In this document: positions 1-64,000 of the stretch, piece after piece
How the letters are laid out: every line of letters begins with the position of its first letter
Position numbering within the stretch: the stretch's first letter is position 1
Assembly (NCBI GenBank): GCA_019636015.1
Contig: JAHBYJ010000001.1
Location: 558,001 to 622,000, forward strand
Direction: 5' to 3'
Source: Parvibaculaceae bacterium
Lineage (GTDB): Bacteria > Pseudomonadota > Alphaproteobacteria > Parvibaculales > Parvibaculaceae
Length of the DNA: 64,000 bases
Notes under the pieces: generated by a model
What the model saw: only the letters and a program-made list of their open reading frames with translations
Database searches by the model: none
What the model was told of the DNA's origin: nothing
Made by a program: the position numbers and the translations under genes

Positions 1-171
1 GGCGACCTGATGATGGTCTCCGTGCTGCAGAGGATCGCGGGCTCGGCGCTGCTGGCCGCCTTTCCCACGCTCTCATCCTATGTCGCCCGGGCCGAGGCGC
101 GGCCCGCTTATCGCCGCGCTTTCGCCGCGCAGCTTGCCGTTTTCGAGGCCGCCTCGGCCAAAAAAGCCTGA
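1..171 (+). CDS. Glutathione S-transferase family protein, C-terminal fragment
   Basis: The reading frame is open from base 1 to a TGA at 169-171 and gives 56 residues of a helical C-terminus. The pattern (a Met/Leu-rich helix, then FPTLSSYVARAEARPAY and a basic tail) is what is seen at the end of GST C-terminal domains, where an F-P-x-L-x-x-Y segment followed by R-P-A-x is typical. The N-terminal thioredoxin fold lies outside the window, so the substrate cannot be judged. The stop lies 40 bp before the uspA start on the same strand, so the two could be co-transcribed. The family call rests on this short motif only. Confidence 0.55.
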   Translation, partial: GDLMMVSVLQRIAGSALLAAFPTLSSYVARAEARPAYRRAFAAQLAVFEAASAKKA

Positions 172-210
172 GGCTTGCTCCGCGTCCCGCCCGGTGGCAG
201 CATCCGCCCC

Positions 211-708
211 ATGAGCGCATCCGAACCGTCTTCCCCCGGCGCCAAGCGGCGCAAATTCCTCGTCATCGTGGACGGCACGCCCGAATCCGAAGTCGCGATC
301 CATTTCGCGAGCCTCCGCGCGAGCCATACCAATGGCGTGGTGACGCTGCTCGCCGTGATCGAGCCGGGCGAGGCCGCGCAGCAATGGCTCGGCGTGAAGA
401 CCATCATGCAGGAAGAGGCGCGCGCCGAGGCCGAGGAACTGCTCCACCGCCTTGCCGCCCATGTGAACGAATATGCGGGCATCATGCCCGAACTCGTGAT
501 CCGCGAGGGCCGCCGCACCGAGCAGGTGATGCAGCTCATCGCCGAGGACAAGGATGTCGCGATCCTCGTTCTCGCCGCCGGCACGGGCAAGGAAGGGCCG
601 GGCCCCCTCGTCTCCATGGTGGCCTCGGCGGCCGACAAATCCTTCCCCATTCCCGTCACCGTGGTGCCGGGCAGCCTCACCGAAGAGGCGATCCGCTCTC
701 TCGCTTGA
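211..708 (+). CDS. Universal stress protein, UspA family
   Basis: A single-domain Usp protein of 165 residues. After a short Ser/Pro/Lys-rich N-terminus it starts with the beta strand KFLVIVDGTPESEVA, the usual Usp opening with an Asp contacting nucleotide. It ends with a Gly-rich loop near residues 120-140 (LAAGTGKEGPGPLVS) matching the G-x2-G-x9-G(S) ATP-binding signature in degenerate form, then strand IPVTVVPG. Such proteins are small cytoplasmic dimers linked to stress survival; the ligand here is unknown. I chose ATG 211; the in-frame TTG 36 bases upstream has no better ribosome site. The next gene is an Nfu-type Fe-S carrier. Confidence 0.85.
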   Translation: MSASEPSSPGAKRRKFLVIVDGTPESEVAIHFASLRASHTNGVVTLLAVIEPGEAAQQWLGVKTIMQEEARAEAEELLHRLAAHVNEYAGIMPELVIREGRRTEQVMQLIAEDKDVAILVLAAGTGKEGPGPLVSMVASAADKSFPIPVTVVPGSLTEEAIRSLA

Positions 709-794
709 TTCGCCGCGCGTGAGGGTCCATCTATAGGGCAAATCGCGGGCGCGCCGCGCGCCGCTAAACCACGATACCGAAAGGGTTTTTGCCC

Positions 795-1358
795 ATGTTC
801 ATCCAGACCGAGGCGACCCCCAACCCGGCGACGCTCAAGTTCCTGCCGGGCCGCGAGGTGCTGGGCGAGGGCCGCGCCGCCGATTTCCCGACCGCCGAGG
901 CCGCCGCCCGCTCGCCGCTCGCCATGCGGCTTTTCGCGGTAGAAAACGTCTCCGGCGTCTTTTTCGGCGCGGATTTCATCACCGTCACGAAGTCGTCCGG
1001 CGAATGGCAGCATCTGAAGCCCGCGCTGCTCGGCGCCATCATGGAGCATTTCACCTCCGGCGCGCCGATCCTCTTTGCCGCCGGCGGCGCGGAGGATGAT
1101 GACGGCCATGCCGCCCATGACGGCGAGGACGGCGAGATCGTCACCCAGATCAAGGAAATCCTCGATACGCGCGTCCGCCCCGCCGTCGCGCAGGATGGCG
1201 GCGACATCACCTTCCAGGGCTATGAGGCAGGCGTCGTCTTCCTCAACATGCAGGGCGCCTGCGCGGGCTGCCCTTCCTCCACCGTCACGCTGAAGCGCGG
1301 CGTGGAAAACATGCTGAAGCATTACATCCCCGAGATCGTCGAAGTCCGCCAGATCTGA
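795..1358 (+). CDS. NifU family Fe-S scaffold/carrier protein (Nfu type)
   Basis: A 187-residue protein with two domains: an N-terminal Nfu_N domain that opens FIQTEATPNPATLKFLPG (roughly residues 2-90), and a C-terminal NifU domain with the cluster-binding C-x-x-C at about Cys156 and Cys159 (CAGCPSS). This domain order is the mitochondrial NFU1 / alphaproteobacterial Nfu form. It carries 4Fe-4S clusters to apo-proteins such as lipoate and radical-SAM enzymes; MiaB, encoded 3.4 kb downstream, is the kind of client expected. A His/Asp-rich linker sits between the domains. ATG 795 fits the conserved start better than a TTG two codons upstream. Confidence 0.93.
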   Translation: MFIQTEATPNPATLKFLPGREVLGEGRAADFPTAEAAARSPLAMRLFAVENVSGVFFGADFITVTKSSGEWQHLKPALLGAIMEHFTSGAPILFAAGGAEDDDGHAAHDGEDGEIVTQIKEILDTRVRPAVAQDGGDITFQGYEAGVVFLNMQGACAGCPSSTVTLKRGVENMLKHYIPEIVEVRQI

Positions 1359-1455
1359 CGCGTGACGCGCGGTCACTTCGAGGCGCGCATGGCTGGCGCC
1401 GCCGCGCGAAGCCGCTATCGTGGCGGAAGTTTCATTCGAATATCCCGGAGGCCTT

Positions 1456-2049
1456 ATGAGCAGCAAGCTCGACGACAAGTCGCTCGACATCATCTTCCGC
1501 GAGGCGCGCACGCATAATGCGTGGGCGGACAAGCCCGTTTCCGACGAGACGCTGAAAGCGCTTTACGAGCTGATGAAATGGGGCCCGACCAGCGCCAACT
1601 GCTCGCCCGCCCGCATTATCTTCGTGAAGTCGAAGGAAGCGAAGGAAAAGCTCGCGACGGTTCTCTCCGAAGGCAATCTGAAGAAGTCGATGCAGGCCCC
1701 CGTCACCGCCGTCATCGGCTATGACGTCGAATTCTACGAGCGCCTGCCCGAGCTCTTCCCCCATGCGCCGGAAGCAAAGACCTGGTTCAACTGGTCGAAG
1801 GAATGGGCCGAGCAGACCGCCTTCCGCAACGGATCGCTGCAGGGCGCCTATTTCATGATCGCCGCGCGCTCGCTCGGCCTCGATTGCGGGCCGATGTCCG
1901 GCTTCGACATGAAGAAGGCGGACGAGCTTTATTTCGCGGGCACCACGGTGAAGTCGAACTTCCTCTGCAATCTCGGTTACGGCGATCCTTCGGGCCTCTT
2001 CGCCCGCAGCCCCCGCCTCCCCTTCGACGACGCCTGCACGATCGTCTGA
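1456..2049 (+). CDS. Nitroreductase family protein, RutE/HadB-like (malonic semialdehyde reductase family)
   Basis: A 197-residue FMN-dependent nitroreductase-fold protein. The segment [17 protein letters not shown] followed by [13 protein letters not shown] is the signature of the RutE/YdfG-alternative branch, with the PTSxNxxPxR flavin-binding loop near residues 45-55. The C-terminus contains [22 protein letters not shown], also typical. In E. coli RutE reduces malonic semialdehyde in pyrimidine breakdown, but no other rut genes are here, so the substrate is open. ATG 1456 is preceded by a strong ribosome site (GGAGG, 6 nt spacing). It is followed by tsaB 24 bp downstream. Confidence 0.85.
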
Positions 2050-2073
2050 TCCCTGTACGGAGCATCGCGCCCC

Positions 2074-2766
2074 TTGATCCTTCTCGCCTTCGACACAGCG
2101 CAAGGGGCGCTTTCCGCCGCAATCATGGATGGCGAGGGCGTGCTCGCCTCATCCTTCGAGCCGCGCACGCGGGGACACGCCGAAGCGCTGATGCCGCTTC
2201 TCGAAACCATGCTGGCGGAAGCAGCCCTCGGCTTCGCCGATCTCGATGCGCTCGCCGTCACCATCGGCCCCGGCACCTTCACGGGCCTTCGCGTCGGCCT
2301 TGCCGCCGCGCGCGGCCTCGCGCTCGCCCGGTCGCTGCCGCTGGTCGGCGTCACCACGCTTGAGGCGGTGGCCGAGCCCGCCGGCGCCGAAGCGGACGAA
2401 ACATGCGTTGCGCTTTTCGATGCGCGGCGCGATGAAGTCTATATGCAGGCCTTTTCGTCCTCTCTTGCACCGCTCACCCCGCCTCTCCTTGTCGCGCTCG
2501 ACGAGGCGCTGGCCCATCTGCCGGAAGGCAAGGCCGTGCTCGTCGGCACCGGCGCGGAACTTCTGGGCGCCCGCCTCGAAGCGGCGGGCCGCCCCTTCCG
2601 CCTCTCCCCGGCGAAACCGCAGCCCGAGGCGCAAGCGGTCGGCCGCATCGCGCTTGCCCGCATCGCCGCGCAGGGGCTTGGTGCCTTCCGCGTCGCGCCC
2701 GAGCCTCTTTATATTCGCGCGCCCGATGCGAAGCTTCCCGGCGGTCGCGATCCGGAGGCCGCGTGA
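2074..2766 (+). CDS. tsaB: tRNA threonylcarbamoyladenosine biosynthesis protein TsaB
   Basis: A 230-residue ASKHA-fold protein, the usual TsaB length. The N-terminus ILLAFDTAQGALSAAI and the loop TIGPGTFTGLRVGLAAARGLA (about residues 67-87) are diagnostic. TsaB is the non-catalytic partner of TsaD and TsaE in making t6A at position 37 of ANN-decoding tRNAs. The start appears to be TTG. The gene overlaps the next one, rimI, by 4 bases, and the tsaB-rimI pair is a classical conserved operon, which supports both calls. Confidence 0.95.
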   Translation: MILLAFDTAQGALSAAIMDGEGVLASSFEPRTRGHAEALMPLLETMLAEAALGFADLDALAVTIGPGTFTGLRVGLAAARGLALARSLPLVGVTTLEAVAEPAGAEADETCVALFDARRDEVYMQAFSSSLAPLTPPLLVALDEALAHLPEGKAVLVGTGAELLGARLEAAGRPFRLSPAKPQPEAQAVGRIALARIAAQGLGAFRVAPEPLYIRAPDAKLPGGRDPEAA

Positions 2767-3230
2767 GCGAGGCGCCGCGCCCCGCGGGCGCGGAACTCGC
2801 CGCCGCCATGGCCGCGCTCCATGCCCGCGCCTTCGACGAGCCCTGGGACGAAGCGGCGATGCGCGAGCTCCTGGCCATGCCCGGCACCTTTGCGCTCGCC
2901 CTCGGCCCGGGCCCGGCGCTGTCGGGCTTCGTCATCTTCCGCATCGGCGGCGGCGAAGCCGAAATCCTCACCATCTGCGTCGACCCGGCGAGCCGCCGCG
3001 CAGGCCTCGGCCGCCGCCTCGCCGAAGCCGCCGTTGCTCACGCCATGGCGGGCGGCGCGGAGGCGATTTTCCTCGAGGTTGCCGACGACAACGAAGCCGC
3101 CCTCAGGCTCTATGAAGGCATCGGCTTCTATCTCGTCGGCATGCGCCCCGGCTATTACCGCCGCGCGGGCGCGCCCGTCGCCGCGCGCACGCTGAAGCTC
3201 GATCTCGCCCCGCCCGCGCGCCCGTCTTAA
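2763..3230 (+). CDS. rimI: Ribosomal protein S18-alanine N-acetyltransferase RimI (GNAT)
   Basis: A 155-residue GNAT acetyltransferase. It has the acetyl-CoA pyrophosphate loop R-R-A-G-L-G-R-R (about residues 78-85), the strand ILTICVDP before it, and the C-terminal DNEAALRLYEGIGFYLVGMRPGYYR pattern typical of RimI. RimI acetylates the N-terminal alanine of S18. It starts with GTG inside the end of tsaB, giving translational coupling. The tail (RPS) ends 85 bp before the Fur-family gene. Confidence 0.92.
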   Translation: MSEAPRPAGAELAAAMAALHARAFDEPWDEAAMRELLAMPGTFALALGPGPALSGFVIFRIGGGEAEILTICVDPASRRAGLGRRLAEAAVAHAMAGGAEAIFLEVADDNEAALRLYEGIGFYLVGMRPGYYRRAGAPVAARTLKLDLAPPARPS

Positions 3231-3315
3231 ATCCTTTGCAGGAAAAGGGTTTTTCGGTGCGGAAAGCGCCTGCGCCCGCGCCGCTCCTTGGTGACAAGCC
3301 CATTGCCCTTGGCCT

Positions 3316-3816
3316 ATGATGCGCGGGATGACAGACAAGACGACAGCGGCCCTGCGCCCCGAAGACATGCCGATGGATCCCGAACGGATCGAGACTCTCT
3401 GCGTCGAAAAAGGGATGCGGATGACGGATCAGCGCCGCGTGATCGCGCGCGTGCTTTCCGTCGCGCATGACCATCCCGACGTCGAGGAGGTCTATCGCCG
3501 CGCCGCCGATGTCGACAGCAAGATCTCGATCGCGACGGTCTACCGCACGGTCCGCCTCTTCGAGGAAGCGGGCATTCTGGAGCGGCATGATTTCCGCGAT
3601 GGCCGCTCCCGCTACGAGCAGGTGCCGGAAGAACATCACGATCACCTGATCGACCTTCAGAACGGCACGGTCATCGAATTCCATAACGACGAGATCGAGC
3701 GGCTGCAGCAGATCATCGCGCGCGAACTCGGCTTCGAGCTGGTCGATCACCGGCTGGAGCTCTACGGCGTGCCGCTCGACCGGAACAAGAAGACGGATAC
3801 CAGGAACAAGGGCTGA
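3316..3816 (+). CDS. Fur family metal-responsive repressor (Fur/Mur)
   Basis: A 166-residue Fur-family protein. The winged-helix part contains MRMTDQRRVIARVL and the recognition helix region SIATVYRTVRLFEEAGIL. The metal-binding segment is EQVPEEHHDHLIDLQNG followed by EFHNDEIERLQ. The C-terminus lacks C-x-x-C zinc sites, as in many alphaproteobacterial Fur/Mur proteins, which respond to manganese in several rhizobia (known for the family, not shown here). ATGs at 3316, 3319 and 3328 are all possible starts and none has a strong ribosome site. plsC follows 41 bp later. A second Fur-family gene (irr) lies at 28.4 kb. Confidence 0.9.
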   Translation: MMRGMTDKTTAALRPEDMPMDPERIETLCVEKGMRMTDQRRVIARVLSVAHDHPDVEEVYRRAADVDSKISIATVYRTVRLFEEAGILERHDFRDGRSRYEQVPEEHHDHLIDLQNGTVIEFHNDEIERLQQIIARELGFELVDHRLELYGVPLDRNKKTDTRNKG

Positions 3817-3857
3817 CCCCTGTTCCGCCCCTTGGGGCGGCGGGGCTGGAGACGCAT

Positions 3858-4715
3858 ATGGCAACCGCTCGGGCCGCTGTTCTGCTTGCCGGCTTCATGC
3901 TCTCGGCGGTCATTCTGATGCCGCTGCAATGGGCCGGCCTGAAATTCGGCTTCGCCTATGCCCGCGCCCTGCCCAACCGCTATCACCGCTTCCTGTGCTG
4001 GCTCGTCGGCATCAAGGTCACCGTGCGCGGCGAACCCTATCGCGGCGGCGCAAGCCTCGTCACCGCCAATCACACATCCTGGCTCGATATCCCGGTCATC
4101 GCCTCGCTCGCGCCCTGTTCCTTCGTGGCGAAGAGCGAAGTGGCGGGCTGGCCCTTTTTCGGCACGCTGGCGAAATTGCAGCAGACCGTCTTCGTGGAGC
4201 GGGAGCGGCGCACCCGCACCGCCCATTCCCGCAACGAGATCCATGCCCGCATCGCGGCGGGCGACCGGCTGGTGCTCTTCCCCGAAGGCACCTCGAGCGA
4301 CGGCAACAGGGTGCTGCCCTTCAAGAGCGCCCTGATGAGCGTCGCCCAGCTCACCATCGTCAATGGCGAGGAGGACAGGGAGGACGATCTCGTGGTCCAG
4401 CCCCTTTCCGTCGCCTATGTGAAGCTCAACGGCATCCCTATGGGCCGCTATTTCCGGCCCTTTTTCGCCTGGTATGGCGATATGGAACTCTTCCCCCATC
4501 TCTGGGAGGCCTTCTCCCTTGGCCCGATCGAGGTGATCGCCGAGTTTCATGAACCCGTCACGATCCGCGAAATCGGCAACCGCAAGGCACTGGCGGCCTA
4601 TTGCGAGGCGCGCTGCCGCGAAGGGGTGACCCGGGCGCTGAATGGCCGCGCCGGCGAGCCGCAAACCGAACTGGCCGCGCCTGAGGAAATCCGCCCGCTC
4701 GCGGCGGGCGCCTGA
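3858..4715 (+). CDS. plsC: 1-acyl-sn-glycerol-3-phosphate acyltransferase
   Basis: A 285-residue membrane-associated acyltransferase. It has an N-terminal hydrophobic helix (residues 5-25), the catalytic H-x4-D motif at NHTSWLD (residues 71-77), and the glycerol-phosphate-binding motif FPEGTSSDG near residue 145. It transfers an acyl chain to lysophosphatidic acid in phospholipid synthesis at the inner membrane. The position between the Fur-family gene and miaB is common in alphaproteobacteria. An alternative role as an ornithine-lipid O-acyltransferase (OlsA-like) cannot be excluded. Confidence 0.88.
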
Positions 4716-4768
4716 AAGGTCAAACCGGTCGCCCGCCCGGCGCAAGCCATGTTAGACTGCGCCCATGG

Positions 4769-6235
4769 TTGAGTTCCCTGAGGAGCCGAGCGCACACATT
4801 GCAGGATAAATCCGCGCCATCCCGACCCGTCGCACCGGCTGAGGCCCCGCAGGCCATGCCCGGCGCGCCGCGCAAGAAGATCTTCGTGAAGACCTATGGC
4901 TGCCAGATGAATGTCTATGACTCGGCCCGCATGGTCGATGTCATGGCTCCGTCCGGCTATGCCGAGGTCGAGACGCCCGAAGAGGCCGACATCGTCATTC
5001 TGAATACCTGCCACATCCGCGAAAAGGCGGCGGAGAAGGTCTATTCGGAGCTCGGCCGTCTGCGCGATCTGAAGAAGGAAAAATCCGGCCGGGGCGAAAG
5101 CCTCGTGATCGGCGTGGCCGGCTGCGTCGCGCAGGCCGAAGGCGAGGAGATGCGCCGTCGCGCACCCGCCGTCGATCTCGTGCTCGGCCCCCAGACCTAT
5201 CACCGCCTGCCGGACTATGTGGCCCGGCTCGAAAATGGCGGCCCCGGCATCGTCGAGACGGAGTTTCCGGCGGAAGACAAATTCGAGGCGCTGCCCGCGC
5301 CCGAGCGCCGCAAGACGCTGGCGCGCGGCGCCACCGCCTTCCTCACCATCCAGGAAGGCTGCGACAAGTTCTGCACCTTCTGCGTCGTGCCTTATACCCG
5401 CGGCGCGGAATTCTCGCGGCCCGTCGCGCGCATCCTCGACGAGGCCCACGCCCTTGCCGATGCGGGCGTGCGCGAGATCACGCTGCTCGGCCAGAATGTG
5501 AACGCCTTTCACGGCGAGGACGGGAAGGGCGGCGCCGCTTCTCTCGGCACGCTGATCCGCGAACTCGCGAAGATCGATGGTGTCGAGCGCCTGCGCTACA
5601 CGACGAGCCACCCCCGCGACATGGATGAAGAGCTGATCGCCGCCCATGCCGAAGTGCCGGAGCTGATGCCCTATCTGCATCTTCCCGTGCAGTCGGGGTC
5701 CGACCGCATTCTCGAGGCGATGAACCGCCGCCACGATGCGGAAACCTATCTCCGCCTCATCGAACGCATCCGCGCCGCACGCCCCGACATTGCGCTCTCG
5801 TCCGATTTCATCGTCGGCTTCCCCGGCGAGACGGACGCGGATTTCGAGGCGACGCTGTCGCTCGTGCGCGAAGTGGGCTTCGCGCAGGCCTACAGCTTCA
5901 AATACAGCCCCCGCCCCGGCACGCCCGCGGCGGGAGAGGAAGATCAGCTTCCCGAAGAGGTGAAGAGCGAGCGGCTTGCCCGCCTGCAGGATATTCTCGG
6001 CGAGCAGCAGATCGCCTTCAACCGCGCCTGCGCGGGCCGCGTCATGCCGGTCCTGTTCGACCGGCGCGGCAAGGGCGAGCGCCAGCTCGTCGGCCGCAGC
6101 CCCTGGCTGCAATCCGTTCACGTCGAAGAGGCGCCGGAAAGCCTTTTCGGTGAAATCGTCGAAGTCGAGATCGAGGAAGGCTATCGCAATTCCCTGCGGG
6201 GACGCCTCCTGATGACGGAGGCCGTCACCGCCTGA
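4769..6235 (+). CDS. miaB: tRNA-2-methylthio-N6-dimethylallyladenosine synthase MiaB
   Basis: A radical-SAM methylthiotransferase with the three parts of the family. The N-terminal UPF0004 domain has cluster cysteines in YGCQMN, NTCHIRE and AGCVAQ. The radical-SAM domain has CDKFCTFC (C-x3-C-x2-C). A TRAM domain lies near the C-terminus ([16 protein letters not shown]). It thiomethylates i6A37 in tRNAs reading UNN codons. The start is uncertain: TTG 4769 gives 488 residues, and TTG 4799 or ATG 4856 (eight codons before the first conserved strand) would also work. A 14-codon out-of-frame ORF starts at ATG 4765. phoH follows 4 bp after the stop. Confidence 0.95.
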
Positions 6236-6239
6236 TGAC

Positions 6240-7301
6240 ATGTGGTCATTCGCACAGCGAAAGGACAGGGCTGAGTTGAGCGCAACGGGTGGCGTAAAGA
6301 CCGCGAAGGGCGGCGAGGGCGGCGACGACAGTCTCGTCATCGCCTTTGACGACAATCGTCTGTTGACGGAGCTTTTCGGAACGAACGACAGGAATCTGGC
6401 GCGGATCGAGCAGGGTCTCGGCGTGCTCGCGACCTCGCGCGGCAACAAGCTCGTCATCACCGGCAAGCCCCATGCGCGCAATCAGGCGGACCGCGTCTTC
6501 CGCGATCTCTATGCGCGGCTGAAATCCGGTCAGGACGTGACGGCAGGCGAGGTCGACGGGGCGATCCGCATGGCGACCGCGCCCGAAGCCGATCTCGACA
6601 AGCCGCAAGGCGGCTTCGGCCGTCACCAGATCCAGACGAAACGCCGCGTGATTTCCGCGCGCTCGCAGACGCAAGGCACCTATATCGATGCGCTGATGCA
6701 GAACGAACTCGTCTTCGGCGTCGGCCCGGCCGGCACCGGCAAGACCTATCTCGCCGTCGCCGTCGCCGTCTCCATGCTGCTGCAGAAGCGCGTGGACCGC
6801 ATCATCCTTTCGCGTCCGGCCGTCGAGGCGGGCGAGCGCCTCGGCTTCCTTCCGGGCGACCTGAAGGAAAAGATCGATCCCTATCTGCGCCCGCTCTACG
6901 ACGCGCTTTACGACACGCTGCCCGGCGAGCAGGCGATGAAGGGTCTTGAAAGCGGCGAGATCGAAGTCGCCCCGCTTGCCTTCATGCGCGGCCGCACGCT
7001 CGCCAATTCCTTCGTCATTCTGGACGAGGCGCAGAACTGCACGCCGGTGCAGATGAAGATGTTCCTGACGCGCCTTGGCGAGAACAGCCGCATGGCAATC
7101 ACCGGCGATCCGAGCCAGGTGGACCTGCCGCTCGGCGCGAAATCGGGCCTGCGCGATGCGCTCGATATTCTCGACGGTGTGCCGGGCGTCGCCACCGTCA
7201 ACTTCACCGATGCCGATGTCGTGCGGCACCCCCTCGTGACGCGCATCGTGAAGGCCTATAATGCCCGCGAGCGCGATCTGCTGGGAGAGAAGGGCAAATG
7301 A
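6240..7301 (+). CDS. phoH: PhoH family ATPase
   Basis: A 353-residue PhoH-type P-loop ATPase. The Walker A is GPAGTGKTYLA around residue 162 and the Walker B is VILDEAQNCTPVQ. The N-terminal 110 residues form the usual PhoH-associated extension. The role is thought to be in RNA metabolism, because phoH is nearly always next to ybeY, as here (4-base overlap, ATGA). The upstream gap to miaB is 4 bp, so miaB-phoH-ybeY-corC-lnt reads as one operon. Confidence 0.93.
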   Translation: MWSFAQRKDRAELSATGGVKTAKGGEGGDDSLVIAFDDNRLLTELFGTNDRNLARIEQGLGVLATSRGNKLVITGKPHARNQADRVFRDLYARLKSGQDVTAGEVDGAIRMATAPEADLDKPQGGFGRHQIQTKRRVISARSQTQGTYIDALMQNELVFGVGPAGTGKTYLAVAVAVSMLLQKRVDRIILSRPAVEAGERLGFLPGDLKEKIDPYLRPLYDALYDTLPGEQAMKGLESGEIEVAPLAFMRGRTLANSFVILDEAQNCTPVQMKMFLTRLGENSRMAITGDPSQVDLPLGAKSGLRDALDILDGVPGVATVNFTDADVVRHPLVTRIVKAYNARERDLLGEKGK

Positions 7302-7834
7302 GCGCCACGCCAGGGCGAAAACGGGGCGAAAAGAGCCGAAGTCCGGTTTCCGGGCTCGAGATAGAGGTTCTGCGCGAGGCTGGAGACTGGGACAGCGCCG
7401 CCGAGGAAACGGTGCGGCGCGCGGCCGAGCATGCCTATGCGGTGGTTTGCGGCGGCGAGCCCGGCGAACTCTGCGTCGTGCTCGGTGACGATGAACTCGT
7501 GGCCCGGCTGAACAAGGCCTATCGCGGCAAGGAGGGGTCCACCAACGTGCTCTCCTTCCCGGCCGCCGAAATGCCGGATACCGGCGCTCCCGAACAGGCT
7601 TTCCGCGACGAGCTCCCCCTTCTCGGCGATGTCGTCCTCGCCCGCGAGACGATCGCGCGCGAGGCGCAGGAACAGAACAAGAGCTTCGCCGATCACCTCA
7701 CCCACCTCACCGTTCACGGCGTTCTGCATCTTCTCGGCCACGATCACATGGCTGATGAGGAAGCGGAAGAAATGGAAGCGCTCGAGCGCGACATTCTCGA
7801 GGATCTCGGCATTGCCGATCCTTATGCCGTCTGA
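7298..7834 (+). CDS. ybeY: Endoribonuclease YbeY (rRNA maturation factor)
   Basis: A 178-residue metalloprotein with the invariant zinc motif HGVLHLLGHDH at about residues 139-149 and the preceding GDVVLARE segment. YbeY takes part in 16S rRNA 3' processing and ribosome quality control. Compared with shorter orthologues, it has a basic N-terminal extension (TPGRKRGEKSRSP) of about 20 residues. It overlaps phoH by 4 bases and the corC start lies at or just beyond its stop. Confidence 0.95.
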   Translation: MSATPGRKRGEKSRSPVSGLEIEVLREAGDWDSAAEETVRRAAEHAYAVVCGGEPGELCVVLGDDELVARLNKAYRGKEGSTNVLSFPAAEMPDTGAPEQAFRDELPLLGDVVLARETIAREAQEQNKSFADHLTHLTVHGVLHLLGHDHMADEEAEEMEALERDILEDLGIADPYAV

Positions 7835-7862
7835 CATTTCCGACGAAACGACTGCAAGACAA

Positions 7863-8813
7863 ATGGCCGATACAAGCGAGCGACAGGGCGAACCGCCAGC
7901 AAGGGACGAGAGGCAGCGTCCCCGTTTCGGCTGGCTGCGGGCATTTCTCGGCAAGGGCAACGGAAACGGCGACAGCTCGCTGCGCGAAAGCCTCGAGGAA
8001 GTCATCGAGGAGCACGACGATTCCCACCGCAGCCTGACCGCCGAAGAGCGGCACATGCTCGTCAACATCCTCAAATTCGGCGAGCTGCGCGTGGACGATG
8101 TCATGGTGCCGCGCGCAGACGTCGTGGCGGTCGACGAAAACGCGACGCTTGACGAAGTGCTGCGGCTCTATCGCGACAGCGCCCATTCGCGCATGCCCGT
8201 CTACCGCGAAACGCTGGACGATCCGGTCGGCATGGTCCATCTGAAGGATGTGCTGGCCTTCCTCGCGCCCCCCGCGACCGAGACGGCCGCGCCGCGCCCG
8301 CCCTTCTCGCTCCGCACGATCCGCCGCGACGTTCTCTTCGTGCCGCCATCCATGCCCGCGATCGATCTTCTGGTGAAGATGCAGGCGACGCGCATCCATC
8401 TCGCGCTCGTCATCGACGAATATGGCGGCACCTACGGTCTCGTCTCGATCGAGGATCTCGTGGAACAGATCGTCGGCGAAATCGAGGACGAGCACGATGT
8501 CGACAGCGGCCCCTCTCTCGTGAAGCGCGATGACGGCACCATCGATGCCGATGCACGCTGCGACGTCGACGATCTCGAGGAGATGATCGGCGTCCGTCTC
8601 GTCGATGAGGAGAATGAGGACGACATCGACACGCTGGGCGGGCTCGTCTTCTCGCTGCTCGGCCGCGTGCCCATCCGCGGCGAGCTTGTGCGCCATCCCG
8701 CCGGTCTCGAATTCGAGGTGAAGGATGCCGATCCCCGCCGCATCAAGCGGGTGCGCATCCACCTTCTCCCGGCCCCGGGCGAGGAAGAGCCGCTCGCGAA
8801 AGCGGAAGGCTGA
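7863..8813 (+). CDS. CorC/HlyC family transporter-associated protein with two CBS domains
   Basis: A 316-residue CorC-type protein without the DUF21 membrane domain. After a Gly/Asn-rich N-terminus it has the linker VDDVMVPRADVVAVDENATLDEVL that opens the first CBS domain, a second CBS domain ending AL VIDEYGGTYGLVSIEDLVEQIVGEI (written here in parts), and a C-terminal CorC_HlyC domain (TLGGLVFSLLGRVP). It is linked to magnesium/cobalt homeostasis in enterobacteria. I chose ATG 7863; an in-frame ATG at 7824 would overlap ybeY by 11 bases and is also possible. lnt follows 5 bp after the stop. Confidence 0.9.
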   Translation: MADTSERQGEPPARDERQRPRFGWLRAFLGKGNGNGDSSLRESLEEVIEEHDDSHRSLTAEERHMLVNILKFGELRVDDVMVPRADVVAVDENATLDEVLRLYRDSAHSRMPVYRETLDDPVGMVHLKDVLAFLAPPATETAAPRPPFSLRTIRRDVLFVPPSMPAIDLLVKMQATRIHLALVIDEYGGTYGLVSIEDLVEQIVGEIEDEHDVDSGPSLVKRDDGTIDADARCDVDDLEEMIGVRLVDEENEDDIDTLGGLVFSLLGRVPIRGELVRHPAGLEFEVKDADPRRIKRVRIHLLPAPGEEEPLAKAEG

Positions 8814-8818
8814 GCCCC

Positions 8819-10489
8819 GTGCGCATCGAGACCCTGCTGCCCGCCGCGGTTTTCCGCCTGGAAAGTTTTGCTTCCGCCCTTGCCGAGCTGCGTGGCTGGC
8901 GCCGCCATGGCGCGGCTTTCGCCGCCGGCGCCGCGAGCACGCTGGCGCTGCCGCCCTACGGGCTTCTGCCGCTTCTCTTCATCACCATCCCCGTTCTCGT
9001 CTGGCTGCTCGATGGCGTGGGCGAGCCGACGCGCTCGCGCCGCCGCCGCGTCCTGTGGCGCGCGGGCCTTATCGGCTGGTGGTTCGGCTTCGGCTATTTT
9101 TTGCTCGGCCTTTTCTGGGTCGGCAACGCCTTCCTTGTCGATGCGGAGAAATTCGCTTTCCTCCTCCCGGTCGCGGTCACGCTTCTGCCGGCGGGCCTCG
9201 GGCTCTTCACCGCCGCCGCGACGGCGTTTGCGCGTCTCTTCTGGTTGCATGGCTATCGCCGCATCGCGATCTTCGCCGTGGTCTGGACATGCCTCGAATG
9301 GCTGCGCGGCCATATATTGACGGGCTTCCCCTGGAACCTGATCGGCAGTTCCTTCTCGGCCTCCGATGCGCTGATGCAGGCAGGCGCGCTTGTCGGCCCT
9401 TACGGGCTCACCTTCTTCGCGATGCTGATCGCGGGCGCCGTCGCTTCCTTCGATACGCGCGGCGCCTCGATCGCGCGCCGCATCGACGGCAATCTTCTTG
9501 CCGCCCCCGCCATTGCACTTGCATGCCTCGCGCTCATCTGGCTCGGCGGCGCGGCGCGCCTTTCATCCGCGACGCTCGATTATTCGAACGCTGCGCAGGT
9601 TCGCATCGTCCATCCGAACACGCCCTTCGCGCGCGACTGGGACAGCGAGGAGCGGCTCCTCACCATCATCGGCCAGCTGTTGCGCATGTCGCGCGAGCCG
9701 ACGGAAGAGCGTCCCAACGGCCCCGCCCCCGGCACGCTGATCGTCTGGCCGGAAAATGCCGTGCCCGTGCTGCTCGCCCGCGAGCCTTATGTGCTGGCCG
9801 CGATCGGCCGCACCCTGCCCGAGGGCTCGCATCTCATCGTCGGGTCGAACCGCGCCGAATCTGCGCCCGGCGGCCCGGCGAACCGGCTCAGCGTCTTCTA
9901 CAACTCGCTCTATGTCCTGAACGACAAGGGCGAGATCGTCGAAACCTACGACAAGCATCATCTCGTGCCCTTCGGCGAATATGTGCCGCTCCGCCATCTT
10001 CTCGGCCGCATCGGGCTGCGCCAGCTCGTGCAGTTCCAGGGCAGCTTCGAGGAAGGCCCGGGCCCGCGCACGCTGAACGTCGCCGGCGTCCCGCCGGTGA
10101 GCCCGCTCATCTGCTACGAGGTGATCTTCCCCGGCAAGGTGGTGGCCGCCGGCGAGCGACCGGCCTGGCTCGTCAACATCACCAACGATGCCTGGTTCGG
10201 CGCCTCGGCGGGCCCCTATCAGCATTTCTCGCAGGTGCGGATGCGCGCGGTCGAGCAGGGACTGCCCATCGTCCGCTCGGCCAATAGCGGCGTCTCCGCC
10301 CTGGTCGATCCCTATGGCCGCGTCCTTGAGAGCCTGCCGCTCGACCAGGCCGGCGTCATCGATGCGCAGCTTCCCGCCCCCCTCTCGCCGACGCTTTATG
10401 CACGGCTTGGCGATTTTCTGGCCGCTTTCCTGATGCTGCTCGCGGCCGTGGCTGCCTTTTGGGATGCAAGGCGCCGCCGCCCCGGCTGA
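8819..10489 (+). CDS. lnt: Apolipoprotein N-acyltransferase
   Basis: A 556-residue inner-membrane protein. About six to eight hydrophobic segments fill the first 220 residues, followed by a periplasmic nitrilase-like domain. The catalytic triad is visible as Glu in WPENAVP, Lys in YDKHHLVPFGEY and Cys in LICYEVIFP. A last membrane helix lies near the C-terminus (AAFLMLLAAVAAFWDA). It adds the third acyl chain to lipoproteins. GTG start at 8819, 5 bp after corC. It ends the miaB-to-lnt operon; a 122-bp gap precedes the next gene. Confidence 0.95.
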   Translation: MRIETLLPAAVFRLESFASALAELRGWRRHGAAFAAGAASTLALPPYGLLPLLFITIPVLVWLLDGVGEPTRSRRRRVLWRAGLIGWWFGFGYFLLGLFWVGNAFLVDAEKFAFLLPVAVTLLPAGLGLFTAAATAFARLFWLHGYRRIAIFAVVWTCLEWLRGHILTGFPWNLIGSSFSASDALMQAGALVGPYGLTFFAMLIAGAVASFDTRGASIARRIDGNLLAAPAIALACLALIWLGGAARLSSATLDYSNAAQVRIVHPNTPFARDWDSEERLLTIIGQLLRMSREPTEERPNGPAPGTLIVWPENAVPVLLAREPYVLAAIGRTLPEGSHLIVGSNRAESAPGGPANRLSVFYNSLYVLNDKGEIVETYDKHHLVPFGEYVPLRHLLGRIGLRQLVQFQGSFEEGPGPRTLNVAGVPPVSPLICYEVIFPGKVVAAGERPAWLVNITNDAWFGASAGPYQHFSQVRMRAVEQGLPIVRSANSGVSALVDPYGRVLESLPLDQAGVIDAQLPAPLSPTLYARLGDFLAAFLMLLAAVAAFWDARRRRPG

Positions 10490-10572
10490 TCGCCGGTTGC
10501 ATCCGGATTGGACGGCAACCCTCCATTGCCGCCATATGCGACGGGGTGCGGGCTGGCGTCCGCGACTTAAAG

Positions 10573-10601
10573 TTGTAGTCTTGGCCCCCTGCTACTTGTA
10601 G
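10573..10601 (+). promoter_or_regulatory. Direct repeat upstream of the XRE regulator
   Basis: Two identical TTGTAG hexamers lie at 10573-10578 and 10596-10601, 23 bp apart start to start, ending 10 bp before the ATG of the XRE-type regulator gene. They could be half-sites for that regulator (autoregulation) or part of its promoter. This is inference from spacing only. Confidence 0.25.
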
Positions 10602-10611
10602 AGGTCCACCC

Positions 10612-11019
10612 ATGACCCGCAAATTGCCCAATCCCGTGGATGTGCATGTCGGCGCCCGTGTCCGGATGCGCCGCATGCTGATCGGCATGAGCCAGGAAAA
10701 GCTCGGCGAGAGCCTCGGTCTCACCTTCCAGCAGGTCCAGAAATACGAGAAGGGCTCGAACCGCATCGGCGCGAGCCGCCTCTATCAGATCGGCACGGTG
10801 CTGGGTGTGCCCATCGACTTCTTCTTCGAGGGGCTGGAGCGGGAGGGGCAGGCGGATGGCGCCGCACCTGCCCATTTCGATACCGAACTCCTCTCAAGTG
10901 CCGAGGGCATCCAGCTCAACAGCGCCTTTTTCGCGATTTCCGACCCGCGGCTCCGCAAGCGCATTCTCGATCTCGTAAAGGCGCTGGCCGGCGAGCCCGA
11001 CGAATCCGGGGCGGAATAG
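10612..11019 (+). CDS. XRE family helix-turn-helix transcriptional regulator
   Basis: A 135-residue protein with one Cro/CI-type HTH covering about residues 10-65: VGARVRMRRMLIGMSQEKLGE, then LTFQQVQKYEKGSNRIGASRLYQIG and VPIDFFFEGL. The C-terminal 60 residues look like a short helical dimerisation part (ISDPRLRKRILDLVKALAG). Proteins of this form are found just upstream of metK in many alphaproteobacteria, as here, so it may act on metK or on itself; that is inference. It has its own 122-bp upstream gap with a direct repeat and is followed by an intrinsic terminator. Confidence 0.9.
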   Translation: MTRKLPNPVDVHVGARVRMRRMLIGMSQEKLGESLGLTFQQVQKYEKGSNRIGASRLYQIGTVLGVPIDFFFEGLEREGQADGAAPAHFDTELLSSAEGIQLNSAFFAISDPRLRKRILDLVKALAGEPDESGAE

Positions 11020-11052
11020 CCGGTTTTCCTTCATTACGGTGAATGACAGAAC

Positions 11053-11079
11053 GATATGCACTTATGTGCATATCTTTTT
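11053..11079 (+). terminator. Intrinsic terminator after the XRE regulator gene
   Basis: A perfect 9-bp stem GATATGCAC / GTGCATATC with a TTAT loop (11053-11074) is followed directly by five T residues (11075-11079). It lies 33 bp after the stop of the XRE regulator gene and upstream of the metK leader. The symmetric AT-containing stem could also serve as a protein-binding palindrome. Confidence 0.75.
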
Positions 11080-11118
11080 CCGATCTGCTGTTGACCCCGC
11101 ATCTGTTCCTTGCAACAA

Positions 11119-11251
11119 CCATGGCCGGCGGCGGGGGCAGCGCTTTGCCGGCCATTGGCAGACATGCCCATTGCACCGCCACGAATGAAAAATGCCGGAG
11201 GCGTTTTCGCCTCAACCGGCATGAAACTCATCTCACACATATGAGGGAGAT
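11119..11251 (+). promoter_or_regulatory. Structured metK leader (tandem hairpins up to the ribosome site)
   Basis: Three structures follow one another. (a) Inverted repeat ATGGCCGGC / GCCGGCCAT (11121-11129 and 11147-11155). (b) A long hairpin at 11192-11222: ATGCCGG-AGGCG, loop TTTT, CGCCT, a 3-nt bulge, CCGGCAT. (c) Two alternative short stems at the ribosome site: CTCAT/ATGAG (11227-11231 with 11241-11245) or ATCTC/GAGAT (11230-11234 with 11247-11251). The second would sequester the GGGAG before the TTG start at 11257. This suggests control of metK at translation; I cannot match it to a named riboswitch. Confidence 0.4.
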
Positions 11252-11256
11252 CAATT

Positions 11257-12426
<1,170 letters not shown>

Positions 12427-12444
12427 GCGGAAGAAGGGGCGCCC

Positions 12445-13149
12445 TTGAACGGCGAAAGCGACATCCCGCGCCGTCACGTCTATGGGCGCACCAAGGGCAA
12501 GACCCTGAAGCCGCGTCAGGCGAATTTGATGGAGACCCTCTTTCCGAGGGTCTCCATTTCGCTTGATGAGGCGGTGATCGAGCCGAAGACGCTTTTCGGC
12601 GATGTGGATGAGGTCTGGCTCGAAGTGGGCTTCGGCGGCGGCGAACATCTCGCGCATCAAGCCGAAACCCATCCGCGCGTCGGCATCATGGGCTGCGAGC
12701 CGTTCCTCAACGGCGTCGCAAAGCTCGTTTCCGAGATCCATGAGCGCGATCTCGCGAATGTCCGCATATTGAACGACGATGCGCGCTTCCTGCTGGAGCG
12801 GCTTGCGCCCTCGAGCCTCGCCCGCGTCTTCATCCTCTATCCCGATCCCTGGCCGAAAAAGCGCCATAACAAGCGCCGCTTCATAAATGAGGAGACGCTG
12901 GGCTTCCTCGCCAGCGCCCTCCGCAAGGGTGGCGAGCTGCGCTTTGCCTCCGATATCCCCGATTACATCGCCTGGACGCTCGCTCATCTGAGCCGCTTCA
13001 ACCGCGAAAAGGGCGAGACCTTCCGCTGGACCGCCGAACGGGCCGAAGACTGGCGCAGACCTTACGAAGGCTGGCCCGGCACCCGTTATGAGGCGAAAGC
13101 CATCCGCGAGGGCCGCACCCCCTGCTACCTCGCCTTCGAGCGCCTCTGA
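12445..13149 (+). CDS. trmB: tRNA (guanine-N7-)-methyltransferase TrmB
   Basis: A 234-residue SAM-dependent methyltransferase. It has the Rossmann start LEVGFGGGEHLAHQA (about residues 53-67), the acidic GCEPF loop, and the diagnostic FILYPDPWPKKRHNKRRF (about residues 130-147) holding the catalytic region, followed by FASDIPDY. It forms m7G46 in tRNA. The start is TTG 12445 with GGGGC upstream. An intrinsic-type terminator lies 68 bp after the stop, but a strong promoter begins between the stop and that terminator. Confidence 0.96.
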   Translation: MNGESDIPRRHVYGRTKGKTLKPRQANLMETLFPRVSISLDEAVIEPKTLFGDVDEVWLEVGFGGGEHLAHQAETHPRVGIMGCEPFLNGVAKLVSEIHERDLANVRILNDDARFLLERLAPSSLARVFILYPDPWPKKRHNKRRFINEETLGFLASALRKGGELRFASDIPDYIAWTLAHLSRFNREKGETFRWTAERAEDWRRPYEGWPGTRYEAKAIREGRTPCYLAFERL

Positions 13150-13157
13150 GCCGCCCC

Positions 13158-13186
13158 TTGCCCTTGGGGTGAAAGGGGTCTATATA
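13158..13186 (+). promoter_or_regulatory. Promoter of the rimP-nusA-infB operon
   Basis: TTGCCC (13158-13163), a 17-bp spacer and TATATA (13181-13186) form a near-consensus housekeeping promoter just after the trmB stop. The -10 lies inside a perfect 12-bp palindrome GTCTATATAGAC (13178-13189), which could be a repressor site. The expected transcription start is about 13193, only some 24 nt before a terminator hairpin. Confidence 0.6.
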
Positions 13187-13216
13187 GACGCCAACAAGTC
13201 AGCGACGCTCCAGAGA

Positions 13217-13252
13217 GTGGGCTGTCTCCGGAAACGGGGGCCCGCTTTTTTT
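13217..13252 (+). terminator. Terminator-like hairpin in the rimP leader (possible attenuator)
   Basis: The stem pairs GTGGGC (13217-13222) with GCCCGC (13240-13245), continued by an inner CTCC/GGGG helix around a GAAA-type loop, and is followed by seven T residues (13246-13252). It closes off trmB transcription but also lies downstream of the rimP promoter. Flanking it, GCTCCAG (13207-13213) is exactly complementary to CTGGAGC (13258-13264), which holds the rimP ribosome site GGAG. Confidence 0.7.
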
Positions 13253-13269
13253 GTTATCTGGAGCCCCGT

Positions 13270-13908
13270 TTGACATCCATCTGGAGTGCGGCCTTGGCCT
13301 CGACGGGTCTCGACAGGAAAAGGGAAGAAGCGGCGGATGCGCTCGATACGCATCTCGTCGCGCCGCATGGCGTCCCCCGCAAGATCTTCGATCTCCTGCG
13401 CGGCCCCGCCGAAGGCGCGGGCTTCGAAATCGTGCGCATCCGCTTCGGCCTGCAGGACGGGCACACGCTGCAGATCATGGCCGAGCGCGCCGACGGTTCC
13501 ATGTCGGTGGAGGATTGCGAGGAGCTTTCGCGCATCCTCTCCGCCGTGCTCGATGTCGAGGACCCGATCCCCGGCGAATACAATCTCGAGGTTTCATCCG
13601 CCGGCATCGACCGGCCGCTGACGCGGCTGAAGGATTTCGAACGCTGGCAGGGCTTCGATGCGAAGATCGAACTCTCCGAAGCCGTCGGCGGCCGCAAGCG
13701 TTTCCGCGGTCTGCTGCAGGGCGCCGAGGATGGCGAGATCCTCATCGAAAGCGAAGTCGAAGGATTTTCGGAGCCGCAGGTTCTCGGCCTGCCGTTCCAG
13801 AAGGTGAGCGAGGCGAAGCTCGTGATGAGCGACGACCTCATTAGGGAAAGTCTCAAAAGACAGGGCCCGGCCGATGACGCGCCGGACGCCTCCTCTGACG
13901 GAGAATAG
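13270..13908 (+). CDS. rimP: Ribosome maturation factor RimP
   Basis: A 212-residue RimP. It has the N-terminal alpha/beta domain with GFEIVRIRFGLQDGHTLQIM, the middle SVEDCEELSRILSAVLDVEDPIPGEYNLEVSSAGIDRPL region (cited in parts; PGEY-x-LEVSSPG is the family signature, here SAG), and a C-terminal Sm-like domain. It assists 30S assembly. The start is TTG 13270, supported by GGAG 6 nt upstream. The start of a rimP-nusA-infB operon is conserved throughout bacteria. The ribosome site can pair with leader bases 13207-13213. Confidence 0.93.
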   Translation: MTSIWSAALASTGLDRKREEAADALDTHLVAPHGVPRKIFDLLRGPAEGAGFEIVRIRFGLQDGHTLQIMAERADGSMSVEDCEELSRILSAVLDVEDPIPGEYNLEVSSAGIDRPLTRLKDFERWQGFDAKIELSEAVGGRKRFRGLLQGAEDGEILIESEVEGFSEPQVLGLPFQKVSEAKLVMSDDLIRESLKRQGPADDAPDASSDGE

Positions 13909-13911
13909 AGA

Positions 13912-15528
13912 ATGGCACCGGCAGTAAGCGCCAACCGGCTTGAACTGTTGCAGATCGCTGATGCGGTCGCGCGTGAAAAGTCGATCGACCGCGAAGTCGT
14001 GATCGAGGCGATGGCGGAGGCGATCCAGAAGGCGGCCCGCTCGCGCTATGGCGCCGAAAACGAAATCCGCGCCCGCATCAATCCGCAGACCGGCGAAATC
14101 CGCCTCGTCCGTCTTCTCGAAGTGGTCGACCAGGTCGAGAACGACGCGGTGCAGATCGATCTGAAGTCCGCGCAGCGCCGCAACCCGGCCGCGCAGACCG
14201 GCGACCTCATCGAGGACGAACTGCCGCCCGTCGATTTCGGCCGCATCGCCGCCCAGACCGCAAAGCAGGTCATCGTGCAGAAAGTGCGCGACGCCGAGCG
14301 CGAGCGCCAGTACGACGAATACAAGGACCGCATCGGCGAGATCGTGAACGGCATCGTGAAGCGCGTCGAATACGGCAATGTCATCGTCGATCTCGGCCGT
14401 GGCGAAGCCATCGTCCGTCGCGACGAACTCCTGCCGCGCGAAACCTTCCGCAATGGCGACCGCATTCGCGCCTATATCTATGACGTGCGCCGCGAACAGC
14501 GCGGTCCGCAAATTTTCCTCTCGCGTTCGCATCCCCAGTTCATGGCCAAGCTCTTCGGCCAGGAAGTGCCGGAAATCTATGACGGCATCATCGAGATCCG
14601 CGCCGTCGCGCGCGATCCCGGCAGCCGCGCCAAGATCGCCGTCATCTCGAACGACAGCTCCATCGATCCGGTCGGCGCCTGCGTCGGCATGCGCGGCAGC
14701 CGCGTCCAGGCGGTGGTGAACGAGCTTCAGGGCGAAAAGATCGACATCATCCAGTGGTCGCCCGATGCGGCGACCTTCATCGTGAACGCGCTGGCGCCTG
14801 CCGAAGTCGTCAAGGTCGTGCTCGATGAAGACACGCAGCGCATCGAGGTCGTCGTGCCCGACGATCAGCTCTCCCTCGCCATCGGCCGCCGCGGCCAGAA
14901 TGTGCGCCTTGCCTCGCAGCTTACCGGCTGGGATATCGACATCCTGACCGAAGCCGAGGAAAGCGAGCGCCGCCAGGCAGAGTTCCTGAGCCGTACGACG
15001 ATCTTCGCCGAGGCGCTTGATGTGGACGAAATGATCGCCCAGCTTCTCGCCTCCGAAGGCTTCGCCTCGATCGAGGAAGTGGCCTATGTCGATCTCGACG
15101 AAATCGCCGATATCGAAGGTTTCGACGAGGATACGGCGCAGGAAATCCAGAGCCGCGCGCTCGAATATATCGAGCGCCAGAACGCCGAATATGACGAGAA
15201 GCGCCGTGCGCTGGGCGTCGCCGACGAGCTTGGCGAGGTCGAAGGCGTGACGCCGAAGATGCTTGCCGCCTTTGGCGAGAACGACGTGAAGACGGTCGAG
15301 GACCTCGCCGGCTGCGCCACCGACGATCTTATCGGCTGGAACGAGACCGTGAATGGCGAGCGCAAGCACCAGCAGGGCATTCTCGAAGGCTTCGATCTGA
15401 CGGCCGACGACGCGAACGACATCATCATGAGCGCGCGCCTCAAGGCGGGCTGGATCACCGAAGCCGATCTCGCCCCGCAGGAAGAAGAAGACGGAGAGGA
15501 CGCGGACGAGCTTGGTGAAGAAGCCTGA
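13912..15528 (+). CDS. nusA: Transcription termination/antitermination protein NusA
   Basis: A 538-residue NusA. The N-terminal domain (residues 1-130) binds RNA polymerase. An S1 domain follows (GEIVNGIVKRVEYGNVIVDLG, cited as pattern), then KH1 and KH2 domains (GACVGMRGSRVQAVVNEL and AIGRRGQNVRLASQLTGW), and two helix-hairpin-helix AR repeats at the C-terminus, ending in an acidic tail. It modulates pausing, intrinsic termination and antitermination. It starts 3 bp after rimP and overlaps the next gene by 17 bases. Its own leader carries a terminator hairpin, so autoregulation is plausible. Confidence 0.98.
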   Translation: MAPAVSANRLELLQIADAVAREKSIDREVVIEAMAEAIQKAARSRYGAENEIRARINPQTGEIRLVRLLEVVDQVENDAVQIDLKSAQRRNPAAQTGDLIEDELPPVDFGRIAAQTAKQVIVQKVRDAERERQYDEYKDRIGEIVNGIVKRVEYGNVIVDLGRGEAIVRRDELLPRETFRNGDRIRAYIYDVRREQRGPQIFLSRSHPQFMAKLFGQEVPEIYDGIIEIRAVARDPGSRAKIAVISNDSSIDPVGACVGMRGSRVQAVVNELQGEKIDIIQWSPDAATFIVNALAPAEVVKVVLDEDTQRIEVVVPDDQLSLAIGRRGQNVRLASQLTGWDIDILTEAEESERRQAEFLSRTTIFAEALDVDEMIAQLLASEGFASIEEVAYVDLDEIADIEGFDEDTAQEIQSRALEYIERQNAEYDEKRRALGVADELGEVEGVTPKMLAAFGENDVKTVEDLAGCATDDLIGWNETVNGERKHQQGILEGFDLTADDANDIIMSARLKAGWITEADLAPQEEEDGEDADELGEEA

Positions 15529-16174
15529 CGAGGGCCATGAGGGCCCCGAGCGGCGCTGCATCGTCACGGGCGAGGTAGGCGGCAAGGAAGGCCTGATCCG
15601 TTTCGTGCTCGATCCGGAAGGCCATGTCGTGCCGGATCTCGCCGAAAAGCTGCCGGGCCGTGGCTTTTGGGTCACGGGCCGGCGTGAGATACTTGAACAG
15701 GCGGTGCGGAAGGGACATTTCGCAAAGGTCGCCCGGGCGTCCGTCACAGCCGGTCCGGAGCTTCCGGACCTTGTGGAACGCCTGCTTGCCCGCCGCGCGG
15801 GCGACGCCATGGGTCTTGCCCGCAAGTCCGGCGCGCTCGAGACAGGCTTCGAGAAGGTGCTGACGGCCATTGGCCGCGGCCGCATCGCCGCCCTGATCGA
15901 GGCGCGGGATGGCGCGCTGGATGGCCGCCGCAAGCTCGAACAGCGCCTCCGGGTGGCGAAAGAGCAAGGAATTCTGGGCGATGTGCCCGTTCTCGACCCG
16001 CTCTGGGCCGACGAATTGGGTTTGGCATTGGGCCGCGGAAATGTGATACATGCAGCCCTGATCCCGGGGCGCATACAGGCGAAAGTCTTGGCCGAACTTG
16101 CCAGGCTCTCGCGTTATGGGCGGAGTGACCGCCCGGAACAGGCTCGAGCGGACGACGCCGCACGGGAAAGCTGA
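15512..16174 (+). CDS. YlxR-type RNA-binding protein with C-terminal L7Ae-like domain
   Basis: A 220-residue protein between nusA and infB. The N-terminal 90 residues are a YlxR (DUF448) domain: RRCIVTGEVGGKEGLIRFV and LPGRGFWVTGRREIL. The C-terminal part (about residues 100-200) resembles an L7Ae/L30e RNA-binding fold with GLARKSGALETGFEKV. This two-domain form is typical of alphaproteobacteria. It probably acts on ribosomes or rRNA; the exact job is not known. It starts with TTG or GTG inside the end of nusA, so it is translationally coupled. Confidence 0.85.
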   Translation: MVKKPDEGHEGPERRCIVTGEVGGKEGLIRFVLDPEGHVVPDLAEKLPGRGFWVTGRREILEQAVRKGHFAKVARASVTAGPELPDLVERLLARRAGDAMGLARKSGALETGFEKVLTAIGRGRIAALIEARDGALDGRRKLEQRLRVAKEQGILGDVPVLDPLWADELGLALGRGNVIHAALIPGRIQAKVLAELARLSRYGRSDRPEQARADDAARES

Positions 16175-16186
16175 CGAAGGAACGGA

Positions 16187-18784
16187 ATGACCGATCAGGC
16201 CGATACGAGCGAACGCAAACCGAAAGCCGCAGGCGGGAAAACCCTGAGCCTCAAGCGGACGGTGGAATCTGGCCATGTACGCCAGAATTTTTCGCATGGA
16301 CGCTCGAAGTCGGTCGTCGTCGAGAAAAAGAAGAAGCGTACGCTGAAGACGGACGGCACGCCCGCGCCGGTCGAGGAAAAGGCGAAACCGGTCGCGCCGG
16401 CCAAGGAAGCGCCGGCCGCCGCTGCCGCGCCCGCACCTGCGCCCGCGAAGAAGGAAGCCGCCCCCGCCGCCGAGAAGAAGCAGGCCCCGCGCGCCCGCTC
16501 CGGTGTCGTGCTGCGCACGCTCACCGAAGAAGAAAAGGCCGCCCGCGCGCTGGCGCTCGACAGCGCCCGCGAGCGCGAGGGCGAGGATCGCCGCCGGGCC
16601 GAGGAAGAAGCGCGCCGCTTCGCCGAGGAAGATGCGCGCCGCGAGGCCGAGCGCAACGCCGCCGCCGCCCGCGCAACGGAGGAAGCCGCCCGTCTTGCCG
16701 CCGAGCAGGAAGCGCGCGCTCGCTCCGCCGAGGATGCGAAGCGCCGCACTGCCACCGACGCCGATCGCCCCGCACCCCGCGCCGCCGTCAAGGAAGTCGC
16801 GGTCGAGGATGGCGACGAGGAAGAAAAGCCGAAGCGCAGCGCCGGTCATGCGGCGCCGAAGCAGCCTGCCGTCCGCAGGGGCGAAGAGCGCCGCCGCGGC
16901 AAGCTCACCATCACCAAGGCTTTCGACGACGATAGCGGGCGTCAGCGCTCGCTCGCTTCGATGCGCCGCCGCGTGGAGCGCGAGCGCAAGAAGCATATGG
17001 GCCAGATGGACGCGCCGCAGAAGATCGTGCGCGACGTCGTCATCCCGGAAATCATCACCATCCAGGAACTCGCGAACCGCATGGCGGAGCGCGCGGTGGA
17101 CGTCATCAAGATTCTGATGAAGCAGGGCATCATGCTGAAGATCACCGATGTGATCGACAGCGACACCGCCCAGCTCGTCGCCGAGGAAATGGGCCATACC
17201 GTCAGGCGCGTGGCCGAGTCGGACGTCGAGGAAGGTCTTGTCGGCGAGGACGATGCGGCGGAGCTGAAGCAGCCCCGCGCGCCGGTCGTCACCGTCATGG
17301 GTCACGTCGACCACGGCAAGACCTCGCTTCTCGACGCATTGCGCAAGACCGACGTCGCCGCCGGCGAAGCGGGCGGCATCACCCAGCATATCGGCGCCTA
17401 TCAGGTGACGCTCGGCTCGGGCGACCGCATCACCTTCCTCGATACGCCGGGCCACGCCGCCTTCACCTCCATGCGCGCCCGTGGCGCCAAGGTGACGGAT
17501 ATCGTGGTGCTGGTCGTTGCCGCCGATGACGGCGTCATGCCGCAGACGATCGAAGCGATCAGCCATGCGAAGGCCGCAGGCGTGCCGATGATCGTCGCCA
17601 TCAACAAGATGGACAAGCCGGAAGCAGAGCCCTCCCGCGTGAAGAACGAACTGCTGCAGCATGAAGTCGTGGTCGAGGATTTCGGCGGCGATGTCATGGC
17701 GGTGGAAATTTCCGCAAAGAGCGGCATGGGCCTCGACAAGCTCGAGGAAGCGATCCTGCTGCAGGCCGAAGTGCTCGAACTGCGCGCCAATCCGGATCGT
17801 TCGGCCGAAGGCATCATCGTCGAAGCGAAGCTCGACAAGGGCCGCGGTCCTGTCGGCACCGTCCTCATCGAGCGCGGCACGCTGCGCGTCGGCGACATCA
17901 TCGTGGCCGGCACCGAATGGGGCCGTGTCCGCGCGCTGATCAACGATCGCGGCGAGAATGTTCAGGCCGCCGGTCCCTCGCAGCCGGTCGAAGTGCTCGG
18001 CCTTGGCGGCGCACCGGAAGCAGGCGACGTCATGAGCGTCGTCGAGAACGAAGCGCGTGCCCGCGAGATCACGGATTACCGTCAGCGCGTGCGCCGCGAC
18101 AAGCGCGTCGGCACGGGCAACCGCACCTCGCTCGACCAGATGCTGTCGCAGCTCAAGGAGCAGGACAAGAAAGAGCTGCCGATCGTCGTCAAGGCGGACG
18201 TGCAGGGCTCGGCCGAAGCGATCGTGCAGGCGCTCGAAAAGCTCGGCACCGACGAAGTCACCGCCCGCGTCATTCATGTCGGCGTCGGCGGCGTCACGGA
18301 GTCGGACGTCACGCTCGCCACCGCCTCGCGCGCGCCGATCATCGGCTTCAACGTCCGCGCCAATTCCCAGGCGCGCGATGCCGCGCGTCAGGACGGCGTC
18401 GAAATCCGCTACTACTCGGTCATCTACGATCTGGTGGACGACATCAAGGCGGCGCTTTCCGGCATGCTCTCGCCGGAACTGCGCGAGACCTTCCTCGGCA
18501 ATGCCGAAATCCTGGAAATCTTCAACATTTCCAAGACCGGCAAGGTCGCAGGCTGCCGCGTCACCGAAGGCGTGGTGCGCCGCGGTTCGCATGTCCGCCT
18601 GATCCGCGACGACGTCGTGATCCACGAAGGCAAGCTCTCGACCCTGAAGCGCTTCAAGGACGAAGTGAAGGAAGTGCAGTCCGGTCAGGAATGCGGCATG
18701 GCCTTCGAGAATTATCAGGACATGCGCAAGGGCGACGTCATCGAATGTTTCGATGTCGAGGTGGTGAAGCGCAGCCTCGATTGA
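16187..18784 (+). CDS. infB: Translation initiation factor IF-2
   Basis: An 865-residue IF-2. The first 280 residues are a low-complexity Ala/Glu/Lys/Arg-rich region with long helical [16 protein letters not shown]-type stretches. An IF2_N module follows ([22 protein letters not shown], cited as pattern). The GTPase domain has GHVDHGKTS (G1), DTPGHAAF (G3) and NKMDK (G4), and is followed by domains II-IV. It delivers initiator tRNA to the 30S subunit. It starts 12 bp after ylxR. A double-hairpin repeat lies in the 94-bp gap before rbfA. Confidence 0.98.
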
Positions 18785-18808
18785 GGCTGCCGCCCCCGAT
18801 TGTCATTT

Positions 18809-18862
18809 CCCTCTCCCTTCGGGGAGAGGGCGTCCGGGCAAGGCCCGGGTCGGATGAGGGGG
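18809..18862 (+). repeat. REP-like double-hairpin intergenic element between infB and rbfA
   Basis: The first hairpin is a perfect 9-bp stem, CCCTCTCCC / GGGAGAGGG, closing a TTCG tetraloop (18809-18830). The second is CCGGGC / GCCCGG with a 3-nt loop (18834-18848). A GATGAGGGGG tail follows. This layout matches the short intergenic palindromic elements scattered through many alphaproteobacterial genomes. A possible partial relative lies at about 27540-27565. Inside an operon it could mark mRNA processing or partial termination; the second is weakened by the absence of a T-run. Confidence 0.6.
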
Positions 18863-18878
18863 TAAACGGAAAAACCCC

Positions 18879-19316
18879 ATGCAGAGAAAATCCGGTTCCG
18901 GAAAATCACCCGGAAAATCACATCGCGGCGCCAGCGCGCCGAGCCAGCGCCAATTGCGCGCGGGCGAACTCGTGCGCCGCGCTCTTGCCGATGTCGTCTC
19001 GCGCGGCACGATCCGCGACCCTGACCTCATCGACCGCAGCTTCACCGTCACCGAAGTCCGGATGAGCCCGGATCTGCGCCACGCGACCTGTTTCGTCGCG
19101 CCGCTCGGCCATGGCGATGCGGCGGCGCTCGCCGCGGCGCTCACCCGCGTCCGCGCCTATCTACGCGGCCAGCTCTCGAAGGAAGTCACCTTCAAGTTCA
19201 TGCCGGACCTCTCCTTCGAGCCCGACACCTCCTTCGACAATGCCGAGGCGATCGACCGCCTGCTGCACAAGCCTGAAGTCGCCCGCGATCTCGGCCCCGC
19301 CGGCGACGAGGACTGA
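18879..19316 (+). CDS. rbfA: 30S ribosome-binding factor RbfA
   Basis: A 145-residue KH-fold protein. A basic N-terminal tail is followed by QRQLRAGELVRRALADVVSRG, then FTVTEVRMSPDLRHATCFV and the C-terminal FMPDLSFEPDTSFDNAEAIDRLL, all typical of RbfA. It binds 16S rRNA during cold-sensitive 30S maturation. It lies 94 bp downstream of infB, separated by the double-hairpin element, and 5 bp before truB. The N-terminal tail of about 22 residues is longer than in E. coli. Confidence 0.95.
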   Translation: MQRKSGSGKSPGKSHRGASAPSQRQLRAGELVRRALADVVSRGTIRDPDLIDRSFTVTEVRMSPDLRHATCFVAPLGHGDAAALAAALTRVRAYLRGQLSKEVTFKFMPDLSFEPDTSFDNAEAIDRLLHKPEVARDLGPAGDED

Positions 19317-19321
19317 GCCTC

Positions 19322-20245
19322 ATGGCCCGGCACAAGAAAGGCGATCCGGTCTCTGGCTGGGTCGTTGTCGACAAGCCTTTGGGCCCGACCTCCTCCGATG
19401 TGGTGAACAAGGTCCGCCGCGCCTTCAATGCGCAGAAGGCGGGCCATGCCGGTACGCTCGATCCGCTGGCGACGGGCGTCCTGCCGGTGGCGCTGGGTGA
19501 GGCGACGAAAACCGTGCCCTTCGTCATGGACGCCACCAAATCCTACCGCTTCACCGTCCGTTTCGGTGTGCAGACCTCGACCGACGACGCCGAGGGCGAA
19601 GCGGTGGCGGAAAGCCCGGTCCGCCCCGCGGATTCCGAAATCGAGGCCATGCTGCCCCGCTTCCGGGGAGAAATTCTGCAGGTTCCCCCGGCCTTTTCGG
19701 CCATCAAGATCGATGGCGAGCGGGCCTATGCGCGGGCAAGGGCGGGCGAGACGGTGGAGATGAAGCCCCGGCCCGTCACCATCCTTGAAATCCGCCTCGT
19801 TTCGCGGCCGGACCCGGACCATGCGGAGCTCGAAATCTCTTGCAGTAAAGGGACTTACGTCCGCTCGCTGGCCCGGGATCTGGCCCTGGCGCTGGGAACC
19901 GCAGGCCATGTCTCGGCGCTTCGCCGCACCCGCCACGGCCCCTTCGGGGAGGAGGCCGCAATTCCGCTGGATAAACTCCTCGCCTTGGGCCATATTGCGC
20001 CCGCTCCCGGCCCAGGGACGCATCTGCTTCCGCTTGAGACCGCGCTGGACGACATCCCGGCGCTGGCCGTGAGCGCAGAGGATGCGGCCCGCCTGAGAAA
20101 AGGTCAGGGGGTTTTGTTGCGTGGGCGTGACGCACCCATCCTGTCCGGATCGGTACTGGCCACCCATCGGGGAGACCCGGTGGCGCTGACCGAATACGGG
20201 CAGGGCGAGCTTCGCCCCGTGCGCGTGTTCAATCTCGAATTATAG
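19322..20245 (+). CDS. truB: tRNA pseudouridine(55) synthase TruB
   Basis: A 307-residue TruB. It starts SGWVVVDKPLGPTSSDVVNKVRR. The catalytic Asp lies in GHAGTLDPLATGVLP (about residue 48). Later come KSYRFTVRFGVQTSTDD and SCSKGTYVRSLARDL. It makes pseudouridine at position 55 of tRNAs. The position between rbfA and rpsO is conserved. ATG 19322 lies 5 bp after rbfA; rpsO starts 9 bp after the stop. Confidence 0.97.
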   Translation: MARHKKGDPVSGWVVVDKPLGPTSSDVVNKVRRAFNAQKAGHAGTLDPLATGVLPVALGEATKTVPFVMDATKSYRFTVRFGVQTSTDDAEGEAVAESPVRPADSEIEAMLPRFRGEILQVPPAFSAIKIDGERAYARARAGETVEMKPRPVTILEIRLVSRPDPDHAELEISCSKGTYVRSLARDLALALGTAGHVSALRRTRHGPFGEEAAIPLDKLLALGHIAPAPGPGTHLLPLETALDDIPALAVSAEDAARLRKGQGVLLRGRDAPILSGSVLATHRGDPVALTEYGQGELRPVRVFNLEL

Positions 20246-20254
20246 GAGATCCCG

Positions 20255-20524
20255 ATGTCGATTACGCCGGAGCGCAAAGCTCAGCTCATCAAGGAATTTG
20301 CCGGCAAGGACGGCGACACCGGCTCCCCCGAGGTGCAGGTCGCGATCCTGACCGAGCGTATCGTGAACCTCACGGAACATTTCAAGGGCCACGCCAAGGA
20401 CAATCATTCCCGCCGCGGTCTCCTGAAGATGGTGAGCCAGCGCCGCAGCCTTCTCGACTATGTGAAGAAGAAGGACCAGGCGCGTTACGAAAAGCTGATC
20501 GCCCGTCTGGGGATTCGGCGGTAA
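20255..20524 (+). CDS. rpsO: 30S ribosomal protein S15
   Basis: An 89-residue protein, exactly the usual S15 length. It contains [32 protein letters not shown] and [14 protein letters not shown], the 16S rRNA-binding core. It carries a good GGAG ribosome site 8 nt before ATG. In E. coli S15 represses its own translation through a leader pseudoknot; the leader here is only 9 bp between genes, so such control would involve the end of truB. The pnp leader starts directly after. Confidence 0.98.
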
Positions 20525-20563
20525 CAGGGGTGCTTATTGCCCCATCGGTTCTGCTTTGCACGG

Positions 20564-20726
20564 CGCCTGCCCGGAGGTTCTTCGCGAATCTCGAGGGCGG
20601 GCGTGCGTCTTTCAGGGCCGTCTGAACAGAGACATTCGTCCGTTTACGGATGGATTTCGCGATCGAACCCGCCGCCACCCGTCTCGCGGCGCCGGGTTCC
20701 GGGCTCCCGAAGGAGCCGGGGCGCAC
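20564..20726 (+). promoter_or_regulatory. pnp leader: four consecutive hairpins (RNase III/PNPase-type control region)
   Basis: The 321-bp gap between rpsO and pnp has no gene but holds stacked hairpins. (1) 20564-20603: CGCCTGCCC with GGGCGGGCG enclosing GAGGTTC with GAATCTC, about 16 bp in total. (2) 20607-20633: GTCT-TTCAG with CTGAA...AGAC. (3) 20634-20656: a 9-bp stem with TTTA loop. (4) Near 20689-20726: GGCTCC/GGAGCC with a CGAA loop inside an outer GCGCC/GGGGCGC helix. In E. coli a long stem in the pnp leader is cut by RNase III and used for PNPase autoregulation; this region is the natural counterpart by position and shape. Confidence 0.5.
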
Positions 20727-20845
20727 AGGGCGCGTTTGCGGAACTCCCTCCTTTCGTCCGGCCGCGGAACAGCGGCAGATAGAGCGGCCGCCGCATGATG
20801 GTGGAAGAACGCATGAAAAGCGGGGCCGCGGAACAGGAAACCGAT

Positions 20846-23029
<2,184 letters not shown>

Positions 23030-23060
23030 GTGCGGAGCTTAGTAGATACTGATTGTGAGA

Positions 23061-23087
23061 GGGCGTTGGGAAATCCAGCGCCCTTTT
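23061..23087 (+). terminator. Intrinsic terminator of the rimP-pnp operon
   Basis: A 9-bp stem GGGCGTTGG / CCAGCGCCC with a GAAAT loop (23061-23083) is followed by TTTT (23084-23087), 31 bp after the pnp stop. It marks the end of the translation and RNA-decay operon. Confidence 0.8.
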
Positions 23088-23110
23088 CATTTGTGACAAG
23101 GATCAGACGA

Positions 23111-23590
23111 ATGAACCCGAAGGACTATCTGAATGTTGTTGTCAGGCCGAACATTGCAGAATTTGAAGAGGAGTACGGCGACATTCGACGCGCGTACAAC
23201 GCGACAGCAGCGCTGGATTCTTTGATTGCTCACATCCACGAATGGTGCAGAGCGAATGCTCCGGCTGAATTGGCAGGCGTTGCCGACGACAGTCACTTTC
23301 GGCACGTTCTCGCTCAGCGCTATGGAAACACTGACTTGAAACTGCTCATAGATGTCGCGAAGTGTCAGAAGCATGTTCGTCTGACGAGGGGATCACCTGC
23401 GCTAACAAGCTCGGATCAAGTTGCGACAAAGTCACTTGGTTGGGGACAAGCCCGGTGGGGCGAGGGGCGGTGGGGCAGTCCTCCACAAGTCACGATAGAG
23501 GTTGCACCCGGCGAATTCCGAGTTCTGGGCACAGTTCTGAACGAGGCCCTGGCGGTTTTGGAAGGAGAAATTTCCAGACTCGGCATATGA
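23111..23590 (+). CDS. Hypothetical protein, lower-GC orphan with WG-repeat segment
   Basis: A 159-residue protein that I cannot assign to a family. The N-terminal half is helical (PKDYLNVVVRPNIAEFEEE, then RRAYNATAALDSLIAHIHEW). The middle contains a short Trp-Gly repeat, WGQARWGEGRWGS (about residues 110-122), then a beta-rich end (VTIEVAPGEFRVLG) and a last helix. No signal peptide or membrane segment is seen. The base composition is clearly poorer in G+C, and its codon use (AGA, ATA, many A/T third positions) differs from all neighbours, so recent import is likely. It sits alone between the pnp terminator and a secreted protein gene. ATG 23111 is chosen. Confidence 0.7.
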   Translation: MNPKDYLNVVVRPNIAEFEEEYGDIRRAYNATAALDSLIAHIHEWCRANAPAELAGVADDSHFRHVLAQRYGNTDLKLLIDVAKCQKHVRLTRGSPALTSSDQVATKSLGWGQARWGEGRWGSPPQVTIEVAPGEFRVLGTVLNEALAVLEGEISRLGI

Positions 23591-23621
23591 TTCGGAAATT
23601 TCGATGAGTCTTGGGGACAAT

Positions 23622-24251
23622 ATGCGTTCAATTTTTGTCGTTGCTCTTCTTTCCCTTCTCGCAATTCCCGCCTTCGCCGACGGAGCCGATGCCGAAGGCC
23701 CCTCGCCCGACTGGCGGTCGCAGGCGACAGAAATCGACCGCGACAAGCTCGACCGCTACGAGGATGCGGTGACGAAAGGCATGATGGAATCCCGCGTCGC
23801 GGGCGAGGAGCATGGCACCTATAACGAACTCACTAGCATCATGGAGGGCACGCTCGCGCCCGCCGATCCGGAAAGACTGAAAGGCCAGTGGAACTGCCGC
23901 ACCATCAAGGCGGGCGGGCCCTTCGCCGGCTTCGTCGTCTATGGCTGGTTCCGCTGCGACGTCGTCGAAAAGGACGGCCGCCTCTTCTTCGAAAAGCTCA
24001 CCGGCTCGCAGCGCATGTCGGGCTTCCTCTACGAGCGCGATGAAAAGACCTGGGTGCTGCTCGCCGCGCCCAATGAAGGCCATTCGGGGCCCATCCGCGA
24101 CTATTCGGGCCCCGAAGGCGGCGTAACGGATCCGCAGCTGATGGATGAGCCTGCTGTTGCGGCCCTCCTCGAAGACGGCCGCGCCCGCATCGTCTTCCCC
24201 TGGCCGGAACTTGAATCGACCTTCAACGTGCTCGAGATGAAGCGGCGCTAG
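23622..24251 (+). CDS. Secreted protein resembling the DUF4893 family
   Basis: A 209-residue protein with a clear Sec signal peptide (MRSIFVVALLSLLAIPAFA, cleavage after AFA near residue 19). The mature part contains WNCRTIKAGGPFAGFVVYGWFRC, a two-Cys region, and ends with a short hydrophilic tail. The pattern of Cys-Arg-Thr-Ile followed by a Trp-Phe-Arg-Cys strand recalls DUF4893, common in alphaproteobacteria; function unknown. ATG 23622 has GGGG 7 nt upstream and restores a proper signal peptide. Composition is normal for the genome, unlike the gene before it. It converges with the VOC gene on the other strand. Confidence 0.75.
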   Translation: MRSIFVVALLSLLAIPAFADGADAEGPSPDWRSQATEIDRDKLDRYEDAVTKGMMESRVAGEEHGTYNELTSIMEGTLAPADPERLKGQWNCRTIKAGGPFAGFVVYGWFRCDVVEKDGRLFFEKLTGSQRMSGFLYERDEKTWVLLAAPNEGHSGPIRDYSGPEGGVTDPQLMDEPAVAALLEDGRARIVFPWPELESTFNVLEMKRR

Positions 24252-24661
24252 GCGACCATATATTTCTCCCAATAGCCCGCCGCCGGCTCGATCTGCTCGA
24301 CGACATCGACCCAGAGGCCCGACGGATCGTGGAAGCCGAAGCGGCGCTGGCCGAAAGCCTCGTCGGTAAGCGGATAAGTGACGGAAAGGCCGCCGGCGAG
24401 CGCCGTCTCGTGTGCGGCCTTCGCGTCTTCCACCTGCAATTCGAGGCACATGCCCTTGCCGGAAAAGATGTCCGGGCCGGGCGGGGCGGACGGGTGATCC
24501 GGCGACATGAAGGCAAGGCTCGCCGTCTCGCCCTCGCCGTAAAGCAGCACGAACCAGCTTGAGGAAAAGACCGTGGTGAAGCCCAGATGCCGCTCCCAGA
24601 ACTCGGCGCAGTCATGGAGTTTCGGAGTCACGATGATCGGATAGCGGTCCACGAAGCGCAT
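24248..24661 (-). CDS. VOC (glyoxalase/bleomycin resistance) family protein
   Basis: A 137-residue single VOC domain: YPIIVTPKLHDCAEFWERHLGF at the start and RRFGFHDPSGLWVDVVEQ near the end, giving the two beta-alpha-beta-beta-beta modules. Such proteins bind a divalent metal or a hydrophobic ligand; no substrate can be named. ATG 24661 has AGGAG 8 nt upstream. It is transcribed divergently from a TetR gene across a gap carrying two palindromic sites, so it is probably that regulator's target. Its stop codon overlaps the end of the secreted protein gene. Confidence 0.85.
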   Translation of the reverse strand: MRFVDRYPIIVTPKLHDCAEFWERHLGFTTVFSSSWFVLLYGEGETASLAFMSPDHPSAPPGPDIFSGKGMCLELQVEDAKAAHETALAGGLSVTYPLTDEAFGQRRFGFHDPSGLWVDVVEQIEPAAGYWEKYMVA

Positions 24662-24682
24662 GCTGAGTTCTCCTTGATTTAA

Positions 24683-24730
24683 CATACAGTCAGTCTGTAT
24701 TTGGAAATATGTTCACAGACTGTTAGTATG
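24683..24730. promoter_or_regulatory. Palindromic operator pair between VOC gene and TetR gene
   Basis: A perfect inverted repeat ATACAG-N5-CTGTAT lies at 24684-24700. A second, imperfect and inverted copy (ACAGACTGTTAGTATG) lies at 24715-24730. Together they form a larger dyad in the divergent promoter region. This is the classical layout for TetR-family autoregulation. Neither site occurs elsewhere that I could see. Confidence 0.6.
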
Positions 24731-24772
24731 TCAATGGCAACCGGGGACATTCGGGGCAGGCGGCGAGGAAGC

Positions 24773-25354
24773 ATGGCAGGCGTGAGAGAGGAAAAGGCGC
24801 GCAAGACGAGGGCGAAGCTCGTCACTGTCGCGCGGCGGCTCTTCGCGAGGCAGGGCTTCGCCGCTAGCTCAACCGAGGAAATTCTCGAAAAGGCAGGCGT
24901 CACGCGCGGCGCGCTCTATCACCATTTCGCGGACAAGGCGGCCCTCTTCGAGGCGGTCTGCGTTGCGCTTCATGAGGAGGCCGTCGCCGAAATCGGCCGT
25001 GCGGCGGGCGAAAGCTCGGGGCCCTTCGAGGCTCTGCTTGAAGGCTCGCTCGCCTGGATGGCGCATTTCGCAAAGCCGGAGGTGAACCGCATCCTGATCG
25101 TCGAGGCACCCGCCGTGCTCGGCTGGGAAAAATGGACGGCGCTCGATGCGGCGCATGGTTTCGGCGAATTGCTGGAAGGCGTGGAAGCCGCGCGGAAGGC
25201 AGGCGAGATCCGCAATATCGGCGCGGAAGAACTCGCCGTACTCCTCAATGGCGCGATGAATGCAGGCGTCTTGTGGGCCGGCTACAAGGGCGGCAAGGCG
25301 GGAGCCCGCATGGAAAAGGCGCTGACGGAACTTATGACTGCGCTGAAGCGATGA
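24773..25354 (+). CDS. TetR/AcrR family transcriptional regulator
   Basis: A 193-residue repressor. The N-terminal HTH (about residues 8-55) reads TRAKLVTVARRLFARQGFAASSTEEILEKAGVTRGALYHHF (cited as pattern), a textbook TetR helix-turn-helix. The helical C-terminal ligand domain ends with a helix rich in Glu and Lys. It is divergent from a VOC protein gene and likely controls it and itself through the palindromes at 24683-24730. ATG 24773 has GAGGA just upstream; in-frame ATGs at 24728 and 24734 would put the start inside the operator and are less likely. Confidence 0.9.
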   Translation: MAGVREEKARKTRAKLVTVARRLFARQGFAASSTEEILEKAGVTRGALYHHFADKAALFEAVCVALHEEAVAEIGRAAGESSGPFEALLEGSLAWMAHFAKPEVNRILIVEAPAVLGWEKWTALDAAHGFGELLEGVEAARKAGEIRNIGAEELAVLLNGAMNAGVLWAGYKGGKAGARMEKALTELMTALKR

Positions 25355-25358
25355 AGGC

Positions 25359-26225
25359 TCAGCCCTCGCTGCCGCCTTCCATCTGCTCTTTCAGCTCGTT
25401 CGCGCGCGGCAGGCCGATGATGTTGTAGCCGCCATCGACGAAATGCACTTCACCGGAAACACGCGCCGAAAGATCGGAGAGGAGATAGAGGCCCGCGCCG
25501 CCGACATGGTCGAGCTCGATCGATTCCTTGATCGGCGCATGCGTCTTGTTCCACTTGAAGACGAAGCGCGCATCGCCCACCGCCGAGCCCGCAAGGGTCC
25601 GCATCGGCCCCGCCGAAATGGCGTTCACGCGAATGCCGTGGCGGCCGAGATCGACCGCGAGATAGCGCACGCTCGCCTCGAGCGCGGCCTTCGCCACGCC
25701 CATCACATTGTAGTTCGGCATGACGCGCGTCGAGCCGCCATAGGTGAGCGTCACCATGGAGCCGCCCCGCGTCATCAGCTTCGCCGCGCGCCGCGCGACA
25801 TCGGTGAACGAGAAGCAGGAAATATCCATCGTGCGCAGGAAGTTCTCCCGCGTCGTGTCGACATAGCGGCCCTTGAGCTCGTTCTTGTCGGAATGGGCGA
25901 TCGCATGCACGACGAAGTCGAGCACGCCCCATTCCTTTTCGAGCGTCTCGAAGGTCGTATCGAGGCTCGCACTGTCCGTGACATCGCAGGGGATGAGCAG
26001 GTTCGATCCGGCCGATTCCGCCAGCGGCTTCACGCGCCGGCCGAAGCTCTCGCCCTGATAGGTAAAGGCAAGCTCCGCTCCATGCGCGGCAAGCGCGCGC
26101 GCAATGCCCCAGGCAATCGAATGGTCGTTCGCAACACCCATGATGAGGCCGCGGCGGCCCTTCATCAGCGGGCCTGTCAGCACCAGGGCTTCATCGCCCG
26201 ATTTCTCGCCACCAGAACCGTGCAT
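25359..26225 (-). CDS. fabI: Enoyl-[acyl-carrier-protein] reductase (NADH) FabI
   Basis: A 288-residue SDR-fold reductase. It has the FabI-specific N-terminal motif GLIMGVANDHSIAWGIA, DFVVHAIAH, and the catalytic Y-x6-K in NYNVMGVAKAAL, followed by NAISAGPMRTLA. It performs the last step of each fatty-acid elongation cycle and is the target of triclosan-type inhibitors. About 15 extra residues precede the domain. It is downstream of fabB and fabA on the same strand, forming the conserved fabA-fabB-fabI set. Its end faces the TetR gene 4 bp away. Confidence 0.96.
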   Translation of the reverse strand: MHGSGGEKSGDEALVLTGPLMKGRRGLIMGVANDHSIAWGIARALAAHGAELAFTYQGESFGRRVKPLAESAGSNLLIPCDVTDSASLDTTFETLEKEWGVLDFVVHAIAHSDKNELKGRYVDTTRENFLRTMDISCFSFTDVARRAAKLMTRGGSMVTLTYGGSTRVMPNYNVMGVAKAALEASVRYLAVDLGRHGIRVNAISAGPMRTLAGSAVGDARFVFKWNKTHAPIKESIELDHVGGAGLYLLSDLSARVSGEVHFVDGGYNIIGLPRANELKEQMEGGSEG

Positions 26226-26285
26226 GCGTCTGTCGTTCCCCGAAAAAAGAGAGTCCGCACCGGCTTGCGCCGGTCCCCCGAACCG

Positions 26286-27512
26286 TCAGCCGTTATAGCG
26301 CTGCAGCGCCAGCGTCGCATTGGTGCCGCCAAAACCGAAGCTGTTGGAAATGGCGAGGTTGATATTCGCCCCGTCGATCCGCTCGCGAACGATATTCGCA
26401 TCCGCGATTTCGGGGTCGATCTCGTCGATATTGGCGCTCGCAGCAATGAAGCCGCCCTGCATCATCAGCAGCGTATAGATCGCTTCATGAACGCCCGCCG
26501 CGCCCTGCGCATGGCCCGACAGAGATTTCGTCGCACTGATCGGTGGCATCTTGTCGCCGAAGACCTCGCGGATCGCCTTCACCTCGGGAATGTCGCCTAC
26601 CGGCGTCGAGGTCGCATGCGGATTGATGTAGTCGACCGGCGCTTTCACATTCTCGAGTGCCATCTTCATGCAGCGCACCGCGCCTTCGCCAGACGGCGCC
26701 ACCATGTCCGCGCCATCCGCCGTCGCGCCATAGCCGACGATCTCGGCATAGATTTTCGCGCCGCGCGCCTTGGCGTGTTCGAGTTCCTCGAGCACGAGAA
26801 TGCCGCCGCCGCCCGTGATGACGAAACCGTCGCGGTCCTTGTCATAGGCGCGGCTCGCCTTTGCAGGCGTGTCGTTGCGCTTGGAGGACATGGCGCCCAT
26901 CGCATCGAAGAGCACGGAGAGCGTCCAGTCGAGCTCCTCGCCGCCGCCCGCGAACATCATGTCCTGCTTGCCCCACTGGATCATCTCGGCCGCATTGCCG
27001 ATGCAATTCGCGGAAGTCGAGCAGGCCGAGCTGATCGAATAGTTGACGCCCTTGGTCTTGAACCAGGTCGAGAGATTGGCAGAGCAGGTGGAGGACATGG
27101 CCTTCGGCACGGCGAAGGGGCCGACTTTCTTCGGGCCTTTCACCGGCTCCGTCCGCGCCATGTCGGCGGCAGCGACGATCGCCCTCGTCGACGGTCCGCC
27201 CGAACCGACGATGAGGCCGGTGCGCGGATTGCTCACATCCTTTTCTTCAAGGCCCGCATCGGCGATCGCCTGGTTCATCGCGATCCAGGCATAGGCCGCG
27301 CCGTCGCCCATGAAGCGCCGCGCGCGGCGGTCCACCGCCTCGTCGAGATCGATCTTCAGGCTGCCATGCACCTGACTGCGGAAGCCCATCTCGGCATAGA
27401 CATCCGATTTGACGATGCCGGACCGGCCTTCGCGCAGGCTCGCAGTTACTTCCTGTGCATTGTTGCCGATGCTGGAGACGATACCGAGCCCCGTGACGAC
27501 CACACGCCTCAT
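26286..27512 (-). CDS. fabB: 3-oxoacyl-[acyl-carrier-protein] synthase I FabB
   Basis: A 408-residue thiolase-fold condensing enzyme. The active-site Cys is in [13 protein letters not shown] (about residue 163). The two His are in [11 protein letters not shown] and [11 protein letters not shown], and the Lys is in ATKSLSGH. FabB elongates unsaturated intermediates made by FabA. The N-terminus [16 protein letters not shown] fixes the start. It lies 103 bp after fabA and 60 bp before fabI on the minus strand. A hairpin (26259-26274) follows the stop but is not well placed for termination. Confidence 0.97.
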
Positions 27513-27539
27513 GGCAGCCTCTCTTTCACTCTGGTTCTC

Positions 27540-27565
27540 GCGGCCGCAAGGGGAGAGGGTGTGCC
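27540..27565 (-). repeat. Possible partial copy of the REP-like element
   Basis: On the minus strand the fabA-fabB gap contains CCCTCTCCCCTTGCGG, close to the first arm of the hairpin element at 18809, but the matching second arm is absent or degraded. It may be a decayed copy. Seen by eye only. Confidence 0.25.
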
Positions 27566-27615
27566 TGTCTCTCCGCGCGGGCCGTTGGCTGATGATATCC
27601 GATCCGTCGATGCGC

Positions 27616-28137
27616 TCAGGCGGGTTGCTCGCCCGCGCCGAACAGACCGACCTTCATGTCGCTGATGGTGAAGGCCACCTCGCCATCCGCCTTGATGATG
27701 CCGTCGGCCATGCCGAGCACCAGCTTGCGGTTGATGACGCGCTTCAGATTGATGACATATTCGAGCTTTTTCACGGCGGGCGTCACCATGGCGGAGAATT
27801 TCACCTCGCCCACGCCGAGCGCGCGGCCCTTGCCCTGTCCGCCGATCCAGCCGAGGAAGAAGCCGAGCAGCTGCCACATGCCATCAAGGCCGAGGCAGCC
27901 CGGCATCACCGGGTCGCCTTCGAAATGGCAGGCGAAGAACCACAGGTCCGGCTTGATGTCGAATTCGGCAAGGATCTGTCCCTTGCCATATTCGCCGCCC
28001 TCGTCGCTGATATGGGTGATGCGGTCGATCATCAGCATGGGCGGCAGGGGAAGCTGCGGATTGCCCGGCCCGAACATACGCCCATGGCTGCATTCGAGCA
28101 GGTCTTCGAGGGATAATGCCGATTTACGTTCCGCCAT
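27616..28137 (-). CDS. fabA: 3-hydroxydecanoyl-[acyl-carrier-protein] dehydratase/isomerase FabA
   Basis: A 173-residue hotdog-fold protein of standard FabA length. The catalytic His is in [23 protein letters not shown] (His about 72, Asp about 86). It dehydrates and isomerises the C10 intermediate, starting unsaturated fatty-acid synthesis. ATG at 28137. It is divergent from irr, across a 308-bp gap holding the irr promoter and a 19-bp palindrome. The fabA-fabB-fabI set beside irr is conserved in alphaproteobacteria. Confidence 0.97.
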
Positions 28138-28337
28138 TGCCGTCCGCTCTGTAAGGGCCCGCCGCGGCGCCGTTATTCCGGGCCTGTCCGGGGCCGTCCC
28201 TGGTCCGGGCCAGGCTCGTGCCGGTCCGGTTCCTCACTGTCCTGTGGGCTTCGTAACATACCCTTGGTCCGGCGCAAACCCTTGATGCAAGGGCATTTTG
28301 CCCGTGGCCGGGACGGCTCACCCCGGGCGTCCCGCTC

Positions 28338-28367
28338 TTGACAAATCCATGACCGGGACCCTATTTA
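28338..28367 (+). promoter_or_regulatory. Promoter of irr
   Basis: TTGACA (28338-28343), an 18-bp spacer and TATTTA (28362-28367) form a strong housekeeping promoter. The start of transcription should fall near 28374, inside the palindrome at 28370-28388. The rest of the 308-bp fabA-irr gap (28138-28337) is GC-rich with small palindromes (CCCTTG-ATG-CAAGGG and GGGCA-TTT-TGCCC near 28285) that may belong to the fabA promoter; no clear fabA -10/-35 was found. Confidence 0.6.
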
Positions 28368-28369
28368 TT

Positions 28370-28388
28370 GTTTGTAACGATTACAAAC
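28370..28388. promoter_or_regulatory. 19-bp perfect palindrome at the irr transcription start
   Basis: GTTTGTAACGATTACAAAC is a perfect 8-3-8 palindrome beginning 2 bp after the irr -10 box, so it covers the expected +1. A bound regulator would block transcription. Irr itself, the other Fur-family protein encoded at 3.3 kb, or another iron or peroxide regulator are candidates. Downstream, the leader has a hairpin with arms CAGGCT (28391-28396) and AGCCTG (28416-28421). Confidence 0.55.
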
Positions 28389-28445
28389 TGCAGGCTTGGT
28401 GCGTGTGTCGCCTTCAGCCTGCCGGAAGTGAAGAGGATCGGTTTC

Positions 28446-28865
28446 GTGACGCAGGAACGTCCCTACGCACAGACGCTTACGAAGCTCCGGGAGGCGGGTC
28501 TCCGCCCCACGCGGCAGCGGCTGGCCCTTGGCCGCCTCCTCTTCGATGGCGGCGACCGCCATGTCACGGCCGAAGCGCTGCATGACGAGGCCCAGAAGGC
28601 CGGCGTCAGCGTCTCGCTCGCGACCGTCTACAACACGCTGCACCAGTTCACCTCCGCCGGTCTTCTCCGCGAGGTGGTGGTGGATTCCGCCCGCACCTAT
28701 TTCGACACCAATATCGACGACCATCACCATTTCTTCTTCGAGAGCGATGGCGCGCTGATGGATATTGCCGGCAATGATGTCGTGATCGGCAGCCTGCCGC
28801 CCGCGCCCGAAGGCATGGATGTCGCGCGTGTCGATGTGATCGTGCGCCTGCAGGGCCGCAAATAG
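28446..28865 (+). CDS. irr: Iron response regulator Irr (Fur family)
   Basis: A 139-residue Fur-family protein with the Irr hallmark histidine run: TNIDDHHHFFFESDG (about residues 88-102). The winged helix contains RPTRQRLALGRLLFDGGDRH and SLATVYNTLHQFTSAGLL. There are no cysteines, so it lacks the haem regulatory motif of Bradyrhizobium Irr and the structural zinc site of Fur. Irr represses or activates genes of iron and haem metabolism in low iron. GTG 28446 is chosen, with GAGGA 9 nt upstream. The neighbouring fabA-fabB-fabI is a conserved association. Confidence 0.9.
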   Translation: MTQERPYAQTLTKLREAGLRPTRQRLALGRLLFDGGDRHVTAEALHDEAQKAGVSVSLATVYNTLHQFTSAGLLREVVVDSARTYFDTNIDDHHHFFFESDGALMDIAGNDVVIGSLPPAPEGMDVARVDVIVRLQGRK

Positions 28866-28874
28866 GCTGTCCGC

Positions 28875-29480
28875 CTAGTCGAATTCCTCGCCCGCATAAA
28901 CGCCCCAGAGCTGGTCCTGCGCGATCCAGCCTTCAAGCCCGCGTATATCGAGACGGCACCAGCGCGCCCGGCAGCTTTTGAGCCGCGCAATATATCCCTT
29001 TTCCGCATAGGCGACGACCGCGGCATCGCCACGCGGGGCGCTCCGCAGCGCCACGGGGCCGCCGTCGTTTTCCGCCGCATCCACGATCACGCTGCGCTCG
29101 CCCGCAAGCATCGTGTGCCAGATCCAGCCGCCATCGCCTTCATGGTCGCGGACCCTGCGCCAGTTATTGGATTCCGCGATGACCTCGAGCGGCAAGCCGC
29201 TCTTGCGATAGACCCAGTCGATGGGGAAATCCGAGCCCGGCCCACGCCTGACATTGGCCTTGGAGGATTTGAGGCTCACGAAGCGCGGCACCGGCAGCCC
29301 GGTCGATGGCCCCGGCCGCCGCTCGGGCATGGCCTCCGCCGCGGCACCCGCCGCTTGCGCCGGGGCCGGGCCGCCCGCAAGCACGAAGACAAGCGCAAGC
29401 GCGGCCAGCGGCAGCGCCGCAACCGCGCACCCTCTCCGCCATGCTTTTCCACGCTTGTGCAGTCTTGCCTGTTCCCGCAT
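28875..29480 (-). CDS. Exported bacterial SH3 domain protein
   Basis: A 201-residue protein. The basic N-terminus (REQARLHKRGKAWRRG) is followed by a hydrophobic signal/anchor (AVAALPLAALALVFVLAGG, residues 19-37) and an Ala-rich stretch. Two SH3-like repeats follow: SSKANVRRGPGSDFPIDWVY with WRRVRDHEGDGGWIWHTML, and VALRSAPRGDAAVVAYAEKG with WCRLDIRGLEGWIAQDQLWG. Such proteins bind cell-wall material; many alphaproteobacteria have one copy. ATG 29480 is preceded by an AAGAG stretch. It is divergent from the dehydrogenase gene at 29643 and converges with irr. Confidence 0.85.
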   Translation of the reverse strand: MREQARLHKRGKAWRRGCAVAALPLAALALVFVLAGGPAPAQAAGAAAEAMPERRPGPSTGLPVPRFVSLKSSKANVRRGPGSDFPIDWVYRKSGLPLEVIAESNNWRRVRDHEGDGGWIWHTMLAGERSVIVDAAENDGGPVALRSAPRGDAAVVAYAEKGYIARLKSCRARWCRLDIRGLEGWIAQDQLWGVYAGEEFD

Positions 29481-29642
29481 CTCTTTTTCCCGCCGCGATC
29501 TTCCCCCTCGCCGCGACTCAGCCGATTTTGCCAGAATTTGGCGCAAACAACCGGATAAACCTGATAGTAAAGTGCACGCGGAGCCGGATTCCCGCCGCAG
29601 TCCCGTTTCACTCTGGTCCGGCCCCACTGCCCGGAGTTCTCC

Positions 29643-30635
29643 ATGACCGCCCGAAAGCCGCTCGTCATCGTCACCCGAAAATTGCCAGCGCCCATCGAAG
29701 CGCGCATGGGCGAGCTCTTCGATGTCCGCCTCAATGCGGACGATCATCCCTTCACCGCACCGGAACTGGCAGACGCGCTGCGCCAGGCCGATGTGCTGGT
29801 GCCGACCGTGACCGACCGGATCGACGCGAAGCTTCTGGCACAAGCCGGTGAAAATCTCCGTCTCATCGCCCAGTTCGGCACCGGCGTCGACAATATCGAC
29901 GTCGAGAGCGCGCGCCGCCGCGGCATCACGGTCACTAACACGCCGGGCGTGCTCACCGACGACACGGCGGACATGACCATGGGCCTCATCCTCGCCGTGC
30001 CGCGCCGCCTCTCGGAAGGCGCGCGCTATCTGCGCGAACATGAAGGCCAGTGGCCCGGCTGGTCGCCCACCTGGATGCTCGGCCGCCGCCTCACCGGCAA
30101 GCGTCTCGGCATTATCGGCATGGGCCGCATCGGGCAGGCGGTCGCCGCCCGCGCGCGCCCCTTCGGCCTCGAAATCCATTATCACAACAGGAAGCCCGCC
30201 AACGCCGTCATCGAGCAGGAGCTTGGCGCGACCTTCTGGGAAAATCTCGACGACATGCTGGCCAAGGTCGATATCGTCTCGGTCAATTGCCCGCTCACGC
30301 CGCAGACCTATCACCTGCTCGACACGCGCCGCCTGAAACTGCTGAAGCCCGAGGCCTATATCGTCAACACGGCGCGCGGCGAGATCATAGACGAGAACGC
30401 GCTCATTCGCGCGCTGGAGGCGGGCGAACTCGCAGGCGCCGGCCTCGACGTTTTCGAGCATGAGCCGTCCGTCAATCCGCGCCTGATGAAATTGCCCAAT
30501 GTCGTCTCGCTGCCGCATATGGGCTCGGCAACGATCGAGGGCCGCGTCGAAATGGGCGGCAAGGTCATCGTCAACATCAAGACCTTTATGGACGGCCACC
30601 GCCCGCCGGATCGCGTCATCCCCGCGATCATGTGA
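29643..30635 (+). CDS. D-isomer specific 2-hydroxyacid dehydrogenase (glyoxylate/hydroxypyruvate reductase type)
   Basis: A 330-residue NAD(P)-dependent dehydrogenase. The nucleotide-binding motif is GIIGMGRIGQAVA (about residues 153-165). The catalytic Arg is in NTARGEIID, the Glu in LDVFEHEP and the His in SLPHMGSATIEGR. The pattern GTGVDNIDVESARRRGITVTNTPGVLT is that of the GyaR/glyoxylate reductase group. It reduces glyoxylate or hydroxypyruvate; which one cannot be decided. The small peptide gene follows 11 bp after the stop. Confidence 0.9.
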   Translation: MTARKPLVIVTRKLPAPIEARMGELFDVRLNADDHPFTAPELADALRQADVLVPTVTDRIDAKLLAQAGENLRLIAQFGTGVDNIDVESARRRGITVTNTPGVLTDDTADMTMGLILAVPRRLSEGARYLREHEGQWPGWSPTWMLGRRLTGKRLGIIGMGRIGQAVAARARPFGLEIHYHNRKPANAVIEQELGATFWENLDDMLAKVDIVSVNCPLTPQTYHLLDTRRLKLLKPEAYIVNTARGEIIDENALIRALEAGELAGAGLDVFEHEPSVNPRLMKLPNVVSLPHMGSATIEGRVEMGGKVIVNIKTFMDGHRPPDRVIPAIM

Positions 30636-30646
30636 GGCGGAGACTC

Positions 30647-30802
30647 ATGCGGCGGAAGTGGATATTTCTTGTTCTTCTGGCCGCCCTCGTCGCGCTGATA
30701 CTGTCTATCCGCTTTTCTCAATTCATGGAGCAGGACAATTGTCTTGATAGTGGAGGCATGTGGCTGGACGGAGAATGTGTCGGGGCCCGCGCAGTCGGCT
30801 GA
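30647..30802 (+). CDS. Small membrane-anchored protein with a CLDSGG-type motif (51 aa)
   Basis: A 51-residue reading frame starting at ATG 30647, with GGCGGAG 5 nt upstream, and ending TGA at 800-802 of that kilobase. The product has a basic N-terminus (MRRKW), one hydrophobic helix (IFLVLLAALVALILSI, about residues 6-21) and a short outside tail with two Cys in the pattern C-L-D-S-G-G-x-W-x-D-G-E-C. Short proteins with a C-L-D-x-G-G-x-W motif are frequent in alphaproteobacteria; function unknown. A disulfide between the two Cys is plausible. It is probably co-transcribed with the dehydrogenase. Confidence 0.6.
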   Translation: MRRKWIFLVLLAALVALILSIRFSQFMEQDNCLDSGGMWLDGECVGARAVG

Positions 30803-30876
30803 TTGCAGCATTGACCCCATACCGTCATGGCCCAGCACTCCCTTGGGATCATTCGGCGGGAACAATCCAAAACCAG

Positions 30877-30971
30877 AGGTGTCATTCCGGGATTTATTCC
30901 CGGGACCCATTGGCCTTCCGTCTTGCAGAAGTGTGGAATGGATCCCGGCAACAAGTGCCGGGATGACACCT
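30877..30971. repeat. Intergenic palindromic repeat element (GTCAT...ATGAC type)
   Basis: A 95-bp element bounded by a perfect 9-bp inverted repeat AGGTGTCAT / ATGACACCT. Inside are two CCGGGA-rich palindromic arms (ending near 30910 and starting near 30940). This is the form of a widespread alphaproteobacterial intergenic element with GTCATTCCGGGA ends. It fills most of the gap between the small membrane protein and the ThiF-family gene, and lies in a position to act as a bidirectional terminator for converging genes. Confidence 0.6.
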
Positions 30972-30976
30972 GAAAA

Positions 30977-31780
30977 TTAAACGTGCCTGCTCAAATCCGC
31001 GATCGTCGGATTCTCCCCCGTCAGCGGATTCTTCGGGTCCCATTTGAGCGTCAGCGTACGGAAGCGCGTGTCGAGCGCGTCATAGATCAGCAGCTTGCCC
31101 GCAAGGCTCGTTCCGGCGCCGGTGATTTCCTTGATGACTTCGAGCGCCTGCAGCGAGCCGACAACGCCGGTGAGCGCGCCGATCACGCCCGCTTCCTCGC
31201 AGGTCGGAACGGAGCCCGGCGGCGGCGTCTCGCCGATGAAGTCGCGGTAATTGGGTTTGGGGCGCCCCTCCGCATCGCGTTCGAAGGCGCGGAAGGTCGC
31301 AACCTGCCCCTCGAACTGGCCGACGGCGGCGGAGACGAGCGGCACCTTCGCGAAATAACAGGCATCGTTCACGAGAAATCGTGTCTCGAAATTGTCGCAG
31401 CCATCCGCCACCACGTCATATTGCGAAATGATGGAAATCGCATTGGCGCCGGTGAGGCGCTCCTTGTGCTGAATGATTTTCACATCCGGGTTGATGCGCC
31501 GCGCCGCCTCCGCGGCACTTTCCGTTTTCGTGCGGCCGATATCGCCCGTGCCATGCGCGATTTGCCGCTGCAGGTTCGAAAGCGATACCGTGTCGTTGTC
31601 GATGATACCGATCGTGCCGACGCCCGCCGCCGCGAGATAGATGAGGCAGGGGCTCCCGAGCCCGCCCGCGCCGATCACAAGCACCCGTGCATCGAGGAGC
31701 TTTCGCTGCCCCTGCCCGCCGATCTCCTTCAGCACGATATGGCGTGCGTATCTTTCAAGCTGTTCGTTGGTGAGTGCCAT
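30977..31780 (-). CDS. HesA/MoeB/ThiF family adenylyltransferase
   Basis: A 267-residue E1-like enzyme. The N-terminus RYARHIVLKEIGGQGQRKL and the ATP motif VLVIGAGGLGSP (about residues 33-44) are typical, as are GCDNFETRFLVNDACY and the Cys in PTCEEAGVIG that may form the thioester. It adenylates the C-terminal Gly of a ubiquitin-like sulfur carrier (MoaD or ThiS). It lacks the two C-x-x-C zinc pairs of E. coli MoeB. No moa or thi genes are nearby, so the partner is undecided. Its end touches the palindromic repeat. Confidence 0.88.
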   Translation of the reverse strand: MALTNEQLERYARHIVLKEIGGQGQRKLLDARVLVIGAGGLGSPCLIYLAAAGVGTIGIIDNDTVSLSNLQRQIAHGTGDIGRTKTESAAEAARRINPDVKIIQHKERLTGANAISIISQYDVVADGCDNFETRFLVNDACYFAKVPLVSAAVGQFEGQVATFRAFERDAEGRPKPNYRDFIGETPPPGSVPTCEEAGVIGALTGVVGSLQALEVIKEITGAGTSLAGKLLIYDALDTRFRTLTLKWDPKNPLTGENPTIADLSRHV

Positions 31781-31816
31781 GGCAAAGTCATAGCATGGCC
31801 GTGGGCGAAAATCGCC

Positions 31817-32629
31817 TCAGCCGCGGGCCACGATGAGGTTGGTCTGGCAGGTCCGGCCAAGCAGCCCCGCCGCGTCGTAGAGCGCGCCTTCGCTCATCCC
31901 CATGCCGTTTTCATGCAGCATCGCTTCGGGCAGGACGCCGATCCATTCGCCCTTCGGCGCGCGGGCGACATGCACCGAGACATCGACATTCGGAAAGCCG
32001 AAATTGGTGGGCCAGGCGCCGCTCGCAGAAAGCCAGAAGGCGGAGGCATTGTCGGCAGCGGTGAAAAGCGTGGCCAGCAGCGAAGGAAATGGCATCAGCG
32101 GCCGCGTCATCCGCGACCAGCGGATGCCGGGCTTTCCCGCGGCATCGCGCTCCTCGCGCATGTCGAGAATATGGAGGAAGTTCACATGCTCCGGCCGCCG
32201 CCCGTTCGCCCAGAGCGGCAGGCTTTCCGGGTCCGCCGCCCAGTTGCAACCCTCAGGTTCGGGCGTCAGCGGCGCCGCACGCATCGGCGCGGGCTGCACA
32301 AAGATCGCCTGTCCCTTGGCGATCAGCTTTTCCGTCGCCGGATCGGTCAGCAGACATTCGGCGACCGCATTGCGCTTTCCCGCCTGCAGCACGCTCACTT
32401 CCGTGCGCAGCCGTGACAGCGGCGCCGGCCGCAATATGGTGACCGACGCCGAAAGCGGCACGCCCCAGCCCTCATCCAGCGCGTGTTCTTCCATCGCCGC
32501 ACCCACGAGGCCCGCCACCGCGCCGCCATAAAGCCCGCGAAAAGGCCCCGCCGCATAAGGGTCGGGCATCCACAGATCGCCCTCGCGGGCAAAGATCGGC
32601 GCGGACGAAACGGAAAGCGACGTGTTCAT
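31817..32629 (-). CDS. Acyl-CoA thioesterase family protein (double hotdog), copy 1
   Basis: A 270-residue protein with two hotdog domains of the TesB-like (4HBT_3) type. The first has GPFRGLYGGAVAGLVGAAMEEHA (about residues 28-50), then SASVTILRPAPLSRLRTEVSVLQAGKRNAVAE. The second ends NVDVSVHVARAPKGEWIG and GRTCQTNL. It probably hydrolyses or binds acyl-CoA thioesters; no direct clue on the chain. It is homologous to the next gene along its whole length, so the two come from a tandem duplication. Gap to copy 2 is about 90 bp. Confidence 0.8.
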   Translation of the reverse strand: MNTSLSVSSAPIFAREGDLWMPDPYAAGPFRGLYGGAVAGLVGAAMEEHALDEGWGVPLSASVTILRPAPLSRLRTEVSVLQAGKRNAVAECLLTDPATEKLIAKGQAIFVQPAPMRAAPLTPEPEGCNWAADPESLPLWANGRRPEHVNFLHILDMREERDAAGKPGIRWSRMTRPLMPFPSLLATLFTAADNASAFWLSASGAWPTNFGFPNVDVSVHVARAPKGEWIGVLPEAMLHENGMGMSEGALYDAAGLLGRTCQTNLIVARG

Positions 32630-32718
32630 GGGAATACTCGCGAGGGAACAATGCCGGAAGGATGGACAGATAGTCGCGCGTCATGTGCCACAGCAAGGGC
32701 TTGTCTGCAATCTGCGCG

Positions 32719-33519
32719 TCACATTGGTGGCAGCAACACCGCGCTCTGGCAGGAGCGGCCGATCCAGCCATAGGCGTCGAAGATTTCCGCTTCCGTGAGC
32801 CCGCGCCCGTCGCCATGCCAGGAGCCGCGCTGCGCCGTCCCGATCCATTCGCCCTTCGGCGCGCGGCAAAGATGCAGCGAGAGATCGGCATTCGGCCAGC
32901 CGCCCGCATCGGGCCGCGTGCCGCTATCCGTGACGGTGAAGAGCGTCGATACGTCCGCCACCGCCATGGCGGCGGAGAAGGGCGTCGGGTTTTGATGGAA
33001 CGGCCGCTTCAGGCGGAACCATTTGGCCCTGGTGCCATCCGCATGCCGTGTGTCGCGTATGTCGCAAAGGTCGAGAAAGCCCGGCCCCTTCACCGACGAT
33101 TTGAAGAACTCGGGCCGCTCCCATTTCGGAAATGTCTCGGGCGCGAAGGCGGGTTCCTCCGGCGCATGGGGCAGACCGTTGATCGCGAGCGGTTGCTGGA
33201 AACAGGCGCTCGCCTTCGCCTGCAATTTGCCGCCCGCCCAGAGTTCGTTTTCGATGACGGAGACACGGCCGCCCTCGCGCAGCGGCGTCACCTTGCTCGA
33301 AATGCCGTTAAGCGGCAGCGGCCGCAGGAGATAGAGATGCGCGGAGACAAGCGCGCCGAGCCCGCGCTCTGCTGCCATCGTCTCCATCTCGCCCACGCAA
33401 AGCGCCGCCACCGCGCCGCCATGCATCCCGCCGAAGGGGCCTTGCGCTTCCGGCAGCGCCTGCCAGATACCGCTTTCATGGCGGAAGACGGGGCTCATAT
33501 CGATTGCCGCTGCGTTCAT
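32719..33519 (-). CDS. Acyl-CoA thioesterase family protein (double hotdog), copy 2
   Basis: A 266-residue paralogue of the neighbouring gene with the same landmarks: GPFGGMHGGAVAALCVGEMETMA, HLYLLRPLPLNGISSKVTPLREGGR, NADLSLHLCRAPKGEWIGTAQ and IGRSCQSAVLLP. Divergence between copies is large, so the duplication is old and the substrates may differ. ATG 33519 places the hotdog domain at the usual distance from the start. It lies 20 bp downstream of the DsbA-fold isomerase gene. Confidence 0.8.
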   Translation of the reverse strand: MNAAAIDMSPVFRHESGIWQALPEAQGPFGGMHGGAVAALCVGEMETMAAERGLGALVSAHLYLLRPLPLNGISSKVTPLREGGRVSVIENELWAGGKLQAKASACFQQPLAINGLPHAPEEPAFAPETFPKWERPEFFKSSVKGPGFLDLCDIRDTRHADGTRAKWFRLKRPFHQNPTPFSAAMAVADVSTLFTVTDSGTRPDAGGWPNADLSLHLCRAPKGEWIGTAQRGSWHGDGRGLTEAEIFDAYGWIGRSCQSAVLLPPM

Positions 33520-33539
33520 TGGACTACTCGCTCGATGTG

Positions 33540-34142
33540 TCAGCCGGCAATCGCTTCTTCCACGTCGCGCAGCCGGTCCTTGCCGAAATAGATGTCGCCA
33601 TCGACATAGAAGGTCGGGATGCCGAAAGCGCCGCGATTGACCGCGTCTTCCGTATTCGCCACGAGCTTCGCTTTCACATCCGCCTCGCCCGTCCGCGCCA
33701 GAATATGCGCGCCGTCGATACCGGCTGCGTCGAGCACCGCCTTGATGACGTCCGGATCGTCCATTTTCTTGCCGTCTTCCCACATCGCGGCCATCACCGC
33801 ATCCATGTATTTCGGCAATATGTTTTCCATTTCCGCCGCAATCGCGCCGCGCATGATCTGCAACGTGTTCACCGGGAAATGCGGATTGAACTTGAATTTC
33901 GTCAGTCCGTGCTTCTTCACGAAGCGTTCGATTTCGAGGAACTGGTATTCGTTCTTGTTCCTGATGCCCTGATTGGCGATCACGGGCGAGACATTGTTCG
34001 TCGCCTTGAAGATGCCGCCGAGCAGCACCGGCACATATTGAAATGTGGTGCCCGTGCGCTTCTCGATCTCCGGCCCAACCTTCCACGACAGATAGGCATT
34101 CGGACTGCCGAAATCGAAAAGGAATTCCACTTTCTTCGTCAT
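33540..34142 (-). CDS. 2-hydroxychromene-2-carboxylate isomerase/DsbA-fold (kappa GST-like) protein
   Basis: A 200-residue thioredoxin-fold protein of the HCCA isomerase/GST-kappa group. It starts KKVEFLFDFGSPNAYLSWK (Ser in place of the DsbA Cys), has the helical insert INAL-like PHFPVNTLQIMRGAIAAE, and ends GAFGIPTFYVDGDIYFGKDRL. In naphthalene degraders the enzyme isomerises 2-hydroxychromene-2-carboxylate with glutathione; other members have unknown substrates. ATG 34142 is chosen, with GGGAGACGAAG upstream. It lies between a thioesterase and an SDR, consistent with a small catabolic cluster. Confidence 0.85.
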   Translation of the reverse strand: MTKKVEFLFDFGSPNAYLSWKVGPEIEKRTGTTFQYVPVLLGGIFKATNNVSPVIANQGIRNKNEYQFLEIERFVKKHGLTKFKFNPHFPVNTLQIMRGAIAAEMENILPKYMDAVMAAMWEDGKKMDDPDVIKAVLDAAGIDGAHILARTGEADVKAKLVANTEDAVNRGAFGIPTFYVDGDIYFGKDRLRDVEEAIAG

Positions 34143-34165
34143 TGTCTTCGTCTCCCCAATCTTGT

Positions 34166-34894
34166 TCAGAAAGTTTCCATCCAAGGCCTGAGATCGAGCT
34201 CATGCGTCCAGGCGTCGCGCGGCTGCACATGGAGCTGCCAATAGGCTTCCGCGATATGCTCGGGGTTCAGAATCCCGTCCTGCTCCTTCAGCGCATAGCG
34301 CGACGGAAAATTGTCGCGGATGAAGGCCGTGTCGATTGCACCGTCGATGATCGGATGCGCCACGTGAATGCCCTTAGGCCCAAGCTCCCGCGCCATGCTT
34401 TGTGCGAGCGCGCGGAGCGCGAATTTCGCGCTGGCGAAGGCCGCAAAGCCCGGCCCCCCGCGAAGGCTCGCCGTCGCGCCGGTGAAGATGATGGTGCCGC
34501 GGCCGCGCGGCGACATCACGCGCGCCGCCTCGCGTCCCGTGAGGAAGCCCGCGAACGCCGCCATCTCCCAGACCTTGCGATAGACGCGCTCGGTCATTTC
34601 CGTAATCGGAAAATTCACATTCGCGCCGATATTGAAGACGAGCACCTCGACGGGGCCGACCTCGCGCTCCACCGTCGAGAAGAGCTCGATCACCTGCGCC
34701 TCGTCGCGCGCATCCGAGCCGAAGCCCCGCGCTTCGCCGCCCGCCGCCTTGATCTCGTCCAGCAGCGGCTCGAGCTTCTCCGCGCTTCGCCGCGTGACGC
34801 AGGCCACATAGCCGCCCCTGGCGAAGCGTTTGGCCACCGCCCCGCCCGTCGCATCGCCCGCGCCGATGATGACCGCTGCTTTCCTCTCGCTCAT
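34166..34894 (-). CDS. SDR family oxidoreductase with Phe at the catalytic Tyr position
   Basis: A 242-residue short-chain dehydrogenase. The cofactor loop is VIIGAGDATGGAVAKRFA (about residues 8-25) and NIGANVNFP replaces the usual NNAG. The active-site block reads TGATASLRGGPGFAAFASAKFALRAL, where the Y-x3-K motif is F-A-S-A-K: the catalytic Tyr is Phe. Other members that I recall share this change, so the group may not be a normal reductase. It is divergent from the hxlR gene over two exact operator-like sites, and probably regulated by it. Confidence 0.85.
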   Translation of the reverse strand: MSERKAAVIIGAGDATGGAVAKRFARGGYVACVTRRSAEKLEPLLDEIKAAGGEARGFGSDARDEAQVIELFSTVEREVGPVEVLVFNIGANVNFPITEMTERVYRKVWEMAAFAGFLTGREAARVMSPRGRGTIIFTGATASLRGGPGFAAFASAKFALRALAQSMARELGPKGIHVAHPIIDGAIDTAFIRDNFPSRYALKEQDGILNPEHIAEAYWQLHVQPRDAWTHELDLRPWMETF

Positions 34895-34927
34895 GGCCGG
34901 GCCTCCGCTGGCTGGGGCTGAAAGTAA

Positions 34928-34973
34928 GTTCCCTTTCGGAACTGTTAGGCAAACATGGGTTCCGAAAGGGAAC
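34928..34973. promoter_or_regulatory. Inverted pair of 15-bp operator sites between SDR and HxlR genes
   Basis: Site 1, GTTCCCTTTCGGAAC (34928-34942), and site 2, GTTCCGAAAGGGAAC (34959-34973), are exact reverse complements 31 bp apart centre to centre (three helical turns). Each site is itself a partial palindrome (GTTCC...GGAAC). They fill the divergent promoter region, as expected for HxlR-type dimers acting on both genes. Confidence 0.7.
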
Positions 34974-35006
34974 CTGTCAAGCTATACTGCCGCCAAAGGA
35001 GACATC

Positions 35007-35498
35007 ATGCGCTGGGAAGAGCTGGATCGGGAGCCCTGTTCGCTGGCTCGTTCACTGTCGATTGTCGGCGACCGCTGGACGCTGCTTGTGCTGCGCGAAT
35101 GTTTTCTGCGGGTGCGCCGCTTCGAGGAATTCGAGCAGCGCCTCGGCATTGCCCGTCACGTTCTCGCCGACCGGCTGAAGAAACTCACGGATGCCGGCGT
35201 GCTGGTGAAAGTGCCCTATCAGGAGCGCCCGCGCCGCGAGGAATACCGCCTCACCGAAAAGGGCCTCGACCTCTATCCCGTCATGCTCTCGCTGCTCGAC
35301 TGGGGCGACAAATGGATGTCGGGCGAGGAAGGCCCGCCCGTTCTCCGCCGCCACAAGGCCTGCGGCAAGATCGCCCGCGCCGTGCAGGTCTGTTCTGAAT
35401 GCGGCGAACCCATGGGCGCGCGCGACATGACGGTCGAGCTTGGGCCGGGCGCCGAGGGAAGGGAATTGCCTCCCGCCGCAAAGGCGGAAGGCAAATAA
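35007..35498 (+). CDS. HxlR family transcriptional regulator
   Basis: A 163-residue winged-helix protein. It has the HxlR pattern EPCSLARSLSIVGDRWTLLVLRECF (about residues 8-32), then RRFEEFEQRLGIARHVLADRLKKL and PYQERPRREEYRLTEKG. The tail has three Cys, in HKACGK and CSECGEPM, which could form a small zinc or redox site. Some HxlR proteins sense aldehydes or quinones through the N-terminal Cys. ATG 35007 has AAAGGAG 6 nt upstream. It is divergent from the SDR-isomerase-thioesterase genes, its likely targets, and converges with cysK. Confidence 0.92.
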   Translation: MRWEELDREPCSLARSLSIVGDRWTLLVLRECFLRVRRFEEFEQRLGIARHVLADRLKKLTDAGVLVKVPYQERPRREEYRLTEKGLDLYPVMLSLLDWGDKWMSGEEGPPVLRRHKACGKIARAVQVCSECGEPMGARDMTVELGPGAEGRELPPAAKAEGK

Positions 35499-35499
35499 G

Positions 35500-36459
35500 T
35501 CAGATCCCGTCGAACAAGGCCGTCGAGAGATAACGTTCCGCGAAGGACGGAATGATCACGACGATCGTCTTGCCCTTCATCTCGGGCCGCGCGCCGACTT
35601 CGAGCGCAACGGCAATCGCCGCGCCGGAAGAAATGCCGCAGGCGATGCCTTCCATCTTCGCGGCCTTGCGCGCATGCTCGAAGGCCGTCTCGTTGCCGAT
35701 GGTAATCACTTCGTCGATCAGCGACTTGTCGAGATTGCCCGGCGCAAAGCCCGCGCCGATGCCCTGGATCATGTGCGGGCCCGGCTGGCCGCCGGAAAGC
35801 ACGGGGCTGTCTTCCGGTTCCACCGCGATCATCTTGAGGCCGGGCTTGCGCGCCTTCAGCACCGAGCCGACGCCGGTAAAGGTGCCCGCCGTGCCGATGC
35901 CCGAAATCACCGCGTCGACCTTGCCCTCGGTGTCGTTCCAGATTTCCTCCGCCGTCGTCTTGCGGTGGATTTCCGGGTTTGCCGGATTGTCGAACTGCTG
36001 CGGCATCACGGAGTTCGGGTACTGCGCGAGAAGTTCCTCGGCACGGGCGATGGCGCCCTTCATGCCCTTTTCCTTCGGCGTGAGCTCGAGTTCCGCGCCG
36101 AGCAGCGCCAGCATCTTGCGCCGCTCGAGCGACATGCTCTCCGGCATGCACAGAATGAGGCGATAGCCCTTGGCCGCGCAGACGAACGCGAGCGCAATGC
36201 CCGTGTTCCCGGAGGTCGGCTCGATGATCACCGTGTTGTCGGCGATCTTGCCCTGTTGCTCCAGCGCCTCGATCATGGAAACGCCGATACGGTCTTTCAC
36301 GCTCGAAAGCGGATTGAAGAATTCGAGCTTCAGCAGGATGTCGGCAACGACGCCCGCTTCCTTCGCCATGCGATTGAGCCGCACCAGCGGCGTATCGCCG
36401 ATGGTTTCGGTGATGCTGTTATAGACGCGCCCGCGTCCCGGCTTCTTGCTCTCGCTCAT
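35500..36459 (-). CDS. cysK: Cysteine synthase A (O-acetylserine sulfhydrylase)
   Basis: A 319-residue PLP enzyme. The Schiff-base Lys is in [11 protein letters not shown] (about Lys55), the substrate loop is [12 protein letters not shown], and the phosphate-binding loop is [13 protein letters not shown]. The last Ser loop is [12 protein letters not shown]. It makes cysteine from O-acetylserine and sulfide. It is the last gene of the minus-strand coaBC-dut-rrf2-cysK set, 69 bp after the Rrf2-type regulator gene. In Bacillus the Rrf2 protein CymR is controlled by complexing with CysK; the neighbourhood invites the comparison. Confidence 0.95.
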
Positions 36460-36528
36460 GTAGGCCTCCCGGACCTGAATGCGACGCCCAGAATATGACG
36501 TCAGGCTCCCACGCGGGAGCGTTTGAAA

Positions 36529-36978
36529 TCAAATAGTGAAGTCGGCGCTGATTTTCGAATTGCCGACACCGGCTTCCTCCGCCTTGCGGCAGAGATCCTC
36601 GATGGTGATGGCGTCGAGCTTCTCCATAAGCTCCTCCTGCACCTCCCGCCAGAGCGGCGCGACAACGCGCTCGCCAAGTTCGGAAGGCGTGGCCGCCGTC
36701 GGCTCGTCGGAGGCTTCCATCGCGCCCACGACGCGCACGACATCGCCGACGAGAATGCGCCGTCGCTCCCGCGCCAGCGTATAGCCGCCGCGGGGCCCGC
36801 GCACGCCTTTAAGGATGCCGGCATGCACAAGCTGCTGCATCACCTGTTCGAGATAGCGCTGCGGAATGCCCTGCCGCTTCGTGATTTCCTTCGATTGCAC
36901 GGGATCGGGCCGCGCATTGATCGCGACGTCGACGACGGCCTCGAGCGCGAGCCAGGTTTTCTTGGAAAGTCTGAGCAT
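36529..36978 (-). CDS. Rrf2 family transcriptional regulator (no Fe-S cysteines)
   Basis: A 149-residue winged-helix protein: LRLSKKTWLALEAVVDVAI at the start, then GIPQRYLEQVMQQLVHAGILKGVRGPRGGYTLARE, the Rrf2 recognition helix and wing. IscR- and NsrR-type proteins bind an Fe-S cluster by three Cys in the second half; here only one Cys (EDLCRKA) is present, so a cluster is unlikely. This makes it closer in type to CymR. It lies 4 bp after dut and upstream of cysK. ATG 36978 is the first conserved Met. Confidence 0.9.
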   Translation of the reverse strand: MLRLSKKTWLALEAVVDVAINARPDPVQSKEITKRQGIPQRYLEQVMQQLVHAGILKGVRGPRGGYTLARERRRILVGDVVRVVGAMEASDEPTAATPSELGERVVAPLWREVQEELMEKLDAITIEDLCRKAEEAGVGNSKISADFTI

Positions 36979-36982
36979 GGCG

Positions 36983-37447
36983 CTACCCCCTCGTTCCCGT
37001 CGAGCCGAAACCGCCCGCGCCGCGCGCCGTCTCGTCGAGCGCGGCAACCTCGGTGAACTCGGCCTGCGTCACCGGCGCCACCACCATCTGCGCGATACGC
37101 GTGCCGCGCTCGATGGCGAGAGCCTCCTGCCCGAGATTGATGAGGATCACCTTCACCTCGCCGCGATAGTCGCAATCGATGGTGCCGGGCGAATTGAGAA
37201 CGGTGACGCCGTTCTTCGCGGCCAAGCCCGAGCGCGGCCTGACCTGCGCCTCGAAGCCTTCGGGCAGTGCTATGGCAAGCCCTGTCGGCACCATGGCACG
37301 TGCGCCGGGCTCAAGCGTCAGCACCTCGCCTTGCGCGAGTGCGGCAATGAGGTCCATCCCCGCCGCACCGGAAGTTTCATAGCGCGGCAGCGGCAGTCCT
37401 TCGGCATGCGGCAGGCGCTGCACGCGAATATCGATTTTCGGATTCAT
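36983..37447 (-). CDS. dut: Deoxyuridine 5'-triphosphate nucleotidohydrolase
   Basis: A 154-residue trimeric dUTPase with all five motifs: AGMDLIA (1), [12 protein letters not shown] (2), [17 protein letters not shown] (3), RIAQMV (4) and [10 protein letters not shown] (5). It hydrolyses dUTP, lowering uracil in DNA and supplying dUMP. The start ATG overlaps the coaBC stop by 4 bases. The coaBC-dut pair is widely conserved. Confidence 0.97.
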
Positions 37448-38688
37448 TCGGCGGCCTTGGAAGTCGAGAAATGATCGGCGATGCGCCGCGCGAGACGTTC
37501 GGCAACCGCCTGCTTCGGCAACAGCGGCCAGTCCTCCTGTCCCTCGCGGGAAATGAGATGCACGGTATTGAGATCGCCGCCCATCACGCCCGTTGCGGGC
37601 GAGACGTCGTTGGCAACGATCCAGTCGCAGCCTTTCCGCTGGCGCTTCGCCACGGCATGGTCGATCACCTTTTCCGTCTCGGCGGCAAAGCCGATCACGA
37701 GGGCAGGGCGGTTCATTTTCAGCTGTGACAGCGTGGCGAGAATGTCGGGATTCTCGACAAGCATCAGCGCCGGCGCCTGTTCGCCCGGCTGCTTCTTCAG
37801 CTTCTGTTCCGCATCGCTCGCCACGCGCCAGTCGGCGACGGCCGCCGCGCAGATCGCGATATCGGCGGGAAGGGCGGCCTCGCAGGCGGCGAGCATTTCC
37901 CGCGCCGTCTCGACGCGCTTTACCGTCACGCCCGGCGGGTTCGGCAGGTTGGTCGGTCCGGACACGAGTACCGTCTCCGCGCCGAGCCGCGCCACCGCCT
38001 GCGCGATCGCATAGCCCTGCTTGCCGGAAGAGCGGTTCGCGAGATAGCGCACCGGATCGATCGGCTCATGCGTCGGCCCGGAAGTGATGAGAATGCGTTT
38101 GCCTTTCAGCGGGCCGCCGCCCGGAAAGGCGAGTTCCGCGAAATGGCTTTCGATGGCAGCGAGTATTTCCGCAGGCTCCGCCATCCGCCCCGGCCCATAT
38201 TCGCCGCAGGCCATGTCGCCTTCATTGGGGCCCACGACATCGACGCCGTCGGCCAGCAACGTCTCGAAATTGCGCTGCGTCGCGGGGTGGAGCCACATCC
38301 GCACATTCATGGCGGGGGCGACCAGCACCTTCTTGTCGGTGGCGAGCAGCGCCGTGCTGGCGAGATCGTTTGCAAGCCCATGCGCCATCTTCGCCATGAG
38401 ATCGGCGGTTGCGGGTGCAACGACCAAGAGGTCCGCATCGCGCGACAGCTCGATATGGCCCATCTCCGCTTCGTCGGTCAGGCTGAAGAGATCGGTATAG
38501 ACCTTGTCGCCCGTAAGACTGGAGACGGAGAGCGGCGTCACGAAATGCTCTCCGGCACTTGTCAGGATCGCTCGCACGGAGGCGCCGCGTTCCTTGAGGC
38601 GCCGGATGAGTTCGAGGCTTTTGTAAGCCGCGATCCCGCCGCCGATGACCAGCAAAATGCGCCGTCCCATGAGGAGTGTGTCGCTCAA
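37444..38688 (-). CDS. coaBC: Bifunctional phosphopantothenoylcysteine decarboxylase/phosphopantothenate-cysteine ligase
   Basis: A 414-residue fusion. The CoaC half (residues 1-190) is a flavoprotein with [17 protein letters not shown] and the PAMNVRMW substrate clamp. The CoaB half has [25 protein letters not shown] (cited as pattern) and [18 protein letters not shown]. It performs two steps of coenzyme A synthesis. TTG 38688 is preferred, since AGGAG lies 6 nt upstream; ATG 38670 lacks a ribosome site. It heads the coaBC-dut-rrf2-cysK operon. Confidence 0.95.
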
Positions 38689-38741
38689 GCCTGTCTCCTG
38701 CTCGCCCGAAAGGGTTCTGCCCCAAATTCTGCGTAAATATA

Positions 38742-38770
38742 GATATTCACGAAGGAGATTTGTAGATCAA
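38742..38770 (-). promoter_or_regulatory. Candidate promoter of the coaBC operon
   Basis: On the minus strand TTGATC (38770-38765), a 17-bp spacer and AATATC (38747-38742) lie in an AT-rich patch upstream of coaBC. The patch (about 38720-38790) stands out in the GC-rich context. Just upstream, a TCCGCGG inverted repeat (38787-38814) follows the ubiB stop. Confidence 0.4.
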
Positions 38771-38817
38771 ATATTCGCGCATGTTTTCCGCGGAATTAAC
38801 ACCGGAATCCGCGGTGC

Positions 38818-40422
38818 TCAGAAGAATCTGGCGAGAAGGAGGGCGCCAGCGGCGCCAAGGGCCGCCCAGAGCGCCGGGTGCCGCCAGGCAGACGCCGAAT
38901 TCCAGGCCCGGGCGACGGCCTCGGCCGAAGAGGGATGAATCCGCACCCCCTCCTCGTCCACGCTTTCGGCGAGAAGCCGGGTGGTGCGTTCCGCCCGGTC
39001 GAGTATCTCCGGCAGGTTAGCCATGACCCGGCCGAGATGCAGCGCACCCGCCGCCGCTTCTTCGATGCGGGCCTCCGGCCCCAGCCGTTCCATCATCCAG
39101 GATTTCAGCACCGGCTCCGCGCTCTCCCAGATATTGTGATCCGGGTCGAAATGCCGGGCCACGCCCTCCACCACCACCATGGTCTTCTGCAGCAGCAGGA
39201 GCTCCGGCCGCGTCCGCATGTCGAACTGTTCCGTCACCTGGAAGAGCTGCGCGAGGAGCTTGCCCATGGAGACCTCGCGTGCCGGCCGCCCGAACACGGG
39301 CTCTGCTACCGCGCGCAGCGCCTGCGCAAAGGCGTGGATGTTCTTCGTTTGCGGCACATAGCCCGCCTCGAAATGGATTTCCGCGACGCGCACATAATCG
39401 CGCTGCACGAGGCCATAGAGGATTTCCGACATGAAGCGCCGCTCATTCGCGCCGATCCGGCCCATGATGCCGAAATCCACTGCGACGATATTGCCCTCCG
39501 CATCGACGAAGAGATTTCCCTGATGCATGTCGGCATGGAAGAAGCCGTCGCGCATCGCATGCATGAGGAAGGATTGGATCACCTGCCGTCCGAGCCGGTG
39601 CATGTCGTGCCCCGCCTCCATCAGCGCGGCGCGGTCGGATGCCGGAATGCCCTCGATCCATTCCATGGTGATGACGCGCCGTGCGGTCCGCTCCCAGTCG
39701 ATCCTGGGCACGCGGAAGCCCCTGTCATTGGCGATATTCTCCGCCATCTCCGACATGGCTGCGGCTTCGAGGCGAAGATCCATCTCGATCCGCACGCTTT
39801 CGGCAAGCGTCGCCACCACTTCGACCGGGCGGAGCCGCCGCGCCGGCGTGTAATGACGCTCGATCTGTTCGGCAATCCAGAAGAAACTTTCGAGGTCCCG
39901 CGCAAAGCGCTCCTCGACGCCGGGCCTGAGCACCTTCACCGCGACTTCGCGTTCTTCTTCGGCCTCGCTTTCGGGCTTCGTGCGCGCGCGATGCACCTGC
40001 GCGATTGAGGCGGCGGCGATGGGTGAGCTGATCTCGCGGAAGAGATCGCCCATCGGCTTGCCGAAACCTTCCTCGATGATCGCGCGTGCCTCGCCCATGC
40101 TGAAGGGCGGCAGCTTGTCCTGCAGCGAGCGCAGGTCTTCCGCCAGGACATCGCCGATAATGTCGGGCCGCGTCGCGAGAAACTGGCCGAGCTTGATATA
40201 GGCGGGTCCGAGCGCTGCAAGCGCCGTCGCCAGCCTTTCGCCGGCACTGCCGCTCGTCTCGGGCCTCGCCTCCCAGGGAAAGCGGATTTTCGCCAGCGGC
40301 ATCAGCGCAAGCAGCGCACCGGGCATTTCCTCGCGCAGCTCGAGGGGGAAGAGCGCATCATGCCGCCCGAGCACGCGCGCCGCGCGCGTCAGCCTGGCGA
40401 TGGATCGGAGCGCGCGCAGCAT
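38818..40422 (-). CDS. ubiB: UbiB family atypical kinase/ATPase (ubiquinone biosynthesis)
   Basis: A 534-residue ABC1/ADCK-type protein. It has the KxGQ motif in AYIKLGQFLATRPDI (Lys about 83), an Ala-rich loop replacing the normal P-loop, HADMHQGNLFVD and VDFGIMGRIG (kinase-like catalytic and metal motifs). The C-terminus has two hydrophobic helices with HPALWAALGAAGALLLARFF. It supports coenzyme Q synthesis at the inner membrane. ATG 40422 follows the ubiE stop by one base, so the genes are coupled. Confidence 0.96.
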   Translation of the reverse strand: MLRALRSIARLTRAARVLGRHDALFPLELREEMPGALLALMPLAKIRFPWEARPETSGSAGERLATALAALGPAYIKLGQFLATRPDIIGDVLAEDLRSLQDKLPPFSMGEARAIIEEGFGKPMGDLFREISSPIAAASIAQVHRARTKPESEAEEEREVAVKVLRPGVEERFARDLESFFWIAEQIERHYTPARRLRPVEVVATLAESVRIEMDLRLEAAAMSEMAENIANDRGFRVPRIDWERTARRVITMEWIEGIPASDRAALMEAGHDMHRLGRQVIQSFLMHAMRDGFFHADMHQGNLFVDAEGNIVAVDFGIMGRIGANERRFMSEILYGLVQRDYVRVAEIHFEAGYVPQTKNIHAFAQALRAVAEPVFGRPAREVSMGKLLAQLFQVTEQFDMRTRPELLLLQKTMVVVEGVARHFDPDHNIWESAEPVLKSWMMERLGPEARIEEAAAGALHLGRVMANLPEILDRAERTTRLLAESVDEEGVRIHPSSAEAVARAWNSASAWRHPALWAALGAAGALLLARFF

Positions 40423-40423
40423 G

Positions 40424-41224
40424 TCAGAGGCGCCAGCCGGAATGAATGGCGGCAACGCCGCCCGTGAGATTGCGATAGCTCACCCGGCCGAAGCCCGCCT
40501 CCTCGATCATGCGCTTGAATTTTTCCTGCTCGGGAAAGCGGCGAATGCTCTCGACGAGATACTGGTAGGGCGCGCCGTCGCCCGTCACCCACTCGCCCAT
40601 GCGCGGGATCGCCGCAAAGGAATAGGCGTCATATATATCGTCGACGCCCGGCAGCGTGACCTGGCTGAATTCGAGGCAGAGAAAGCGTCCACCCGGCTTC
40701 AGCACGCGAAAGGCGTCTTTCAGCGCGCGGTCGATATGCGTCACGTTGCGGATGCCGAAGGCGATCGTATAGGCATCGAAGGAGCGGTCGGGAAAGGGCA
40801 GCGTCTCGGCATCGCCGCAGGCAAATTCCACGCGGCCCTCGAAGCGCTGCGCTTCCGCGCGGGTACGGCCGACGCCGAGCATATGCCGGTTGATGTCGCA
40901 GACCGTCACTTGCGCATTTTCGCCCGCACGCTCGAGAAAGCGGAAGGCGATATCGCCCGTGCCGCCCGCCACGTCGATCAGATGGAAGGGCCTTGCCGTG
41001 CGCGGCGGGTTCAGCCAGTCGATCATCGCCTGCTTCCAGGCGCGGTGCAGACCGCCCGACATGAGATCGTTCATCAGGTCGTATCGCCCGGCCACCTGCT
41101 CGAACACCTCGTGAACGAGACCCGCCTTTTCCGCTTCCGCCACCGTGCGGAAACCGAAATGGGTTTCCCCCGCGGACCGGCCGCCATCCTGATTTTTCGC
41201 ATCTGCGCTCATGCGGCGGACCAT
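40424..41224 (-). CDS. ubiE: Demethylmenaquinone/2-methoxy-6-polyprenyl-benzoquinol methyltransferase UbiE
   Basis: A 266-residue C-methyltransferase. It has the UbiE signature [27 protein letters not shown] motif [23 protein letters not shown], and [26 protein letters not shown] (cited as pattern). It methylates a ring carbon in ubiquinone synthesis. Starts at 41224 or four codons later (ATG 41212) are possible. It forms an operon with ubiB and is divergent from mutM, a conserved layout. Confidence 0.96.
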
Positions 41225-41343
41225 AGACCGTTTTCCATTGAGGCGGAACAGCCCGCCGGTTCGGGAAACGTTCCATACAAAAAATGGCGCGCCGTCGCAG
41301 GGGACGCTAGGTTGATGCCGCCCGCCACCAGCAGTCGGAACCC

Positions 41344-42228
41344 ATGCCCGAGCTACCCGAAGTCGAAACCGTGCGCCGCGGTCTCGCGCCAGCGATGGAG
41401 GGCCGCATCCTCGCCTGTGTGACGCAGCACCGTCCCGATCTCCGCTTCCCTCTGCCGGAACGGTTTGCCGCGCGGCTCTCAGGGCGCCGCATCTCGCATC
41501 TCACGCGGCGCGCGAAATATATTCTCGCCCATGTCGAACCCGGCGCGCAGGAACGCAGCGAGGATGTCCTCATCATGCATCTCGGCATGTCGGGCCGCTT
41601 CACCATTCACGGAGCGGATGGCGCCCGCGCGCCCGGCCTTTTCCATCATGGGGCACCCGGCGGCGAGCGGCACGATCACATCGTCTTCGACATGGAGGAC
41701 GGAACCCGCATCGTCTATGCCGATCACCGGCGCTTCGGCTTCATGGACCTTGTGCCGGCGGCATCGCTCGAAACCTGCCGCCATCTTGCGGGCCTCGGGC
41801 CCGAGCCGCTCGGCAATGAATTCTCGGCGGATGTGCTGACGGCGCGCTTCAAGGGCCGCCGCACGCCGGTCAAGTCGGCACTGCTCGACCAGCGCAATGT
41901 CGCGGGCCTCGGCAATATCTATGTCTGCGAGGCGCTGTGGCGTTCGGGCATCTCGCCGAAGCGGAGCGCCGCCTCGGTCGCGGGGCCGGCCCGAACCGCC
42001 CGCCTCGTCAGGGCGATCCGCGATGTTCTCGGCGAGGCGATCGCGGCGGGTGGCTCCACGCTCAGGGACTATGCCCACACCGACGGCGAGCTCGGCTATT
42101 TCCAGCATTCCTTCGCCGTCTATGACCGCGAAGGTCAAGCCTGTTCAAAACCCGGCTGCGGCGGTACCGTCAGGCGGATCGTGCAATCGGCGCGCTCGAC
42201 ATTCTATTGTCCGGCCTGCCAGAGATAG
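41344..42228 (+). CDS. mutM: Formamidopyrimidine-DNA glycosylase (Fpg)
   Basis: A 294-residue base-excision enzyme. The catalytic N-terminus [13 protein letters not shown] (Pro2 nucleophile, Glu3) needs removal of Met1. Lys and Asn residues of the helix-two-turn-helix are in [22 protein letters not shown], and the zinc finger is C-x4-C-x16-C-x2-C at the C-terminus (CSKPGC ... CPACQR). It removes 8-oxoguanine. It is divergent from ubiE over a 119-bp gap. Confidence 0.97.
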
Positions 42229-42262
42229 CCGCAGGACGGGGTAGGAAAGGGGAAAATCCGAC

Positions 42263-42658
42263 ATGGCCTTGATGGATCGCTGGCGCGCGTTCGGCCTCGC
42301 CCTTGCCTGCTGCCTGCCGCTTGCCATTTCGCCCGCCGCCGCGCAATCGGCCTATCTCGACGCGGTCGAGGACATGCCGCTCATGGACGGCCTGACCGAA
42401 ACCGGCGACAGCGTCGTCTTCGACAAGCCCGCCGGCCGCATCCTGCGCAGCACCGCGCAAGGTGACGTAGCGCCGGAAAGCGTCGCGGCCTTCTACGCCG
42501 AGACATTGCCGCAGCTGGGCTGGACGCGCGCGAGCGAATATGAAAGGGAAGGCGAGGCCGGGCATCTCGTCTTCACGCGCGAAGGCGAACAGCTCGACAT
42601 ACAGGTTCTGCCGCAGGCCGGTGGCAGCGAGGTCCGCTTCTCGATCGAGCCGCGCTGA
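42263..42658 (+). CDS. Small secreted hypothetical protein
   Basis: A 131-residue protein with a signal peptide ([21 protein letters not shown], cleavage near residue 28). The mature part is about 100 residues with [34 protein letters not shown] and then strands ending [18 protein letters not shown]. The arrangement (a helix in a V-x-x-F-Y-x-x-T-L-P-x-L-G-W context) recalls small periplasmic domains of unknown function between mutM and enoyl-CoA hydratase genes in alphaproteobacteria. No function can be named. It starts 34 bp after mutM. Confidence 0.75.
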
Positions 42659-42702
42659 GCCGTTCCGCATACCGAGACACCGTTCAAGGGAGACAGTCAC
42701 TC

Positions 42703-43479
42703 ATGGCCTACCAGAACATTCTGGTCGAAAAGAAAGGTGCGGTCGGCATCGTCACGCTGAACCGTCCGGATGCGCTCAACGCGCTCAACAAGGGCCTGAT
42801 GGATGAATTGACGCTGGCGCTCGATGCCTATGAGGCGGATGACGCCGTGCACTGCATCGTCATCACCGGTTCGCAGAAGGCATTCGCCGCCGGGGCGGAC
42901 ATCAAGGAGATGCAGCCGAAATCCTACATGGATGTCTACAAGGAAGATTTCATCACCGCGAACTGGGAGCGAGTCACGCGCTGCCGCAAGCCGGTGATCG
43001 CGGCGGTCGCGGGCTACGCGCTGGGCGGCGGCTGCGAACTCGCCATGATGTGCGATTTCATCATCGCCGCCGACAATGCGAAGTTCGGCCAGCCCGAGAT
43101 CAAGCTCGGCGTGATGCCGGGTGCGGGCGGCTCGCAGCGTCTCACGCGCTTCGTCGGCAAGTCGAAGGCGATGGAAATGTGCCTCACCGGCCGCATGATG
43201 GATGCCGAAGAGGCCGAGCGCGCAGGCCTTGTCAGCCGCATCGTGCCGGTCGACCGGCTCATGGACGATGCGCTCAAGACCGCCGAGACGATCGCGGACA
43301 TGTCGCTTCCCATCGCCATGATGACCAAGGAAAGCGTCAACCGCTCTTACGAAACCACCCTTTCGGAAGGGGTGCGTTTCGAGCGCCGTCTCTTCCATTC
43401 CATGTTCGCGACCGACGACCAGACCGAAGGCATGGCCGCCTTCATCGAGAAGCGGAAGCCGCAGTTCCGCAATCGTTAA
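42703..43479 (+). CDS. Enoyl-CoA hydratase
   Basis: A 258-residue crotonase-fold protein of normal length. The oxyanion-hole segments are [10 protein letters not shown] and [18 protein letters not shown]. Both catalytic Glu are present, in [17 protein letters not shown]. The start [26 protein letters not shown] is typical. It hydrates trans-2-enoyl-CoA in beta-oxidation; the close match to the short-chain (FadB/EchA8-like) form suggests short substrates. A terminator follows. Confidence 0.93.
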
Positions 43480-43487
43480 GGAAGGCC

Positions 43488-43519
43488 GGAAAAAGCGCCG
43501 GTTTCCGTGGCTTTTTTCC
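43488..43519 (+). terminator. Terminator after the enoyl-CoA hydratase gene
   Basis: GGAAAAAGC (43488-43496) pairs with GCTTTTTTCC (43510-43519), with an inner CGG/CCG helix. The run of six T lies in the 3' arm, and the structure begins 9 bp after the stop. The A-stem/T-stem form allows use in both directions. Confidence 0.6.
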
Positions 43520-43544
43520 CGCTCGCGGAGCGTCCGCTCGCCGG

Positions 43545-43573
43545 TTGACGAATGGGGGCCCCGCGCGTATAAA
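43545..43573 (+). promoter_or_regulatory. Promoter of rpsT
   Basis: TTGACG (43545-43550), a 17-bp spacer and TATAAA (43568-43573) form one of the best housekeeping promoters in the window. Transcription should begin near 43580, giving a leader of about 110 nt before rpsT. Confidence 0.7.
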
Positions 43574-43587
43574 CCCGGCTTTCGAGG

Positions 43588-43625
43588 GGCGGGCTCGTGT
43601 GCGAAACGCGAGCCGCCTTTCTTTT
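43588..43625 (+). terminator. Terminator-like hairpin in the rpsT leader (possible attenuator)
   Basis: GGCG, a bulged G and GCTCGTG (43588-43599) pair with CGCGAGC and CGCC (43607-43617), making an 11-bp stem with a TGCGAAA loop, followed by TTTCTTTT (43618-43625). It lies about 10-45 nt downstream of the expected rpsT transcription start and 65 nt upstream of the ATG, so read-through is needed for S20 synthesis. Confidence 0.6.
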
Positions 43626-43689
43626 ACCAGAGATTTTGCGGAGCTGGCGCCAGGGAGCGCCGCTTCCGCCGACAAGGGTCCGAAGTCCG

Positions 43690-43953
43690 ATGGCGAATAC
43701 GAAATCCGCGAAGAAGGCGATCCGCAAGATCGAGGCGCGCACGGAAGTGAACCGCGACCGCCGCAGCCGCATGCGCACCTTCTGCCGCAAGGTCGAGGAA
43801 GCGATCGCAAGCGGCGACAAGTCCGCCGCCGAGACCGCGCTTCGCGCCGCGCAGCCGGAGATCATGCGTGCCGCGCAGAAGGGCGTGATCCACAAGAACA
43901 CCGCCTCGCGCAAGGTGTCGCGTTTTGCGGCACGCGTGAAAGCGCTTGCCTGA
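43690..43953 (+). CDS. rpsT: 30S ribosomal protein S20
   Basis: An 87-residue protein, the normal S20 length: [30 protein letters not shown] at the start (cited as pattern) and [20 protein letters not shown] at the end, both typical. It binds 16S rRNA early in assembly. In E. coli S20 represses its own translation; here a terminator-like hairpin in the leader offers another control point. A perfect terminator follows 59 bp after the stop. The next genes are rhodanese and dnaA. Confidence 0.97.
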
Positions 43954-44012
43954 CAGGCACTTCTTCGCCGCACACAACCTGTGGCGTCTCCATCCGATAC
44001 ATGAATGATGAA

Positions 44013-44038
44013 AGCCCGCGAGACTCTCGCGGGCTTTT
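44013..44038 (+). terminator. Intrinsic terminator of rpsT
   Basis: A perfect 10-bp stem AGCCCGCGAG / CTCGCGGGCT with a 3-nt loop (44013-44035), followed by TTT. It is the cleanest terminator in the window and separates rpsT from the dnaA region. Confidence 0.85.
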
Positions 44039-44493
44039 GCGTTGCGCGCATCGCACAAAACTCTCCCGCGTTGCGAATGGAAATTTTCTGCAAGCGCGGC
44101 TCGCAAAAACAAAACACTTCACATGCGGGCACTTGCGCGCCGCGATGTATGTTTGCACCGCATGCACTACATCATGTTGGGTGCGCGGAGACGTCACAAC
44201 GACAAAAATTTTGTGACGCAATCGATTCTTCCGCTTGCCTCTACAGGGTCCAGCCGGTATGTTTAACAACCTCAGCGGGGCCGATGAATACTGTGTTTAT
44301 TGAGTAAAAATTTAGCGAATACAGTATTTCTTCTTCCCCGCCCGGGAAAAACCAAAGTATCCAGACAGATTGCCAGTGACGAGCCGGGGTAAGTTCGGTA
44401 TTACCTCCGTGCGGGCGGATGTCTTGTGTCCGGCAGTCGGGGGAGTGCCGGTCCCGATCGGGGTGAGGCGGGTAATTGAGCGGCGGGGTGATC
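44039..44493. other. AT-rich gap with inverted repeats upstream of the rhodanese-dnaA genes
   Basis: This 455-bp stretch has no credible gene. It holds CGTCACAA / TTGTGACG (44192-44199 and 44211-44218) around an A/T core; GATGTA / TACATC near 44145-44175; and AATACTGT / ACAGTATT (44287-44294 and 44321-44328) around a 26-bp AT-rich centre. The composition is far richer in A+T than its surroundings. No clear DnaA-box cluster (TTATNCACA) was found. It may be a multi-regulator promoter for the dnaA region; an origin role is unsupported. Confidence 0.4.
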
Positions 44494-44970
44494 ATGTCGA
44501 AGGAAGCGGAGGGCGGCGCCATGCCCGGGATCGTCGGGATCCCTCCGGAAAATTATGCGGGCGATGTCACCCCGGCCGAGGCCTGGCGCGTCCTGAGCGA
44601 GAACCCCGATGCCGTTCTCGTCGATGTGCGGACCCGCGCCGAATGGTCCTTTGTCGGCCTGCCGGACCTCGGCGCCGCCGGCAAGGAGCCGGTGCTGATG
44701 GAATGGCAGCAGTTTCCGACCATGGCGCTCAATCCGGGTTTTGCCGCCGACCTCGCCTCGGCGCTCGGCAATGCGCGCAAGGATGCGCCGGTGCTCTTTC
44801 TGTGCCGGTCCGGCGCGCGCAGCCGCTCGGCGGCGATCGCCATGACGGGGGTGGGGTTCGGCCGCTGCTTCAACATCGTGGGCGGCTTTGAGGGCGACCT
44901 CGACGGGACGAAGCATCGTGGCACGCAGAACGGCTGGAAGGCGGCGGGCCTTCCCTGGATGCAGTCCTGA
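44494..44970 (+). CDS. Rhodanese-like domain protein
   Basis: A 158-residue single rhodanese domain: YAGDVTPAEAWRVLSENPDAVLVDVRTRAEW, and the active-site loop LFLCRSGARSRSAAIAM with Cys near residue 106. The C-terminus has NIVGGFEGDLDGTKHRGTQNGWKAAGLPW, a motif of the alphaproteobacterial group. It could carry persulfide sulfur; the substrate is unknown. ATG 44494 is chosen, with GGGGTGATC just upstream; a TTG six codons earlier is possible. dnaA follows 93 bp later. Confidence 0.88.
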   Translation: MSKEAEGGAMPGIVGIPPENYAGDVTPAEAWRVLSENPDAVLVDVRTRAEWSFVGLPDLGAAGKEPVLMEWQQFPTMALNPGFAADLASALGNARKDAPVLFLCRSGARSRSAAIAMTGVGFGRCFNIVGGFEGDLDGTKHRGTQNGWKAAGLPWMQS

Positions 44971-45063
44971 GGGGACGAAGGCGGAATAGGGGCAAGCCGG
45001 GCCGCCTCGTGGAGGGTCCCGGGCAGAATTGAAGAGGCTGAGAGTTTGGAAGAGGAACAGATC

Positions 45064-46593
45064 ATGCCGGTATCGGCAGAAAGGCAGTCGCGCAATATGT
45101 CGGACATGCCGCTTTCTTCCGGGGGGAGATCGTCTGCACGCAAGGGCGCCGCATCCGCGATGACGCCGGCCGACCAGTGGCGGCGTGTGCGCGCGCGTCT
45201 GCATGCCGAATTGGGCGAAGCGACCTTCAACAGCTGGTTCAAGCAGGTCGAGCTGTCGGGCGTCGATGAAAACCGCGTCATGCTGTCGGTGCCGACGCGC
45301 TTCATCCGCAACTGGATCGTCTCGCATTATGCCGATCGCCTCGCCAAGCTCTGGGAGGAAGAGGACGCCGCCTTCACGCGCGTCGATATCGCCGTCCAGG
45401 CCGATATTCGCGCCGAAGCGCGCGCGCAGCAGCAATGCGAAGAAGCCACCGCACCTCGCGCCGGCGCGGAGGCAGTGCCCCTTCCGCGCGAAGAGGTGGT
45501 GCTCTCCGCGGCTGTGCCGCAGGGCTTCGAGGATGCGGGTGTCGGCGCTCCGCTCGACCCGCGCTTCACCTTCGAGGCCTTCGTGGTCGGCAAGTCGAAC
45601 GAGCTTGCGCATGCCGCCGCGCGTCGCGTCGCCGAAGCGACGGACGTCACCTTCAATCCGCTTTTCCTTTATGGCGGCGTCGGCCTCGGCAAGACGCATC
45701 TGATGCACGCCATCGCCTGGGAAATCCGCAAGCGCCATCCCGAGCGCAAGGTGCTTTATCTCTCGGCCGAGAAGTTCATGTACCAGTTCGTGCGCGCGCT
45801 GCGCTTCAAGGACACCATGGCCTTCAAGCAGCAGTTCCGCTCGGTCGACGTGCTGATGATCGACGACGTGCAGTTCATCTCCGGCAAGGATTCGACGCAG
45901 GAAGAATTCTTCCATACCTTCAATGCGCTGATCGACCATAACCGCCAGGTCATCATCTCCGCCGACCGCTCGCCTTCCGATCTCGAAGGCATCGAGGAGC
46001 GCATCCGCTCGCGCCTCGGCTGGGGGCTCGCCGCCGACATCCATCCGACGGATTACGAACTTCGCCTCGGCATCCTGCAGGCCAAGGCCGAAGAGATGAT
46101 GAGCCGCAACGGCCCGATCTCCATTCCGCCCGGCGTGCTCGAATTTCTCGCCCATCGCATCGTCTCGAATGTGCGCGAGCTCGAAGGCGCGCTGAAACGC
46201 GTCGTCGCCTATGCCTCTCTTGTCGGCCGCCCGATCACACTCGACATGGCGCAGGAAGTGCTGCGCGACCTCCTGCGCTCCAACGACCGCAAGATCACCA
46301 TCGAAGAGATCCAGCGCCGCGTGGCGGAATATTACAACGTCCGCCTGGCCGACATGCTGTCCGCCCGCCGCGCCCGCGCGGTCGCCCGCCCCCGCCAGGT
46401 CGCCATGTATCTCTCGAAGCAGCTCACCACCCGCTCGCTGCCCGAGATCGGACGCAAATTCGGCGGCCGCGACCACACCACGGTCATCCATGCGGTCCGC
46501 AAGATCGATGAGCTTTGCCAGGTCGATTCAGGCATCGAGGAGGATGTCGATCTGCTGCGCCGGATGCTTGAGGGCGGCCACGGCGCGGGCTGA
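45064..46593 (+). CDS. dnaA: Chromosomal replication initiator protein DnaA
   Basis: A 509-residue DnaA. Domain I (about residues 35-110) has [22 protein letters not shown] variable Ala/Glu linker follows. The AAA+ domain has Walker [10 protein letters not shown] (about residue 204), Walker [10 protein letters not shown], and the box VII Arg. Domain IV carries the DnaA signature [14 protein letters not shown]. It melts the origin and acts as a transcription factor. ATG 45064 has GAGGAACAG upstream; an in-frame TTG six codons earlier is the alternative. About 30 residues precede domain I. dnaN follows after 395 bp. Confidence 0.98.
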
Positions 46594-46713
46594 GGCGCCC
46601 GCCCGGAAGGGCCCCTGAAAAGCCACATGATTCCAAGGGTTTAGGGGCGGGCTCCAAGCGCCCCGCCGCGCCCCCGCGTCAGCCGAAAAACGTGCATGAC
46701 GCGGCCGATCTGC

Positions 46714-46719
46714 TATACT
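46714..46719 (+). promoter_or_regulatory. Candidate -10 box of a dnaN promoter
   Basis: TATACT at 46714-46719 is a near-perfect -10 box; the -35 region (GTGCAT, 46692-46697) is weak. It is followed by a T-rich patch. The leader would be about 265 nt. The whole dnaA-dnaN gap (46594-46988) has no gene: its first 90 bp hold GCCCCT/AGGGGC-type repeats after dnaA, and the leader part is GC-rich with hairpins such as CCGGC-AATC-GCCGG (near 46750) and CGGTC/GACCG (near 46815). Confidence 0.35.
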
Positions 46720-46988
46720 TGTTTTTGCGAATTTCTGCGGAAATCCGGCAATCGCCGGAGCCTGTCCGGCAGGGGTGTCCAGCCGCTTGGCGGAGGCCCC
46801 CTCGGTCAGGCCGACCGACCCCCTGTCCGCGGTGGTATCGAGGACTTGGCGCCCCCGCTCCGGGCCGCGCGATCCCCCTCCGACACTCTTCGAACAGGGC
46901 GAGCGGCCGGGCGGAATTCGCCGGCGGCAGCCGGTGGCGCCGCCGTGGGGAAGTCAAGCAAGCCCGGATGGGGGACTGAAGAGAGACC

Positions 46989-48107
46989 ATGAAGATTACG
47001 ATCGAACGGGGCGCGCTGCTCAAGTCTCTCAACCATGTGCAGTCGGTCGTCGAACGCCGCAACACCATACCGATCCTGTCGAATGTGCTCATCAAGGCCG
47101 AGAACGGCCAGCTGAGCCTCACCGCCACCGATCTCGATATCGAGGTGGTGGAGGCGATCGACGCGGATGTGGCCCAGCCCGGCGCCACCACGGCATCCGC
47201 CCACACGCTTTACGACATCGTGCGCAAGCTGCCCGACGGCGCGCAGGTGGAGCTCTCGACCGGCGCCGATGAAGGCCGCCTCCAGCTCACCGCCGGCCGT
47301 TCGCGCTTCGCGCTGCAGTCGCTGCCGCAGGAAGATTTCCCGGCCATGGCCGCGGGCTCGCTGCCGCACCGCTTCGAGCTTCCCGCCGAAGCCATGCGCC
47401 GCCTGATCGACAAGACGCGTTTTGCGATCTCGACCGAGGAGACGCGCTACTATCTGAACGGCATCTATTTCCACGCCGTCGAAGGCGGCAAGCAGAAGGC
47501 GCTGCGCGCCGTCGCGACCGACGGCCACCGCCTCGCCCAGGTCGATCACGATCTGCCCGAAGGCGCTTCCGGCATGCCGGGCGTCATCGTGCCGCGCAAG
47601 ACCGTGCTTGAGCTCCAGAAGCTCCTTGAAGGCGGTGCAGGCTCGCTTTCGGTCGGCGTCTCCGAAACCAAGATCCGTTTCGAATTCGATGGCATCGTGC
47701 TGACCTCGAAGCTGATCGACGGCACCTTCCCGGATTACGGCCGCGTCATTCCCGCCGGCAACGACAAGCTCATGTCGGTCGACGGCAAGCGCTTCGCCGA
47801 AGCCGTGGATCGCGTCTCGACCATTTCGACGGAAAAGTCGCGCGCCGTGAAGCTCAATATCGAAGATGGCAAGCTGACGCTTTCGGTCACCAACCCGGAT
47901 TCGGGCAGCGCCACGGAAGAACTCTCCGTTTCCTATTCGAGCACGCCGCTCGAAATCGGTTTCAACGCCCGCTATCTGCTCGACATTACGGGCCAGCTCG
48001 ATGGCGAGGAGGCAAGCTTTGCCTTCGCCGATTCCGGCTCGCCCACGCTGGTGCGCGACAGCGAGGACAGCCTTGCCATCTATGTCCTCATGCCGATGCG
48101 GGTCTGA
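46989..48107 (+). CDS. dnaN: DNA polymerase III beta subunit (sliding clamp)
   Basis: A 372-residue clamp with three repeated domains. It begins KITIERGALLKSLNHVQSVVERRNTIPILSN, has RYYLNGIYFHAVEG and ATDGHRLAQ in the middle, and ends with LAIYVLMPMRV, the conserved hydrophobic tail that binds clamp partners. It tethers the polymerase to DNA. It sits between dnaA and recF in the ancestral order dnaA-dnaN-recF-gyrB, here interrupted only by a ClpP-like gene. Confidence 0.98.
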   Translation: MKITIERGALLKSLNHVQSVVERRNTIPILSNVLIKAENGQLSLTATDLDIEVVEAIDADVAQPGATTASAHTLYDIVRKLPDGAQVELSTGADEGRLQLTAGRSRFALQSLPQEDFPAMAAGSLPHRFELPAEAMRRLIDKTRFAISTEETRYYLNGIYFHAVEGGKQKALRAVATDGHRLAQVDHDLPEGASGMPGVIVPRKTVLELQKLLEGGAGSLSVGVSETKIRFEFDGIVLTSKLIDGTFPDYGRVIPAGNDKLMSVDGKRFAEAVDRVSTISTEKSRAVKLNIEDGKLTLSVTNPDSGSATEELSVSYSSTPLEIGFNARYLLDITGQLDGEEASFAFADSGSPTLVRDSEDSLAIYVLMPMRV

Positions 48108-48196
48108 GCGGGCGATCAGGGCGGAAGGCTTGAAGATTGGGAGTGCCTCACACGGGTGAATTGCGTGCCATTGGCCGGCCGGCCTCATCGCCGGAT

Positions 48197-49345
48197 ATGT
48201 CCGGCGTGAGCCGCCTTGCGCCCCGCGTCCGGCTGAGCCGTCTCGTCCTCACCGATTTCCGCTCCTATGCGCGGACCGAGCTTCATCTCGACGGCCGTCC
48301 CGTCGTGCTGACGGGCGAGAACGGCGCCGGCAAGACGAACCTCCTCGAGGCCGTCTCGCTCCTCTCGCCGGGCCGCGGCCTTCGCGGCGCAGCCTATGCG
48401 GAGCTTGCGCGCGATAGCGGCGCGGGCGGCTGGGCGGTTGCCGCCACGCTCGAAACCGATGGCGGTCCCGTCCGCATCGGCACCGGACTTGAGCCCGGCA
48501 TGGACCACGCGTCGCGCTCCCGCGCGGTGCGTGTCGGCGGTGAACAGGCGGGCCCCTCGGCGCTCGCCGAACTGGTCGCCCTTGTCTGGCTCACACCGGC
48601 CATGGACCGGCTCTTTGTCGAAGGGGCGGGCGAACGCCGCCGCTTTCTCGATCGCCTCGTCATGGGCTTCGATCCGGCGCATGGCGCGCGCGCCAATGCC
48701 TATGAGCGGGCATTGCGCGAGCGCAACCGCCTTCTCGCCGATCAGGTCTTCGACGATGCCTGGCTTTCGGGCCTTGAGGAGCAGATGGCCGAGCACGGCG
48801 TGGCGCTTGCCGCCGCGCGCCTCGAAATGCTGGCGCGGCTGCGCGGTGCGCTTGCCGCCGCGGGCGACGGCGCCTTCCCCCGTGCGGACGTCGCGATCGA
48901 GGGCGTGCTCGAAGCAGCGCTCGAAACCGAACCGGCGGTCGATGTCGAGGACCGGTTCATCCGCCTGTTGAAGGAGATGCGCGCGCGCGATGCGGGCGCC
49001 GGCCGCACGCTGGACGGACCCCATCGCAGCGATCTTCTCGTCCGCCATATGGGCAAGGACCGCGAAGCGCGCCAGTGCTCGACCGGCGAACAGAAGGCGC
49101 TGCTGCTCGGCATCGTGCTGGCCAATGCCCGGCTCATGGCGGCCATGGGCCGCCCGCCGCTGCTGCTGCTCGACGAGGTGGCCGCCCATCTCGATAGCGA
49201 GCGCCGTGCCGCGCTCTTCGATGAAATCATCGGCCTCGACCTGCAAGCCTTCATGACGGGTACGGACCCGTCGCTCTTTGCCTCTCTGGGATCGCGTGCG
49301 CAGAACCTGCATGTCGATCGCGGCGCCGTCTCGGGCGCCTCATAG
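48197..49345 (+). CDS. recF: DNA replication and repair protein RecF
   Basis: A 382-residue SMC-like ATPase. It has LVLTDFRSYARTELHLDG, Walker A GENGAGKTNLLEA, the LSPGRGLRG segment, signature CSTGEQKALLL, and Walker B LLLLDEVAAHLD. RecF loads RecA at gaps with RecO and RecR. The start is uncertain: ATG 48197 sits 10 codons before the first conserved strand, while TTG 48137 (GGAAGG 8 nt upstream) would add 20 non-conserved residues. Confidence 0.95.
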   Translation: MSGVSRLAPRVRLSRLVLTDFRSYARTELHLDGRPVVLTGENGAGKTNLLEAVSLLSPGRGLRGAAYAELARDSGAGGWAVAATLETDGGPVRIGTGLEPGMDHASRSRAVRVGGEQAGPSALAELVALVWLTPAMDRLFVEGAGERRRFLDRLVMGFDPAHGARANAYERALRERNRLLADQVFDDAWLSGLEEQMAEHGVALAAARLEMLARLRGALAAAGDGAFPRADVAIEGVLEAALETEPAVDVEDRFIRLLKEMRARDAGAGRTLDGPHRSDLLVRHMGKDREARQCSTGEQKALLLGIVLANARLMAAMGRPPLLLLDEVAAHLDSERRAALFDEIIGLDLQAFMTGTDPSLFASLGSRAQNLHVDRGAVSGAS

Positions 49346-49371
49346 CTTCAAGCAACGAAGGAAACGCGGAA

Positions 49372-49965
49372 ATGAGAAACGACAGTGAAACCCCCGATGT
49401 CGACGCCCTGAAGGGCCAGCTCTCGCCCTTCGTCGAGCATGGCCTCTTCAAGGCCCGCACCGTGCTCGTCACCGGCGAGATCAACGACCGCCTCGCGCGC
49501 ACGGTCTGCGAACGTCTGCTTGCCATGGCGGGCGAAAGCGACGATCCGATCACGGTCATCGTCTCTTCGCCGGGCGGCCATGTCGAGTCGGGCGACATGA
49601 TCCACGACATGATCAAGTTCATCAAACCGCGTGTGCGCGTGCTTGGCACGGGCTGGGTCGCAAGCGCCGGCGCGCTGATCTATGTCGCCGCCGAACGCGA
49701 CAACCGCTATTGCCTGCCCAACACCCGCTTCCTGCTCCACGAACCGCGCGGCGGCGTGCGCGGCTCGGCGACCGAGATCGACATCCAGGCGCGCGAAGTG
49801 CTGCGCATGCGCGAGCGCCTCAACAAGATCTTCGCCGACGCCACCGGCCAGCCGCTGGAGCGGATCGTGAAGGACACGAATCGCGACCACTGGATGAGCG
49901 CGGAAGAAGCGAAGGAATATGGCGTCGTCGGCAAGATCATCCGCAGGGCGGACGAGATCGCCTGA
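49372..49965 (+). CDS. ClpP-family serine protease between recF and gyrB
   Basis: A 197-residue ClpP-fold protease. The full catalytic triad is present: Ser98 in GWVASAGALI, His123 in FLLHEPRGG and Asp172 in NRDHWMSAEEA. The N-terminal part ARTVLVTGEINDRLARTVCERLL resembles the ClpP handle entrance. The active-site sequence ASAG differs from canonical ClpP (ASMA), placing it among ClpP paralogues. Its ATPase partner is unknown. It lies 26 bp after recF and 41 bp before gyrB, so it is likely co-expressed with replication genes. Confidence 0.9.
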   Translation: MRNDSETPDVDALKGQLSPFVEHGLFKARTVLVTGEINDRLARTVCERLLAMAGESDDPITVIVSSPGGHVESGDMIHDMIKFIKPRVRVLGTGWVASAGALIYVAAERDNRYCLPNTRFLLHEPRGGVRGSATEIDIQAREVLRMRERLNKIFADATGQPLERIVKDTNRDHWMSAEEAKEYGVVGKIIRRADEIA

Positions 49966-49994
49966 TACCGCAGGAACTGCGAAAGACCGTTTGA

Positions 49995-52451
<2,457 letters not shown>

Positions 52452-52467
52452 CGCATACGGGAAAACG

Positions 52468-52482
52468 TTAACAGCGCGTTAA
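52468..52482 (+). promoter_or_regulatory. CtrA binding site upstream of the class A PBP gene
   Basis: TTAACAGCGCGTTAA is an exact match to the full CtrA consensus TTAA-N7-TTAA, 81 bp upstream of the PBP start codon and 17 bp after the gyrB stop. The only other TTAA tetramers seen nearby are the two in the site. It suggests cell-cycle control of the cell-wall synthase by the response regulator CtrA. Confidence 0.6.
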
Positions 52483-52562
52483 CTATCGCTGTCTAGCTTC
52501 GGCACGGGGGCATTGTGCCTGGGGCGAATCGCCCGGAGGCGCGGCGCGAAAGGCAGCTTGTC

Positions 52563-54923
52563 ATGTCGTCCCGTAAGGCCCGGACAGCGCGCGGGGACCG
52601 CGCCGCGGAAAACGGCGAGCGCGGCTTGAGGCTTGTCCGCCGGGCGGGCCTCGGGCCGGTGCGCCTCGGCGTCGGCGCGAATTCGGATATTCTGGCGGAA
52701 CTGCAGGCAGACGAAGACGGCGACATGGGACGCTGGGACGAGGATGACTGGGAAGATCGCGGCTTTCGCCGCATCGAGCCGACCTTCGCTGCCGAAGGTC
52801 CGCGCCGGAAAGCTGCGTCCAAAAAGCCGGCCCAGAAGCAGGCGCCGAAGAAATCCGCTCCCGCAAAATCCGCGTCGAAGAAATCCTCCACCCGCAAACC
52901 TGCTGCGCGCCTGAGCGCCGGTGAGCGCGTCGGTACGCGCAACGCCCTTGCCCAGGGCCGTACGCTGCTTGGCAACATTGCCTATGGCGCCGTGGTGCTC
53001 GGCCTTTGGGGCATGATCGCCTTTGGCGGCCTCCTCTTCTGGTACGGGCTCAACCTGCCGGATACGTCCGGCCTCTACGATATGCGCCACACGCCGTCGA
53101 TCTCGATCGTGGCGACGGACGGCGAGGTGCTGAGCCATCGCGGCGATCTCACCGGCGGCTTCACCTCGGTCGCGGATCTTCCGCCCCATGTGCCGCTTGC
53201 CGTGCTCGCGACGGAAGACCGCCGCTTCTATCGTCATTTCGGCGTCGATCCCATCGGCCTCGCCCGCGCCATGGTGGTGAACTGGCGCGCCGGCGCTTAT
53301 GTGCAGGGCGGCTCCACCATCACCCAGCAGCTTGCGAAAAACGTCTTCCTGAAGCCCGAGCGCACGCTCTCGCGCAAGATCGAGGAAATGGTTCTCGCCG
53401 TCTGGCTGGAACTGCGTTTCACCAAAGACGAGATTCTCACGCTCTATCTGAACCGCGTCTATTTCGGCGGCGGCGCCTATGGTCTCGAAGCCGCCTCCGA
53501 ACGCTATTTCCGCAAGCCCGCCCGCGCGCTCACCCTGCCCGAAGCCGCGATGCTTGCGGGCCTTCTCAAGGCGCCGTCCCGCTACTCGCCGACCAACGAT
53601 ATCGATCTCGCCCGCGAACGCGCCCGCATCGTGCTGCAGAACATGGTCGCCGCCGGCTATATCGCACCGGAAGACGCGCAACTCGGCAGCACGGCGCCCG
53701 CCTCGCTCCAGGGCTATGCCGCGCGCGGCTCGATCAATTATTTCGTCGACTGGATCGCTGAAGCCCTGCCCGATTATGCCGGCAAGCCCGACACCGATGT
53801 CCGCGTCATGGCGACCATCGATCCCGATCTCCAGCGCGAGGCCGAGCGTCTCATCGCCGACATGTTGGCAAGCGAGGGCGCCGGGCTCGATGTGAGTCAG
53901 GCCGCCCTTGTCGCCATGACACCCGATGGCGCCGTGCGTGCCATGGTCGGCGGCCGCTCCTATGTGCAAAGCCAGTTCAACCGCGCCGTGCAGGCAAAGC
54001 GCCAGCCGGGCTCTGCCTTCAAGCCCATTGTCTATCTGACCGCCATGGAGCGCGGCTACACGCCGGATACGCAGCGCATCGACCGCCCCGTGACCTATGG
54101 CGGCTGGTCGCCCTCGAATTATTCGGGCCGCTTCGAAGGCGACATGACGCTGCGCACCGCGCTCGCGAAATCGATCAACACGGTTGCCGTCCAGCTTGCG
54201 CATGAAGTGGGCGTCCGCAATGTCATCGCGACCGCCCGCCGCCTCGGCCTGCAGGATGAGATGCCGCCAAATCTTTCGATCGCGCTCGGCACCGGCAGCG
54301 TCAACCTGCTGGAACTCACCGCCGCCTACGCCGCCTTCGCCAATGGCGGCTACGGCGTCATCCCGCATGGCATCGAGGAAGTCCGCGCCGAAAGCGGCGA
54401 GGAACTCTATCGCCGTCAGGGCTCCGGCATCGGCCGCATCGCCGATCAGCGCTCCATCGCCTATATGAACAACATGATGAAGGCCGTGATGGTCTATGGC
54501 ACGGGCCGCAATTCGACGCTGCCCGACCGCCCCGTCGCGGGCAAGACCGGCACCAGCCAGGATTTCCGCGATGCCTGGTTCATCGGCTATTCGGCCGATC
54601 TCGTCGTCGGCGTCTGGGTCGGCAATGACGACGGCAAGCCGATGAAGAATGTCACCGGCGGCACTTTGCCCGCTCGTATCTGGCACGCCTTCATGACGCG
54701 CACGCAGGAAGGCGTCCCCGTCGCCGAACTGCCCGATGTGCCGCCCGCCGAAACCCTTGCCTATGATCCGGCGCCCGCGCCCGTCGCCGGTGTCATGGGC
54801 GCCGCGCCCGGCACCTCCGATACCTATGAATGGGAACAGCCCGGCTTCTTCGAACGCCTTTTCGGCATCGGCGGCAGCGGCACGGATAGCCGTCCGGCTC
54901 TCCAGCCCGGCGGCCGCCGCTAG
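52563..54923 (+). CDS. Class A penicillin-binding protein (PBP1A-type)
   Basis: A 786-residue bifunctional peptidoglycan synthase. The long cytoplasmic N-terminus includes an acidic patch (DEDGDMGRWDEDDWED) and Lys/Ala/Pro repeats (residues 75-125), followed by one membrane helix (residues 140-165). The glycosyltransferase domain has ATEDRRFYRHFGVD, GGSTITQQLAKN and RKIEEMVLAVWLE. The transpeptidase has PGSAFKP (S-x-x-K), SIN (S-x-N) and GKTGTS (K-T-G). The tail is Pro/Gly-rich. ATG 52563 is chosen; GTG 52515 is possible. The CtrA box upstream implies cell-cycle timing. Confidence 0.93.
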   Translation: MSSRKARTARGDRAAENGERGLRLVRRAGLGPVRLGVGANSDILAELQADEDGDMGRWDEDDWEDRGFRRIEPTFAAEGPRRKAASKKPAQKQAPKKSAPAKSASKKSSTRKPAARLSAGERVGTRNALAQGRTLLGNIAYGAVVLGLWGMIAFGGLLFWYGLNLPDTSGLYDMRHTPSISIVATDGEVLSHRGDLTGGFTSVADLPPHVPLAVLATEDRRFYRHFGVDPIGLARAMVVNWRAGAYVQGGSTITQQLAKNVFLKPERTLSRKIEEMVLAVWLELRFTKDEILTLYLNRVYFGGGAYGLEAASERYFRKPARALTLPEAAMLAGLLKAPSRYSPTNDIDLARERARIVLQNMVAAGYIAPEDAQLGSTAPASLQGYAARGSINYFVDWIAEALPDYAGKPDTDVRVMATIDPDLQREAERLIADMLASEGAGLDVSQAALVAMTPDGAVRAMVGGRSYVQSQFNRAVQAKRQPGSAFKPIVYLTAMERGYTPDTQRIDRPVTYGGWSPSNYSGRFEGDMTLRTALAKSINTVAVQLAHEVGVRNVIATARRLGLQDEMPPNLSIALGTGSVNLLELTAAYAAFANGGYGVIPHGIEEVRAESGEELYRRQGSGIGRIADQRSIAYMNNMMKAVMVYGTGRNSTLPDRPVAGKTGTSQDFRDAWFIGYSADLVVGVWVGNDDGKPMKNVTGGTLPARIWHAFMTRTQEGVPVAELPDVPPAETLAYDPAPAPVAGVMGAAPGTSDTYEWEQPGFFERLFGIGGSGTDSRPALQPGGRR

Positions 54924-56107
54924 GTCTCACCGGCGCGGCGGCCGATCTGCGTCACCGCGAAGGTGAGAACGCCCATCAGCGCGATGGTGCCTACCATCGC
55001 CATGGGCCCCTGGTCGACGCCATGGCCGACGAGAATGCCGGTCACGGCACCCGCCATCGCCTGCAGGAAGCCGAGGAGTGAAGAGGCAGTACCCGCCATC
55101 TCGGGAAAGGGTGTGAGCGCGCCCGCCATCGCCTGCGGCATGGAAAGCCCGATGGCAAATCCGTAGATCACGACAGGCAGCACGATGGCGAGCGCGGATG
55201 GCGCGACCGACAGCGCGGTCAGCATCAGGAGCCCGCCAAGCGCCGCGCAGAACCCGCCGACCCGAAGCGTCGCATCGATGCCGAGCCGCCGGACAAGCCG
55301 CCCGCCGGTCAGCGAGCCGGTCACATAGCCGCCGGCCATGGCGCCGAAGCAAAGCCCGTAAAGAACGGGCGACAGGCCGAACTCGCCCTGCAGCACGAAG
55401 GACGAGCCGGAGATGAAGGCGAAAAGTCCGCAAAAGGCCGCGCTCGCAATGGCGAGATATTTGAGATAGCGCCGGTCCGCGATGAGACGCCGGTAATTGG
55501 CGAGGATCGCGCGCGGCGCCGCGCTTTGCCGCCGCGCGGACGGCAGCGTTTCGTCGAGGCTCGTTGCAACCATGAAGGCGAGCACCGCGCCAAAGGCACC
55601 CATGGCGATGAAGTTCGCCTTCCAGCCATAGAGGTCCTGCACCACGCCGCCGAGCATCGGCGCGGCGGCGGGCACGAGCCCCATGATCGCCGCCATGCGC
55701 GCGAGCATCTGCCCCGCCTCTGGCCCCTCATAAAGGTCGCGCACAATGGCGCGGGCCAGCACCACCGAGGCGCCGCCGCCCACCGCTTGCAGGGCGCGCG
55801 CCGCGATGAGCTGCTCGATCGAGGCGACGAAGAGCGAAACGAAGCAGCCGATCATGTAGAGCGCAAAGCCGGCAAGCAGTACCGGCCGGCGGCCGTACCG
55901 GTCGGCAAGCGGCCCGTAGAAAAGCTGCGACCCGGCAAAGCCGATCAGATGCACGCTGAGGGTGAGCTGCGTCGCGCCCGTGGAAGCGCCGAAGGTCTCG
56001 GCGATCGCGGGCAGCGAGGGCAGGTACATGTCCGTCGACAAGGGGCCGACCGCGGTCAACCCTGCAAGGAACACGGTGAAAACCGCCGTGCCGGGCGAAA
56101 GCCTCAT
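54920..56107 (-). CDS. Bcr/CflA family drug-resistance MFS transporter
   Basis: A 395-residue 12-helix MFS protein. It starts with AVGPLSTDMYLPSLPAIAETFG, the family signature (a D-M-Y-L-P-S/A-L pattern), then QLTLSVHLIGFAGSQLFYGPLADRYGRRP (cited as pattern), motif A of the drug:H+ antiporter-1 group, and RALQAVGGGASVVLARAIVRDL. It probably exports drugs or small metabolites such as sulfonamides or cysteine. Its stop codon overlaps the PBP gene stop on the other strand; its start overlaps the metalloprotease gene by 4 bases. Confidence 0.9.
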   Translation of the reverse strand: MRLSPGTAVFTVFLAGLTAVGPLSTDMYLPSLPAIAETFGASTGATQLTLSVHLIGFAGSQLFYGPLADRYGRRPVLLAGFALYMIGCFVSLFVASIEQLIAARALQAVGGGASVVLARAIVRDLYEGPEAGQMLARMAAIMGLVPAAAPMLGGVVQDLYGWKANFIAMGAFGAVLAFMVATSLDETLPSARRQSAAPRAILANYRRLIADRRYLKYLAIASAAFCGLFAFISGSSFVLQGEFGLSPVLYGLCFGAMAGGYVTGSLTGGRLVRRLGIDATLRVGGFCAALGGLLMLTALSVAPSALAIVLPVVIYGFAIGLSMPQAMAGALTPFPEMAGTASSLLGFLQAMAGAVTGILVGHGVDQGPMAMVGTIALMGVLTFAVTQIGRRAGET

Positions 56108-56916
56108 CTCGCCGGATGCTGGTTTCCGCGGCCGCCCGCGAAAATGCCAAGGGGATCGGCGCCGAAGCGATGCAGCCCCGGTCCGTTCATTTCGAGCCAG
56201 CGTTTGGCCGGTTCGTAGTTCGGGATCGCCTCTTCGACCAGCGCCCAGAAGCGCGGCCCGTGATTCATGTGCCTGAGATGCGCCACCTCATGCGCGGCCA
56301 CATAATCGAGCACATAGGAAGGCGCGAGAATGAGCCGCCAGGAAAAGGAGAGAGCCCGCGACGGCGAGCAAGAGCCCCAGCGCGTGGTCGTGTCGCGCAC
56401 GGTGATGCGGGACGGCCGCACATCGAACTGCTCGGCATAGAAAAGCGCGCGTTCGTTCAATTCGTCCCGCGCCTTCGTTTTCAGCCAGTCGGTCACGCGC
56501 CGCTGCACGAAATCGGGATGGCCCGTCACGCGGATTTCGGGGAGCCCGCCCGTGTCGATGCTGCGCACCCGCCAGACGGGGCCGCGCTCCATGGCGTCCT
56601 CGCGCCGCGCGCCCACATAGCGGACCACATGTTCCTTGCCGCGATAGGGGATATGCGCGCCGTTCCGGAAGGGCACCGGCGGCGGCACCCGGTCGAGACG
56701 TTCGGCGATCCAGTCGCGCTGCTCGCGTGCGAAAAGGAGCGCCTTGCCGACGCTGCGGCGGGACGGCGCCGTCACCTGCACGGAGCCGGCGGCAAGGTCC
56801 ACGCGCACGATCATGCGCTTGGCCCTCGGATTATGGCGTATGGTCACGGGCACTGCCCGGCCGTCGATCTGGATATAGTCGAGATGGAGCGAGGCAGGCT
56901 TCACGGGTTTGTTCAT
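56104..56916 (-). CDS. YgjP-like/M48-type metal-dependent hydrolase
   Basis: A 270-residue protein of the YgjP/DUF45 group. The zinc motif is HEVAHLRHMNHGPRFWALV (H-E-x-x-H plus a downstream His), near residue 210. The family block TTRWGSCSPSRALSFSWRLILAPSYVLDYVAAHE (cited as pattern) precedes it. It is probably a SprT-like peptidase; the substrate is unknown. ATG 56916 is chosen because further upstream Mets would overlap the divergent VOC gene. It is coupled to the MFS gene by a 4-base overlap. Confidence 0.88.
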   Translation of the reverse strand: MNKPVKPASLHLDYIQIDGRAVPVTIRHNPRAKRMIVRVDLAAGSVQVTAPSRRSVGKALLFAREQRDWIAERLDRVPPPVPFRNGAHIPYRGKEHVVRYVGARREDAMERGPVWRVRSIDTGGLPEIRVTGHPDFVQRRVTDWLKTKARDELNERALFYAEQFDVRPSRITVRDTTTRWGSCSPSRALSFSWRLILAPSYVLDYVAAHEVAHLRHMNHGPRFWALVEEAIPNYEPAKRWLEMNGPGLHRFGADPLGIFAGGRGNQHPAR

Positions 56917-57003
56917 AATGCGGTCGAGCCCAATGCCCGCCAGGCGGGCGATGACGACGGTCTGGTCTTTCCTGTCCGAAGGCAAAATAGATAGGGTCGA
57001 ATC

Positions 57004-57429
57004 ATGACAAGGATGCCACGTTTCCATTTCGCTTTCGCGGTCCACGATCTGTCAAGCGCCAGAGAATTTTACGGCCGCCTGCTCGGCTGTCCGGAAGGCC
57101 GCTCGGACGAGACATGGGTGGACTTCGATCTCTACGGTCATCAGATCGTCGCTCATCTCGCGCCGCCGCGCGAGCGCGAAGATGAGGCGAGGAACGAGGT
57201 CGATGGCGACCATGTGCCGGTTCCCCATTTCGGCCTCATCCTCGGCTGGAAGGAGTGGCACGAACTGGCGGACAGGCTCCGCGCCGCCGGCATCCGTTTC
57301 GAGATCGAGCCTCATATCCGCTTCAAGGGACAGCCCGGCGAACAGGCGACCATGTTCTTCCGCGACCCTTCGGGCAATGCGCTCGAGTTCAAATCCTTCC
57401 AGGACGAAGGACAGATCTTCGCGAAATAG
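57004..57429 (+). CDS. VOC (glyoxalase) family protein
   Basis: A 141-residue VOC protein: [27 protein letters not shown] in the first half; [35 protein letters not shown] and [15 protein letters not shown] in the second. Possible metal ligands are His8, His78 and Glu128. The E-P-x-x-R-F-K-G-x-P-G-E-Q segment is a known subfamily mark, but its reaction is unknown to me. It is divergent from the YgjP-like gene and converges with the PHA depolymerase gene. Confidence 0.88.
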
Positions 57430-57434
57430 GCGGC

Positions 57435-58673
57435 CTAGCGCTTCCCGTGCCGCGCCATGAACTCGCGTACGCGGGGCGCGATCTCGCTCTTCCAGCGCGT
57501 GCCGTTGAAGACGCCGTAATGGCCGACGCCCGGCTGTTCCCAATGGGTCTTCATGCCGTCGGGCAGGTTCGAGCAGAGCTTGTGCGCGGCCTTGGTCTGG
57601 CCGACGCCGGAAATATCGTCCTTCTCGCCCTCGACCGTCATCAGCGCCGTCCGCGTGATCGCGTCGGGCCGCACCGTCCTGCCGCGATGGGAGAACTCGC
57701 CCTTAGGTAGCGAGTGCTTCACGAAGACCTCGTCCACCGTCTGCAGGTAGAACTCCGCCGTCATGTCCATGACGGAGAGATACTCGTCATAGAACTCGCG
57801 ATGCTTTTCCGCCGAGTCGCCATCGCCTTCGACCATATGGTCGAAATAGCTCCAGTGCGCATCCATGTGGCGGTCGAGATTCATCGCCATGAAGCCCGAA
57901 AGCTGCACGAAGCCCGGATAGACGCGCCGCATCACGCCCGGATGCGGCCAGGGCACGGTGGTGATGACATTGCGTTCGTACCATTCCGTGCCGCGCTCGG
58001 TCGCAAGCCGGTTCACTTCCGTCGGGCTTTCGCGCGTGTCGATCGGGCCGCCCATCAGCGTCATCGAAAGCGGAACGTAAGGATCGTCATTGTCATGCAT
58101 CACCGCGACGGCGGCAAAGACCGGCACCGAGGGCTGGCAGACGGCAAGAAGATGCACGTCCGGCCCGAGCAGATGGCACATGTCGATCACATAGTCGATA
58201 TAGTCGTCGAGATCGAACGAGCCTTCGGTGATCGGCACCCGGCGCGCATCCGTCCAGTCGGTGATGTAGACCTCGTGATAGGGAAGCATCGCTTCGACGG
58301 TGCCGCGAAGCAGCGTCGCATAATGGCCGGAGAGCGGCGCGACGATCAGCAGCTTCTGCTGCGGCGCGACGCCCTTCATGGCGGAGGGCTCGCGTTCGAA
58401 ATGGACGAGGTTGCAGAAGCTTCGCTCCCAGACCACCTTCTCGGTTACGGGTACAGGACGGCCATCGATCTCCGTCTCATGCAGGCCGAATTCCGGCTTG
58501 CCATAGCGCCGCGTCGTCGATTCGAACACGTCGATCGCGGCGGCGAGCGTCTTGTGCGTCACGGATTCGGCAAAGGGATTGAGCGGGTGGCGGAGCGCCC
58601 AGAGGCTTACTTCCGCGGCCGCGCGGAAAGGGGCGATGACCGCGTGATTGAGTTCATAGAAATGATACAGCAC
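57435..58673 (-). CDS. phaZ: Intracellular polyhydroxyalkanoate depolymerase (PhaZ)
   Basis: A 412-residue alpha/beta hydrolase of the intracellular PHB depolymerase family. It starts LYHFYELNHAVIAPFRAAAEV, the usual beginning; GTG 58673 is therefore chosen, with GAGAGG 6 nt upstream. The nucleophile position reads LAVCQPSVPV, with Cys in place of the Ser of normal lipase boxes, as in Cupriavidus PhaZa1. The C-terminal His is in VGHYGVFNG. It mobilises storage polyester granules. No phaC, phaP or phaR is in this window. Confidence 0.9.
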   Translation of the reverse strand: MLYHFYELNHAVIAPFRAAAEVSLWALRHPLNPFAESVTHKTLAAAIDVFESTTRRYGKPEFGLHETEIDGRPVPVTEKVVWERSFCNLVHFEREPSAMKGVAPQQKLLIVAPLSGHYATLLRGTVEAMLPYHEVYITDWTDARRVPITEGSFDLDDYIDYVIDMCHLLGPDVHLLAVCQPSVPVFAAVAVMHDNDDPYVPLSMTLMGGPIDTRESPTEVNRLATERGTEWYERNVITTVPWPHPGVMRRVYPGFVQLSGFMAMNLDRHMDAHWSYFDHMVEGDGDSAEKHREFYDEYLSVMDMTAEFYLQTVDEVFVKHSLPKGEFSHRGRTVRPDAITRTALMTVEGEKDDISGVGQTKAAHKLCSNLPDGMKTHWEQPGVGHYGVFNGTRWKSEIAPRVREFMARHGKR

Positions 58674-58893
58674 TCGCGAACCTCTCGAACGGACGGGCGG
58701 GGCCTTGTCGCCCCGCGCTCGGTCCTCCCCCGCGCCGCCCATGTTGCAGCGCAACAATTAATGTAGGCTTGCAGGAAGGCCTCTCCAAGAGGATTCTTTC
58801 GGACGCATTACGGAAAGAAAAGGCCCCGCCCGTTGCCGGGCAGGGCCTTCAGGATCGATGGCGGACCTCAAGTGGGCCTCGCCGGGCGGCGGC

Positions 58894-60585
58894 CTACTGC
58901 GCCCCGCCGCAAAGCCTTGTCCACTCCGCCTTCGGGCGTCGCGACGCCGCGCGGTTCGCCGCCGAAATCATCGCCTTGTAGGAAGCGGTGATGATATTCG
59001 CGTCGATACCTACGCCGAAAAGATCGCCCGCATGTTCGGGGTCGGCCACTTCCATGAAGGCGACGGCCTTCGCATCCGTGCCGGAGCCGATGGAGTGCTC
59101 TTCATAGTGGCGCAGCTCGATACCGAGTTTCAGCGCCGCCATGGCCGCGTCGATCGGTCCGTTGCCGAAGCCTTCGATCTGTTCTTCCTTGCCGAAGCGG
59201 CGTACACGGATTTTCACGCCCTGTTTGCCGCCTTCGTCGAACAGCGTATGGGAAATATACTCGATGGGTTCGGCCCGCGTGAGATATTCCTTCTCGAAGA
59301 TCGCCCAGATGTCGGCGGCGCGCACTTCCTTGCCGCTGTCATCCGTCACCTTCTGGACGGCCTGGCTGAACTCGACCTGCAGCCTTCGCGGCAGCCGAAG
59401 ATCATACTCCGTTTCGAGGAGGTAGGAGACGCCGCCCTTGCCCGACTGGCTGTTCACGCGAATGATCGATTCATAGGTGCGGCCGAGATCCTTCGGGTCG
59501 AGCGGCAGGTAAGGCACCTGCCAGATATCGCCGGTCTTGTAGGCCGCAAATCCCTTCTTGATCGCATCCTGATGCGAGCCCGAAAACGCCGTGAAGACGA
59601 GATCGCCCACATAGGGATGACGCGGATGGATCGGCAGCTGCGTGCAATATTCCGCCGTGCGCGCAATCTCGTTGATCTGCGAGAAATCGAGCCCCGGGTG
59701 AATACCCTGGCTGTAGAGATTGAGCGCCAGCGTCACGAGATCGACATTGCCCGTGCGCTCGCCGTTGCCGAAGAGACAGCCTTCCACGCGGTCGGCTCCC
59801 GCCATGACGGCCAGTTCGGCGGCGGCCACCGCCGTGCCCCGGTCATTATGCGGGTGTACGGACAGAATGATGCCGTCGCGCCGCTCGAGGTTCCGGTGCA
59901 TCCATTCGATCTGGTCGGCATAGATATTCGGCGTCGCCATTTCCACCGTGGCCGGCAGGTTGATGACGACCTTGCGCTCGGGGTTTGCGTCCCAGACCTG
60001 CGTCACCGCATCGACGACTTCCTTGGCGAAGTCGAGTTCGGTGCCGGAAAAGACTTCGGGGCTGTACTGGAAGGTCCAGTTCGTCTCCGGCATCTTCGCC
60101 GCGATTTCCTTGATCTGGTGTGCGCTTTCGGTGGCGATCGCCTTCACGCCCTGCTTGCCTTGGCCGAACACGACCTCGCGGAAGTTCGGCGCGGTAGCGT
60201 TATAGACATGGACGATGGCGTTCTTCGCACCTTGGAGCGATTCCATGGTCCGGGCGATGAGCTCGGGCCGGGCCTGCGTCAGCACTTCGATCTTCACATC
60301 GTCGGGCGTGTGTCCGCCTTCGACGAGTTTGCGGATGAAGCCGAAATCCGTGTCCGAAGCGGACGGGAAGCCGGCCTCGATTTCCTTGAAGCCGATGCGC
60401 ACCAGCATTTCGAACATGCGCAGCTTCCGCTCCGCATTCATCGGCTCGAAAAGCGCCTGGTTGCCGTCGCGAAGATCGGTGCTCATCCAGATTGGCGGCC
60501 GGGTGATGGTCTTGTTCGGCCATTGGCGGTCGGTCAGCGGCACCGCCGGGAAGGGGCGGTATTTGACGGAAGGATCTTTCAACAT
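58894..60585 (-). CDS. leuA: 2-isopropylmalate synthase (type 2, LeuA2-like)
   Basis: A 563-residue enzyme, the length of the longer LeuA form. It starts [26 protein letters not shown], has the metal/substrate motif [15 protein letters not shown] (about residues 33-47), [16 protein letters not shown], and a C-terminal leucine-sensing domain (residues 440-563). It condenses acetyl-CoA with 2-ketoisovalerate, the first step to leucine. ATG 60585 matches the conserved start. Upstream lies a leucine-rich leader peptide with its own promoter, so leuA is likely under attenuation as well as feedback control. The gene stands alone. Confidence 0.96.
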
Positions 60586-60685
60586 GGGCAATCTCGCTTC
60601 TTGATCGGCGCGGCGCACGCATCGCGGGTCTGTGGCGCTGACGCGGCGCAAGGATTAGTCGGAAAATGTCGGAAGGGGAATGTTT

Positions 60686-60715
60686 TCTGCGCTCAGGCGC
60701 AGAGAAGCGCGCGCC
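60686..60715 (-). promoter_or_regulatory. Mutually exclusive hairpins at the end of the leuA leader peptide
   Basis: On the minus strand GGCGC (60715-60711) can pair with GCGCC (60700-60696), closing a 10-nt loop. Alternatively TCTGCGC (60703-60697) pairs with GCGCAGA (60692-60686) around the leader stop codon. The two share bases 60697-60700 and cannot coexist. No T-run follows, so if this is an attenuator the terminator half is not a standard one. Confidence 0.4.
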
Positions 60716-60770
60716 GAAGAAGCGCGAGTTCAAGGCCGAAGGCCGGGGCGATATGCCGGTTGCATTCCAT
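60693..60770 (-). CDS. Leucine-rich leader peptide of leuA (leuL)
   Basis: A 25-codon reading frame on the minus strand, ATG at 60770 and TGA ending at 60693. Six of the last 13 residues are Leu (the end reads FGLELALLRRALLCA), encoded by CTT and CTC. This is the expected composition for a leader peptide whose ribosome stalls in leucine shortage. The ATG lies only 7 nt after the -10 box, so the transcript should start at or next to the A of ATG and the peptide would be translated without a ribosome site. A leaderless leader peptide is known for Sinorhizobium trpL. The leuA start is 107 nt after the stop. Confidence 0.65.
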   Translation of the reverse strand: MECNRHIAPAFGLELALLRRALLCA

Positions 60771-60777
60771 GGCGGCG

Positions 60778-60806
60778 ACCATAATCCGGGTCCGGAAGGG
60801 CGTCAA
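60778..60806 (-). promoter_or_regulatory. Promoter of leuL-leuA
   Basis: On the minus strand TTGACG (60806-60801), a 17-bp spacer (60800-60784) and TATGGT (60783-60778) form a good housekeeping promoter. The start of transcription is predicted at 60772-60769, coincident with the leader peptide ATG (60770). Confidence 0.65.
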
Positions 60807-60843
60807 GCCGCAGAAAAGCGCAATAATCCTGACCTTTTCGGCC

Positions 60844-61458
60844 CTAATCGAGATAGGTCGCGATCTCCCGTGCCATCTCCTCGGGCGAGGTGTGCGGCCT
60901 GAACAGTTTGAGATATTCCCCGTCCGGCCCCATCAGGAAGACGATCGAGGAATGGTCCATCGTGTAGCCGGCGGAGGAACTTTCATCCTCGGCCTTGCGG
61001 TAGAAGACATGCCAGGCCTTGGCCGCCGCGTCGATCTGTTCGGGCGTGCCGGTCAGGCCGACAAGACGGGGATGGAAGAGCGCCACATAGCGCGCCATCA
61101 CCTCCGGCGTGTCGCGCTCGGGATCGACGGTGATGAGGACGGGCGTCACCTGCTCGCCCTTTTCGCCGAGCGCCTTGATGGCCGCCGCCATAGCGCCGAG
61201 CTCTGTCGGGCAGACATCCGGGCAGAAGGTGAAACCGAAATAGAGCAGCATGTAGCGGCCGCGGAAATCGGCTTCCGTTACCGTCTCGCCCTCATGGTTG
61301 ACGAGCGTGAAAGGCCCGCCAACGCTTGCGGCGGCGGGAGCCGACCCGCCGGGATTGCGGTTTTCCGCCGTGCCGACGATCAGTTCCGAAAGCGCAATGC
61401 CGATAAGGATCGCGAGGACGATGCCCGCCGCGAGAGCGATCTTGCCGTTTCGCGTCAT
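60844..61458 (-). CDS. SCO1/SenC family copper chaperone
   Basis: A 204-residue thioredoxin-fold protein with an N-terminal membrane anchor (IALAAGIVLAILIGIALSELIVG, residues 7-29). The copper-binding motif is FCPDVCPTEL (C-x3-C, about residues 81-85) and the His is in YTMDHSSIVFLMGPDG. It supplies copper to the CuA site of cytochrome oxidase. ATG 61458 has GGAGG 6 nt upstream. No cytochrome oxidase genes are in the window. The gene ends 38 bp before the leuL promoter on the same strand. Confidence 0.93.
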   Translation of the reverse strand: MTRNGKIALAAGIVLAILIGIALSELIVGTAENRNPGGSAPAAASVGGPFTLVNHEGETVTEADFRGRYMLLYFGFTFCPDVCPTELGAMAAAIKALGEKGEQVTPVLITVDPERDTPEVMARYVALFHPRLVGLTGTPEQIDAAAKAWHVFYRKAEDESSSAGYTMDHSSIVFLMGPDGEYLKLFRPHTSPEEMAREIATYLD

Positions 61459-61616
61459 CTCGTGCCTCCGGCTGCGCCGCACGGCCTGCAAAAGGGTGCA
61501 TGGGCGCCGCAATGGTCTATACTGCTGCTGCCCTTGCTGGGGCGGCTTCCCTGTCTAGCGTCAAACGAGCGTCGTGAACAATGTTTCGGTACCCGAGAAC
61601 CCGCCACGGCGGCAAT

Positions 61617-62192
61617 ATGACACGTTCCGCCGCCCTCGCCGCGGCCGCCGCCTTTCTGGCGCTCGCCTTTGCGGCGCCGGCCTCGGCGGTCCAACCGGGC
61701 GGCCCCTCGAACTACATCATCGACAATGACACGGTCCATGCGGCGCGGACCGGCAATGACGATGCGCTGAAGGTCGAGCTCATCAAGGGCACCTCGCCGA
61801 ACGAAACCGGCCGCGACCGCATTCCGATGCTGCTTCTGGCCGCCGCCAACGGCCATATGTCGACGGTGAAGCTCCTCCTCGAATATGGTGCCGACCCGAA
61901 CCGCCGCGCGCCGGACGGATCGACGCCGCTCTCCGTCGTCTCGCTGTCGGGCCGCGCGGATATTGCCGAAGAATTGCTTCAGGCGGGCGCCGATCCGAAC
62001 CGTGCGGGCGCCAACCGCGATCTGCCGCTCTTCATTGCCGTCCGCGCCCGCCGGGCTGCGGTCGTCGAAGTGCTGATCCGCCATGGCGTCGATACCCATG
62101 AGACCGACATGACCGGCCGTACGGCGCTCGATCTTGCGGATGAAAGCCACTTCCGCGAAATCTCCGCCATACTGCGCGCTGCCGGTGCCTGA
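61617..62192 (+). CDS. Secreted ankyrin-repeat protein
   Basis: A 191-residue protein with a signal peptide (RSAALAAAAAFLALAFAAPASA, residues 3-24) followed by four to five ankyrin repeats. Clear repeats are RIPMLLLAAANGHMSTVKLLLEYGADPN, STPLSVVSLSGRADIAEELLQAGADPN, LPLFIAVRARRAAVVEVLIRHGVD and RTALDLADESHFREISAILRAAG (each cited as pattern). Such proteins mediate protein contacts, here in the periplasm; partner unknown. ATG 61617 is chosen; an ATG at 61581 would bury the signal peptide. It is divergent from the SCO1 gene. Confidence 0.88.
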   Translation: MTRSAALAAAAAFLALAFAAPASAVQPGGPSNYIIDNDTVHAARTGNDDALKVELIKGTSPNETGRDRIPMLLLAAANGHMSTVKLLLEYGADPNRRAPDGSTPLSVVSLSGRADIAEELLQAGADPNRAGANRDLPLFIAVRARRAAVVEVLIRHGVDTHETDMTGRTALDLADESHFREISAILRAAGA

Positions 62193-62244
62193 ACTGGAGC
62201 GGCTTGCTCTTTTGCGGCGGCACCCTATCTCTATGAGGTAGATT

Positions 62245-63336
62245 TTGGCCGAAGGTGCAATGACAGATCGCGGAACTTCACGAGGGCAGGGCGCTGAAGA
62301 AGGCGGGAGCGAGCGGGACGACGCGCCCGCGCCCGGCAAGCCTTGGCACCATTTGCCTGATGGGACCTTCCGCAATCCGAAGGGCTGTCCGAGCCGGGGG
62401 CAGGGCCGCATGCGCCATGCGGGTCCCTTCTTTCTCGAAATGCTCAAGATGGGCGCCCGCAAGGTCGAGGTGCCTGAGGGCCATGTCGTGCCGCGCGCCG
62501 AAGCGGTCCGCGCGCTTCAGGCGCATGCGGAGCAGGGTGAGGACTATCTGACCTGGCTCGGCCACGCCTCTTTCCTGATCCGGATGGGCGGCCTCAATAT
62601 CGTCACCGATCCCTATCTCACCACTTACGCAGGTCCGGCCGGCCTCGGCCCCCGCCGCTACGTGAAGTCGGGCATTCCGATCTCGGCCCTGCCGCCGATC
62701 GACATTCTCGCCATCAGCCACAATCACTACGATCATCTTGACGAGCGCGCGCTGGCGCGCCTTCCCGGCAAGACGCGGATGACGGTGGTCGTGCCGCTCC
62801 GGCTGGGGCGCTTCTTCCGCGAGCGCGGCTTTCCGAATGTGGTCGAACTCGACTGGCATGAGCGCCACGAGGTGCGCGGCGTTTCCATCACGGCGCTGCC
62901 GGTCGTCCACTGGTCGCGCCGCTCCGGCTTCGACACCAATCGCACCCTCTGGGCGGGCTTCGCGCTGAAGAGCGAGAACCATCACCTCTTCTTCGGCGGC
63001 GACAGCGGCTATGGCCCGGTCTTCCGCGATATCGGCGAGGCCTATGGGCCTTTCGACACGGCCCTGCTCGGCATCGGCGCCTATGAACCGCGCGAGATGA
63101 TGAAAGCCTCCCATGCGACGCCCGAAGAGGCGATCCAGATGGGCCTCGATCTCAAGGCGCGCCGCGTCGTCGGCATGCATTGGGGCACGGTGCTGCTCAC
63201 CATCGAACCTCCCTTCGAGCCGCCGGAGCGTTTCCTCAAGGCGGCGGACGAGATGGGCTATGCGAGTGAGGACGCCTGGATCATGCGGATCGGCGAGACC
63301 CGTCCTCTTGTGGGCGAGTGGCCATCGAACCGCTGA
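62245..63336 (+). CDS. Metallo-beta-lactamase fold hydrolase, NAPE-PLD/UlaG-like
   Basis: A 363-residue MBL-fold protein. The metal motif is H-x-H-x-D-H in AISHNHYDHLD (about residues 152-162). Other ligands are His in PVVHWSRR, Asp in FFGGDSGYGP and His in GMHWGTVLLT. The start of the domain reads TWLGHASFLIRMGGLNIVTDPYL, as in N-acyl-phosphatidylethanolamine phospholipase D-like proteins. It probably hydrolyses a phosphodiester of a lipid. TTG 62245 (GAGG, 6 nt) and ATG 62260 (GAAGG, 4 nt) are both possible starts. Confidence 0.88.
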   Translation: MAEGAMTDRGTSRGQGAEEGGSERDDAPAPGKPWHHLPDGTFRNPKGCPSRGQGRMRHAGPFFLEMLKMGARKVEVPEGHVVPRAEAVRALQAHAEQGEDYLTWLGHASFLIRMGGLNIVTDPYLTTYAGPAGLGPRRYVKSGIPISALPPIDILAISHNHYDHLDERALARLPGKTRMTVVVPLRLGRFFRERGFPNVVELDWHERHEVRGVSITALPVVHWSRRSGFDTNRTLWAGFALKSENHHLFFGGDSGYGPVFRDIGEAYGPFDTALLGIGAYEPREMMKASHATPEEAIQMGLDLKARRVVGMHWGTVLLTIEPPFEPPERFLKAADEMGYASEDAWIMRIGETRPLVGEWPSNR

Positions 63337-63426
63337 CGCGGCGATCCGCCTTGCGGATTTCTCTTTCTGCAGCATGACGGCGCTCATCCGGCGCAGTAAA
63401 CTCCGCCTGACGGGAGGGCGGAGCCG

Positions 63427-64000
63427 ATGACGACGATTGACGACCGCGTGGCCATGCGCTGGCTGAGGCAGAATTTTCTCGCGGGCCGTGTCATGCCGGG
63501 CGATCCGAGCGGGCAGGTCCGCCTGCAGACGCTGGTCATCCTGCGCTGGCTTGCGATAGGCGGTCAGCTTGCCGCCGTCCTCATCGTGCATTTCATGCTG
63601 GGCTTCCCGCTGCCGCTCGGCGCCTGTCTCGCGGTCATTGCGGCATCGGCCTGGCTCAATGTCTTTCTTACGCTGCGCTACCGTTCGTCGATGCGCCTGC
63701 CCGACTGGCAGGCTGCGATCTATCTCGCGATCGACCTTGCGCAGCTTGCGGTGCTGATCTTTCTCACCGGCGGCCTGCAGAACCCCTTCGCGCTTCTCTT
63801 CATGGCGCCGGTCGCGATTTCCGCCTCCACGCTTTCGCTGCTCTCGACGGGATTGCTGCTCGCCCAGGCATTCACCTATGTGACGCTGCTCGCATGGTTT
63901 CACATGCCGTTGCCATGGCGGCCGGGCGAGACGCCGGACCTGCCGCCGCTTTACGTTACCGGCCACTGGATCGCGCTTCTGCTCGGCCTCGGCTTCATGG
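63427..64000 (+). CDS. regB: RegB/PrrB family redox sensor histidine kinase, N-terminal part
   Basis: An open frame of 191 codons that runs off the end. It has six hydrophobic segments and the RegB hallmark loop FLTGGLQNPFALLFMAPVAISAST (cited as pattern), near residues 109-132, which is part of the quinone-sensing site. The start TTIDDRVAMRWLRQNF and RLQTLVILRWLAIGGQLAAV are also typical. The kinase domain, with its His and redox Cys, lies outside the window. With RegA it controls respiration, carbon and nitrogen genes. ATG 63427 has GGAGGGCGGAG upstream. The response regulator gene is expected just beyond the edge. Confidence 0.85.
   Translation, partial: MTTIDDRVAMRWLRQNFLAGRVMPGDPSGQVRLQTLVILRWLAIGGQLAAVLIVHFMLGFPLPLGACLAVIAASAWLNVFLTLRYRSSMRLPDWQAAIYLAIDLAQLAVLIFLTGGLQNPFALLFMAPVAISASTLSLLSTGLLLAQAFTYVTLLAWFHMPLPWRPGETPDLPPLYVTGHWIALLLGLGFM

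Follow-up and report, generated by a model that had tools for sequence, protein, structure and literature searches.

The DNA upstream of the rimP-nusA operon probably carries a rimP-leader transcription attenuator. Its predicted promoter and terminator, and the rimP start codon proposed here, are supported by comparison between genomes; we infer that termination occurs in vivo, with NusA as a plausible effector. The window, that is, the whole stretch of 64 000 nucleotides analysed (G000:C1:558001-622000), is part of a genome of 2.88 Mb, and the nearest named relatives of its RimP were Parvibaculum genomes, with a top identity of 98%. The gene order deduced from reading frames was metK, trmB, rimP, nusA, ylxR-like, infB, rbfA, truB, rpsO and pnp, where metK, the ylxR-like gene, infB, rbfA, truB, rpsO and pnp are presumed identities based on their own sequences and their order. 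The features discussed below are as follows.

12445..13149, plus strand: trmB, upstream and co-directional (Pfam Methyltransf_4)
13157..13186, plus strand: predicted promoter, CTTGCC (13157-13162), 17 nt, CTATAT (13180-13185), from sequence and conservation
13193..13216, plus strand: short 5' leader, AACAAGTCAGCGACGCTCCAGAGA, conserved within the short-leader clade (two alignments, of 17 and of 15 leaders)
13207..13214, plus strand: 5' strand of putative helix H1, GCTCCAGA, pairing with the segment just 3' of the T tract better than shuffled partners do
13216..13252, plus strand: predicted intrinsic terminator of rimP-leader type, from folds, conservation, class-wide design and its single copy in the genome
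13257..13264, plus strand: 3' strand of putative helix H1, TCTGGAGC, holding a decoy GGAG (13260-13263)
13283..13286, plus strand: predicted Shine-Dalgarno sequence of rimP, GGAG (in TCTGGAG, 13280-13286), conserved in short-leader genomes
13294..13908, plus strand: rimP, 204 amino acids from TTG 13294, the start being assigned by comparison (Pfam RimP_N and DUF150_C)
13912..15528, plus strand: nusA, second gene of the operon (Pfam NusA_N, S1 and KH_5)
16187-18784: infB-like frame, from reading frames

A generic consensus scan detected no promoter-like site at the locus, and a generic scan for terminators gave sites no more numerous than in shuffled sequence; with such scans at chance level a single sequence says little, and it is comparison that decides. 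The set of genomes searched for the host RimP contained 26 of the same genus, with RimP identity extending down to ~67%, and we compared their leaders. The promoter, as CTTGC-N-spacer 17 to 18-TATA[TA], was present in 26/26 of these leaders, the window included, its hexamers and spacing being constant while the letters of the spacer varied. An earlier note on this DNA had described the same promoter as TTGCCC (13158-13163), 17 bases and TATATA (13181-13186), a description that agreed with the sequence and with this conservation. From the position of the promoter, transcription is expected to start at ~13192-13194.

Downstream of the promoter, an outer stem of GTGGGC (13217-13222) and GCCCGC (13240-13245) enclosed an inner stem, CTCCG/CGGGG, with a GAAA loop, and a tract of seven T (T7, 13246-13252) followed directly on the 3' side, so hairpin and T tract were found where the earlier note had placed them. 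Across the same 26 genomes, 38 of the 40 columns of the hairpin block were invariant, including the GAAA loop and a bulge. Beyond the genus, the outer stem GTGGG/CCCGC and T7 were retained and variation was confined to the inner part of the hairpin, its stem and loop. A scan for a seven-pair stem across the class Alphaproteobacteria identified a GTGGGC...GCCC[AG]C-T hairpin ahead of rimP in 63 of 70 loci, and several positions of the terminator showed compensatory pairs; the count is rough, because the register of the outermost pairs is not the same at every locus. In a separate scan, a terminator of the same design preceded rimP at 24 of 31 class-level loci. Within the 2.88 Mb of the host genome, the motif GTGGGC-N4 to 24-GCCCRC-T6 had one match and the reversed control none.

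The hairpin could also be a plain 3' terminator belonging to the metK-trmB operon, one that lies by chance 3' of the rimP promoter and has no part in the regulation of rimP. A co-directional trmB is indeed the upstream neighbour of rimP in most relatives, and in the window its stop codon lies only 8 nt 5' of the -35 hexamer. However, the terminator is 3' of the conserved promoter, so that every rimP transcript must cross it, and the genus-invariant loop and bulge exceed the needs of a plain terminator. The terminator was also retained at three loci where the upstream gene is divergent, encoding an EamA transporter (L069), a predicted membrane protein without Pfam match (L070) and a GAF-GGDEF protein (L063). 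The presence of the terminator beside divergent genes, together with a promoter on its 5' side, favours premature termination of rimP transcripts, and we regard a plain metK-trmB terminator as distinctly unlikely.

The rimP-leader was reported as the most widespread attenuator by Naville and Gautheret (2010), who gave its stem as GGGc...gCCC and suggested NusA as the effector (PMC2965389). The host locus agrees with that description in its site ahead of rimP-nusA-infB, in the 5' UTR of rimP; in an intrinsic terminator with a GGGc(...)gCCC stem and a T tract; in a distance to the gene of 41 nt, from the end of T7 (13252) to TTG 13294, within the range of 4 to 130 nt; in a promoter 5' of the terminator, recognized from sequence alone (26/26); and in the lack of a visible antiterminator. 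It differs in the GAAA-capped inner hairpin, frozen across the genus, and in the possible helix H1. As no antiterminator was found at the leader, a fixed, NusA-independent leak is possible. In Bacillus subtilis, NusA autoregulates by stimulating termination in its own leader (reviewed in PMC12288461), which is 180 nt long (PMC2965389). In both systems the nusA operon carries an intrinsic terminator in its leader and encodes NusA, a protein that promotes termination, but regulation was established by experiment in B. subtilis and is deduced here, and B. subtilis belongs to another phylum and has the longer leader. In Escherichia coli, two terminators and RNase III sites lie upstream of rimP, and NusA controls its own synthesis (PMC6511841). 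The gammaproteobacterial Rfam family rimP (RF01770, 102 positions) shares with the host locus the gene and the general idea of a terminator, whereas no tandem upstream terminator was visible in the host; its model matched E. coli and not the host genome, where it stayed below the gathering cut-off. No Rfam family reached the gathering cut-off at the locus, and the sole weak match, DUF3800-VII (E 0.34), was set aside as a generic resemblance between terminators. The literature searched contained no dedicated description of a rimP-leader attenuator in the group of the host.

In several relatives the leader contains a GCTCT core that resembles part of boxA, the element of Nus-factor leaders of rrn operons. 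The boxA of the family, however, is (T/C)GCTCTTTGACA, to which the host leader GCTCCAGAG has no match, and a boxA reading of GCTCT was ruled out on this ground. The rrn comparison rests on one genome (G027), the 16S gene search in eight genomes having been mostly empty. Where the host contig ends, an exact TGCTCTTTGACA was found on the minus strand (G000:C1:128-139); it is probably the boxA of an rRNA operon at which the assembly breaks. Longer leaders precede rimP in the relatives L019, L020, L022, L025, L028 and L034-L040; in these a conserved CACATAGC or CACATAAC stands ahead of the terminator, next to a small hairpin that varies (CGAAG/CTTCG, GCAGGC/GCCTG or CTGAC/GTCAG). The conserved element had no match in the one rrn leader. 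The longer leaders also contain CTCACATAGC, for which a resemblance to the NusA boxC element was unsupported, as ACATAG, CTCACA and CAATAG were absent from that rrn leader.

The longest open frame of rimP begins at TTG 13270. At this codon an in-frame TGA occurs in L005, L006 and L009, with one a codon later in L007; in L003, the RimP of which is 98% identical, this position falls out of frame, and in L013 the codon is TCG. An in-frame GGAG-N6 to 8-TTG (13283-13296) was kept in 17/17 short-leader genomes. Because this arrangement is retained and the 13270 codon is disrupted in relatives, translation of rimP probably starts at TTG 13294, 24 bases 3' of TTG 13270, and the longest-frame call would be eight codons too long. 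The GGAG at 13260-13263 is therefore not the predicted ribosome site of rimP. The decoy and the true Shine-Dalgarno sequence are parts of a direct repeat, ATCTGGAG, at 13256-13263 and 13279-13286, 23 nt apart, and both copies can pair with the leader CTCCAGA in the host strain.

The exact complementarity that the earlier note had pointed out between GCTCCAG (13207-13213) and CTGGAGC (13258-13264) is real and forms the core of the putative helix H1. In the genus, the leader paired with the first 24 bases after T7 at a mean z of -1.75 against dinucleotide-shuffled partners, compared with mean z between -0.44 and +0.55 for control windows located later or upstream. In the fixed register 85% of cells were paired, against 22-62% when the strands were slid. 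The 5' strand of H1 is itself nearly invariant, and compensatory changes in the fixed register were few, 46 of 500 shuffles reaching the observed covariation score; a permutation within the genus gave 6/5000, a figure inflated by relatedness. Covariation in the leaders of relatives, as envisaged in the earlier note, was seen class-wide in the terminator, but sparsely in the GCTCCAG/CTGGAGC helix. Among the long-leader relatives the permutation was not significant (1871/20000), and L019, L022, L028 and L034 have at the equivalent place an uninterrupted helix, 11 to 13 pairs long. H1 is plausibly a lineage-specific helix that would enclose the terminator in the read-through RNA. Conservation of GTTATCTGG (13253-13261), just 3' of the T tract, extended over several genera in the family, even where pairing with the leader was weak.

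Two further roles for this pairing were weighed. According to the earlier note, pairing of GCUCCAG with CUGGAGC conceals the ribosome site of rimP in read-through RNA, a proposal with which both the exact 7-base complementarity and the presence of the helix in the predicted minimum-energy fold agree. The GGAG involved, however, is the decoy and not the site conserved in the 17 short-leader genomes, and the start codon it would serve is the one disrupted in the relatives named above. In predicted folds of the read-through RNA of the window, opening the decoy cost 5.6 kcal/mol with the leader and 3.2 without it, whereas opening the true site cost 1.8 with the leader and 3.4 without it, the leader pairing covering the decoy and leaving the true site open. 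In L005, L007, L008 and L014 the true site was predicted to be 1 to 2 kcal/mol harder to open with the leader than without it. With the ribosome site of rimP outside the paired segment, the locus was not classed as a case of ribosome-site sequestration, which we consider very improbable.

H1 and the terminator might also form one long read-through stem cut by RNase III, in addition to attenuation, on the pattern of the metY-rimP-nusA leader of E. coli. The predicted fold stacks H1 on the stem of the terminator, and the corresponding E. coli leader has two RNase III sites (PMC6511841). Set against this, H1 was absent from class-level loci (mean z -0.05), and its compensatory changes are few. 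RNase III disfavours bulges such as that of ~9 to 11 nt formed by the T tract on the 3' side of the stem. Cleavage of this kind is unlikely.

In the attenuator model that we prefer, RNA polymerase would initiate at ~13193 and transcribe ~60 nt before reaching the GGGC...GCCC terminator, where some polymerases would halt at 13246-13252 and the remainder continue into rimP-nusA-infB. A terminated RNA of ~60 nt (13193 to 13252) is predicted from this anatomy, in agreement with the earlier note. By precedent, NusA would increase the stopped fraction, so that the operon would limit its own output, and transcripts that come from metK-trmB would end at the same terminator. The leader of a read-through RNA would pair with bases 3' of the T tract to form H1, closing a 5' stem-loop that would leave the true ribosome site of rimP (13283-13296) outside.

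The rimP-nusA leader is a further example of a known and widespread type of attenuator, and no new kind of regulation is proposed. With it, the rimP-leader attenuator is seen, strongly conserved, across the Alphaproteobacteria; the old idea that in distant phyla the NusA operon limits itself by means of its own terminator gains support; and the likely start codon of rimP in Parvibaculum is corrected. The only element here that might be new is H1, as a lineage-specific helix. It is conceivable, though improbable, that AGUCAGCGACGCUC, the leader strand in Parvibaculum, serves two purposes, as the beginning of the ~60-nt terminated RNA and, in read-through RNA, as one strand of a helix that spans the terminator and alters the processing or translation of rimP-nusA; if true, this double use of AGUCAGCGACGCUC would constitute a second, RNA-level layer of control above the attenuator.
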